This document shows positions 1 through 38,542 of a DNA stretch of 38,542 bases, piece after piece (the stretch's first letter is position 1; every line of letters starts with the position of its first letter). This DNA comes from an uncultured Erysipelotrichaceae bacterium (lineage in GTDB: Bacteria; Bacillota_I; Bacilli_A; RFN20; CAG-826), in the NCBI GenBank assembly GCA_902802905.1, contig CADCNT010000016.1:1-38542 (forward strand). The letters run 5' to 3'. Both the position numbers and the translations under genes were made by a program. The notes below the pieces were generated by a model. The model did not search any database. It had not been told where the DNA came from and saw only the letters and a list, made by a program, of their open reading frames with translations.

Positions 1-163
1 AAAGCTCACTATGTTGAGTTCTTTTCAGAGTACGCTATTTTAAGTTCGAATTAAATTTTTGTAAAATTCTTATTGTTTTTTAATAGTTAGTCTCTATTTA
101 TAATAATAGCCCAATTAATATTTATTTATAATTGAAAAACATAATTGCTTGACTATATCTAAG

Positions 164-196
164 AAAAAACCGCCTTAATTTCATAAAGCGGTTATT
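164..196 (-). terminator. Intrinsic terminator of the PIN/Phd toxin-antitoxin operon
   Basis: On the minus strand an AACCGC...GCGGTT hairpin with an A/T-rich inner stem is followed by TTTTTTCTTAG. It lies just past the toxin stop codon. Its sequence is almost identical to the terminator behind rpoC at 924-957. Confidence 0.85.
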
Positions 197-200
197 GTTT

Positions 201-596
201 TTAGAAAACAATGAAATTAACACTTTTGTATTCAGACATTTTTTTGTCGTGAGTAATGAGAGTTAATCCGCGATTTTTGGCTGTTGCCAGCAATATGTGA
301 TCGAATGGGTCATTATGCACTTTATTATCAACAATCGAATAAAGTGAGTTGACATCATCTGCTTCGATATTTATTAGATTGTAATCGGTAAACATTAATG
401 AGGTTTCAAGCATAAATGATGTATCGTCAAACGATTCTGGGTATTTAAGATGTTTTATTTCCGCTTCCCAAAGAGAAGCAACAGAGACAAATATATTGTT
501 GTTTTCATTTGATAGGATTTCTTTAATGTTTTCTGGAAGATTATTGCTATTGTTTAGAGCCCACAATAAAACATGAGTATCAAGTAAATAATTCAT
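201..596 (-). CDS. PIN-domain ribonuclease toxin (VapC-like)
   Basis: A 131-residue single-domain PIN protein, the usual length for VapC-type toxins, which are Mg-dependent RNases acting on tRNA, rRNA or mRNA. The expected acidic residues are present: Asp6 in LLDTH, Glu44 in SLWEAEIK, Asp96/Asp99 in HNDPFDH and Asp117 in ITHDKKM, so the active site looks intact. Its ATG overlaps the antitoxin stop codon by one base (TAATG), indicating translational coupling. The antitoxin is encoded upstream, as is normal for type II modules. The RNA target cannot be predicted from sequence. Confidence 0.93.
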   Translation of the reverse strand: MNYLLDTHVLLWALNNSNNLPENIKEILSNENNNIFVSVASLWEAEIKHLKYPESFDDTSFMLETSLMFTDYNLINIEADDVNSLYSIVDNKVHNDPFDHILLATAKNRGLTLITHDKKMSEYKSVNFIVF

Positions 597-841
597 TAGT
601 AGCCGAACTCCTTAGCGATTTCTGCATTGATCTCTTCATTTTCAAAATCAAAATCTTTTCCAGATAAAATGCCAATACCAGCTCCAAGTCTCTTCTTAGT
701 AGTTCCATCATCACAAAGAACAATTTTGGCTACTTTTTTGCCATATCTACACAACACTATTTCTTTTTCTTCACCATTTTCTAATTTCTCTACATATCTT
801 GATAAATTGGTTTTTGCTTCATACATATTAACAAAACACAT
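596..841 (-). CDS. Phd/YefM-family antitoxin
   Basis: An 81-residue antitoxin. The N-terminal half (MYEAKTNLSRYVEKL, then an IVLCRYGKKVAKI strand) is typical of the Phd/YefM DNA-binding fold. The acidic C-terminal tail would wrap the PIN toxin. Two starts are possible, Met1 and Met6. AGAAAGGA about 9 nt before Met1 favours the first. A perfect palindrome and a TATAAT box lie directly upstream, so autorepression by the toxin-antitoxin complex is likely. The gene is coupled to the downstream toxin by a one-base stop/start overlap. Confidence 0.9.
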   Translation of the reverse strand: MCFVNMYEAKTNLSRYVEKLENGEEKEIVLCRYGKKVAKIVLCDDGTTKKRLGAGIGILSGKDFDFENEEINAEIAKEFGY

Positions 842-888
842 ATTAATACATCCTTTCTAGTCTAGTTGACTAAGTTTATTTACAGCTT

Positions 889-924
889 CAATTATAGTAT
901 TACATTTAAATGTAAATATGTAAA
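889..924 (-). promoter_or_regulatory. Promoter and palindromic operator of the toxin-antitoxin operon
   Basis: A TATAAT -10 box (minus strand, 891-896) lies about 50 bases before the antitoxin ATG. Immediately upstream is the perfect 14-bp palindrome TACATTTAAATGTA (901-914), which would overlap the -35 side, and a further TTTACAT lies beside it. This fits an operator for Phd/YefM autorepression. The -35 itself is not clear. Confidence 0.6.
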
Positions 925-957
925 GAAAAAAACCGCCTTAATTTCTTAAAGCGGTTA
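924..957 (-). terminator. Intrinsic terminator after rpoC
   Basis: An AACCGC/GCGGTT hairpin on the minus strand is followed by TTTTTTCTTTAC, about 20 bases past the rpoC stop. It is nearly identical to the terminator at 164-196. Confidence 0.85.
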
Positions 958-978
958 GACTTGTTTTAAAGCGAACTA

Positions 979-3900
979 TTAATCAGCGTTTCTGCTATCA
1001 ATCTTCTCTTTGATTTGGTTAATGACACGGTCATGATCTTCAATGTAGTGATCTTTGACTTCGTGCATTGTACCTTCAACAGAGAAGTCTTTTAATAATT
1101 CATTATTTTCGGCTTCACTCATTAAGCCACGTCCTGCTGGAATTAAGTGACCAGTAATGACGTTTTCTTTTAAGCCGTGTAAGTAGTCTGTCTTGCCCTT
1201 AATAGCGGCGTCAGTAAGCACTCTTGTTGTTTCTTGGAAGGAAGCAGCAGAGAGGAAGCTATCAGTCTCTAAGGCGGCTTTTGTGATACCTAAGATGAGT
1301 GGAGAGAAGACTGCTGGACGTTTGCCGTTAATGATGGCTTCATTGTTTTTGGCGGTGAAGGTGTTAATAGACACTCTTGTACCGGCAATCATATCGGTGT
1401 CGCCAGCGTCGATAACGTACACTTTTCTTAACATTTGTCTCACGATAACTTCAATGTGTTTATCGGAAATGCCAATATCTTGTGCGCTATAGACTTTTTG
1501 GACTTCTTTAATGATGTATTTTTCAACAGCGGTGACGTCACTAACTTCGAGTAATTTCTTAGGATCGATAGCACCTTCAGTGATTTTACCACCATTGATG
1601 ACTGTGTCACCTTTCTTAACACGGAGTTTTGCGCCAAATGCAGTTGTGTAGACTTTTTCTTCTAAGTCGTTACGAACGGTGACTAAGTAGCAACCATTCT
1701 TTTCTTCGATCTTAGTGATGGTGCCAGGAATTTCACTAATTAAAGCTTCACCTTTAGGGTTACGAGCTTCAAATAATTCTTGAACTCTTGGTAAACCTTG
1801 TGTGATATCGCTACCAGCAACACCACCAGTATGGAATGTTCTCATGGTTAACTGTGTACCTGGCTCACCAATGGATTGAGCAGCCATAATACCAACAGCT
1901 TCACCAACTTTAACTTCTCTACCTGTAGCGAGGTTACGACCATAACAATGGATACAGACGCCGTCTTTAGTTTCGCAGCCGAATAAGGATCTGATTTCCA
2001 CTTCGGTAATACCAGCATCAACGATGGCTTTTGCAGCTTCTTCGTTAATCATAGTGTTACCTTTAACAAGGATTTCACCACTATTAGGATCAACAACATC
2101 GTTAAGTGCATATCTACCAACTAAGCGGTCATATAATTTGACGATAATCGCATTTCTACTTGTATCTCTAATTTCTTTAACTTTGAAGCCATGGTCAGTA
2201 CCACAATCGACTTCTCTAACGATTACGTCTTGAGAGACGTCGACAAGTCTTCTAGTTAAGTAACCAGAGTCAGCGGTCTTAAGAGCGGTATCAGCACCAC
2301 CCTTACGAGCACCGTGGGTTGCAATAAAGAATTCAGAAACGGTCATACCTTCACGGAAACATCTCTTAACTGGGAGTTCAATAGTGCCACCAGAGGTGTT
2401 ACCCATAAGACCTCTCATACCTGCTAATTGGGTAATATTGGAGATATTACCACGAGCGCCGGAGTCGGACATCATGAAGATTGGGTTTCTGGTATCTTTA
2501 TTAACTTGTTCAGTTAACTTATTACGGACGAGTTCAAGGACTTTATTCCAAACGTCGACAACACTCTTATGTCTTTCTTCTTCAGTTAACATACCCATGT
2601 CGAACATTTCTTGGATTTCCGCGACTCTTCTATCACCATCTTCAAGAATTTCTTCTTTACCTTCAACGATATGAATATCGTCAATGGAGATAGTAAATCC
2701 TGCAACAGTTGCGTATTGGAAGCCTTGGTCTTTCATCTTATCAAGAACGGCAGAGGTCTTTGGATTACCACGTCGATCATATTTTTGGAAGATGACGTTA
2801 ATAATCTTGCCTAAGTCTTTCTTCTTGATCGGACTTCTTAAAGGAGCTTTAGCGATGAGAGCTTTGATATCTGTTCCTTTTGGAACAAAGTATTCTTTTA
2901 AGTCGTCTTCTAAATTTTCTGGAGTGACCGCATTTAAGTATGGGAAGTCACTTGGGAAGATTTGGTTGAAGATGACCTTACCAACAGAGGTGATTAAGTA
3001 AGAATTATTCATCTCTTCGGTGAAGCCTTTCTTCAATAAAGCTTTGCCTAAAATCGCAATACGGTTATGTAAGTGGATTTGTTTGGTTTGATAAGCGCGA
3101 ATGACATCATCAACACTGCCGAAGACTTTGCCTTCACTAGCAGCATATAATTCATATCTTTCAGCTTCTTCAGGATCGCTGTCCTTTAACGCTTTTGCGC
3201 GCTTTAAGAAGTCTTCTTTAGAAGCTTCTAAGGTTAAGTAATAGTTACCTAAGACCATATCTTGAGATGGAGTAACGATTGGTTTACCATCTTTTGGTCC
3301 TAAGATGTTATTACTTGCAAGCATTAAATGTAACGCTTCTTCTTGAGCGGCCTTACTTAGTGGGACGTGAACCGCCATTTGGTCACCATCGAAGTCAGCG
3401 TTAAAGCCAGTACAGACGAGTGGGTGTAAACGGATGGCTCTTCCATCAACTAAGCGAGGTTGGAAGGCTTGAATACCAAGTCTATGTAAGGTAGGAGCAC
3501 GGTTGAGGAGCACTGGGTGTTTGCCAATGATTTCTTCAACGATATCAAGCACGGCTGGATCATATCTATCGATAATCTTATCAGCGGTCTTGTGAGCGTT
3601 AGCGATACCTCTTTTAAGTAATTCACAAGCGATAAATGGTCTTAATAATTGAATCGCCATTTCGCGTGGAAGACCACATTCATACATTTTTAAGAATGGA
3701 CCAACCGCGATAACAGAACGACCAGAATAGTCGACACGTTTACCGAGTAAATTTTGTCTGAATCTACCTTGTTTACCTTTTAAGCCACTGGATAAGGACT
3801 TTAATGGTCTTCCTCCAGGACCGGTAACAGGTTTATTTCTTCTGCCGTTATCAATTAAAGCGTCCACTGCTTCTTGAAGCATACGTTTTTCGTTCATTAA

Positions 3901-4887
3901 TAAGACGGCAGGGGAATTCATATCGATTAATTTCTTTAAACGATTGTTACGAGAAATCACACGACGATATAAATCATTTAAGTCGGAGGTAGCAAATCTA
4001 CCACCATCGAGTTGAAGCATAGGTCTTAAATCTGGTGGTATCACTGGGATAACATCAAGAACCATCCATTCTGGCTTATTGTCAGAATGTCTAAAGGCTT
4101 CAATGACTTCAAGTCTCTTAGTTAACTTCGCTCTATTTAAAGAGGAAGTATTTTTAATTTTCTTGCTGATTTCTTCTCCTTCAGCGTCTAAATCGATTTC
4201 GGCAAGTAATCTCTTAATTGCGGAAGCACCTTCGGAGAATTCAGCACCGGTGAACTTACGGATGAAGTTGTAGCAGGTTTGGAAGTCAAAGACTTCGCCG
4301 TGGTTTTCAAGTCTAGCGATGAGTTCTTCACTACGGAGATAGTCATCACTGCCTGGAATTAAGCCCCATTCTTCACCTTTTTCTTGAATCTCTTTAATCG
4401 CAGGAATAAAGATTTCACGTCCGTTCTTTTCATTAACGAATTCACGGTATGAAAGGACAGAGCTCTTTCCTGGTTTTAAACAGATGTGAGCAGCGTAATA
4501 AGCTACTTCTTCTAAGTGTTTTGGAGAGACATCTAAAAGTAAGCCAATTCTAGATGGGATACCTTTTAAATACCAAATGTGAGTACATGGAGAAGCGAGT
4601 TCAATATGACCCATTCTTTCTCTTCTGACTTCTTTGGAGATGACTTCAACACCACACTTTTCACAAACGACACCGGCATATCTAATTTTCTTATATTTGC
4701 CACAGTGACATTCATAGTCTTTGGCAGGACCAAAGATTTTTTCACAGTATAAGCCTTGCATTTCTGGCTTTTGGCTACGGTAGTTAATGGTTTCTGGCTT
4801 TAAGACTTCACCATGAGACCAGCTTCTGATAGTGTCAGGAGAAGCTAAACCGACTTTAATCGCAGATAATTTCTTTACGTCAAACAT
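979..4887 (-). CDS. rpoC: DNA-directed RNA polymerase subunit beta'
   Basis: A 1302-residue beta' subunit, the clamp and active-centre half of RNA polymerase. The N-terminal zinc site is complete (Cys60, Cys62, Cys75, Cys78). The universal catalytic Mg motif [12 protein letters not shown] lies at about residues 496-507, with Asp498, Asp500 and Asp502 chelating the metal. The bridge-helix/trigger-loop region includes MRTFHTGG, and a second cysteine cluster ([15 protein letters not shown]) forms the C-terminal zinc site. AAAGGAG lies about 9 bases before the ATG. The gene follows rpoB by 18 bases and ends the operon before a strong terminator. Confidence 0.99.
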
Positions 4888-4905
4888 GTTTATTATCTCC
4901 TTTCA

Positions 4906-7900
4906 TTATTCTTCAGAACCGCTGACATGAGTGGTCATAGAGACTTCTTCATCAACGCCTGTTTCCACATTTGCAGATTCTTCACCGGCCAAGTTACGAA
5001 TCGAAGTGTTAATTCTTCTTTCTTCCTTATCGGCTTCTTTTGCAAGGGCATCCATATCGATTGAGTGACCTTCATCATCGAGAAGTTCGACATTCATCGC
5101 TAAGGATTCTAATTCTTTTACCAAGACCTTGAATGCTTCTGGGATACCAGCTTTTGGAAGTGGTTGATCCTTAATAATTGCTTCGTAGGTCTTTCTTCTA
5201 CCAACACGGTCATCAGATTTGACAGTGATGATTTCTTGTAACACGTGAGCGGCACCATAAGCTTCAAGAGCCCAGACTTCCATTTCACCAAATCTTTGAC
5301 CACCATTTTGGGCTTTACCACCTAATGGTTGTTGTGTGACTAAGGAATATGGTCCAGTAGCACGAGCGTGTAACTTATCATCGACCATGTGGACGAGTTT
5401 AATCATATACATGACACCGACGGTGATTCTTTCATCGAATTTTTCACCGGTTCTGCCATCGTATAAGACGGTTTTACCATCTTTTGCCATTCCTGCTTTA
5501 TTCATCATCTCGAAGATTTCTTCGTTAGTGATGCCGTCAAAAACAGGGGTAGCAATCTTATAGCCAAGTTTCTTTAAAGCCATACCTAAATGGACTTCAA
5601 GAATTTGACCGATATTCATACGAGAAGGAACGCCGAGTGGGTTGAGCATGATGTCAACTGGGGTACCATCTGGTAAGAATGGCATATCGTTTTCAGGTAA
5701 GATACGGGAAATAACACCCTTATTACCGTGACGACCAGACATCTTATCACCTTCAGAGATCTTTCTCTTTTGGACGATATAGACGGTGACAATTTCATTG
5801 ACTCCTGGTGGGAGTTCATTGTCTTTGGCTTTTTCTTCTCTTTTTCTAATCTTGACATCAAGAACGATACCCGCTCCACCATGTGGGACACGTAATGAGG
5901 CGTCTTTACCTTCATTAGTCTTCTCACCGAAGATGGCCATTAAGAGTTTTTCTTCTGGGGTAGGTTCTGTTTGTCCTCTTGGAGTGACTTTACCAACTAA
6001 GATGTCGCCTTCTTTGACTTCGGTACCAACAACAACGATACCTCTTTCATCTAAGTGTGCTTTAGCGTCTAAAGACACATTTGGAACATCAGCGGTAATT
6101 TCTTCATCACCAAGTTTTGGAATAGAACGACATTCACAATCATATTTTTCAATATGAATGGATGTATAGACGTCGTCTTTGACGAGTCTTTCAGACATAA
6201 TAACCGCGTCTTCATAGTTATAACCATTCCAGGTCATGAAGGCGATAGTGACGTTTTGACCTAAAGCGAGGTCACCGTTTTGCATAGCAGGACCATCAGC
6301 AATTATTTGTCCTCTTCTCACTTTGTCACCAACCTTGACAACACTGACTTGGTTGATACAAGTACCTTGGTTACTACGTTCAAATTTTTGTAAGTGATAT
6401 GTGACTGGTTCAGATTCGCCTTTTTGTAAGACTTCGATGGTTCTGCTATCGGTGTAAGTGACAACACCGTCATTAGCAGCAACAACCGCTAAACCGGAGT
6501 CACGAGCAATTTGATGCTCTAAACCAGTACCCACGAGTGGGGCGTGTGGTTTTAAAAGTGGCAAAGCTTGACGTTGCATGTTACTACCCATAAGAGCACG
6601 CATGGTGTCATCATTCTCTAAGAATGGAATGCTACCAGCAGCAATTGAAACGACTTGTTTTGGGCTGACGTCAACAAAGTCCACTTCTTCTTTCTTCGCT
6701 AAGATGTTTTCGCCTCTATAACGTGCGACGACAACATCATCTAAGATTTCGCCGTCCGCGGATAAATTAATATTCGCTTCTGCGATTTTGTATTCCCATT
6801 CCTCATCAGCGGAAAGGTAAACACTATCTTCAGCCTTGGATAAGACTTTATGTGTTTTTCTATCAACTGGACGATATGGGGTCTCTATAAATCCATAATT
6901 ATTAACTTTCGCGTATGAGGCGAGGTTGTTAATAAGACCAATGTTTTGACCTTCAGGAGTTTCAATAGGACAGATTCTGCCGTAGTGCGAGACGTGAACG
7001 TCACGAACTTCAGTAGAAGCTCTATCTCTAGTTAATCCACCAGGACCTAACGCTGATAATCTACGTTTATTAGTTAATTCGGCTAGTGGGTTGGTTTGAT
7101 CCATGAATTGAGATAATTGGCTGGACGCAAAGAACTCTCTAATAGAGGCCACTAAAGGACGAGGATTGATTAAGGCTTTTGGTTTGACATTGCCTAAATC
7201 GGAAATCGACATCTTTTGTTGGACGGTTTTGAGCATTTTTGCTAAACCAACACGGAATTGATTTTGGATTAATTCACCAACACATCTAATTCTTCTATTA
7301 CCTAAGTGGTCGATATCATCACAGGTACCGAATCCATCTTGGATGTTTAAGAAGTATGAGAAAATAGCAACAATATCACAGATATTGACATGAGTACATG
7401 TATTGTTTAAATCAGTACCGATAACGATGGAGACTTTTTCTTTCTTATCGTTATTGTAGACTTTGACAATATTGACTTTGCCGTTGTTGTCTAATTTATC
7501 ATTGATCTTTAAGACTCTTAAGTGAGCGCCAGATTCGAAGAAGTCTTCATTTCTTAAGGCATCAACATCTTCAGCAGTTAATTGATAACCTTTCTTAAAT
7601 CTGATTTCTCCTTCTGCGGACACTAAGTCTTCAGCGAGGATTCTACCTGGTAAACGGTTATAGATACCGAGTTTTTTAATAAATTTATATCTACCAGCAC
7701 GGCCTAAGTCATATCTCTTTTCATCAAAGAATCTTTGGACTAAGAAGTTAACGGTGCCTTCTTCGGTCACTGGTTCGCCTGGTTTCATCTTTCTAAAGAT
7801 ATCCACTAAAGCGGCTTTAGAAGATTTGATTTTGGCTTCTTCTTCTTTATCTAAAGTATTTCTTAAGGCTTGAGAACCACCAAAGAGTTTGAGGATGTCA

Positions 7901-8514
7901 TCGCTACTTTCAAAGCCTAACGCTCTTAAAAGTGTAGTCGCATGAATCTTTCTTTGACGATCGATTCTTACGCTTAACATATCTTTCGCGTCGCTTTCGA
8001 ATTGTAACCATGTACCTCTACCTGGAATTAAATCAGCTTCGTATAAATATTTACCAGCTTTAAATTCCTTGCTCAAATAAGCACCTGGGGATCTCACCAA
8101 TTGAGAGACGATAACTCTTTCAGCACCATTGACGATAAATGTTCCACTACTGGTCATAAGTGGTAAATCACCCATAAAGACTTCGCTTTCTTGAATTTCG
8201 CCAGTTTCTTTATGAATTAAACGCACCTTGATGTACATTGGAACGTTATAAGTTAAATCTCTTTCCTTGCATTCTAAATAGGTGTGTTTTGGTTCACCTA
8301 AACGAATAGAAAGATATTCAATGGTAAGAGTGCCAGTATAATTTTCAATTGGGAAACTTTCTCTAAAGACTTCGTCTAAACCTTTTTCTAAGAATTCAGC
8401 GTAAGATTTAGTTTGGATTTCCACTAAATTTGGAAGTGGAAGATCACCAGAAATCTTTGAGTAGTCATAACGGTCATTGTTAATTTTTCTAAGTTCAGTA
8501 ATATTTCTGGACAT
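4906..8514 (-). CDS. rpoB: DNA-directed RNA polymerase subunit beta
   Basis: A 1202-residue beta subunit of RNA polymerase. The rifampicin-binding cluster is clear at about residues 465-500 ([10 protein letters not shown]...[11 protein letters not shown]). Asp472 and Ser487 match the sensitive state, but Asn482 replaces the His found at E. coli position 526. The C-terminal region has the conserved [12 protein letters not shown] and [12 protein letters not shown] segments, and the protein ends in a short acidic tail. GAAAAAGGAG precedes the ATG by about 8 bases. It sits between the rsmC-like methyltransferase and rpoC, the order seen in Bacillus. Confidence 0.99.
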
Positions 8515-8548
8515 TATAATGGCTCCTTTTTCTATAAAACTATTTTGT

Positions 8549-9145
8549 TCACTTAGTGGCCTTGATTATCCAATAGCCCTTTTCTTTATGAAGCAGAGAA
8601 ACGTTTCCAAATACGGTTTCAATATATTTGAAAGCGCTTTCAGCTCCTTGCTTTTTTCTAATCACGACATAGAGTGAACCGCCATCAATTAAGTATTGTT
8701 TACTCTCTTCATACATTCGGTAGGTAACAACTTTACCTGCCCTAATCGGAGGGTTCACAACAATTGAATCATATGGTCCTTCAATCTTTTCGAAGATGTC
8801 ACTATGAAGGAAGGTGACTCGAGAATTTAAATTCAGTCGTTCACTGCTCTTTGACGCTAGAGCGAGTGCGCGCGAATTAATATCGGCGAGATCCACTCTC
8901 GCCTCTTTAGAGTTTTGGGCTATAGTGAGACCAATCGGTCCATAGCCACACCCTAAATCTAAGATCCTCCCGTTTAGATGAAGAGGAAGTAATACCTTAA
9001 GAAAGATATACGACCCCTCATCAATTCGAGATTTGGAAAATACTCCATTGTCGGTATAGTAGGTATATTTGACGTCATACAAAGTAAAACTAATTTCCCT
9101 GATATTTGATTCCGAAATAGGAACCTCGTCAAAATAATGACCCAT
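8549..9145 (-). CDS. Class I SAM-dependent methyltransferase, RsmC/YbxB-like
   Basis: A 198-residue methyltransferase with the SAM-binding motif [11 protein letters not shown] (63-72) and the amino-group methylation motif NPPIRAGK (131-138). That pairing is typical of RsmC-type enzymes that make m2G in 16S rRNA. Its place between rplL and rpoB is the same as ybxB in Bacillus subtilis, which supports the family assignment by synteny. At about 200 residues it is the short single-domain form, not the two-domain E. coli RsmC. The stop codon is TGA. The exact target base is inferred, not shown. Confidence 0.88.
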
Positions 9146-9173
9146 TTATACCTCTTGATACTATAAAGTTAAA

Positions 9174-9551
9174 CTATTTAACTTCGACTTCAGCACCAGC
9201 AGCTTCGAGAGCTTTCTTGTGCTCTTCAGCTTCAACTGGGGAGATGTGCTCTTTGACGGCGACAGGAGCGGCGTCAACGAGTTTTTTGGCATCCATTAAG
9301 CCTAAGCCAGTGATAGCTTGGACGGCTTTAATGACAGCGACTTTGCTTTGACCAGCAGATTTGATAAATAAGCTGACTTCGCTTGGTCCTTTTGCAGCTT
9401 CTTCTTCTTCAGCAGGAGCAGCAGCGACTGCAACTGGGGCAGCGGCTGTGACACCAAATTCTTCTTCAACAGCTTTGACTAATTCGTTTAATTCGAGAAC
9501 AGTCATTTCTTTTAAGCTGGCAACGATTTCTTCTTTTGTTAATTTAGCCAT
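9174..9551 (-). CDS. rplL: 50S ribosomal protein L7/L12
   Basis: A 125-residue stalk protein. The N-terminal dimerisation domain ([19 protein letters not shown]) is followed by the Ala/Glu-rich flexible hinge at about residues 35-55. The C-terminal factor-binding domain contains [20 protein letters not shown]. Several dimers bind L10 and recruit translation GTPases. It lies 24 bases after rplJ with its own AGGAGG, as in nearly all bacteria. Confidence 0.98.
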
Positions 9552-9575
9552 TTTTCTTTTCCTCCTAAATTGGCA

Positions 9576-10064
9576 TTACTTTGCATCCGCAACAGCCTTT
9601 ACTGTACAGGCAAATTGACGGACTGGTGCTTGTAAGCACGATAACAACATGGCGAGCATACCTTCTTTACCAGGTAACTTAGCGATTTCTTTGACACCCG
9701 CTGCATCAGCGAATTTGCCTTCGAACACGCCGCCCTTGATATTGAGGTTTTCTCCGTATCTTTTAGCGTATTTAACAAGCACTTTGGCAGCGCTATTGAG
9801 TTCATCAGAGAAGAAAATAGCGTTAGGACCAGTGAGAACTTGTTTCAAATCAGAGTATCCGAGTTCATCGGCAGCACGATCAACGAGGGAGTTTTTATAA
9901 ACGTTCATTGATGCACCTTCAGCACGTAAAGCTCTTCTTAATTCTTGAAGTTGGGCCACGGTTAAGCCGCGGTATTCAGCAACGACAAGGCCAGAACTAG
10001 CTTTTGCTTTAGCAACGATTTCACTTACAGTCTCTTGTTTCGCTTGTAAGACATCTTTGTTCAT
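9576..10064 (-). CDS. rplJ: 50S ribosomal protein L10
   Basis: The protein is 162 residues when started at the ATG ending at 10064 (MNKDVLQAKQ), which has GGAGG 7 bases upstream. An earlier in-frame ATG at 10082 is unlikely because it lies just ahead of, and its codons include, that ribosome binding site. L10 anchors L12 dimers to 23S rRNA. The N-terminal domain contains the conserved GLVVAEYRGLTVAQLQELR segment, and the C-terminal helix binds L12. The upstream L10 leader RNA indicates autoregulation. Confidence 0.97.
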   Translation of the reverse strand: MNKDVLQAKQETVSEIVAKAKASSGLVVAEYRGLTVAQLQELRRALRAEGASMNVYKNSLVDRAADELGYSDLKQVLTGPNAIFFSDELNSAAKVLVKYAKRYGENLNIKGGVFEGKFADAAGVKEIAKLPGKEGMLAMLLSCLQAPVRQFACTVKAVADAK

Positions 10065-10082
10065 GTTTGACCTCCTTTTCAA

Positions 10083-10190
10083 TTTGTTTAAGTTTGAGGC
10101 TCCAATATACAGTGAGAATAAATGCTTTATTTCTTCACCTCGGTAACATTATTAAGACTAAACATCCGTTACTGTCTTGGGTATATTAGA
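10083..10190 (-). ncRNA. Ribosomal protein L10 leader
   Basis: The minus-strand sequence between rplA and rplJ contains AAGACAGTAAC and, after a short hairpin region with CTTAATA, GTTACCGAGGTGAAG. GTAAC and GTTAC form a stem. This arrangement is diagnostic of the L10 leader of Firmicutes, which binds the L10(L12)4 complex to repress rplJL when it is in excess. Confidence 0.85.
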
Positions 10191-10201
10191 ATCTGTTTTG
10201 A

Positions 10202-10882
10202 TTAACGACCATCAAATGTGAAGTGGATAGCTGGGCCCATGGTCGTATGGATGACCGCGTTTTTCACATATGTACCTTTGACTGAAGCTGGTCTAGCCTT
10301 TAAAATTGCGTCAACTAAGGCTTGTAAATTGTCTTCAATCTTCTTTGCATCAAAGCTTACTCTAGCAATAGAAACATGCATATTTGCTTCTTTGTCAACA
10401 CGGTATTCCACTTTACCGGCTTTGATTTCTGTAACTGCTTTTGCGATATCAGGATTGACAGTGCCGGTCTTTGGGTTTGGCATTAAGCCTTTAGGACCTA
10501 ACACTCTTGCCACTTTACCGATGACAGGCATCATATTTGGGGTCGCAACGATGACATCGAATCCGAACCAGCCACCGCTGATTTTATCGATCATTTCTGG
10601 ACCACCAGCGAAGTCTGCGCCAGCAGCTTTAGCTTCTTCAACTTTATCAGTAATGGCTAACACTGTTTTTGTTTTACCATTTCCGTGTGGAAGGACGAGA
10701 GTTCCTCTGACTTGTTGATCAGCTTGTTTTGGGTTGACATTGAGTTTGAATGAGACGTCTACTGTGGCGTCGAATTTCACTGTGGAAGTTTCTTTAACTA
10801 ACTTGACAGCTTCTTCAACGGTGTAGAGCTTAGCGGAATCCACTTTTGCTAAAGCGGCTTGATATTTCTTACCCTTTTTCAT
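10202..10882 (-). CDS. rplA: 50S ribosomal protein L1
   Basis: A 226-residue protein of normal length for bacterial L1. It binds 23S rRNA at the mobile stalk by the E site. Conserved segments include [13 protein letters not shown], the [14 protein letters not shown] loop and KGTYVKN near the C-terminus. CAGGAGA precedes the ATG. It follows rplK by 12 bases, forming the classical L11 operon. L1 is the known translational repressor of this operon in other bacteria. Confidence 0.98.
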
Positions 10883-10894
10883 TGTGTTCTCCTG

Positions 10895-11308
10895 CTAGTC
10901 GTCAATGACGATTCCCATGTTGCGAGCACTACCTTCGATGATTTTCATAGCCGCTTCAATGTCATTAGCGTTTAAATCAGGTAATTTGTACTCAGCGATT
11001 TCTTTTAATTTTGCTCTAGAGATGTGGCCAACGGTTTGTTTGACACCAGTGGCGCTTCCCTTAGCAATACCAGCAGCCTTAAGTAATAAAGGTGCAACTG
11101 GGGTAGTTTTGATGACAAAGTCACAGGACTTGTCTTCATAAGCAGTGATGATGACTGGAACGATTTCACCACGTCTATCCGCTGTCTTAGCATTGAAGTC
11201 GGTACAGAACTTCGCCATGTTAATGCCAGCAGATGCGAGTTTTGGTCCTGGTTTGGCATCGCCGCCAGGTAATTCCATCTTCAAGACTTTTGCGATTTTT
11301 TTACTCAC
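10895..11308 (-). CDS. rplK: 50S ribosomal protein L11
   Basis: A 137-residue L11, the GTPase-centre protein bound by thiostrepton and needed for RelA activation. The N-terminal domain has GGDAKPGPKLASAGINM. The C-terminal rRNA-binding domain has VGHISRAKLKEIAEYKLPDLN and ends GSARNMGIVIDD. The start codon is GTG, placed by AGGAGG about 9 bases upstream. It is the first gene of the ribosomal protein/rpoBC cluster in this window and has a structured leader. Confidence 0.97.
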   Translation of the reverse strand: MSKKIAKVLKMELPGGDAKPGPKLASAGINMAKFCTDFNAKTADRRGEIVPVIITAYEDKSCDFVIKTTPVAPLLLKAAGIAKGSATGVKQTVGHISRAKLKEIAEYKLPDLNANDIEAAMKIIEGSARNMGIVIDD

Positions 11309-11324
11309 TTGACTTTTCCTCCTA

Positions 11325-11420
11325 TTTTCAGATTGTCAGTGCCGTGGTTTGAGTGAATCACCACTCTTCCACAGACTTACACGTGCGACACACTCTCTCG
11401 TATGTGTGAAGGCAACATGC
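11325..11420 (-). promoter_or_regulatory. Structured leader of rplKA, possible L1 binding site
   Basis: The minus-strand leader can form CACAC/GTGTG and, closer to the AGGAGG, either GAGTG/CACTC or GTGGT/ACCAC, which are mutually exclusive. rplKA mRNA is known to be autoregulated by L1 in E. coli. A similar role here is inferred from position and structure only. I could not fix a promoter. Confidence 0.35.
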
Positions 11421-11496
11421 TATAAAAGAATATCAAAATAGTGCGTATGAGCGCAACAAGAATTTGTCGAAAATTATATAAAAGATTGAATTTGCA

Positions 11497-11521
11497 AAGA
11501 AAAACTGCACAAAGTGCAGTT
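11497..11521 (-). terminator. Intrinsic terminator after trpB
   Basis: The minus strand reads ACTGCAC-TTT-GTGCAGT followed by TTTTC, a strong short hairpin with a U-tract, 20 bases past the trpB stop. Confidence 0.85.
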
Positions 11522-11540
11522 TATCATTTTGATAAAAGTG

Positions 11541-12959
11541 TTATTTTGTTAGAAACATGTGAGGATATTTCTTAATCATGAAGTCCATATCCTTATCACC
11601 ACGACCAGATAAATTAACAAGCACTGATCCACTCTTCATATTTTTGGCACATCTAATAGCATAGGCCAAGGCATGAGCGCTTTCGATTGCAGGAATAATT
11701 CCTTCTAATCTAGATAGTAAGAAGAAGGCCTCTGCTGCTTCTTCATCAGTAACTGTTTCATATTTCACTCTACCAATCTCGTGTAAGAATGCATGTTCTG
11801 GTCCCACTCCTGGGTAGTCTAATCCTGATGCAATGCTATAAGCAGGAGCCGGAGTTCCATCTTCATTTTGCAGCACTAAAGAATTGAATCCGTGTAAAAT
11901 CTTTTCTTTACCAAACGAGATTGTTGCCGCGTTATTGCCAATTTCTTTACCTTTACCCATTGGCTCTACACCAACTATGTTGACTGGTTCTTCTAAAAAT
12001 GCTTCAAACATACCAATCGCATTAGATCCACCACCAACACAAGCACAGACGATATCTGGTAGTTCTCCAGTCATCTCTACAAATTGCTCTTTAGCTTCTC
12101 TTCCAATAATTTCTTGGAAGTCTCTAACCATAAGCGGATATGGATGAGGACCAACTGCACTACCTAAGCAATAGAAAGCAGTTTTATATTCCTTAGAGTA
12201 GGCTTCAAAAGCAGCGTCCACTGCTTCTTTTAAAGTTTTGGTGCCAAAGCTAACCGGTATAACGTTAGCACCTAAAACCTTAATACGGGCCACATTTGCT
12301 GCTTGTTTTTCAATATCTACCTCCCCCATGTAGATATCACATTCAAGTCCAAAATAGGCTGCCGCCATCGCTACTGCTGAGCCATGGCTACCAGCACCGG
12401 TTTCCGCGATTAATTTCTTCTTCCCGAGATATTTAGCAAGCAAAGCTTGTCCCATGGCGTTATTTAATTTATGAGCGCCTCCGTGATTGAGGTCTTCTCT
12501 TTTTAAATATATTTGTACTTTTCCAAAATAATTGGATAGGTTTTGACAGTGATATACCGGAGTTGGTCTACCTTGATAATGTTTACGAATGTCTCTTAAT
12601 TCAGAAATAAATTTAGCGGACTTGGCAATTGTTAAATATCCGGCGTAAATTTCATCGAATGCTTTTTGTAAATTCTTTGGTAAGAAGCTACCTCCATAAC
12701 GCCCAAAATATCCGTCTTCACTTGGATACATTTTACGATAGTTTTTGAAATCAAAATCAATAGATTTTAGAGGCGAATCTTCAAAGCATCTTTGTCCTTT
12801 AAATCTACGATCTAATGGTTTAGATGCATTCTCTGGAATTAAGTATTTATGGTCTTTATAAATTGCCCCTTCAATACGCTTTTCTTGGAGTAACACTCTC
12901 ACTCTTCTTTCATTGATATTCCACTTCTTTGATATCTCTTTTACGGTTAAATATTTCAT
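11541..12959 (-). CDS. trpB: Tryptophan synthase beta chain with N-terminal helix-turn-helix domain
   Basis: At 472 residues this is about 70 longer than typical TrpB. Residues 1-50 ([20 protein letters not shown], then a basic wing ending at [13 protein letters not shown]) look like a small excisionase/MerR-type DNA-binding domain. Residues about 70-472 are a complete TrpB1: PLP lysine Lys164 in GAHKLNN, Glu186 in [10 protein letters not shown], phosphate-binding GGGSNAIG (309-316) and SGRGDKD near the C-terminus. Ser191 stands where TrpB usually has Gln. AGGAG supports the start of the fused form. No trpA or other trp gene is adjacent, so it may convert indole plus serine to tryptophan as a salvage enzyme. 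A regulatory role for the HTH is inference. Confidence 0.93.
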
Positions 12960-13082
12960 ACCTTTATCTCCTGTTCGGTATATACTTTATTCCTTTTTTA
13001 TATAATAAGCAATATTAGATTTTTTGCTGATTGTAAAAGAGTAGACGAAATCAGTATTTTGTTATTTTCAAAATAGCAAAAT

Positions 13083-13110
13083 TTGATTTTAGAAATCTAA
13101 CGAGTATAAT
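13083..13110 (+). promoter_or_regulatory. Probable ktrAB promoter
   Basis: TTGATT and TATAAT are 16 bases apart. The TATAAT ends only 10 bases before the ktrB ATG, so the transcript would start within or just after the AAGGAG. The message could be nearly leaderless, or another promoter may be used. Confidence 0.5.
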
Positions 13111-13120
13111 ACAAGGAGTT

Positions 13121-14500
13121 ATGAAACGAGAAACTAAGTCAAGAGCAGTATCTCCTTATATGCTAGTAATTCTCTCCTTTGTGGGAGTGATTTTATTAGG
13201 CTCATTCTTATTATCACTTCCATTTGCTCACAAAGATGGACAATGGGGTGTTTATCTTGATGCTTTCTTCCACGCTACTAGTGCTACTTGTGTGACTGGC
13301 TTATCTACCTATGTTAAAGGTATAGGTGATGAACTTACATTATTTGGTCAAATAGTTGTCTTAGTGATGATTCAAATCGGTGGATTAGGATTTATTACTA
13401 TTCTTACTTTCTTTGTTTCATTAGTGCAAAAACGTATTCAATTCAAAGACAGAGTCTTTTTAGCGCAAGCAGTTAACTCCAATAGCGTCGCATCTGTAGG
13501 ACGATTTGTTAAACGTGTGATTATTATTGTTTTTACTGTAGAAATAACTGGCTTCTTGCTTGGTTTACCAGTGTTTTTAAACACTAAAGGCTTAACTACT
13601 TGGGAAGCAGTTTGGGCATCTTTATTTACTTCTATATCGGCATTTAATAATGCAGGATTTGATATCTTTGGTGCCACATCTTTAATTAGAAACGCTGGTA
13701 ATTCTGTCATTGATAATATGCCGCAATGGGCATACTACTATATGCAAGGCTATATCATGGTGCTTATCATCCTAGGCGGCTTATCTTTTATCACCATTAT
13801 TGAAACCACAATGATGAGAAAAAAACCAAGACAATGGTCAGCATTTACGAGAATTACCTTATTAATGACACCAGTATTATTAGTGTCTGGCTTTGTGGCA
13901 TTCTGCCTTACAGACGTAATTCAAGGTAACATCGATCCTTTCCAGGCGTTATTCCAAAGTGTCACTACTAGAACTGCTGGCTTTGCCACTTTTGATCAAA
14001 ACACCTTATCTCCTGCAGGAAAAACAATATCAGCATTCTTGATGTTTATTGGTGGTTCACCAATCGGCACAGCTGGTGGTATTAAGACCACAACCTTATT
14101 TGTTATCGTTCTATGTCTTATAAGATTCTTCCAAGGCAAGAAGATTGCAGCTTTTAAACGTGAATTTACAAAGTCATCCATTATTAAGACGATGACATTG
14201 TTATTCTTATCAATCGGTACATTATTACTCGGCTATATTTTAATTGCGACATTTGAGAAAGATAATCCACTTGCCTCGCATGATAATTTACTTTATGAAA
14301 TTTTCTCTGCTTTTGGCACAGTCGGATTAACCGCTGGATTAACCACCAGCTTATCAGTTGGCAGTAAGATAGTTATTTGTGTATTAATGTTCTTCGGAAG
14401 ATTAGGTCCAATCACCTTATTCCAAATCTTCCAAAAGAGAATGAATAATGAGGAAAATACTCATTATAAATATATTGAAACAGATGTTATCATAGGATAG
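13121..14500 (+). CDS. ktrB: Potassium uptake channel subunit KtrB (TrkH/Ktr/HKT family)
   Basis: A 459-residue membrane protein made of four M1-pore-M2 repeats. The four filter segments are visible: TSATCVTGLSTY (about 54-65), FNNAGFD (about 175), TTRTAGFATFD (about 282) and FGTVGLTAG (about 397). Each has the single critical Gly of this family. The length matches Bacillus KtrB, not the larger TrkH. It works with KtrA, encoded 12 bases downstream, for K+/Na+-dependent potassium uptake and osmotic control. AAGGAG lies only 2 bases from the ATG, an unusually short gap. Confidence 0.95.
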   Translation: MKRETKSRAVSPYMLVILSFVGVILLGSFLLSLPFAHKDGQWGVYLDAFFHATSATCVTGLSTYVKGIGDELTLFGQIVVLVMIQIGGLGFITILTFFVSLVQKRIQFKDRVFLAQAVNSNSVASVGRFVKRVIIIVFTVEITGFLLGLPVFLNTKGLTTWEAVWASLFTSISAFNNAGFDIFGATSLIRNAGNSVIDNMPQWAYYYMQGYIMVLIILGGLSFITIIETTMMRKKPRQWSAFTRITLLMTPVLLVSGFVAFCLTDVIQGNIDPFQALFQSVTTRTAGFATFDQNTLSPAGKTISAFLMFIGGSPIGTAGGIKTTTLFVIVLCLIRFFQGKKIAAFKREFTKSSIIKTMTLLFLSIGTLLLGYILIATFEKDNPLASHDNLLYEIFSAFGTVGLTAGLTTSLSVGSKIVICVLMFFGRLGPITLFQIFQKRMNNEENTHYKYIETDVIIG

Positions 14501-14512
14501 GAGGAACTCTCT

Positions 14513-15190
14513 ATGGCACATAAATCATTTGCAGTTATTGGACTCGGACAATTTGGTCGATCAATCGTTAAAGAATTAGCGGATAACGGTATGGATGTTA
14601 TCGCTATTGATAAAGACGAAGAAACCGCAAAAGCAGTCGCAGCGGACTTATCCACTACTTTTATCGCTGATAGTACAGATGAAAGAGCGTTAAAAGAATT
14701 AGGAATTGGTGAAGTTGACGCCGCTATTGTCGCTTTTGGTGATAATAAAGAAGCTAGTGTTTTAACTACAGTTATCTTAAGAGAATTAGGCGTTAAAAAC
14801 ATTATCGTCAGAGCGGATGATGACTACTATGTCCCAATTTTAAAGAAATTAGGTGCTACTGAAGTTATTACTCCACAAAAAGCTGCAGGAAGCGCTTTAG
14901 CTAACCGTATTGGTAATGAAGACTTCCAAGAATTCTATAAGTTAGATGCTAAATATTCAGTTGTCTCTATTCTCATTAATCCAGGTTTTTTCCCTGTGAC
15001 ATTAAAAGACATGAATCCTAAAAATGTATATGGCGTTAACATGGTGTTAATTAGAAGAGGCAACAAATCATTTGTCCCTGGTGGTAATGATTCCATTCTT
15101 CCAGACGATGTTGTTTACGTTGTTGGTACCTCTAAAGAAATCTATGCCTTTAGAGAAGCAGTCAATGGCGGTAAACAGAAGAAGAAATAA
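14513..15190 (+). CDS. ktrA: Potassium uptake regulatory subunit KtrA (RCK protein)
   Basis: A 225-residue cytoplasmic RCK protein. The N-terminal Rossmann domain has GLGQFG (10-15) and an acidic residue after the second strand (VIAIDKDEE), as for NAD/ATP-type nucleotide binding. A C-terminal RCK_C subdomain spans roughly 140-218, a site that binds c-di-AMP in related proteins. It forms an octameric ring under KtrB and gates it. AGGAGG precedes the ATG, and the gene is followed at once by a terminator, so ktrBA is a two-gene operon. Confidence 0.95.
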   Translation: MAHKSFAVIGLGQFGRSIVKELADNGMDVIAIDKDEETAKAVAADLSTTFIADSTDERALKELGIGEVDAAIVAFGDNKEASVLTTVILRELGVKNIIVRADDDYYVPILKKLGATEVITPQKAAGSALANRIGNEDFQEFYKLDAKYSVVSILINPGFFPVTLKDMNPKNVYGVNMVLIRRGNKSFVPGGNDSILPDDVVYVVGTSKEIYAFREAVNGGKQKKK

Positions 15191-15206
15191 AATCAATTCA
15201 ATCCAC

Positions 15207-15229
15207 AAAGACCCTTTGGGTCTTTTTTT
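15207..15229 (+). terminator. Intrinsic terminator of ktrBA
   Basis: AAAGACCC-TTT-GGGTCTTT with a following T-run, 17 bases after the ktrA stop. Confidence 0.93.
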
Positions 15230-15232
15230 ATT

Positions 15233-15315
15233 AAAAAGATTGTCGCCTCAGCGCGGCGAAAATGTTTACATTCGTTCAAAAAAAGATTGTCTCCGCACTG
15301 TAGAGAAAATGTTTT
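15233..15315. repeat. Two tandem 36-nt hairpin repeats (period 47)
   Basis: Copies at 15233-15268 and 15280-15315 share the flanks AAAAAGATTGT and GAAAATGTTT. The centre differs but keeps a short stem: TCGCC/GGCGA in copy 1 and TCTC/GAGA in copy 2. One base pair changes from G-C to T-A in step. Function is unknown. Confidence 0.6.
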
Positions 15316-15330
15316 TATACTAGGTATAAA

Positions 15331-15353
15331 ATAAAAAACGCCGAAGCGTTTTC
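15331..15353 (-). terminator. Intrinsic terminator of the 16-residue-repeat gene
   Basis: The minus strand reads AAAACGC-TTCG-GCGTTTT and then TTAT, a UUCG-capped hairpin next to the stop codon at 15356. Confidence 0.9.
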
Positions 15354-15355
15354 TT

Positions 15356-15727
15356 TTACACTCTTTTATCTCCGACCCACAGCACATTATTGCAGGAGTC
15401 ATAGGAGATATTAACACTACCAATCCACATTACTTTATTAATGCTGTTGTATTCAATTTTAGTGCTACCTACCCACATCAGTTGCCCGTTTGAGTAGTAT
15501 TCAAATTTTGTATCACCAATCCACATCACTTTGCCATCGCTGTAATAAGAAATATGAACATTACCAAGCCACATTAATTGTCCGTTTGAATAATAGCTCA
15601 TACTGTCACCATCATGACCAGCAATATATAGATTTAATCTTTCATCTAAATATAAGGAGTTGCGACTATCAACTAGAATTGGTACTTTACCAGAATATCC
15701 ATCACCAAAAGAAAATAGTTTAATCAT
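15356..15727 (-). CDS. Small protein of five 16-residue beta-type repeats
   Basis: A 123-residue protein. From about residue 44 to the end it consists of five consecutive 16-residue units with consensus YYSxGxxMWIGxxxIS (for example YYSNGQLMWLGNVHIS and YYSDGKVMWIGDTKFE). The spacing and aromatic/Gly pattern resemble MORN or YD-type beta-hairpin repeats but I cannot assign a named family. There is no signal peptide or membrane segment, so it is probably cytoplasmic. The last two units have drifted and carry single cysteines. AAGGAG precedes the ATG. Function unknown. Confidence 0.8.
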   Translation of the reverse strand: MIKLFSFGDGYSGKVPILVDSRNSLYLDERLNLYIAGHDGDSMSYYSNGQLMWLGNVHISYYSDGKVMWIGDTKFEYYSNGQLMWVGSTKIEYNSINKVMWIGSVNISYDSCNNVLWVGDKRV

Positions 15728-15759
15728 GTTTAAATCTCCTTATTACTTAATGCGCATAT

Positions 15760-15789
15760 ATTATAACACAACAGGACAAAACATGTCCT
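15760..15789 (-). promoter_or_regulatory. Promoter with inverted repeat for the 16-residue-repeat gene
   Basis: A minus-strand TATAAT (15760-15765) lies 32 bases before the ATG. The inverted repeat AGGACA-N5-TGTCCT (15773-15789) lies between it and a poorly conserved -35, where a repressor could bind. Confidence 0.45.
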
Positions 15790-15792
15790 CAC

Positions 15793-16350
15793 AACCCCTA
15801 TTGACAGGGTTATATCATATTGGTGCATTGGAACCCAGTGAATGTCATCTTGCTGATGGCTGGGGCCTAACCAAGTAAGGAGATAATGTGGGATGCTGCA
15901 TTATGTCCAAGACCACTACTTGTGGTTTCCGATATTGATTTATCGCTTTGGTTAGTGGCGCAAATCGCTCTAGTGAAATAAACGACTATTAGAACAGGCA
16001 CGACAAGAGGCTCTACAGCAATGTATCCCACGTGATGATGTTAGCCTGAGAAACTAACATCTACGTTCTCAAAAGAAGTGTGCGGCTTGATGGTAGGCAA
16101 CTACCTATAACTGCTTTAATAGGTTTAAGTAGGGGAACGCCGGATGATAGCTTAAGTGCATCGCACAGAAATTATGATCCGCTGAAGCTCCCTGAACATT
16201 GAAGGATACCGATTCCTTCCAAGGTTACGGCTTATGCCCATTCTGGAAGCATTAGGGTCGCTCCCTCTTGCTCAGCCCAGCGTGCTTGTGCGTGAATAAT
16301 TAACGGAGTAAGGTTTGTATGGCGAAGGTCAACAATGCCTTTTTTTATTT
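15793..16350 (+). ncRNA. Candidate large structured non-coding RNA
   Basis: About 500 bases here have no gene, are visibly richer in G+C than the surroundings and are packed with hairpins. CTAACCAA (15867-15874) pairs with TTGGTTAG (15948-15955) and encloses three hairpins (GATAATG/CATTAT, ACCAC/GTGGT, CGATA/TATCG). The loop of the first, GTGGGAT (15888-15894), can pair with ATCCCAC (16025-16031) as a pseudoknot. Downstream are GATGTTAG/CTAACATC, GGTAG-GCAA-CTACC with a GNRA loop, GGATGATA/TATGATCC enclosing GTGC/GCAC, and GAAGGA/TCCTTC. AAGGTTTGT/ACAATGCCTT plus a T-run near 16309-16350 could terminate a plus-strand RNA. The GNRA loop and G-U pairs favour the plus strand. Ends are approximate and the family is unrecognised. 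Confidence 0.6.
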
Positions 16351-16576
16351 TTGCAAACAAAAAACATCCATTAAGGATGTCTAATGCTGATACCTCGAAT
16401 ATATCAGCGAAAGTATTAACAACGTCAATACTTCCGGTGCCATTATTTTCAATGCGACGTAAGTTACGTACACTATATCCAATAATGTCGGCTAAGCCCT
16501 CCTGAGTTAGGTTATGACTTAACCTTAGGTTCTTGATGGACTTGCCAATCAAGTGCGAATCAATTAATTTGCTCAT
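16232..16576 (-). CDS. XRE-family transcriptional regulator
   Basis: A 114-residue protein. Residues 8-70 form a Cro/C1-type helix-turn-helix (SIKNLRLSHNLTQEGLADII, then a recognition helix GYSVRNLRRIEN). AGGAGG precedes the ATG by 6 bases. The promoter has an inverted repeat in the -35/-10 spacer, suggesting autorepression. The last 35 or so codons lie antisense to the 3' end of the candidate structured RNA and share its higher G+C. The C-terminal tail may therefore be a recent addition or a truncation product. Confidence 0.85.
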   Translation of the reverse strand: MSKLIDSHLIGKSIKNLRLSHNLTQEGLADIIGYSVRNLRRIENNGTGSIDVVNTFADIFEVSALDILNGCFLFAKIKKGIVDLRHTNLTPLIIHAQARWAEQEGATLMLPEWA

Positions 16577-16664
16577 AACTACCTCCTAATAATTGATCTC
16601 TGTTTTCATGTTTCGACCGAAGGTCTAGTAGTTTGATTCGCTTGGTAGCTTTATGAGCGTGATT

Positions 16665-16694
16665 ATTATATATCTTAATTAAAGATATTCTCAA
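16665..16694 (-). promoter_or_regulatory. Promoter and operator of the XRE gene
   Basis: On the minus strand TTGAGA (16689-16694) and TATAAT (16665-16670) are 18 bases apart. The inverted repeat ATATCTT-N5-AAGATAT fills the spacer, a typical site for self-repression. Confidence 0.65.
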
Positions 16695-16701
16695 GATGTT
16701 T

Positions 16702-19461
16702 TTAAGCGATATATGGGCTCATCTGGGCAAATAAATCGAGGTTTGCAATGGCTTTGCCGTCAAATGAGAAGAAGCCTTGATTTCCCCATGTATTATTAGA
16801 GCCACTTCCAGCCCAGCCAACATTCGCGTTAGGGATCCATGCGCTTTCCCAGTAGAAGATACCTTTTCCACCTGCAGAAACGACCGCAGAAGTTAAATCA
16901 TGAATTAATTTAGCTTGGCCACTACCAGTAAAGGCATAGGAGCTATTGATATTAGTGTCACCTGTATTCCAACTAGAGATGGTAAAGTTAGTTACTCCAG
17001 AGACATATCCGTTTCCAGAGAAAGGATAGCTAGTCTCTGCCACAAACCAAGGTTTAGCAAGACTTAACCCATTAAGAATGTTTTTAGCCACCGCCATTGT
17101 GTCAAAGCAATAATATGGATAGAAGGATATAGCGGCATAGTCATAATAGCTACTTGGCATATTGTTAAAGAAGCTATTAATAACGGAAGCACTGATAGAA
17201 CTACCTTTAGCCCAGTGTAAGACTTTCTTAATAGAACTACTAACAGCGTCAACACCTTCACTAGCGGCTTTGATATAGTTAGTGTATTGGCTAGCGTTAT
17301 TCGTGCCATAACTATAATTAGATTTACCAGTTAAATAGGATGGCTGACCATAAGCATCAAAAGATTCTGTACCACCACTATATTTTTGTAAATAGATACC
17401 ACTAGATATCTCATTACCTAGTTGCACCATATCTGGTAAGCAGTTATTGTCTTTAAATTCATTTAAAGTATCAGTGGTATAGGATTTAATTCTCGCTTGA
17501 AGTGCACTTATGGAATTACAGTCATTCCATGATTTAGGAATGATTTGTTGTCCTGGATGGGTCCAATAATCTGAATAATGGAAATCAAGTAAGAAATTAA
17601 GTCCCGCTTTTTTAGCTTCTTTAGCCATATATAAAGTGGAATCTAAATCACCAATACCGCCTCCATAAGAAACACTATCAGAGGTGTATGGGTCAACCCA
17701 TAACTTTAATCTAATCCAGTTAACTCCTGCATCTTTTAAGATGTAGAAGAGATGTTGTTCCACTCCACTTGCATTATAGAATTTAGCACCTTCATCAATT
17801 AAAGCTTTAAAGCTAGATGTATCGATTCCGTTATAGAAATCGCTACCCATCCCGCTTATTTCCTCTACATAAGTAGAGGTAAACCATCCTTCGGATACAG
17901 AGGTACCTCCACTAGCGGCGGTATCATAATAAGCAGAGTATGTACTATTAGGCACTGTTACTGTAAACGTGCATGATTTACCACCAATAGTGGTTAATGT
18001 CACTTGAGTAGATGTACCAGCTTTAATTCCAGTAATGGTGAGATTATCATCAATACGGATGTTTTCTCCTGTATATGAAGCAGTAAAGGCTTCACTACTA
18101 CCAGAGAATGTTGGAGATATAGTAGTTGTTTCATAAACGCTTAAAGTAACGTCATTATGATAAATTTGACTTGATGATACGATGGCGGCAGAAACTGCTC
18201 CATAGGAGGAATTACCCACTACTGCACCTGTATAACCTAATTCTCCACCAGCAGTCTTACTTGTGCCATAGGATGAACAAGAAATAGTTACTGTATTGTT
18301 TTCTAACTCTAATGGTACATATTTAATCGCGTGCCAAGAAGAGTCGCCACCGATAGTGACATTATCACTCACTCCCCAGTCATACATCTTAAAGAAGAAA
18401 TATAATGCTTCGTCTTGATCAATGTTACTAACAGTAAAAGTATTACTAGATGCACTTAAATCATCCCAGTTATAACCAATTGTAGTTTTGGTCATATCAC
18501 CAGTATATAGTTCCATATTCTTGTTTGAAGACTTTTGATAATTAAGCTCCAAATAATTGATTTCATCATTAGTGCCTAAATTAATTGTGATCTCTAATGA
18601 ATATGATGTTGGAGAGACATATCCTGGTTCATTGCTCCAGGAATATGAAGTTGTATCATTGATATTGCTATCTAAGATAAGAGATACATCTCCTTCATTT
18701 GATTTATTAGACCAGTTAAATGTTCCTCCGTTTTCCACTGTGTAGAAAGCGTATTTATATTTACCAGTTTCTAAAGCACTTGGAGAAGAATATGAATAAG
18801 TTCCATTTAAATAAGATAGTTTTTTATATTTCCAGGTTCCACTAGAAGCAGTACCATCACTAATTAATTCTGCACTACCAGCGATATAGATATCTGCTGG
18901 ATTATCTGCGGTCTTACTATTCCAATCAGGAGAAAATGATACATTAAATGTATATGAAGATGTTGAACAACCATATGTAATATACATAGCAGTAATAACA
19001 ACATCATCTTCCTCTTCTTGATTATAAATCTCAAAATAGTCTATTGGACTAGAGGAGAAATCAGCGGATTCTGATGCATCTGGCCAAGTATCAGTTGTGG
19101 TAACTATGTTTCCACTATTCTCAAAGTCTTTATAGCAAGGCACTATTTTTGCCCATGGAGAACCTTCTCCATAGACTAATTCAATACTAGTGATACCTCT
19201 AATAGGTTCTGTATTCTTGATATACCCTTCAGGAGATAAGGAGAATAAAGAACCACTAGTAAAACCACTAGTCTCTGTAGCAACAGAATAGTTATTAGAC
19301 ATGGTTAAGGAGCTAGAAGAAATGGAGACTACACTTTTAGCGTTACTTGCTCTTGATCTTAAATAGTTAGAAGAAACATTAGGAGAGATAAACGCTAATG
19401 ACATTGTAGTAGCAACTCCTAGGGTTAATAAAACATAAGTAAATAGACCAGATTTCTTCAT
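16702..19461 (-). CDS. Secreted GH53 endo-beta-1,4-galactanase with N-terminal accessory domains
   Basis: A 919-residue exported enzyme. Residues 1-40 form a signal peptide or N-terminal anchor. Residues 50-430 are beta-rich and Ser/Thr/Tyr-rich accessory modules, probably carbohydrate-binding. About 435-505 is an Ig-like Big_2 domain (SVYETTTISP, ITGIKAGTS). The catalytic GH53 barrel spans about 530-919 with NWIRLKLWVDP, the GGGIGDL loop and LLDFHYSDYWTHPGQQ. The acid/base is Glu684 in LGNEIS and the nucleophile Glu809 in WFVAETSYPF. The predicted activity is cleavage of beta-1,4-galactan side chains of pectin (arabinogalactan I). There is no LPxTG or C-terminal membrane segment. It sits beside three glycan-binding-like surface proteins. 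Confidence 0.9.
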   Translation of the reverse strand: MKKSGLFTYVLLTLGVATTMSLAFISPNVSSNYLRSRASNAKSVVSISSSSLTMSNNYSVATETSGFTSGSLFSLSPEGYIKNTEPIRGITSIELVYGEGSPWAKIVPCYKDFENSGNIVTTTDTWPDASESADFSSSPIDYFEIYNQEEEDDVVITAMYITYGCSTSSYTFNVSFSPDWNSKTADNPADIYIAGSAELISDGTASSGTWKYKKLSYLNGTYSYSSPSALETGKYKYAFYTVENGGTFNWSNKSNEGDVSLILDSNINDTTSYSWSNEPGYVSPTSYSLEITINLGTNDEINYLELNYQKSSNKNMELYTGDMTKTTIGYNWDDLSASSNTFTVSNIDQDEALYFFFKMYDWGVSDNVTIGGDSSWHAIKYVPLELENNTVTISCSSYGTSKTAGGELGYTGAVVGNSSYGAVSAAIVSSSQIYHNDVTLSVYETTTISPTFSGSSEAFTASYTGENIRIDDNLTITGIKAGTSTQVTLTTIGGKSCTFTVTVPNSTYSAYYDTAASGGTSVSEGWFTSTYVEEISGMGSDFYNGIDTSSFKALIDEGAKFYNASGVEQHLFYILKDAGVNWIRLKLWVDPYTSDSVSYGGGIGDLDSTLYMAKEAKKAGLNFLLDFHYSDYWTHPGQQIIPKSWNDCNSISALQARIKSYTTDTLNEFKDNNCLPDMVQLGNEISSGIYLQKYSGGTESFDAYGQPSYLTGKSNYSYGTNNASQYTNYIKAASEGVDAVSSSIKKVLHWAKGSSISASVINSFFNNMPSSYYDYAAISFYPYYCFDTMAVAKNILNGLSLAKPWFVAETSYPFSGNGYVSGVTNFTISSWNTGDTNINSSYAFTGSGQAKLIHDLTSAVVSAGGKGIFYWESAWIPNANVGWAGSGSNNTWGNQGFFSFDGKAIANLDLFAQMSPYIA

Positions 19462-19519
19462 AACTTTTTCTCTCCTTTATACGCACGTATTTATATATTA
19501 CATAAGAATAATTATTTAT

Positions 19520-19556
19520 ATAAGAAAAAGGTGAAGAATGAGATTCCTCACCTTAA
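19520..19556 (-). terminator. Intrinsic terminator of the 517-residue surface protein gene
   Basis: On the minus strand AAGGTGA and TCACCTT, with an inner GAAT/ATTC, form a long hairpin followed by TTTTTC. Confidence 0.88.
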
Positions 19557-19578
19557 TAATTTAGTTTTACCTAATCAA

Positions 19579-21132
19579 TTAGTTTTCGTGTTTTCTCTTG
19601 ATAATGAAGTAACCACCAACAGCGCCTAATAAGATGACAGATGCAACGATGGTAATAATGGTTGTTGCTGATGCAGAGCTATTATTTGCTTGTTGCAAAC
19701 CATTGGAAACTATAGCGGCATTTGAAACAACACGATATGTACCTGATGAATTTGTAATAAATCTATTCCATCCATAGTGATTAACGCAAACATCATGTCT
19801 TTTAACTGCTTTTTCAATGTTTGTAGCATTTTGAGCATCTGATGAATTTGCAGAATAGAAAGTATTCTTTGCATAATCATCTAATTTTGAATATGGATAT
19901 GCACCGGTAGATTTAGCAAAGTCATCCCATTCCCAAAGAGTTGTACCTGTTCTAATATTCCATGTTAAAGGACTCTGTCCGCCATTATTACATGTCATTG
20001 AATTAAGGAAAGTGTAGGCCCATGCAGATGCAGAATTATCTACGTACATCCACCAATATTCTACGCCTTGACTGGTATTATCGTATCCAGCACTAATGTA
20101 ATAGATACCAGGATTAGTTACTGTTAGGTTTGCTTTATCATCAGCAGAAGCTGGATAATAAGTAGCATCAGCAGGTGTAACGCTTGCAGCGCCAACCCAA
20201 GTCATCAAACCGCCTGAGTAACGCACAAATTTCACGACATCGTTTGCAAATAATTCTAATGTTGCATAAAGTTTGCTATCTGTTGAATTATAGGAAATTG
20301 ATTCAGTCACAGTAGCATTCGACAAGGCGATATTGTTATCCCAATCTGTAACACCTTGGTACTTTCCTCTTAGATAGTATCCGTCAGCGATATCTGGGGA
20401 AATAGTAAATGTCACATTATTTCCGTCATCATAAAAAGATGAAGGCAAAGTAATTGTATATGTACCAGAAACTAACACTTCAATATTATCGCCTGAACTT
20501 TGAAAATAATTTGTTGGAGAGCTAAATGCAGATACACCCCAGCTCTTAGTCCATGCAGCATCTGCTCTAATTTTAAAGATGTCGCCAGCATCAAAGTGCT
20601 CAGTAAGTTGATAAGTATCATTTGCTTGTTTGGTAAAAGTGGCAAAATCTGCGCTCCAGTCTTCGTCTTTGCCGATTAAACCAAAAGTGTGTTCGACAAC
20701 CTCATCATCAACATATTCAACAAAAGAAGTCCAAATGGATGATGCTTTCACGTAAAAATTAAATTTTGCTGCAGTAGAAACAGTGATGTTCCCATTGTCT
20801 CCGGTATCGGTGAAATAACTTTTGGCGCCACCAGATTCAATTTGACCATAGCCAAGCCATGTTCCTCCATCACGGACAAATTTAAATGCATCACCAGTAT
20901 AGACGATTTGATTTAAAACTTGGTATTCGCTGCCAGATAAAACGCCAATTTCAATACCTGTAGTCCAATCAGTTGGATCAAGACCTGCAGCAGCCAACCT
21001 ACCTCTAACATAGCAGCTTGTGTCTGCTTTAGCCTCTTTTGCTTCCTTAGTGCCAAGTCCCGCACCAACGGCAGCACCAGCGCCTAAAAGCAACGCTAAA
21101 AGAGATGTAACAAAAAATCTTGAATGCTTCAT
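19579..21132 (-). CDS. Membrane-anchored surface protein with repeated carbohydrate-binding-like modules
   Basis: A 517-residue protein. It has an N-terminal signal with a Gly/Ala-rich core (LLALLLGAGAAVGAGLG) followed by KEAKADTS, and a C-terminal membrane anchor (about 487-511) ending in KRKHEN. The body holds about four tandem beta-rich modules of some 85-100 residues. Each has a YVRGRLAA.../YYLRGKYQG start, a GDxFKxVR or DVVKFVRYSGG strand and a Trp/Gly segment, like starch- or glycan-binding modules. Before the anchor is a helical Cys-containing segment (SMTCNN...KRHDVCVNHYGW) whose layout recurs in the next protein. GGGAGG precedes the ATG. Glycan capture is inferred from the modules and the adjacent galactanase. 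Confidence 0.75.
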   Translation of the reverse strand: MKHSRFFVTSLLALLLGAGAAVGAGLGTKEAKEAKADTSCYVRGRLAAAGLDPTDWTTGIEIGVLSGSEYQVLNQIVYTGDAFKFVRDGGTWLGYGQIESGGAKSYFTDTGDNGNITVSTAAKFNFYVKASSIWTSFVEYVDDEVVEHTFGLIGKDEDWSADFATFTKQANDTYQLTEHFDAGDIFKIRADAAWTKSWGVSAFSSPTNYFQSSGDNIEVLVSGTYTITLPSSFYDDGNNVTFTISPDIADGYYLRGKYQGVTDWDNNIALSNATVTESISYNSTDSKLYATLELFANDVVKFVRYSGGLMTWVGAASVTPADATYYPASADDKANLTVTNPGIYYISAGYDNTSQGVEYWWMYVDNSASAWAYTFLNSMTCNNGGQSPLTWNIRTGTTLWEWDDFAKSTGAYPYSKLDDYAKNTFYSANSSDAQNATNIEKAVKRHDVCVNHYGWNRFITNSSGTYRVVSNAAIVSNGLQQANNSSASATTIITIVASVILLGAVGGYFIIKRKHEN

Positions 21133-21140
21133 AATTTAAA

Positions 21141-21322
21141 ACCTCCCGAAAGTTTTATAAATATAAAGATTGTATTTAGTCTACCTTATCTAGCATTACC
21201 AAGACAATCTTTTTTTATTTATATAAATAACTTATAGGTTATTAACAAAGAAAAAAGCGACAAAGTCGCTTTCCTGTATGTAAATACTCGCAAATAATTA
21301 TAACTTTCGGGAGTTAGCGAGT
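21141..21322. repeat. Inverted repeats around the ribosome binding site of the 517-residue surface protein
   Basis: CTCCCGAAAGTT near 21144 and its reverse complement AACTTTCGGGAG near 21303 are matched over 11 bases, and AT-rich flanks extend the pairing. On read-through minus-strand RNA the distal copy would pair with the GGGAGG of the downstream gene. The distal copy also sits inside a local hairpin (ACTCGC/GCGAGT around TAACT/AGTTA). Confidence 0.5.
21250..21272 (-). terminator. Intrinsic terminator of the 407-residue surface protein gene
   Basis: The minus strand reads AAAGCGAC-TTT-GTCGCTTT followed by TTTC. Confidence 0.9.
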
Positions 21323-21335
21323 TATTACAACTTAA

Positions 21336-22559
21336 TTAGTTTTCGTGTTTCTTCTTGATTAAGAAGTAACCACCAACAGTGAGTAATGAGGCTGCTGCAA
21401 TTGTGGCAACAATAATTATCGAATTAACTGAAGACGAATTGTTTTGCAATTCGACTGCGTAGCTTGCAATAATAGTTGGATTTCTATCAGCAAAATCACC
21501 GCCATTTTTTGCATCTCTACATCCTGCATAGTGACCATAAATCCAGTCATAGCTACTAGCAAAAGCAATAATTTCGTCAACTGTTGAGCTTAATCCATCA
21601 GCAATATATTCTTTTGCACCTTCAGAAAGAACTGAGTATAAGCCAGCTTGAGATTTCCAAGCAGCTACAACCTTTTCAGAAGAGCCGTTTTCAGAAGTAT
21701 ATGGGCAGTTATCTTCCATAGCTTCCGTAAAGCCAGAAGCAAATTCCGTAGCTGCATTCAAATCAGCACTAGCGGCAGACGTTAATACATAATTTGCGTA
21801 CCAATCAGTTGTATATTGAATATTTGAAACAACAACAGTGTAAATAGCAGGTGTAGATACAACTACATTGCCATCATTGTCTTTAAAACTTTCTGATTGA
21901 ACTCCGTCAATTGTTACGGAAGCAGCCTGAATCCAAGATGTTTTATGATCTGAATCAAATTGAACCATTTTCATTTTTCCGGAAGCGCCAAACGTTACTT
22001 GAGCAGTAAATGTTCCTGAAGGTGATTCGGTTGCAGCAACTTGGCCATTAGGATACCAGCCATTTGTCCAACCACCTCTTAAATACTTACCAGCGGTAAT
22101 ATCAGGATACATTTCTACCCATGAACCAGTGCCTTTGCCACTACCAACAGATGAAGGAACAAAGCAGTTTGCTCCATTTGTAGGTATCGTTAAATCTTCA
22201 GTCTGGTTGTTATCACCACTCCATTTATAAATATCGAATATTACAAGAGTTTTGCTAGCATTAACTTCATACTTACAATATGTTTTGCTATTTACTGTTA
22301 CTGTATCAACAGGTGCAACTCCTGGCCAAGCAGACCCATCATCACCTTTGTTAAAAAAGTATGCATAGATTTCAGTGCTATCTACTCCCCAACTGCCCCA
22401 AGTGTTTGCAGCAGCACCAGTCCATTGAAAATAAATGTACTGAGGATTGTAATCTGCCTTCGCAGCTTTAGTCTCTTGTCTAGCACCCACACCAACGGCA
22501 GCACCAATACCAAGGCCTAAAGCTAATCCTAAAGTGATAAATAAATTTTTCTTTTTCAT
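21336..22559 (-). CDS. Membrane-anchored surface protein with CBM26-like module
   Basis: A 407-residue protein built like its neighbours: a signal segment (LGLALGLGIGAAVGVGARQE), beta-rich modules and a C-terminal anchor (IIIVATIAAASLLTVGGYFL, then IKKKHEN). Residues about 42-140 resemble a starch-binding CBM26 module (YIYFQWTG, EIYAYFFNKGDDGSAWPG, VIFDIYKW). Residues 155-260 hold a YLRGGWTNGW-type module. Residues 270-365 are helical with two Cys (ATEFASGFTEAMEDNC, then YDWIYGHYAGC). No LPxTG motif is present. Its promoter contains a G8 tract, so expression may be phase-variable. Confidence 0.78.
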   Translation of the reverse strand: MKKKNLFITLGLALGLGIGAAVGVGARQETKAAKADYNPQYIYFQWTGAAANTWGSWGVDSTEIYAYFFNKGDDGSAWPGVAPVDTVTVNSKTYCKYEVNASKTLVIFDIYKWSGDNNQTEDLTIPTNGANCFVPSSVGSGKGTGSWVEMYPDITAGKYLRGGWTNGWYPNGQVAATESPSGTFTAQVTFGASGKMKMVQFDSDHKTSWIQAASVTIDGVQSESFKDNDGNVVVSTPAIYTVVVSNIQYTTDWYANYVLTSAASADLNAATEFASGFTEAMEDNCPYTSENGSSEKVVAAWKSQAGLYSVLSEGAKEYIADGLSSTVDEIIAFASSYDWIYGHYAGCRDAKNGGDFADRNPTIIASYAVELQNNSSSVNSIIIVATIAAASLLTVGGYFLIKKKHEN

Positions 22560-22633
22560 AAAAGTTGTCTCCTTATGTCAGATGACAGTGCAACAATTAT
22601 TAGCCTAGAAGGCAAATAAATATAATTAGATAA

Positions 22634-22662
22634 ATAGTACCCCCCCCGTATGGTTTTGTCAA
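22634..22662 (-). promoter_or_regulatory. Promoter with G8 tract in the spacer (candidate phase-variable promoter)
   Basis: On the minus strand TTGACA (22657-22662) and TACTAT (22634-22639) are exactly 17 bases apart. Eight consecutive G residues (C8 at 22640-22647 on the plus strand) directly abut the -10. Slippage would change the spacer length and hence promoter strength. Confidence 0.75.
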
Positions 22663-22667
22663 CACAA

Positions 22668-22691
22668 AATAAAGAGTGGCTTAGGCCACTC
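22668..22691 (-). terminator. Intrinsic terminator of the 487-residue surface protein gene
   Basis: The minus strand reads GAGTGGC-CTAA-GCCACTC followed by TTTATTTTG. Confidence 0.9.
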
Positions 22692-22726
22692 CTTATGAGA
22701 CTTTCCTTTATACTTTTATTAGTTAA

Positions 22727-24190
22727 TTAGTCTTGTTTCTTTCTTTTGAGCACAAAGAATACACCTAATGCAAGAGCGGAAACACTAGAAATAGTAACAA
22801 TGACAATTGTGGTTGTATTTGTTGTAACTTGAGCATTAGCAAATCTATATGCATCGTTAACTGTTTGTCCACCTTTAACAGCGATTGCTCTTAATTGTTG
22901 CATGATGGTGCTATAAGCAATTGTTCCATCAGCAGGAACATGCTCGCCATCATATTTACCAGAATAAGTGGTAATAGTTGTTTTATTAACCATAGATGTA
23001 GAATCACCTAAAGTTAAATATTCGTTGTATAAATCAGCGGCATCACCTGCAGAAATACCACAAACTGATTCTGCCAAAATATTTCCACCAGCCGTAACTG
23101 CTTTTCTGAATTCTTCAACTTCTAGAACGAAGTCAGCGGCTTTAGCAGCAACATCACTCCAAGAGGTGTTGTACCAATAGATGCCCTCATTATAATCACT
23201 ATAATTTGTGTATAAACATGATTCTAATTCGACGGATGTGTCTCCAGTTTTAACGTTATTGTTGTTATTTAAAACAAATTGATATTCTCCGACTGATGGC
23301 ACAGGAATCTTATAAAGATTACCTTCACCATTTAAGCTGAGGTCTGAACCAACTAAATATGTAGATAACGCTGTTCCTGGCCATGCTACTGGAGCATATT
23401 CACCAAAGAAATAAACATGTGTAATATCTGTCGAATCTTTATCAGTCCAATAGAAATATGAATCAACAACTAAACTTGTATATTTAGCATAAATTGGGGT
23501 ATCAGCAGTAATTGGTTCTGCTGAATCCCAGGAATTTGTACATGCTTCATTCTTGAACCATCCACCAAAGTGATATCCAGCTCTTATGATTGCATCAGGT
23601 GTAGCATAAGTTTCTCCGCTAGCCACCGAAGACGAACCTATTGGTTCAGATTCTTTAACACCATCGACAACAGCATATTTTGTTATTGTACGTGGAGTAG
23701 GTATGTTTAATGTACCCCATGTAATTGTGTTTTTATTGTCCCAACCAGTGTTGGCTAAGGTTATCAAATTTTGTCCATCGGATGTATCAGAAAATAAAAT
23801 GTCTACTGTTTGATTACCTTTTCCATTCATATTCCATGCATAAACAATGAATTTGTCATATCCGTATGATGAACGTTCATCGATAGTAAATGTTACATAA
23901 GTTGTGCCGAGATAAGTGGCAGTCGATAAACTACCTTTTTTATCAGTAGAGTCTTCCCACCAAATATAGGTTTTTACTTCTTCATCGCTACTATTCCACA
24001 AATAAACTCTGGTTTCATCAAAATTGCTTGCTCCCCATGTAGCATTTGTAACATCGATGTAGAAAGTAGTTTCAGTAGTCGGCGCGGCTTCAGCCTTTTT
24101 TGCTTGTTTTTGAGTGCCTAAACCAACCCCTACACCAACGGAAAGGGCGATGGTTAAAAAGGCACCAAAAATAAATTTAGATCCTTTCAT
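22727..24190 (-). CDS. Membrane-anchored surface protein with InlB-type and carbohydrate-binding-like modules
   Basis: A 487-residue protein, third paralogue of the set. It has a signal segment ending QAKKAEA, a C-terminal anchor (IVIVTISSVSALALGVFFVL) and a final KRKKQD. The first module (about 40-155) is beta-rich with RVYLWNSS and KFIVYAWNMNG. About 168-243 is a Listeria-Bacteroides/InlB-type repeat (GYHFGGWFKNEAC, TPIYAKYTS). The next is a CBM26-like module with HVYFFGEYAPVAWPGTAL. A helical segment with one Cys precedes the anchor. AAGGAG lies before the ATG. A surface adhesin or glycan-binding role is inferred. Confidence 0.75.
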   Translation of the reverse strand: MKGSKFIFGAFLTIALSVGVGVGLGTQKQAKKAEAAPTTETTFYIDVTNATWGASNFDETRVYLWNSSDEEVKTYIWWEDSTDKKGSLSTATYLGTTYVTFTIDERSSYGYDKFIVYAWNMNGKGNQTVDILFSDTSDGQNLITLANTGWDNKNTITWGTLNIPTPRTITKYAVVDGVKESEPIGSSSVASGETYATPDAIIRAGYHFGGWFKNEACTNSWDSAEPITADTPIYAKYTSLVVDSYFYWTDKDSTDITHVYFFGEYAPVAWPGTALSTYLVGSDLSLNGEGNLYKIPVPSVGEYQFVLNNNNNVKTGDTSVELESCLYTNYSDYNEGIYWYNTSWSDVAAKAADFVLEVEEFRKAVTAGGNILAESVCGISAGDAADLYNEYLTLGDSTSMVNKTTITTYSGKYDGEHVPADGTIAYSTIMQQLRAIAVKGGQTVNDAYRFANAQVTTNTTTIVIVTISSVSALALGVFFVLKRKKQD

Positions 24191-24259
24191 ATAAAAATCT
24201 CCTTATTGGTCATATTGTACAACAAATAGGGAGATGAATATAGTTTTATTTATAAAACA

Positions 24260-24805
24260 CTACTTAATAATCTTGGTGTATCCTTCTCTTCTTGGTTTTG
24301 GAGTTGGTTGTTCCATATCAGAATAGCCTAAAGCGATGCTACACACTCCTCTCACCGGTTCTTCTATGCCCCACTTCTTAAGTAAAGCTTTGCCTTCTTC
24401 AGATTCAAAGATCTCTTTTGCTCGATGAATCCAGCATGAACCTAATCCTACTGCATAGGCAGCGTTAAGCATATTAGTAGTGACACTTGCCGCATCTAAT
24501 GTACCAAGGAATTCATTCTTTGCTAAAGAAGTTGAAAGAACAAGAATGATTGTTGGGGCTCCGTAATAAGGAAGAGTTCCTGGGCGAGGATTATTGACCA
24601 TATTTTCCGCGCTTAATCTATTTAGTGTTGCTACATCTTCTGGATTTTGTACAGCAACAATTAAAGGCGTTTGCATGCCCATCCCAGTAGGAGCGTAAGT
24701 CCCTGCTTCTAGAACTGCTTGCAGTTCTTCATCTTTAATTTGTTCGCTTTTAAATTTACGGATTGCTCTACGATTTTTAAGTACTTCTAATGCTTCTTGT
24801 TTCAT
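24260..24805 (-). CDS. Nitroreductase-family FMN oxidoreductase
   Basis: A 181-residue flavoprotein of the NfsB/FRP superfamily. The N-terminal RRAIRKFKSEQIKDEEL contains the Arg-rich FMN phosphate-binding motif, followed by AGTYAPTGMGMQTP and later the GLGSCWIHRAKE segment. The C-terminal SIALGYSDMEQPTPKPRRE is typical. It probably acts as an NAD(P)H-dependent reductase of quinones or nitro compounds, but substrates cannot be told from sequence. It follows the Sel1-repeat gene by 14 bases, so the two are likely cotranscribed. Confidence 0.92.
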   Translation of the reverse strand: MKQEALEVLKNRRAIRKFKSEQIKDEELQAVLEAGTYAPTGMGMQTPLIVAVQNPEDVATLNRLSAENMVNNPRPGTLPYYGAPTIILVLSTSLAKNEFLGTLDAASVTTNMLNAAYAVGLGSCWIHRAKEIFESEEGKALLKKWGIEEPVRGVCSIALGYSDMEQPTPKPRREGYTKIIK

Positions 24806-24819
24806 GTTTAACTCCTTTA

Positions 24820-26409
24820 TTATAGTTCAGTTATATTGTCCCAGTTTGCTAGTGCCTCAACTGCGTATTCATAATTATAATTATTGGCTACAAATTCTAA
24901 AAATTCTTTTGCCTTTTTACGATCTTTAAAGTAATTCAAATAAATCACTCCATAGGCATAATATATAAGACGTTCATAACTACTTCCCAATACATCAATA
25001 TAATCAAAAACATTATCAAGATATTCCTTGGCCTTAACATAATCCACTGTTAAATCAAGCCATCCTAAAGCGTAGGCAATACCAAGTAACGCTTGGGGAG
25101 TCTTAACATCGTTTTTTTCCGCTGCTTCTTTTAAAATCTTAATACCATATGAATAATTTTTTGCAACCCCGTTTCCATAGAGGTAACAACAGGCATAATA
25201 ATAAGTTGCTAATCCGAGTTCATGTGCTTTTTTGCCATATATAAAGGCTTGATTGTAATCAACTGGTCCACCAACACCTTTGTAAAATATTTGACAAGCA
25301 AAATCGAAAAACGCTTTACTTTTAGGGAATTTATTGCAGGACTCAAGTGTTATTTTTCTAGAAAGAGCATAATCTTGTTTCTCATTTAGAAGTTCGATAT
25401 AGCATATTGTTCCTGTCTCATCCTCTTTTTCGTAAGCCGCTTTTATATAACGAGTGGCAATATCCAAATCTTTTTCAACCCATTGGCCATTTAAATACAT
25501 ACGCCCAAGATACGCTGAAGAAGTGGCATGTTGATTTTTGTCATATTCTTCCAAAAAGTATTTATATGCTAATTCGTAGTTTATTTCTACTCCATCACCA
25601 TGATAATATGCCTGACCAATCAAAAAGGCTGATCCATCAATATGACGTTTATAAGCATATTGAGCCCACTGAAAGAAAACCGCATCATTTTTTTCATAGC
25701 CATATCCATCACGAACATATTTTGCTACTGTGATAACCGCGCGATTATTTCCCATTCTCGCAGCTTTAGTAAGATAGTCACATCCTTTGTCGATATCTTT
25801 TTCAAAACCAAACGTTCCACCAATTAAGTAGACGCCAAGCCAATATAAAGCAGTAGCAAATCCTTTATCTGCGGCAATGGTTAAATATTTACGGAACCTT
25901 TTTAAATCTTTTCTATCCTGATAAATAGAACAGAGATGATAAAAGGCTGCTCTTACTCCTTTTTTAGCCGCTAGCTCATAATACTTAATGGCTTTTTTAA
26001 GATTGTTTTCTTCCTTTCTAGCGTAGAAAGCTAGGTCAACGTACGCTAAAGGGAACTTCTCTTTTTCTAGTTGCTGTAATACTTTTAAGCAACGCTCCTT
26101 TTCTCCTGAGTTATAAAGTTCCTTAGAGGCGAAGATTCTCAGCAAAGGAGACTCATTATTCTCGAATTCTTTTTGTTCGTTGTTATATTTCTCTAAAGGA
26201 TCTTTGAAATTACAGTCATAGTAATATCGATTTATAAAATCGTAATAATGATATTTAATGACATCATTAGTGTCTTTAAAATCTCTTAACATCTTAAATG
26301 TATCCCACATCTTATCGTATGGGATAAATAGATAGACATAGCCTCTATTGCAATAGGAAAGGAACTCTTCAGGAGAGCTAACTTCTACATAGTCATAAAC
26401 ATAATCCAT
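24820..26409 (-). CDS. Sel1-like repeat (SLR/TPR-type) protein
   Basis: A 529-residue cytoplasmic protein. The first 100 or so residues are Tyr/Asp-rich and not recognised. From about 100 to 520 it is an alpha-alpha solenoid of Sel1-like repeats, with units such as AADKGFATALYWLGVYLIGG, AARMGNNRAVITVAKYVRDG and GSAFLIGQAYYHGDGVEINY. Such proteins act as scaffolds in protein-protein interactions. There is no signal peptide, and no clear Shine-Dalgarno sequence precedes the ATG. It shares an operon with the nitroreductase. No specific role can be assigned. Confidence 0.88.
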   Translation of the reverse strand: MDYVYDYVEVSSPEEFLSYCNRGYVYLFIPYDKMWDTFKMLRDFKDTNDVIKYHYYDFINRYYYDCNFKDPLEKYNNEQKEFENNESPLLRIFASKELYNSGEKERCLKVLQQLEKEKFPLAYVDLAFYARKEENNLKKAIKYYELAAKKGVRAAFYHLCSIYQDRKDLKRFRKYLTIAADKGFATALYWLGVYLIGGTFGFEKDIDKGCDYLTKAARMGNNRAVITVAKYVRDGYGYEKNDAVFFQWAQYAYKRHIDGSAFLIGQAYYHGDGVEINYELAYKYFLEEYDKNQHATSSAYLGRMYLNGQWVEKDLDIATRYIKAAYEKEDETGTICYIELLNEKQDYALSRKITLESCNKFPKSKAFFDFACQIFYKGVGGPVDYNQAFIYGKKAHELGLATYYYACCYLYGNGVAKNYSYGIKILKEAAEKNDVKTPQALLGIAYALGWLDLTVDYVKAKEYLDNVFDYIDVLGSSYERLIYYAYGVIYLNYFKDRKKAKEFLEFVANNYNYEYAVEALANWDNITEL

Positions 26410-26443
26410 ACATCAATTCTACACGATAACTAGCGTCTTATAT

Positions 26444-26478
26444 AGAAAAAGACCACCCCTATCTATAGCGATGGTCTT
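26444..26478 (-). terminator. Intrinsic terminator of the diguanylate cyclase gene
   Basis: On the minus strand AAGACCA and TGGTCTT pair around a CTATAG core and are followed by TTTTCTATAT. Confidence 0.85.
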
Positions 26479-26501
26479 CGAATGGACAAATAGTTGCCCG
26501 A

Positions 26502-28010
26502 CTAGTGTTCTTCTTTCATTTCATGCTTACGTTGATACATTTTCTGATCCGCTCGATTAAAAACGTCATCTACACATGTATCAACCTTAGGGTCATATTC
26601 TGCATAACCAATCGCTGCAGAAATTCTTTCATATTGAGGAAGTTTTTGATTATTGATTGAGTCTATAATCCTTTCATTGAACTCCGTAATTAGTTTTTCA
26701 GAGTTATCATAGTCTTCCCCTCTTAGGAAAGTAACAAACTCATCTCCGCCAAAACGATAGACTGGAGAATGTTTAAATGTTAAAGAGATGATACTCGCTA
26801 ATCTGATAAGAGCCTCATCTCCTGCCGAGTGACCAAATTCATCGTTAGTAACTTTTAAATAATTAAGGTCAATCATTGCTACTCCAAAGGCAATATTTTC
26901 TTTGTTAGCAATCTTTTCGTTAATACGTTCTACTTCTGAGTGATATGCAATCTTACTTTGTACACCCGTAAGAGCGTCTTTATTAGCGATTGCGGTAATC
27001 CTTGCAGTTTGCTTTTCACTTTTGCTTAAAGCTTCGTTTACTTCCACGAGTTCGTTAATTCTTTGCACCACTCCATCTTCCATGGTTTTAATCGCTTCAG
27101 ATAAATCATTAAGTTCATCATGAGATTTCACTTTCATATCTACGAAGTTTTGATGTGACGCTTTTGGATCGTTATTATTAAATGATTTCGCAACATTAGT
27201 GATGGTCTTCAGTGGTATAGAGAACATAAAGTGCACGATAATTAGGCCAATAATACCAAGTAAATTGATAGTGATAATCATATAGACAAACAAACGGATA
27301 ATACTACTAGCTTGTTTCGCTCTTACTGCAGTCATTGAAATATTTGCACATGAGAAACAGTTATCAGTTCCTTCTATATAGCTTCCAGCAGAAACCACAT
27401 ATCCATCATCAGAATTAGTGATGAAGTATGCCGGAAATCCTTTAGAAGGGTCATCAATCACTTTCGTGTAATGATTATATAAAGGATCTAGCCAACCTGG
27501 ATTATGGTCATGATGGGTGTGAAGTAAAGATACACAAGCGTATTGAGTGTTACCACTTACATCAGTGTAACTATATAGGTACGTTAAATGCATACAAGTA
27601 ACATCAAATGACTTATTGGCGTCCACTAAATCAAGTAAGATAGCATCAATACGATTAAAGGCATTTTGGAAATCAGTGTCACTTTCTAAAATATCAAAAT
27701 AAGCCATATAGGTGGTGATTTTAGCTTTATCTTTATCATTAGATAAGGCTATCTCATTAGCAGGGATAGTATCTAAGATAGATTTAACTTTATCTTTTAA
27801 CAATGTGACATCATTTTGATCAACCACTTTAGATACAGTCGCAGTTAAGTTATTAGCGTAGCCCGCGAAAGTCTCTTTATTACGGTTAGACATCACCATT
27901 GAATAGTAAGTCATGGCGATTTCTACAATCACTAAAGAGAAGACGAAAATAATAATTGTAGTCTTTAGTAAGATTGGGAACTTAAATTTTCTTTTCTTTG
28001 ATGCGGTCAT
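26502..28010 (-). CDS. Membrane-bound diguanylate cyclase (GGDEF)
   Basis: The protein is 502 residues from the ATG at 28010. An in-frame extension upstream to 28079 would begin with TTG inside the riboswitch and run through its terminator, so I reject it. Layout: TM1 11-35, extracytoplasmic sensor about 40-235, TM2 238-262, HAMP-like linker and coiled coil about 263-340, GGDEF domain about 341-502. The GGDEF motif at 421-425 is intact, so synthesis of c-di-GMP from two GTP is expected. The RxxD inhibitory site is absent (Phe and Ser at those positions). The sensor has a His/Asp cluster (HTHHDH, 164-169) and Cys218-x-x-Cys221, possibly metal- or redox-sensing. No Shine-Dalgarno is obvious. 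Confidence 0.92.
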   Translation of the reverse strand: MTASKKRKFKFPILLKTTIIIFVFSLVIVEIAMTYYSMVMSNRNKETFAGYANNLTATVSKVVDQNDVTLLKDKVKSILDTIPANEIALSNDKDKAKITTYMAYFDILESDTDFQNAFNRIDAILLDLVDANKSFDVTCMHLTYLYSYTDVSGNTQYACVSLLHTHHDHNPGWLDPLYNHYTKVIDDPSKGFPAYFITNSDDGYVVSAGSYIEGTDNCFSCANISMTAVRAKQASSIIRLFVYMIITINLLGIIGLIIVHFMFSIPLKTITNVAKSFNNNDPKASHQNFVDMKVKSHDELNDLSEAIKTMEDGVVQRINELVEVNEALSKSEKQTARITAIANKDALTGVQSKIAYHSEVERINEKIANKENIAFGVAMIDLNYLKVTNDEFGHSAGDEALIRLASIISLTFKHSPVYRFGGDEFVTFLRGEDYDNSEKLITEFNERIIDSINNQKLPQYERISAAIGYAEYDPKVDTCVDDVFNRADQKMYQRKHEMKEEH

Positions 28011-28012
28011 AG

Positions 28013-28041
28013 CAAATAAAAAATCGGCATAAGCATACCGA
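28013..28041 (-). terminator. Riboswitch expression-platform terminator
   Basis: The minus strand reads TCGGTAT-GCTT-ATGCCGA followed by TTTTTTATTTG, between the c-di-GMP aptamer and the diguanylate cyclase ATG. A separate hairpin, ACTACGTT/AACGTAGT, lies between aptamer and terminator and could help switching. Confidence 0.85.
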
Positions 28042-28069
28042 CAAACCACTACGTTTAAACCAACGTAGT

Positions 28070-28150
28070 ATAGGTGCAACTGGCTGCCCGATATTTCAGG
28101 GCCCTTTAGCTTTGCGTCGCCGAATTACTCCGGGTTTGCCGATATATTGT
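28070..28150 (-). ncRNA. Cyclic-di-GMP-I (GEMM-I) riboswitch aptamer
   Basis: The minus strand has the diagnostic GEMM-I order: CGGCAAACCCG, then GGCGACGCAAAGCTAAAGGG, then CCTGAAATATCGGGCAGCC, ending near GTTGC. GACGCAAAGC and GGCAAACC are near-invariant in this class. It lies directly upstream of a diguanylate cyclase gene with a terminator in between, so c-di-GMP most likely controls transcription of its own synthase. Confidence 0.93.
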
Positions 28151-28156
28151 ATCTAT

Positions 28157-28184
28157 ATTATAGACCTATATGTTCTATAAACAA
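28157..28184 (-). promoter_or_regulatory. Promoter of the riboswitch-diguanylate cyclase transcript
   Basis: On the minus strand TTGTTT (28179-28184) and TATAAT (28157-28162) are 16 bases apart, just before the aptamer. Confidence 0.75.
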
Positions 28185-28215
28185 ACTATTGAATAGTTAA
28201 ACTAAGTTTAAATAA

Positions 28216-28884
28216 TTATAATTTGAAGTGAAAATTACATTTCGAACACATAAACTCCACTCCGTTAGTGAGGATCTTGCTTTCACAATAAGGGCATATC
28301 CCTTGCTCAATAGCGATTCTCATTTCTTCTTGTTGTTCTTTACGATATTGCTTATAGGTTTTTATGTTTTCTAGATGTTCTTTTAAACTAACTTCAGAAG
28401 ATACATTTTCAATGGTCTTTTTGATGTTATCAATCTCGACTTTGCTTAACTCTTTTTCATATGGATAAGAATCTATAAATAGAAGTAAATCTTCTAAGTT
28501 AATCGCATTATCATTGGGAAGATATGGCGCGTTATTTTTTACAAAAACCACGATAGGAGTGGCTTTAAATAATCCTTTAACTGCACGGAAAAGAGTTATC
28601 TCATGAGATTTATTTTGTAAAAGAGGATTAGAGATTCTTTTCTTTTGCTTTTTAATGGTTTTAAACCACGCTCCATCTTCGATAGTTATCTCTCCTGAAT
28701 AGTTTTTGGTTTCAATGATAAAGACACCATGAGGATGAATAAGGATATGATCTATTTGATGAGTCATATCGCTTTTAGCATTAATCAAAGTAACATCATT
28801 TAAAAGATGGTGATGAACTTTAATTTTATTAAGTTCCTTCACCACCAATTCTTCGCCTTGTTTTCCTTTAGATATCTTTGACAT
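28216..28884 (-). CDS. NERD-domain protein with C-terminal zinc ribbon
   Basis: A 222-residue protein. Residues about 5-110 are a NERD (nuclease-related) domain with KGKQGEELVVKEL, the QIDHILIHPHGVFIIETKNY core (Asp, Glu and Lys as in PD-(D/E)xK folds) and GEITIEDGAWF. The C-terminus has two CxxC pairs (CPYC...CSKC), a zinc ribbon or topoisomerase-type zinc finger. Such proteins are suspected nucleases, often in accessory DNA. It lies 27 bases after the AbiEi-like gene and lacks an obvious Shine-Dalgarno, so cotranscription is likely. Confidence 0.88.
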   Translation of the reverse strand: MSKISKGKQGEELVVKELNKIKVHHHLLNDVTLINAKSDMTHQIDHILIHPHGVFIIETKNYSGEITIEDGAWFKTIKKQKKRISNPLLQNKSHEITLFRAVKGLFKATPIVVFVKNNAPYLPNDNAINLEDLLLFIDSYPYEKELSKVEIDNIKKTIENVSSEVSLKEHLENIKTYKQYRKEQQEEMRIAIEQGICPYCESKILTNGVEFMCSKCNFHFKL

Positions 28885-28911
28885 AGTTTTATTAAGGTTT
28901 ATTCAATCTTT

Positions 28912-29550
28912 TTATTTGATAAAGGCATCCAAGATTCCGCCGTCCTTTATTTTTTTAAGCGTATTGGAATCATATAGTTTAATGTATTCATAAAAGCTCT
29001 TTTTGCTTAAGCCATGTTTTTTAATATAGTTTCTGAGTAATTTTTTGTTTTCTTTTACTTCATCCAGTGAAACAAAATAAAACATATCAAGGAATTGAAG
29101 TATCATCCAATTGTCTGGAGTAACTTTTGTCCTGGCTTTACGAATATAAGCCATTCTGCCATTTAACTCATAACAATATTTTTTGCTGCTAGTCTTATTA
29201 GTAGTTATTTCTAGTATGGCAGGAACTTGTTGAGATACACCAATTATATTCAAAAAAGTTAAACCAGAATAATAGCCTTCAATAAATAAGCCACTACAGA
29301 ATTCATCATAACCATCGCTATACAAGTATTTTTTCTCAATCACATCTCTAAATGTAATTACTGCACCAAATTCCTTATCACTTTTGATATAGTAAATTCC
29401 TTTACCTTGTTTTTGTAATAATCCTTTTTTGGACGCACGATAAAACTCTTCCCTAATTGCAGTTTTGTTCTTGCGACCAATTCTCACATCTTTTATGAAA
29501 ATAGGTGTGTCATATCCATATATGTTATAGAGGTAGCTAACAATATCCAT
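28912..29550 (-). CDS. AbiEi-type antitoxin / DUF6088-like regulator
   Basis: A 212-residue protein. The N-terminal 65 residues form a winged helix (REEFYRASKKGLLQKQGKGI, then YYIK). They are followed by the SGLTFLNIIGVSQQVPAILE signature that is conserved in AbiEi-like antitoxins of type IV toxin-antitoxin/abortive infection systems. The expected partner, an AbiEii nucleotidyltransferase toxin, is not adjacent; a NERD protein follows instead. A TTGACC-N17-TATAAT promoter ends 6 bases before the ATG, so the mRNA appears leaderless. Family assignment is from memory of its motifs. Confidence 0.75.
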   Translation of the reverse strand: MDIVSYLYNIYGYDTPIFIKDVRIGRKNKTAIREEFYRASKKGLLQKQGKGIYYIKSDKEFGAVITFRDVIEKKYLYSDGYDEFCSGLFIEGYYSGLTFLNIIGVSQQVPAILEITTNKTSSKKYCYELNGRMAYIRKARTKVTPDNWMILQFLDMFYFVSLDEVKENKKLLRNYIKKHGLSKKSFYEYIKLYDSNTLKKIKDGGILDAFIK

Positions 29551-29556
29551 GCTTTT

Positions 29557-29585
29557 ATTATAATGAACAATATCGTTTAGGTCAA
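29557..29585 (-). promoter_or_regulatory. Promoter of the AbiEi-like gene, leaderless
   Basis: TTGACC (29580-29585) and TATAAT (29557-29562) are 17 bases apart on the minus strand. Transcription would begin at or within a base or two of the start codon. A TTATACC-AAA-GGTATAA inverted repeat lies just upstream at 29605-29621. Confidence 0.75.
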
Positions 29586-29644
29586 TTTTTATAATAAAGG
29601 CATGTTATACCAAAGGTATAAAAATATAACATATCAGATTGTAT

Positions 29645-29672
29645 AATAAAAGACTCGCTTTTTGAGCCTTCT
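29645..29672 (-). terminator. Probable terminator of the 261-residue lipoprotein gene
   Basis: On the minus strand AGAAGGCTC and GAGTCTTTT pair with two G-U wobbles around an A-rich loop, then ATTATAC follows. Confidence 0.6.
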
Positions 29673-29683
29673 AATAGTGTTTG

Positions 29684-30469
29684 CTAAGCTTGTTCCACTC
29701 TTACTACGTAGGTTTCAGTATTTAGATAAATATTTAATGAACCACTAACAAGGGTTCTAATATTACTTCTTTTGCTATTACCGTATTTAGCGGTTACATT
29801 TAATGATGCTTCATCAAGAGTAATCTTATAAGTTGATGTATGAACACTATTCATGAAATATAAGACATAGCCGACTTCCGCTTGATAATTAAGATATCTC
29901 AGCTCTTTTGGATTATCAGGATTGGTTTCCATTTTTACTTCCACCATCACTCTAGAGCTTGCGTAACGGACAATCTGTGAATTCTTGATTGTAAAGTATT
30001 TAGGAGTTTCAATTTGACTCTTGAATGTGACATCACATTTTTTGGTAGTGAGATCAAAGGTAACTCTATAGATTCCATCACTTAAGAACTTAATGTGATA
30101 GTCTTCTCCTTCTGCCAACTCTTTAACAGCATACTCAGTTTCACAAACCATATCCGCATACCAATCACGCATATCTTCGCTAAGGAAGAAGAAATAATCA
30201 TCTTTATAAAAATACATGTTGTCATAGACACGTAAGTTCTCATTCTCTTCATCTAAAGTAAAGTATTTAGCGGATGTATAGAATCCACTTACTTCAAGCC
30301 ACATAGTGATATCTTTAGATTCATAATATGTAGCGGACTCATCTACTTCAATTAAGTCAATACCTGCTTCAGGATAACCTCTAACAGGATTGCCATTAGT
30401 GTCACTAGAAAAAGAACATGACGATAACATCATAAATAAAGTAGGAATTAGTAAATATTTGTTTTTCAT
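29684..30469 (-). CDS. Predicted lipoprotein of unknown function
   Basis: A 261-residue exported protein. The short signal MKNKYLLIPTLFMMLSSC ends in a lipobox, with Cys18 as the lipidated residue. The mature part is beta-rich and rich in Tyr and charged residues with no motif I recognise. It is transcribed divergently from a second lipoprotein gene, and the 96-base gap must hold both promoters. A surface role is inferred only from the signal. Confidence 0.8.
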   Translation of the reverse strand: MKNKYLLIPTLFMMLSSCSFSSDTNGNPVRGYPEAGIDLIEVDESATYYESKDITMWLEVSGFYTSAKYFTLDEENENLRVYDNMYFYKDDYFFFLSEDMRDWYADMVCETEYAVKELAEGEDYHIKFLSDGIYRVTFDLTTKKCDVTFKSQIETPKYFTIKNSQIVRYASSRVMVEVKMETNPDNPKELRYLNYQAEVGYVLYFMNSVHTSTYKITLDEASLNVTAKYGNSKRSNIRTLVSGSLNIYLNTETYVVRVEQA

Positions 30470-30565
30470 ATCACTAATAAAATATCACTCTTTTTATAAA
30501 AAAGCATCTCAAGATTCATTCATGTTTAAGCATTCTTTAAATAAGCAAGAGGAGGAAAATGTCAT

Positions 30566-32341
30566 GTGAATAATCCGTTTACAATATTTGGTGAAACAAT
30601 TATCATTGACTATATAAATAGTATGAAGAAAAGGGTGTGCTTGTTATCGTTAATAATGGTTATACCATTTCTTTCAAGCTGCGAATTACACCCCGCAACC
30701 CTTGATGAGATAAAAAGAATCGAAAAACGTTCACTACATCAAAACCATGTATGCGCAAAACTTTCCTACAAAAAAAGCGAAAATGGTAAAAATGATACAC
30801 AAGAATATGTATATGAACGTCACGTTGATGGCAAAGGTCAATTATGGATTATAACACCTTATGATACTGGTAAATATTATGAACATAATGGCTATGCCTG
30901 TTACTACGACGCTACATCAGCTGGTTCAACCCCATACATGATATATAACGGAGAAGGTGCAGATACTTTTTATTTTGACTCTTTAGTAAACATTTATGAA
31001 TCAGTAAATGATCCAGATAAGAAGATATCTTACAGTAACAATACGTTTACACTAACAATTTCATATGAGCTTTTTATTGAACAAATGTTTAATGTTGACA
31101 TTTTATTAGATAACGATCCAGGGGATGTATCAATAAAAATCACTGTATCTAATGGGCTGATTGTTAGAGAATACTTGCGTTATTCTGTTAATTTACAATA
31201 CATTTTTGCCAGCAATACAAAAGAATATACAGAAACTATTGATTATAAATTTAGCTATGGAGGCAAAGCCAACATTCCACAACCTGTTTTAAATGTTTTC
31301 GCTCTGCTTGGTGGAGAATCTAGTCCTATAAAGGAATTTGTACGTGGGGGAGACAACGACAATTCACTAGAACTAAGCTCAAGCATAAAAGGGAACGAAA
31401 CATTTGATGTCCACTACTATAATCTTGCAAACTATAACTACGACATTGATAATTTCAACCATACTGCTGGAGCATATCGTGTTTATAGCGATCATGAAAG
31501 ATATCTTGTAGCGATGTACGAAAACGAATTATACGTTTACGATATATTTACCCTTAAAAAACTATATACAGTTAAAATGTACGCAACCATTAATAATGTA
31601 GTTTGTGGTAATGGTGTCGTTGCATTCAAATTAAACTTTGGAACAGATTACAATAATGTTCCATCAAAATACTATTTCTTTAATCTAAGCGATTTTTCCC
31701 AAATAGATATTCATTACGCCTCATTTTACGGACCAGTTATTGCAGATGGAAACATGTTCTTTTTGCAAAGAGAAGGAGAAGAATTATTCTCTTTTAACTA
31801 CGTAAACTTGAAAACCTTAGAAACAAAACAATTAATCAAAAAGGATTGGACCGTTGTAGAGAAACTTTATTTGAACACATTTGATAAAACCATCGTATAT
31901 TTAACAATTGAAAACAGAAATCTTCATGGCTATGGTTATGACACTCGTACTGCTGAGCTAAAATATAGCGTTGATTCCATTGAATATACATCAATGGCAG
32001 GAACATATTATTGGGACGGGCGTTATATAGGGATTTTGAACTCACTTTTCGATACAAGAAACGGAGAAACATCTATCTTTAATTCGAAAGAATACTATGT
32101 CCTGTCTCGTGAATTTGATTTCGTATATAGAAAAAGTTGGATCAATGAAAACTATGACTTCATTGTTTATGATGACATCGGTGGCGGCACAGAAGGTTCT
32201 GGTCAATCAATATACGACAAAAATAAAAAAGAATGTGTATTGCCCATACCAGAGGCATTTGGTTATCAAATAGAGCAAATACTAGATGACTATTACATTT
32301 CGATCTTTTACGAAATAATCATGATTATAGAATTAAAATAG
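30566..32341 (+). CDS. Predicted lipoprotein with beta-propeller-like C-terminal half
   Basis: The frame is 591 codons from a GTG that has AGAGGAGG about 10 bases upstream. The protein itself suggests a start at Met20 (30623), which gives a normal lipoprotein signal (MKKRVCLLSLIMVIPFLSSC), but no Shine-Dalgarno precedes that ATG. Residues about 45-250 are a beta-rich domain of the kind seen in extracellular lipoproteins. About 295-591 has repeated strand motifs (YLVAMYENELYVYDIFTLKK, GNGVVAFKL, ADGNMFFLQ) like a beta-propeller. Function unknown. Confidence 0.78.
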   Translation: MNNPFTIFGETIIIDYINSMKKRVCLLSLIMVIPFLSSCELHPATLDEIKRIEKRSLHQNHVCAKLSYKKSENGKNDTQEYVYERHVDGKGQLWIITPYDTGKYYEHNGYACYYDATSAGSTPYMIYNGEGADTFYFDSLVNIYESVNDPDKKISYSNNTFTLTISYELFIEQMFNVDILLDNDPGDVSIKITVSNGLIVREYLRYSVNLQYIFASNTKEYTETIDYKFSYGGKANIPQPVLNVFALLGGESSPIKEFVRGGDNDNSLELSSSIKGNETFDVHYYNLANYNYDIDNFNHTAGAYRVYSDHERYLVAMYENELYVYDIFTLKKLYTVKMYATINNVVCGNGVVAFKLNFGTDYNNVPSKYYFFNLSDFSQIDIHYASFYGPVIADGNMFFLQREGEELFSFNYVNLKTLETKQLIKKDWTVVEKLYLNTFDKTIVYLTIENRNLHGYGYDTRTAELKYSVDSIEYTSMAGTYYWDGRYIGILNSLFDTRNGETSIFNSKEYYVLSREFDFVYRKSWINENYDFIVYDDIGGGTEGSGQSIYDKNKKECVLPIPEAFGYQIEQILDDYYISIFYEIIMIIELK

Positions 32342-32464
32342 GGTAAAGCTAGGTTGTATATCATTTTATTGTAATTTTAGATATTCATTCGTAATATATA
32401 ACTAGAGAGATGCGTTCTCTCACTACAAGCAGATGCTACTTAATCAACGCTAGTAGTAGCCCGG

Positions 32465-32494
32465 CGATTATGATCAAGATAATCGTCTTTTTTT
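32465..32494 (+). terminator. Intrinsic terminator of the 591-codon lipoprotein gene
   Basis: CGATTAT-N7-ATAATCG followed by a T8 run. A second perfect hairpin, GAGAGA-TGCGT-TCTCTC, lies about 60 bases upstream in the same 3' region (about 32404-32420). Confidence 0.88.
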
Positions 32495-32520
32495 AAAAAA
32501 AGCGAACGATTGTCCGCTTT
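32494..32520 (-). terminator. Intrinsic terminator of the cyclophilin gene
   Basis: On the minus strand AAGCG and CGCTT pair around GACAATCGTT and are followed by TTTTTTAAAA. The hairpin overlaps the cyclophilin stop codon. Confidence 0.75.
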
Positions 32521-32995
32521 AGTCTTCAACTATGATTGAATCAATCACCACTGGGGTAAGTGGTTTATCATATCTATCGGTGGCAACATCAGCGATAGCG
32601 TCCACTACTTCAATGCCTTTGACTACTTTACCAAAAGCAGCATAGCTTCCATCTAGATGAGGAGCGTCTTTATGCATGATGAAGAACTGGGAACCAGCAC
32701 TATTAGGGAGCATGGATCTCGCCATAGAGATAACACCACGCTCGTGCTTCAACAAGTTTCTAATTCCGTTATTAATAAATTCACCTTTAATTGTGTAGCC
32801 TGGTCCACCAGTGCCATTGCCTTTAGGACAGCCACCTTGAATCATAAAGTCTTTAATTACTCTATGAAAAGTTAAACCGTTATAAAAACCTTGTTTGGCT
32901 AATTTGACAAAGTTATCAACAGTAATCGGAGCGTGCTCTTTATATAGTTCTACTTCCATTACTCCATAGTTTTTCACTTTAATAATTGCTTTCAT
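32519..32995 (-). CDS. Cyclophilin-type peptidyl-prolyl cis-trans isomerase
   Basis: A 158-residue single-domain cyclophilin of the short bacterial PpiB type. It has [16 protein letters not shown] with the catalytic Arg, [20 protein letters not shown] and the [15 protein letters not shown] segment that follows. There is no signal peptide, so it is a cytoplasmic foldase that accelerates proline isomerisation. GAGGT precedes the ATG by about 9 bases. It is a single-gene unit between the lipoprotein and membrane protein genes. Confidence 0.95.
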
Positions 32996-33053
32996 GATAA
33001 TTACCTCATACTTTCTTATTTTACATCATTAGAATTATTCGTTTTTCATTTTA

Positions 33054-33082
33054 TTGAAAATATGAAAAAATATTATTTATAA
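33054..33082 (+). promoter_or_regulatory. Promoter of the 110-residue membrane protein gene
   Basis: TTGAAA and TTATAA are 17 bases apart, ending 17 bases before the ATG, with GGCGGAGG in between. Confidence 0.55.
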
Positions 33083-33099
33083 AAGGCGGAGGAATTAAT

Positions 33100-33432
33100 A
33101 TGGGTGTAGCATCAAGAGTCATGTATAGTATCGCTAATTTCTTTACATGGATTATTGTTTTAGTTTGTATTGCCGGTATCATCTTTTTCCCACTCACTAT
33201 GGCGGGAGTTATCGCTAATAATACTAGCATTCCAACTGGTTCATTAAGTGGCTATCTAATTTATTTAATCGTAGTGTTAATCTTCTCACTTATTGCCATT
33301 TCAATGGTGAGAATTGCTAAAGCAAGAGGCACATCTAAAGCATGGGATGTCTTATTTATCATTATCGGCGTTTTCGCTGGTAACATCTTCTATGTCTTAG
33401 GTGGTATCTTTGGATTATTCGCTCTTAGATAA
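33100..33432 (+). CDS. Small integral membrane protein
   Basis: A 110-residue protein with three predicted transmembrane helices at about 15-37 (FTWIIVLVCIAGIIFF), 48-70 (YLIYLIVVLIFSLIAISMV) and 85-108 (LFIIIGVFAGNIFYVLGGIF). A basic loop (RIAKARGTSKAW) joins the last two. GGCGGAGGA lies before the ATG. I do not recognise a family. It is monocistronic, with its own promoter and a shared bidirectional terminator. Confidence 0.8.
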   Translation: MGVASRVMYSIANFFTWIIVLVCIAGIIFFPLTMAGVIANNTSIPTGSLSGYLIYLIVVLIFSLIAISMVRIAKARGTSKAWDVLFIIIGVFAGNIFYVLGGIFGLFALR

Positions 33433-33450
33433 GTAAGCTAGTTAGATAAC

Positions 33451-33486
33451 AAAAAGTCGCCTCTAATTGAAGCGACTTTTGTTTTT
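33451..33486. terminator. Bidirectional intrinsic terminator
   Basis: AAAAGTCGC and GCGACTTTT form a 9-bp stem with a T-run on both strands. It serves the membrane protein gene (plus) and the XRE-Nudix gene (minus). Confidence 0.9.
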
Positions 33487-34212
33487 CTATTTAACTATAT
33501 AGTGGGTTTTATCTACACAGTCGTTTAGTATTTGTTCCCCTATTCCAATAGGATAGAGAGTTATATCTTTTAATTCTTTTAAATTCATCCAAATAAACAT
33601 AGTGCCATTCTCATTTGTCTCAGCATTCATTTGTTGTTCATTATTAATTAATTTCAATTTATAGAAGATACATATTTGATGGCATTTCTTGTTATCCCAA
33701 GACCAAAAGTTTTCCAAAGTAGATATTACATTTATTGCTTCAACATCTAATCCGGTTTCTTCTTTAAATTCTCTAATGATTGTCTCTTTACTAGATTCAC
33801 CAATTTGTACGTGTCCACCTGGAAGAGAATATTTTCCTTTTTTATTCTTGGTTAAAAGGATTTTGTTATCTTTTATTAATGCACCACCAACACGATATGA
33901 AAATAGTTGACCATCAACATCAAAAAGGATGTCTTTCATCCAGTCGTTCTCTTTGTCTTTAACTTTTTTGATTTTTCTATTCTCTTCTATTAAGTCATCA
34001 ATGCGTTCGATACCAAATAAGTCATTTGCGTCCACAGCATACGTTCTAAGTAAAAGCAGTATCTTTTCATAAGACATTTCTGATTCACCCTTTTCGATAT
34101 GGGTAATAACAGATTTATGAGAATAGCCAAGAGCCTCCGCTAGTTGGGTTTGGGTAATGCCCCTTCCTTTTCTAAACGCTTTGATTTTTGGACCAATAGT
34201 TTCTTTAGACAT
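33487..34212 (-). CDS. XRE helix-turn-helix/Nudix hydrolase fusion
   Basis: A 241-residue two-domain protein. Residues 1-68 are a Cro/C1-type HTH (ITQTQLAEALGYSHKSVITH). A short coiled linker follows. About 95-240 is a Nudix hydrolase with a complete Nudix box (GX5EX7REUXEEXGU) spanning GGHVQIGES and REFKEETGL, so pyrophosphohydrolase activity is likely. HTH plus Nudix suggests a regulator that senses or hydrolyses a nucleotide ligand. It is encoded on the same strand as, and immediately downstream of, the five-unit toxin array. AGAAGGTGA precedes the ATG. Confidence 0.9.
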   Translation of the reverse strand: MSKETIGPKIKAFRKGRGITQTQLAEALGYSHKSVITHIEKGESEMSYEKILLLLRTYAVDANDLFGIERIDDLIEENRKIKKVKDKENDWMKDILFDVDGQLFSYRVGGALIKDNKILLTKNKKGKYSLPGGHVQIGESSKETIIREFKEETGLDVEAINVISTLENFWSWDNKKCHQICIFYKLKLINNEQQMNAETNENGTMFIWMNLKELKDITLYPIGIGEQILNDCVDKTHYIVK

Positions 34213-34251
34213 AATTGTTCACCTTCTCTAGAAATGTGCTATAATATAATC

Positions 34252-34310
34252 AGAAAGAGTGGAGCCTCGTAGACACTTAAGTGGTATTAGTTGTTGAGGG
34301 CTCTTTTTAT
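34252..34310 (+). ncRNA. Antisense antitoxin RNA, unit A
   Basis: A plus-strand TATAAT (34240-34245) is followed by a short RNA that carries GGAGCCTCGTAG near its 5' end. It finishes in a GAGCC/GGGCTC hairpin with TTTTTATTTT that overlaps the stop codon of the convergent toxin gene. Confidence 0.7.
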
Positions 34311-34396
34311 TTTAACAGCACAGCCGTTAAAGATAATATGAGGCAGATTAAGGCAATCTTTAGAAGTTTTAACGCTTCTTTTGGAAAGTCCGTCAA
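34307..34396 (-). CDS. 29-residue hydrophobic type I toxin-like peptide, unit A
   Basis: TTG start, placed by GAGGTG 6 bases upstream; stop TAA. The peptide begins (M)TDFPKEALK. A stretch of about 19 hydrophobic residues (LLKIALICLILSLTAVLL) and a final Lys follow. That layout, a charged N-terminus and one membrane helix, is typical of type I toxins. Length and start position match the other four units exactly. Activity is inferred. Confidence 0.78.
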   Translation of the reverse strand: MTDFPKEALKLLKIALICLILSLTAVLLK

Positions 34397-34491
34397 TACA
34401 TTCACCTCGCTTTCTGTGTCCAGATTTACGAGGTCTCCAATCCGAGTTTTATAGACTTTTCTTTGTCTATGTTAATTGATATAATATAACC

Positions 34492-34558
34492 GCAAGAACG
34501 GAGCCCCTCAGACTTACTTACGTGGTTGTGGTAATTGTGAGAGCTTCTTTTTTTATCT
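34492..34558 (+). ncRNA. Antisense antitoxin RNA, unit B
   Basis: TATAAT at 34480-34485. The RNA begins near AACGGAGCCCCTCAG and ends in a hairpin near GAGAGCTTC with a T-run over the unit B stop codon. The promoter is shorter than in units C-E. Confidence 0.65.
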
Positions 34559-34642
34559 CATCAGCAAGCCAATTAGACATATTAGAAGACAAATCAAGGC
34601 GACCTTCAAGAGCTTTATCAGCTCTTTACAATCATCTTTCAA
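34553..34642 (-). CDS. 29-residue hydrophobic type I toxin-like peptide, unit B
   Basis: TTG start with GAAAGGAGGT upstream; stop TAA. The peptide begins (M)KDDCKELIK, then LLKVALICLLICLIGLL, and ends MR. With unit E it forms a subfamily with an Arg terminus and an ICL(I/L)G core. A longer in-frame reading to 34780 crosses the regulatory leader and is not believed. Confidence 0.78.
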   Translation of the reverse strand: MKDDCKELIKLLKVALICLLICLIGLLMR

Positions 34643-34756
34643 TGTGGGATACCTCCTTTCTATTTGTTCAATAGTCCAAGAGGTCTCCGTTCCGAGTTTT
34701 AAAGACTTTGCTTTGTCTATGTTTGATTTGATATAAATTATTGCTATAATATAACC

Positions 34757-34816
34757 AGAAGAACGGAGTCCTCGCAGCACTTTACTGGAATATAGCTTGC
34801 AAGACTCTTTTTATTT
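34757..34816 (+). ncRNA. Antisense antitoxin RNA, unit C
   Basis: TTGATT-N16-TATAAT (34723-34750) drives an RNA starting near AGAACGGAGTCCTCGCAG. A GAGTC/GACTC hairpin with TTTTTATTTT ends it at the unit C stop codon. Confidence 0.72.
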
Positions 34817-34900
34817 TAACAGCAGGGCCATCAAAGATAATAGGAGACAAATCAGACTCATTCTTAAAAGTTCGAAAACCTTCTTGAAATCGTCTTTCAT
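34811..34900 (-). CDS. 29-residue hydrophobic type I toxin-like peptide, unit C
   Basis: ATG start, GAGGTG 7 bases upstream, stop TAA. The peptide begins MKDDFKKVFE, then LLRMSLICLLLSLMALLLK. Its N-terminus resembles units B/E, while its C-terminus and leader resemble A/D, so it looks like a recombinant between subfamilies. Confidence 0.8.
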   Translation of the reverse strand: MKDDFKKVFELLRMSLICLLLSLMALLLK

Positions 34901-35010
34901 TAGACATCACCTCGCTCTCTGTGCTCAGATTACGAGGTCTCCGTTCCGAGTTTTATAGACTTTGCTTTGTCTATGTTTGATTTGATATAAATTATTGTTA
35001 TAATATAACC

Positions 35011-35070
35011 AGAAGAGTAGAGCCTCGCAGACACTTAGTTGGTGCTAGTCGTCAAGGGCTCTTTTCATTT
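35011..35070 (+). ncRNA. Antisense antitoxin RNA, unit D
   Basis: TATAAT at 34999-35004. The RNA begins near GAGTAGAGCCTCGCAGAC and ends in AGAGCC/GGGCTCT plus TTTCATTTT over the toxin stop. Confidence 0.7.
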
Positions 35071-35154
35071 TAACAGCAATGCCATCAAAGCTAATAAGAG
35101 GCACATTAAGGCAATCTTTAGAAGTTTTAACGCTTCTTTTGGAAAGTCCGTCAA
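35065..35154 (-). CDS. 29-residue hydrophobic type I toxin-like peptide, unit D
   Basis: TTG start, GAGGTG upstream, stop TGA. The peptide begins (M)TDFPKEALK, identical to unit A over the first 15 residues, then LLKIALMCLLLALMALLLK. This suggests a recent duplication from A or gene conversion. Confidence 0.78.
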   Translation of the reverse strand: MTDFPKEALKLLKIALMCLLLALMALLLK

Positions 35155-35264
35155 TGCAATCACCTCGCTTTCTGTGTCCAGATTTACGAGGTCTCCACTC
35201 CGAGTTTTATAGACTTTGCTTTGTCTATGTTTGATTTGATATAAATTATTGTTATAATATAACC

Positions 35265-35322
35265 GAAGAACGGAGCCTCTCAGACTACTATGCGGTTATA
35301 AGTCGGAGACTTCTTTTTTTAT
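35265..35322 (+). ncRNA. Antisense antitoxin RNA, unit E
   Basis: TATAAT at 35253-35258. The RNA begins near GAAGAACGGAGCCTCTCAG and ends with a T-run at the unit E stop codon. Confidence 0.68.
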
Positions 35323-35408
35323 CTCAATAGGAATCCTAGAAGACAAATTAGAAGGCAGAGGAGAGAGATTTTCAAAAGCTTTAGCAACTCTTTACGTTCA
35401 TCTTTCAT
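35319..35408 (-). CDS. 29-residue hydrophobic type I toxin-like peptide, unit E
   Basis: ATG start, GAAGGT about 9 bases upstream, stop TAA. The peptide begins MKDERKELLK, then LLKISLLCLLICLLGFLLR. Its mRNA promoter is the clearest of the array: TTGTGT-N17-TATAAT at 35490-35518. Confidence 0.8.
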   Translation of the reverse strand: MKDERKELLKLLKISLLCLLICLLGFLLR

Positions 35409-35489
35409 TGCAGATTACCTTCTTTCTATATTTCTATAGTCCAAGAGGTATTCCGTTCCGAGTTTTATAGACTTTGCTTTGTCAAATTC

Positions 35490-35518
35490 ATTATAACAAC
35501 AAGTTGTTTCTCACACAA
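35490..35518 (-). promoter_or_regulatory. Promoter of the unit E toxin mRNA
   Basis: TTGTGT (35513-35518) and TATAAT (35490-35495) are 17 bases apart on the minus strand. Transcription would start just before the GACAAAGCAAAGTC hairpin arm. Confidence 0.7.
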
Positions 35519-35529
35519 CTTTTATTTTA
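35501..35529 (+). terminator. Plus-strand terminator closing the toxin array
   Basis: AAGTTGT-N7-ACAACTT followed by TTATTTT. It would stop plus-strand transcripts leaving the array. Confidence 0.55.
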
Positions 35530-35540
35530 TAAAAAATAAT

Positions 35541-35566
35541 AAAAAATGACTTCTTTAAAGAAGTCA
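35541..35566 (-). terminator. Intrinsic terminator of the MORN gene
   Basis: A perfect TGACTTCTTT/AAAGAAGTCA palindrome, followed on the minus strand by TTTTTATTATT. Confidence 0.9.
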
Positions 35567-35593
35567 CTGTTTGATGTTGTTTATAATTCTTGT

Positions 35594-36037
35594 TTATACG
35601 CGACGCCCATCTTTTCTTTGTTCGACATAGGCATTACCTTCTTTATCGTAGAAGATACATTCGCCTTGTAAGTTGAAGTTTTTAAAGTGTCCTTTACAGC
35701 TATTGCCATTAGGCCAATAGAAGGTGCCATAATATGGTTCGTTGTCTCTAAATTCTGCGACTACTTTGCAGCCATCTTTCCAGTAATATGTTCCCTTGCC
35801 TTCAAAGTAGCCACGGTAATCAACTTCACCAACGTATTTGTTTCCACTAGTGAAATACCATGTACCAATTACAAAATCTCCGTGGCAGAATGTGCCAACG
35901 AATTTATCACCATTATCGAAGTAGCGCGTTCCTTGTCCGTGTTTTCTATCGTCGGCGTCTACTTCACCTTCATAGTAACCGTTTTTGTAATCAATGATTT
36001 TAGTGCCACCAGCAAATAGCTTCGAAAAGAAGCCCAT
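35594..36037 (-). CDS. MORN-repeat protein
   Basis: A 147-residue protein. After a short hydrophobic/basic start (MGFFSKLFAGG) it is made of about five MORN-type units of about 20-23 residues, e.g. GYYEGEVDADDRKHGQGT, KYVGEVDYRGYFEGKGTYYW and YYGTFYWPNGNSCKGHFKN. MORN repeats form beta-hairpin sheets that bind lipids or proteins. No enzymatic domain is attached. No strong Shine-Dalgarno is visible. A structured leader or separate small RNA lies 55-215 bases upstream. Confidence 0.88.
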   Translation of the reverse strand: MGFFSKLFAGGTKIIDYKNGYYEGEVDADDRKHGQGTRYFDNGDKFVGTFCHGDFVIGTWYFTSGNKYVGEVDYRGYFEGKGTYYWKDGCKVVAEFRDNEPYYGTFYWPNGNSCKGHFKNFNLQGECIFYDKEGNAYVEQRKDGRRV

Positions 36038-36093
36038 ATATATCCCACTAAGTTATTTTCATTATACTGGTTAAATGCCTATTGATATATATG

Positions 36094-36254
36094 AAAATAA
36101 AAATGACTCATGTTGTGAGCCATTATTTGTCAACCAGGCCAGTGTCGTTCCTGGATCGCCCTGTACCACCCTTTTTATTGGGTGCGCCGTGGTCGTACAC
36201 TGAACATCACATTCAGCATTATTGCCGTAGTGACATTACATCTCCACCTTTGAC
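36094..36254 (-). ncRNA. Candidate structured RNA upstream of the MORN gene
   Basis: A minus-strand TATAAT (36261-36266) is followed by an RNA closed by TTGTCAA/TTGACAA. Inside are ATGTCAC/GTGATGT enclosing CGGC/GCTG, CACCC/GGGTG and CAGTGT/ACACTG. It ends in AATGGCTCA/TGAGTCATT plus TTTATTTT. G-U pairs fit the minus strand. It could be a free small RNA or a riboswitch-like leader. No known family was recognised. Confidence 0.55.
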
Positions 36255-36295
36255 AATTTCATTATATTAGAATGAGTGTTTTTTCAAACACTATT

Positions 36296-36392
36296 GACAA
36301 AAAACATTTCTGTGTTGTTAAATATAGAAGTCGCGGGAAGTTATGAAATATTTAACTTCGACAATTGCCCTAGAAATAGGGATTTTTTATTT
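36296..36392 (+). ncRNA. Candidate small RNA with own promoter and terminator
   Basis: TTGACA (36296-36301) precedes a short RNA with GAAGTTA/TAACTTC nested in GTCG/CGAC. A GAAA-capped terminator CCCTA-GAAA-TAGGG plus TTTTTTATTTTT follows. The -10 (TTAAAT, spacer about 18) is weak, and an alternative GTTAAATAT/ATATTTAAC stem exists. Confidence 0.5.
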
Positions 36393-36420
36393 TTCCTCTT
36401 GCGCGTCTAAAAAATGTTTG

Positions 36421-36482
36421 TTTTAATATGATTAGTGATTCGCACATGGAGATCCATCGTTGGTCTTGTGAATCATTTTTTT
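36421..36482. repeat. Convergent terminator/sRNA-like element, copy 1
   Basis: TTGTTTTAATAT precedes a hairpin TGATTCGCAC...GTGAATCA with T-runs on both strands, overlapping the 3' end of the 107-residue gene. It is homologous to the element at 36949-37018, including an internal CGTTGGT. Confidence 0.6.
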
Positions 36483-36796
36483 CTTTTTATCACTTCGATT
36501 AACGCTTTATCTTCTTTATTGATTTTTAATCCTTTCATTGTTTTCTTTCCTAATTCTCTTCTAGTACTAACCCTTGGAGAATTATGAACGAACGATACTT
36601 TAATCTTTATTGGTTCAATACTATGCTTTAGCTTTTTTCTTTTTGGACCAGGAGAGGATGTGAAAACAATAATGAAATACATGTTCTTATTATCTTTCTT
36701 TTTGTAAACTAAGGCAGGATGACCACCATGTCCATCACTATGAATATAGAACCTACCCTTTTCTATATGTTTATTGTAGATTTTCTTTCTACTCAT
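36473..36796 (-). CDS. Small basic protein of unknown function
   Basis: A 107-residue, very basic protein. AGGAGG lies 8 bases before the ATG, so it is a real gene. Visible features are GHGGHPALVYKKKDNKNM, then hydrophobic YFIIVFTSSPGP, then Lys/Arg-rich segments and the C-terminal KINKEDKALIEVIKRKK. The N-terminal HPALV plus strand pattern is faintly like small MazF/PemK-type proteins on mobile DNA, but catalytic residues cannot be matched. I do not assign a function. Confidence 0.7.
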   Translation of the reverse strand: MSRKKIYNKHIEKGRFYIHSDGHGGHPALVYKKKDNKNMYFIIVFTSSPGPKRKKLKHSIEPIKIKVSFVHNSPRVSTRRELGKKTMKGLKINKEDKALIEVIKRKK

Positions 36797-36948
36797 ATTT
36801 TTTACCTCCTGATATGAATACGACTTTCTTTTAAAACAAAAAAGTCCCTACATATATATAAGAGGGAGAAAAATCGTTTTAGCGCTCAAAAAAATTTTTA
36901 AGATTACTTTTAATTATTAATTAACTTTTTCTTGTTTTAAAAGTGCTA

Positions 36949-37018
36949 GTTTGTTTTAATATAAAAAGCGATTCGCATGTTGGGAATCCTACGTTGGTTC
37001 CGGTGAATCGCTTTTTTA
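36949..37018. repeat. Convergent terminator/sRNA-like element, copy 2
   Basis: TTGTTTTAATAT precedes AGCGATTCGC...GTGAATCGCT with T-runs on both strands, at the 3' end of the 181-residue gene. It shares layout and many bases with the element at 36421-36482. Confidence 0.6.
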
Positions 37019-37561
37019 TTTTTTAACTAAGTAGAGTAGAGAAACACTATAGATGTAGATATTTTCACTACTAGAATAGCTAAGTTTGTATCTATTATCT
37101 TTATGAGACAGCTTATAACCAGTTAAAGAAGTAGGATCACTATCATCTTCAATATTAGATACCTTAATATCATTAAACTGTAATTTATAAATAGAGACAT
37201 TATTCAAAGTGAATGATATTTCAATATTGCCTTTCCCTTTGAAGATATAGGTATCATACCCATATCCTCCGATAGAGGCTCCACTACCTTTTGTAGAGAA
37301 TCTAATATTCTCTAAATAATGATATTCACTTTGTTCACTATCATAGGAGAAGTAATATGTATCTCCTTCAACTTTTATAGAAGAGGAAGCGTCTAATATA
37401 GATGAATTGATATTATAAGAACAATAGTTAGCGATCTTCCAATCATCATAACTTCCTAGTTTAAGGAACGCTAAAAGCAGAACAGCGGTATAGCCAATCA
37501 TGATGATATTAGCTAAACCAATAACTAAATAATTACGATACTTCTTTAGTAATGTCTTCAT
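37016..37561 (-). CDS. Single-pass membrane protein with extracellular beta-rich domain
   Basis: A 181-residue protein. A basic N-terminus (MKTLLKKYRNY) is followed by one transmembrane segment at about 12-34 (LVIGLANIIMIGYTAVLLLA). An extracellular beta-rich domain of about 145 residues follows, rich in Ser/Tyr/Asp, of the jelly-roll or CBM-like kind (YYFSYDSEQSEYHYLENIRF, KGKGNIEISFTLNNV). There is no recognised motif and no clear Shine-Dalgarno. Function unknown. Confidence 0.68.
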   Translation of the reverse strand: MKTLLKKYRNYLVIGLANIIMIGYTAVLLLAFLKLGSYDDWKIANYCSYNINSSILDASSSIKVEGDTYYFSYDSEQSEYHYLENIRFSTKGSGASIGGYGYDTYIFKGKGNIEISFTLNNVSIYKLQFNDIKVSNIEDDSDPTSLTGYKLSHKDNRYKLSYSSSENIYIYSVSLLYLVKK

Positions 37562-37707
37562 GTTCTTAAATAGAATATCACATCACTAATTATCGAGATA
37601 GCATTTCAGAAGAAATACCAAATGTAAATTATTCTAATTATCTCTTAGTAAGGACGTCTTTAGTAAAAGCCAGAAATAAATAATTTATGTAAAATATCTT
37701 GATACTT

Positions 37708-37823
37708 TATTTATAAAATGAAACAATATAGTCACTTAGTTGGAGTAATCCAATTATAGTCGCCGTCGTAGAGCTTAATAGGCTCGGCGGAATACTACCC
37801 TGGCAACAGGGTTTTATTTTCTA
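37708..37823 (+). ncRNA. Duplicated small structured RNA, copy 1
   Basis: Hairpins in order: TTGGA-GTAA-TCCAA (GNRA loop), CGCCG/CGGCG enclosing GAGC-TTAATAG-GCTC, and a terminator ACCCTG-GCAA-CAGGGT plus TTTATTTT. It is near-identical to copy 2 at 38286-38402 with compensatory stem changes. It is convergent with the HTH gene. Confidence 0.7.
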
Positions 37824-37824
37824 A

Positions 37825-37856
37825 TAAAAAAGACATCCGTGTTTCAGGATGCCTAT
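37825..37856 (-). terminator. Terminator of the HTH regulator gene
   Basis: The minus strand reads GGCATCC-N8-GGATGTC followed by TTTTTTATTAG. Confidence 0.85.
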
Positions 37857-37871
37857 GCAAATAAATTGAAA

Positions 37872-38192
37872 TTATTTTGATGATGTTACTATGATTCCTG
37901 AACTAATAGGAAAATAAGGATCTTTTTTTGTCATAGATAATAATCTACACGCTGCTCCTTCAGGATGATTTCTTCCTCTTTCCCAAGCTTCTACAGTTTT
38001 AATAGACACCCCCATAAACTTAGCAAACGCTACTTGGGTAAGACCAGCCGCCATACGGATAGAACGGATTTCTTCTCTTGTAAAATGTTCAGTAGGAAAA
38101 ATGGTTATAACTGTAACCCTGGCTTTTCCTTTTCCCTTTTCATGATCAATTGCTTGATTAAGTCCGGTCTTGATGTCTTTAAAAACGCTCAT
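37872..38192 (-). CDS. HigA/NadS-like helix-turn-helix regulator, orphan antitoxin
   Basis: The protein is 106 residues from the ATG at 38192, which has CAGGAG 9 bases upstream. A farther ATG at 38246 lies in the promoter and is rejected. The C-terminal half is a Cro/C1-type HTH with IRSIRMAAGLTQVAFAKFMG, VSIKTVEAWERGRNHPEGAA and RLLSMTKKDP, the signature of HigA/NadS antitoxins in RelE/HigB systems. No toxin gene is adjacent inside the window. It has its own promoter and operator-like palindrome and is bracketed by two copies of a small RNA. Confidence 0.85.
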   Translation of the reverse strand: MSVFKDIKTGLNQAIDHEKGKGKARVTVITIFPTEHFTREEIRSIRMAAGLTQVAFAKFMGVSIKTVEAWERGRNHPEGAACRLLSMTKKDPYFPISSGIIVTSSK

Positions 38193-38218
38193 AGTGTTAT
38201 TCTCCTGCTGATAATATA

Positions 38219-38257
38219 ATTTTACCCTATTAGATATGGTATTCAATATGTATATAC
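38219..38257 (-). promoter_or_regulatory. Promoter and palindrome of the HTH regulator gene
   Basis: TTGAAT (38241-38246) and TAAAAT (38219-38224) are 16 bases apart on the minus strand. The palindrome GTATATAC (38250-38257), within a longer imperfect AATAT repeat, lies just upstream. Confidence 0.6.
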
Positions 38258-38285
38258 AATATTTTTAAAAAAGCGCTTGCAAGTA

Positions 38286-38402
38286 TATTTATAAAATGAA
38301 ACAATATAGACACTTAGTTGGAGCAATCCAATTATAGTCGCCGTCTTTTTGCTTAATAGGCTCACGGCAATACTACCCTGGTAACAGGGTTTTATTTTAT
38401 AA
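38286..38402 (+). ncRNA. Duplicated small structured RNA, copy 2
   Basis: TTGGA-GCAA-TCCAA, GCCGT/ACGGC enclosing GCTTAATAGGC, and terminator ACCCTG-GTAA-CAGGGT plus TTTATTTT. The central stem differs from copy 1 yet still pairs. Confidence 0.7.
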
Positions 38403-38432
38403 ATAAAAAGACATCCATGTTTCAGGATGTCT
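38403..38432 (-). terminator. Minus-strand terminator next to RNA copy 2
   Basis: The minus strand reads AGACATCC-N8-GGATGTCT followed by TTTTATTT. It is part of the duplicated block and would end a minus-strand gene beyond the window. Confidence 0.75.
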
Positions 38433-38460
38433 AATTGTATTAATCTGGTTCTTTAAACTA

Positions 38461-38494
38461 AAAGGTGGACAAAATTATTGATGTCCACTTTTTT
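38461..38494. terminator. Hairpin with T-run near the right edge
   Basis: GTGGAC-N12-GTCCAC followed by TTTTTTG on the plus strand. The gene it serves is not clear. Confidence 0.55.
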
Positions 38495-38542
38495 GTTTAT
38501 AACTTTGTTATGTTTTAGGCACAAGAAAAGTCCTCGTTATAA

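Follow-up and report, generated by a model that had tools for sequence, protein, structure and literature searches.

According to the available text of a cryo-EM study, ROOL RNAs form cages; their function is given there as unknown, and they are described from prophages and phages, often near tRNAs (PMC12286853). A further study, as far as its available text goes, reports ROOL members that form a hexamer and an octamer and also mentions non-prophage locations (PMC12412911). GOLLD is likewise presented, in the available part of the former source, as a phage-linked RNA, large and ornate, whose cage differs from that of ROOL (PMC12286853). In Lactobacillus salivarius UCC118 an abundant lncRNA of the megaplasmid is a ROOL with a length of 520 nt by circular RACE, for which deletion mutants were made; a small HTH gene lies downstream, and the authors suggest in the available text that its product might affect ROOL expression or stability (PMC5643018).

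The locus described here lies in a window of 38,542 nucleotides from an uncultured Erysipelotrichaceae bacterium (GenBank assembly GCA_902802905.1, contig CADCNT010000016.1, positions 1 to 38,542), a term that denotes the whole stretch of DNA analysed. Its RNA resembles the solved ROOLs in its full match to the family model, in its covarying helices and in its length near 520 nt, but the copy in the window is chromosomal and comes with a predicted operator and with an XRE gene that converges on it. With the ROOL of L. salivarius it shares the length of about 520 nt and a small HTH gene close to the 3' end, whereas the HTH protein of L. salivarius is by eye unlike the XRE protein of the window and is encoded codirectionally with ROOL instead of convergently. 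The GGACA palindrome described below is absent upstream of the L. salivarius ROOL. By eye, another long inverted repeat, TTTATGCAAA...TTTTGCATAAA, is found upstream of that ROOL (L012 43800-44000, pMP118), and this repeat might be the site of the L. salivarius HTH protein. GOLLD and the RNA of the window are both large and ornate, but the ROOL stretch has no match to the GOLLD model of Rfam.

A complete ROOL RNA gene

The first-pass annotation of the window had proposed a candidate large structured RNA at 15793-16350, had named ROOL first among the possible families and had called for an Rfam search. In the covariance-model search of the window, the Rfam family ROOL (RF03087) matches the + strand within 20 bp of that span with 205.8 bits (E 3.1e-45), covering model positions 1-574 of 574 and exceeding the gathering score of 99.1 more than twofold. 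The stretch is a complete, full-length ROOL RNA gene and as such belongs to a known family of non-coding RNAs, the solved members of which form hollow cages (Table 1). GOLLD, OLE, HEARO and an intron-like element, which had been considered as alternatives, were discarded along with group I and II introns, as no Rfam family other than ROOL matches at 15600-16700 even up to E 1. The elevated G + C content noted at the first pass was borne out as well, with 0.44-0.47 over ROOL vs about 0.33-0.37 on both sides in 300-bp windows.

Table 1. Features of the ROOL-XRE locus in the window
Feature	Position	Strand	Remarks
Predicted XRE operator AGGACA-AAACA-TGTCCT	15773..15789	+	17 bp, exact palindrome; conserved before ROOL
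Predicted -10 TATCAT	15813..15818	+	23 bp after operator; predicted start near 15825
ROOL RNA (RF03087)	15825..16345	+	About 520 nt; predicted start; Rfam match 15810-16351
U tract, presumed transcript end	16339..16346	+	T run after P1 3' strand
XRE/HTH regulator gene	16355..16576, open frame on to 16232	-	Conserved 74-codon core
5' leader of XRE mRNA	16577..16660	-	Conserved; no Rfam match
Leader element	16633-16641	-	Able to pair with codons at 16555-16563
Leader loop element	16644-16648	-	Able to pair with ribosome-binding region 16577-16583
Leader hairpin element	16654-16659	-	
Predicted XRE promoter TTGAGA-18-TATAAT	16665..16694	-	Scan match; 11/12 consensus matches

Single-sequence folding of 15825-16345 yields -165.4 kcal/mol (z -2.65), and 2 of 100 shuffled sequences fold as well; the folding energy alone is modest support, and the proof comes from the covariance-model score and from covariation. 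The latter was assessed with RNAalifold in an alignment of 17 ROOLs, comprising the window copy, the second copy of the same genome and one sequence each from 15 other genomes, with those of G223 and G295 being nearly identical. At least one two-sided compensatory change was found in 78 of the 123 consensus pairs, with a covariation term of -26.9 kcal/mol. A lack of covariation among homologues had been named at the first pass as evidence against a structured RNA; given the covariation observed, a decayed protein gene at 15810-16351 is very unlikely.

The long-range closing helix, which had been put at 8 bp, exists as the outer helix P1, but its covarying core comprises only 6 bp (alignment columns 2-7 with 539-544). 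One of its pairs changes from C-G to U-A in four sequences, and two further pairs change from G-C to A-U and from G-C to C-G, again in four sequences each; in the window, P1 has one mispaired base at its inner end. The GNRA tetraloop reported earlier is present at about 16093-16106 (GGTAG-GCAA-CTACC), and its loop reads G(C/T)(A/G)A in 17/17 alignment rows by eye. As to the plus-strand terminator of the first-pass annotation, a U tract does follow directly after P1, but the terminator scan lists no hairpin terminator on the + strand at the ROOL 3' end. In the ROOLs of G028, G130, G392, G223 and G295 (L064, L073, L080, L081, L082) there is no U tract right after P1; these transcripts may therefore undergo 3' processing or extend beyond this point. 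The stretch is also nearly but not entirely gene-free, since a minus-strand ORF (16232-16576) enters the 3' end of ROOL, its conserved part stopping near 16363.

The source genome, a 1.54-Mb draft in 25 contigs, carries a second ROOL copy, which scores 215.9 bits and is located where contig C19 ends. Within the genus, ROOL is present in 3 of 19 genomes in a total of four copies, with the copy in the window having the lowest score.

Co-occurrence of ROOL with a convergent XRE gene

The gene converging on the 3' end of ROOL codes for an XRE protein of the family HTH_3 (PF01381, 32.4 bits, cut-off 23). Its nearest relative with a solved structure is PezA, an antitoxin that also acts as a repressor.

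A scan of genome contigs with the XRE alone, using an alignment of three sequences as query, led to four loci (L008 and L010 being contigs of G014 and G004, respectively), and ROOL adjoins the XRE gene convergently in 4/4. Among 196 genomes of the family, the XRE search returned 11 matches of at least 99 bits in 10 genomes, the next best reaching 39.6. Of these 11 loci ten were scanned, eight of which have ROOL within short flanks; as for the remaining two genomes, ROOL is about 2.2 kb off in G028 and resides on a different contig in G130, where the XRE gene has an in-frame stop. The eleventh match begins 92 bp from the end of contig C4 of G000, and because the second ROOL likewise is near a contig end (C19) the two may be neighbours.

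In an independent DNA search with a ROOL as query, 12 of the 196 family genomes were found to harbour ROOL, namely all 10 XRE-positive genomes as well as G039 and G159, and a strong XRE match occurs in 0/184 ROOL-negative genomes (p = 3.6e-15, Fisher's exact test, a value that overstates independence as the genomes are related). By comparison, ROOL stands beside generic HTH genes in 0/20 loci. In G039 the ROOL is cut by a contig end and preceded by a perfect operator, and the draft has no close XRE; G159, whose ROOL is full length (211.7 bits), has no XRE, and no operator within 2 mismatches was found in 9 kb near this ROOL. G045 additionally contains a fragment of ROOL, the operator of which has one mismatch.

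Among 395 genomes of the class, 13 XRE matches in 12 genomes pass 1e-12. ROOL is close to XRE in 5/5 genomes of the order outside the family (G457, G515, G392, G223, G295), and it is absent from the stretch fetched around XRE in the distant G350, G477, G456 and G275; most ROOL loci of this set were located through XRE. Searches of named phage and plasmid collections returned only XRE matches under 60% identity, and in viral contigs (IMG/VR) there was one weak match of 31 residues and the ROOL-XRE module was not seen.

A predicted palindromic operator at near-fixed distance from the -10 of ROOL

Upstream of ROOL, a consensus palindrome MGGACA-N5-TGTCCT is found in 17/17 loci with at most one mismatch in 10 half-site positions (G457 being one with a mismatch), while the next best site per region has 3 to 5. 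In the window it is the sole full operator match, with 0.03 expected, and the source genome has only two such sites, one per ROOL. A whole-genome search of 16 genomes with the pattern MGGACN7GTCCTC revealed 13 forward sites, of which 11 are located at ROOL. All 13 belong to the 10 XRE-positive genomes, and the XRE-negative genomes have no such site (0/6). The ROOLs of G028 and G130 were first located via this pattern, and the ROOL DNA search then found the same places. In the distant G350, G477, G456 and G275 the palindrome lies upstream of XRE itself, and a second operator copy is placed 23 bp before TATACT in G275 and G456, in G275 before a 728-codon gene. As the XRE family still has the palindrome where there is no ROOL nearby, the DNA site follows the protein family, even one without the RNA.

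In 13 of 17 loci the best TATAAT-like hexamer follows the operator at a distance of 20-23 bp, usually 22-23 bp, compared to a mean of 2.9 loci and a maximum of 8 in 2000 sets of shuffled sequences. In the four loci in which the automatically chosen -10 is elsewhere (G014, G004, G030, CAMCEE), a weaker hexamer can be seen by eye at 20-22 bp. Agreement with the -35 consensus is poor (1 to 4 of 6 matches), the 4/6 being reached by CTCACA in three loci. Given the -10 hexamer of the window, ROOL would start near 15825, where P1 begins, and the predicted RNA of 521 nt agrees with the 520 nt given for the L. salivarius ROOL in the available text of that report (PMC5643018). The sequence TTGACA at 15801-15806 was considered as the -35 and discarded, since its distance to the -10 is 6 bp and several loci lack it; with the following possible -10, transcription would begin inside helix P2.

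With the predicted starts, the operator would be centred near -42, at a near-fixed distance from the -10 and together with a poor -35, which is the layout of a class II activator. Phage lambda offers a well-known counterpart, in that the HTH dimer CI binds a 17-bp site at OR2 whose centre is near -42 and which overlaps the weak -35 of PRM. The predicted operator of the window has the same size and position relative to a weak -35; in contrast to lambda CI, the target here is the gene of a structural RNA and the XRE protein comprises just the HTH, with about 74 residues.

Pairing within the XRE leader

Two helices can be drawn for the leader of the XRE mRNA, one involving the ribosome-binding region and the second involving early codons (Table 1). 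The first 11-12 sequences, with leader regions that were picked after the sequences had been seen, were tested with 20000 permutations. For the ribosome-site helix, swapped pairs equal or beat the own pairs in 22 of these by energy and in 121 by helix length, and for the coding helix in 0 to 26; an earlier, broader test of leader pairing gave 59 of 20000. A further set consisted of nine sequences, of which one near-duplicate was dropped. In the remaining eight, the ribosome-site helix was not significant (11974 of 40320 permutations), and the coding helix was significant (81 of 40320) but at other positions. With the later test being mixed, the apparently covarying pairing of the leader is best regarded as a lead. 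A complementarity between ROOL and the XRE leader was also considered and discarded, as the GGTAG/CTACC likeness in the window is by eye absent from G004.

Genomic setting of the ROOL-XRE unit

The ROOL of the window sits in an ordinary chromosomal stretch, with rpoB, rpoC and genes for ribosomal proteins and Trk uptake as neighbours by eye. There are no tRNAs in the window, and within it a prophage setting is unsupported; no DNA relatives were found in named phages and plasmids. Six proteins of the window were scanned, the XRE protein matching phage regulation families and two Trk-like proteins matching families of unknown function. The flanks of the three modules found in the genus are unrelated, DNA similarity being confined to the ROOL-XRE unit. 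The trkA gene next to the module of the window is present in 18 of the 19 genomes of the genus, and in 0/17 other genomes is a MORN-like ORF or XRE found within 1.5 kb of trkA (some flanks being shorter). ROOL, operator and XRE gene together are a unit found at different chromosomal sites.

The window contains two further structured RNAs, a ribosomal protein L10 leader at 10108-10199 (-) with 46.9 bits (gathering score 44) and a c-di-GMP-I riboswitch at 28072-28150 (-) with 50.5 bits, the latter directly upstream of an ORF (26502-28079) that by eye is GGDEF-like.

Elsewhere, the second ROOL copy (L005 9743-14253) adjoins genes for a TnsA-like nuclease and for a helicase matching the defence protein DdmD (E 1e-40), with its operator placed between the divergent nuclease gene and ROOL. 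The ROOL-XRE unit of G004 (L006 2047-18251) is found among AbiEi/AbiEii, Fic and TIR-type defence-like genes (E <= 1e-4), and in G028 ROOL and XRE are separated by a gene with a TIR domain (TIR_2, ThsB_TIR; L046 5871-6698). Defence models match at E <= 1e-20 in 3 of 30 neighbours of other ROOLs, drawn from 104 listed neighbour ORFs and mostly the nearest ones, vs 0 of 10 proteins of the window. Because of these counts, a defence-island setting for ROOL, striking as it is for G004 and the second copy, is not established.

Proposed control of ROOL by the XRE protein and alternative readings

On the basis of these sequence comparisons we conclude that the ROOL of the window would be the dedicated target of its partner XRE. 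It is quite probable that the ROOL gene and an operator bound by a dimer of the convergent XRE, which controls ROOL, make up a unit that occurs at different chromosomal sites and whose transcript forms cages. ROOL would be transcribed from a promoter with a weak -35, which is overlapped by the operator of 17 bp with its centre near -42. A dimer of the small XRE protein is predicted to bind this operator and would, like lambda CI at PRM, more probably switch ROOL on than off. The transcript of about 520 nt would then fold into the conserved ROOL structure, closed by P1 and ending in the U tract, and, judging from the precedent of the family, would self-assemble into a homo-oligomeric cage.

Readings diverge on the sign of this regulation. 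As the operator overlaps the -35, repression would fit too: the XRE protein would cover the -35 and silence ROOL pending release by a signal, in the manner of phage repressors. Operator and -35 abut and overlap, the CTCACA found there in three loci agrees with the consensus at 4/6 positions, and the repressing antitoxin PezA is the nearest solved relative. A near-fixed 22-23 bp to the -10 together with a poor -35 (1 to 4 of 6) is, however, typical of activated promoters, so that repression appears rather unlikely and the XRE protein is more likely to be an activator of ROOL than a repressor. A different host regulator might instead own the palindrome, with the XRE gene being a hitch-hiking neighbour, and the palindrome is indeed missing from XRE's own promoter region in the closest relatives; nevertheless, this reading is improbable in view of the absence of the site from 6/6 XRE-less genomes, its near confinement to ROOL in the XRE-positive ones and its position upstream of the XRE gene in distant relatives without a nearby ROOL.

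That the palindrome, instead of being a protein site, forms a hairpin in RNA or terminates transcription coming from upstream is more improbable still. While a hairpin of 6-7 bp can be drawn and the scan scored a minus-strand terminator, the outer pair is non-complementary in G113, G030, G068, G223 and G295 (CGGACA...TGTCCT), mostly no + strand T run follows the palindrome, and its spacing to the -10 hardly varies. Equally hard to credit is a decayed, silent ROOL in the window: its score, the lowest of the four copies in the genus, and the inner-end mispair in P1 would point that way, but the model match is full length and both operator and U tract are intact.

Taking the XRE protein as an activator, one can go a step further and regard ROOL here not as a phage accessory standing on its own but as the output of a compact, movable and self-regulated cassette, in which the XRE activator reads about one operator per ROOL and drives the cage RNA, and its own mRNA is held back by a leader that pairs with the ribosome-binding site. 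For this extended view we consider the arguments for and against to be evenly balanced.

Implications

The RNA itself is of a known kind, whereas the dedicated regulator with its operator, as predicted here, is the new part and is well supported by sequence. Among the matches listed in the literature search there is no published account of an XRE/operator partner for ROOL, the 2017 paper naming ROOL lying outside that search. An HTH partner had been hinted at before, as a possible role for the HTH gene was suggested in the available text of the L. salivarius paper (PMC5643018); conservation, operator and geometry of such a partner were not found in the literature searched, among the matches listed.

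Few natural RNAs are known to build cages, ROOL being among them. A dedicated regulator whose target in the genome is essentially a single one would tell when ROOL is wanted. The XRE protein would supply an on/off switch for testing the function of ROOL, as well as a route to more ROOLs. If the cassette reading holds true, ROOL cages would be made on demand, in answer to whatever engages the XRE protein.

Follow-up and report, generated by a model that had tools for sequence, protein, structure and literature searches.

A poly-G promoter spacer as a predicted phase-variation switch of a putative surface protein in an uncultured Erysipelotrichaceae bacterium and its relatives

Main finding and proposed switch

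We analysed a 38,542-bp stretch of DNA (hereafter, the window; 36.4% GC) from an uncultured Erysipelotrichaceae bacterium. It holds a predicted promoter whose spacer carries a G8 tract, upstream of the gene of P0001. The best-supported reading of this site, with a probability of about 0.8 judged from sequence comparison, is transcriptional phase variation of the porA type, brought about by slippage at the spacer tract. Comparative support for this reading is strong, because the geometry recurs strictly, the background is near zero, tract lengths differ between related promoters, the targets are exported, and MutS1 and MutL have apparently been lost in the lineage. The sequence-only reading of the window had suggested a phase-variable promoter in front of a glycan-binding-like surface protein; the comparative data support the promoter and the protein's features support the surface location, and the glycan-binding part has circumstantial hints at most.

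Under the proposed mechanism, a sigma-70-type promoter, TTGACA-N9-Gn-TACTAT, would drive P0001. The G tract lies on the non-template strand and would change length by slipped-strand mispairing during replication, each one-G change shifting the spacer by 1 nt. The usual optimal spacer for sigma-70-type promoters is 17 nt. With n = 8, the spacer is 17 nt and the promoter is predicted to be ON; G7 and G9 (spacers of 16 and 18) would reduce expression, and G10 or more (spacer ≥19) would leave it low or OFF. We propose that such steps switch or grade P0001 expression heritably and reversibly. We infer that the G8 promoter is used, that the tract varies in the population and that eight is the ON length.

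Promoter anatomy

On the minus strand, 22662..22634 reads TTGACA-AAACCATACGGGGGGGG-TACTAT, a 17-nt spacer with eight consecutive G, just as the sequence-only reading had it; the G make up the final eight bases and adjoin the -10 (Table 1). The G8 tract, which that reading had singled out as the sole long G/C run in the window, is indeed the only G/C run of ≥6 in the 38,542 bp. The genome (1.54 Mb, 25 contigs) contains five G runs of ≥7, and the four others all lie outside -35/-10 spacers, leaving the G8 tract as the only one between promoter hexamers. It thereby supplies the homopolymer of about eight or more between -35 and -10 that marks porA-type promoters. In a consensus scan, the predicted promoter ranked among the best promoter-like sites nearby, and the number of such sites in the neighbourhood did not exceed that in shuffled sequences. 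Terminator-like hairpins flank the P0001 unit on both sides, so P0001 would be transcribed mainly from the G8 promoter, as a single gene. A MerR-type long-spacer promoter was set aside by reasoning, as the poly-G tract is not a palindromic operator.

Table 1. Features of the predicted poly-G promoter and its target gene (positions in the window).
Feature	Position	Strand	Basis or remark
-35 hexamer TTGACA	22657..22662	-	6/6 match to consensus
Spacer AAACCATACGGGGGGGG, 17 nt (9 nt non-G + G8)	22640..22656	-	Sequence; geometry compared class-wide
G8 tract, proposed slippage site, adjoining the -10	22640..22647	- (C8 on + strand)	Sequence
-10 hexamer TACTAT	22634..22639	-	4/6 match to TATAAT
5' leader, 74 nt from -10 to ATG, with AAGGAG ribosome-binding site before the ATG	22560..22633	-	Sequence
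Terminator-like hairpin, 12 pairs, closely 5' of the -35; predicted to end the P0002 unit and isolate the promoter	22669..22696	-	Scan
P0001, 407 aa, putative surface protein	21336..22559	-	Signal peptide, modules, membrane helix
Terminator-like hairpin 3' of P0001; P0001 predicted to form a single-gene unit	21251..21275	-	Scan

Recurrence of the poly-G spacer promoter

The recurrence of this arrangement was assessed in samples of increasing breadth. Within the family (224 genomes), the pattern TTGACA-N(6,14)-G5+-N(0,7)-TANNNT matched in 48 genomes from 16 genera, versus only about a dozen matches for the reversed pattern; where the tract had ≥7 G, it mostly adjoined the -10. In a class-level sample of 395 genomes, the stricter pattern TTGACA-N(5,14)-G7+-TANNAT yielded 85 listed sites in 36 genomes (25 genera). 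The class is taken to be Bacilli on the strength of two Anaeroplasmataceae records found in this sample at identical coordinates. Neither the reversed pattern nor a poly-C version matched anywhere in these 395 genomes. Since both strands were scanned, the poly-C test controls for run frequency and shows the specificity for G on the non-template strand. Among 84,980 species genomes, at least 117 stretches matched, mostly in metagenome-assembled genomes (MAGs) of gut Clostridia and Bacilli; the matches listed also included Saccharibacteria, spirochaetes, Streptobacillus, Helicobacter and others. A phage origin is unlikely, the pattern having matched in just one of 2.9 million viral contigs.

Within the genus, poly-G promoters stand before genes with a P0001-type leader and C-terminal module in three congeners: G002 (G10, spacer 20), G012 and G018 (both G10, spacer 17). 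The closest full-length P0001 homologue, in G008 (29% identity), has a consensus promoter, TTGACA-N16-TATAAT, without a G tract, so the tract has been gained or lost among relatives. About 10 nt 5' of TTGACA in G012 and G018 (L079, L084), we observed the palindromes CATTATACAGAGTATAATG and CATTATGCTTAGCATAATG, which may be terminators or operators.

The site is beyond chance, as the 85 sites against none in either class-wide control indicate. The opposing view, that a random G run without function happens to sit in an ordinary promoter, would agree with there being just one such site in the genome, with G8 being the shortest of the usual tract range and with the bare promoter of G008. It is nonetheless highly improbable, given that base composition leads one to expect about 4 × 10^-4 occurrences per genome of TTGACA, G8 and TANNNT at any of nine gaps, and that the three congeners carry such promoters before genes of the same type.

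Copy numbers were examined in 49 genomes picked for holding a site, which contained up to 32 copies per genome, with zero matches for the controls. The copy-rich genomes were G249 (32 sites), G265 (20) and G238, which is Streptobacillus notomytis (20), with L143, L192 and L126 as loci. In G249 and G265, promoter flanks are near-identical with a varying tract length. The promoters of all three genomes stand before genes of exported proteins where checked and look like a combinatorial set for surface variation.

Spacer geometry and tract length

Promoter geometry was strict on one side of the spacer and variable on the other. The non-G part measured 9 nt in 49 of the 76 unique class sites, where it was followed by G8 (n = 8), G9 (n = 15), G10 (n = 14), G11 (n = 11) or G12 (n = 1), giving spacers of 17–21. 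The window promoter has the same build (N9 + G8 = 17). Its G8 is among the shortest tracts found, so the slippage rate at this tract may be modest.

Tract length varied with the flanks kept, another mark of porA-type promoters, among several sets of related promoters. Same-flank promoters within one genome differed in G number in G362 (9/10), G590 (8/9) and G578 (10/11), those of G590 belonging to a 19-kb array of seven promoters, and flank-matched promoters in G249 and G265 had 9, 10 or 11 G. Between genomes, the congeners G001 (G10) and G009 (G9) share TTGACAAAATGGTC before homologous secreted-protein genes.

The strictness of the arrangement (a left part of 9 nt, a tract adjoining the -10, G confined to the non-template strand) would also fit a structural or protein-binding need, that is, a fixed promoter feature in which a G-rich spacer of invariant length in the population tunes promoter strength or opening, or binds a regulator. 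We regard this as unlikely: the differences in tract length seen between same-flank promoters would not be expected of a fixed element or binding site, and spacers across the poly-G promoters range from 15 to 21. The exported targets, which come from unrelated families, fit contingency loci better than a single regulon.

The window tract could also be a sequencing or assembly artefact of a homopolymer. Assembled homopolymer lengths are error-prone, and one congener assembly contains an implausible 71-G run (G014:C23 ~3718, L095) that is probably a sequencing artefact. An artefact is still the least probable explanation of the window site, because numerous assemblies made independently, some of them of cultured isolates (Streptobacillus notomytis, for example), place the tract likewise between the two hexamers, and the G8 tract has unique flanks on both sides; its exact count alone could be wrong.

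Most other assembled poly-G promoters have a spacer one to three bases above 17. If phase variation by slippage is the right mechanism, most assemblies would record reduced or OFF states and the window assembly the ON state, within the imperfect accuracy of assembled homopolymer lengths. A spacer of 17 was found at nine of the 76 class sites. Among the matches listed in L099–L215, it was rare (5 of 98, versus 19 with a spacer of 16 and 27 with 18), which may mean that assemblies mostly capture off-optimum states, or may reflect sampling bias.

Exported targets and P0001

Genes 3' of poly-G promoters encoded a predicted N-terminal export signal in 73 of 98 cases among the matches listed, compared with 146 of the 557 remaining genes at those loci (odds ratio 8.2, p-value 2 × 10^-19). 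Export was called by a simple hydrophobicity rule that counts N-terminal membrane anchors as well. Exceptions among the downstream genes included zinc-ribbon proteins and ABC subunits.

P0001 conforms to this trend. Its basic-hydrophobic N-terminus is a signal peptide, and its C-terminus forms a membrane helix (~377–400) followed by a basic KKKHEN tail; these features support the surface protein put forward in the sequence-only reading and suggest that P0001 is surface-exposed. Together with the motif-wide export enrichment, they provide the secreted or surface target typical of porA-type switches. The N-terminal and middle modules of P0001 are unrecognised. The C-terminal module (~270–406) recurs across the genus in dozens of proteins that otherwise differ, P0003 of the window among them, and resembles a shared surface anchor or stalk bearing variable outer parts. 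The neighbours P0002 and P0003 are of the same overall type as P0001.

As to the glycan-binding-like character attributed to P0001, searches of Pfam, NCBIfam and PDB sequences returned no recognised domain for this protein, a carbohydrate-binding module (CBM) included, and P0001 could not be counted as a CBM protein. The structure predicted for the single protein was too poor for use (mean pLDDT 37). In congener G018, the poly-G-driven gene is followed by one with a CBM26 match barely above the Pfam cut-off, and CBM matches in other relatives were all sub-threshold. A profile seeded from a CBM26-like relative matched nothing except its seed and thus provides no link between P0001 and CBM26. 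A GH53 glycosyl hydrolase gene in the P0001 cluster and the mostly sub-threshold CBM-type matches in relatives are circumstantial hints at a link to glycans.

Mismatch repair

The MutS1 model gave only a weak, sub-cut-off match in the host genome and in most of the family members sampled, and the MutS-like gene of the host scored above the cut-off as MutS2. MutL was not found in the host genome, and no match to it in the genus reached the cut-off. The host genome, which is 95.6% complete, thus appears to lack MutSL-type mismatch repair, and slippage should then go uncorrected. In meningococci, loss of mutS can raise the switching of mononucleotide tracts 1000-fold (PMC3639595). Class-wide, many poly-G-positive genomes carry MutS1; for this reason, mismatch-repair loss is not required across the class and was rejected as an explanation of how poly-G promoters are distributed within it.

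Comparison with known systems

Most known cases of promoter switching by slippage come from pathogens, Neisseria and Helicobacter among them. In Mycoplasma hyorhinis, sets of vlp surface lipoprotein genes each have their own homopolymer in the promoter region, which is poly-A, whereas that of the window promoter is poly-G. In Treponema pallidum, tprL reportedly has a promoter-associated poly-G tract. For Helicobacter canadensis, the published report describes poly-G in predicted promoter regions, with length varying in read data (PMC2823697). The tracts of both these species are promoter-associated, as here, and their phyla are unrelated to that of the host.

The closest likeness is to porA of Neisseria meningitidis, where surface expression falls step by step as the tract separating -35 from -10 goes from 11 to 10 to 9 G (PMC3639595). 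Both systems have poly-G in the spacer of a surface-protein promoter, similar tract lengths (9–11 G in porA) and one-G steps that alter the spacer. The promoters described here differ from porA in that their -35 is a perfect TTGACA, the left part of the spacer is mostly fixed at 9 nt and the tract adjoins the -10; they occur in Bacilli and related groups, some genomes having many copies, and their switching is predicted, whereas the grading of porA is experimental. In the gut commensal Bifidobacterium breve, replication slippage at a G-tract of a pilus locus controls surface structures (PMC9187656). That tract is intragenic and acts on translation, in contrast to the promoter tract of the window.

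Our search of the open-access literature, which leaves aside subscription journals and preprints, returned nothing relevant on this promoter class in gut Firmicutes. The type of mechanism is already known from porA; how widely it occurs in uncultured Firmicutes may not have been reported before. We think it likely, with less confidence than for the window promoter itself, that TTGACA-N9-Gn-TATAAT represents a type of phase-variable promoter, as yet uncatalogued, that is widespread among the uncultured Bacilli and Clostridia of the gut and scattered elsewhere, controls exported proteins and in some genomes forms 20–32 independently switching promoters that diversify the surface combinatorially. 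If this holds across uncultured gut Firmicutes, surface diversification via replication slippage would be routine in commensals. As the motif is simple, switch states could be scored directly from metagenomic reads.

Other G and C tracts

Several further tracts were noted. The host genome contains another G8 run (G000:C2:120317-120324, L001), which apparently lies within a coding region and is a candidate for frameshift phase variation. A G7–G8 run after GACC is repeated in the host genome and congeners (L074, L087, L092, L094, L096), preceded in four of these loci by a short hairpin such as CAAATACTTTGTATTTG. L096 and L087 had no Rfam match; L087 and L094 have identical flanks with G7 and G8. 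At L086 (G006:C25 ~4360), a C12 tract is found between TTGACG and TATTAATTTATAAT, before a secreted-protein gene, and is possibly a poly-C version of the switch. The G12 of L078 (G011:C1 ~222839) and the G10 of L089 (G013:C8 ~150), which lack TTGACA and each precede an AT-rich palindrome (TAATATTATAAATATTATAG or the like), are a different kind of site.
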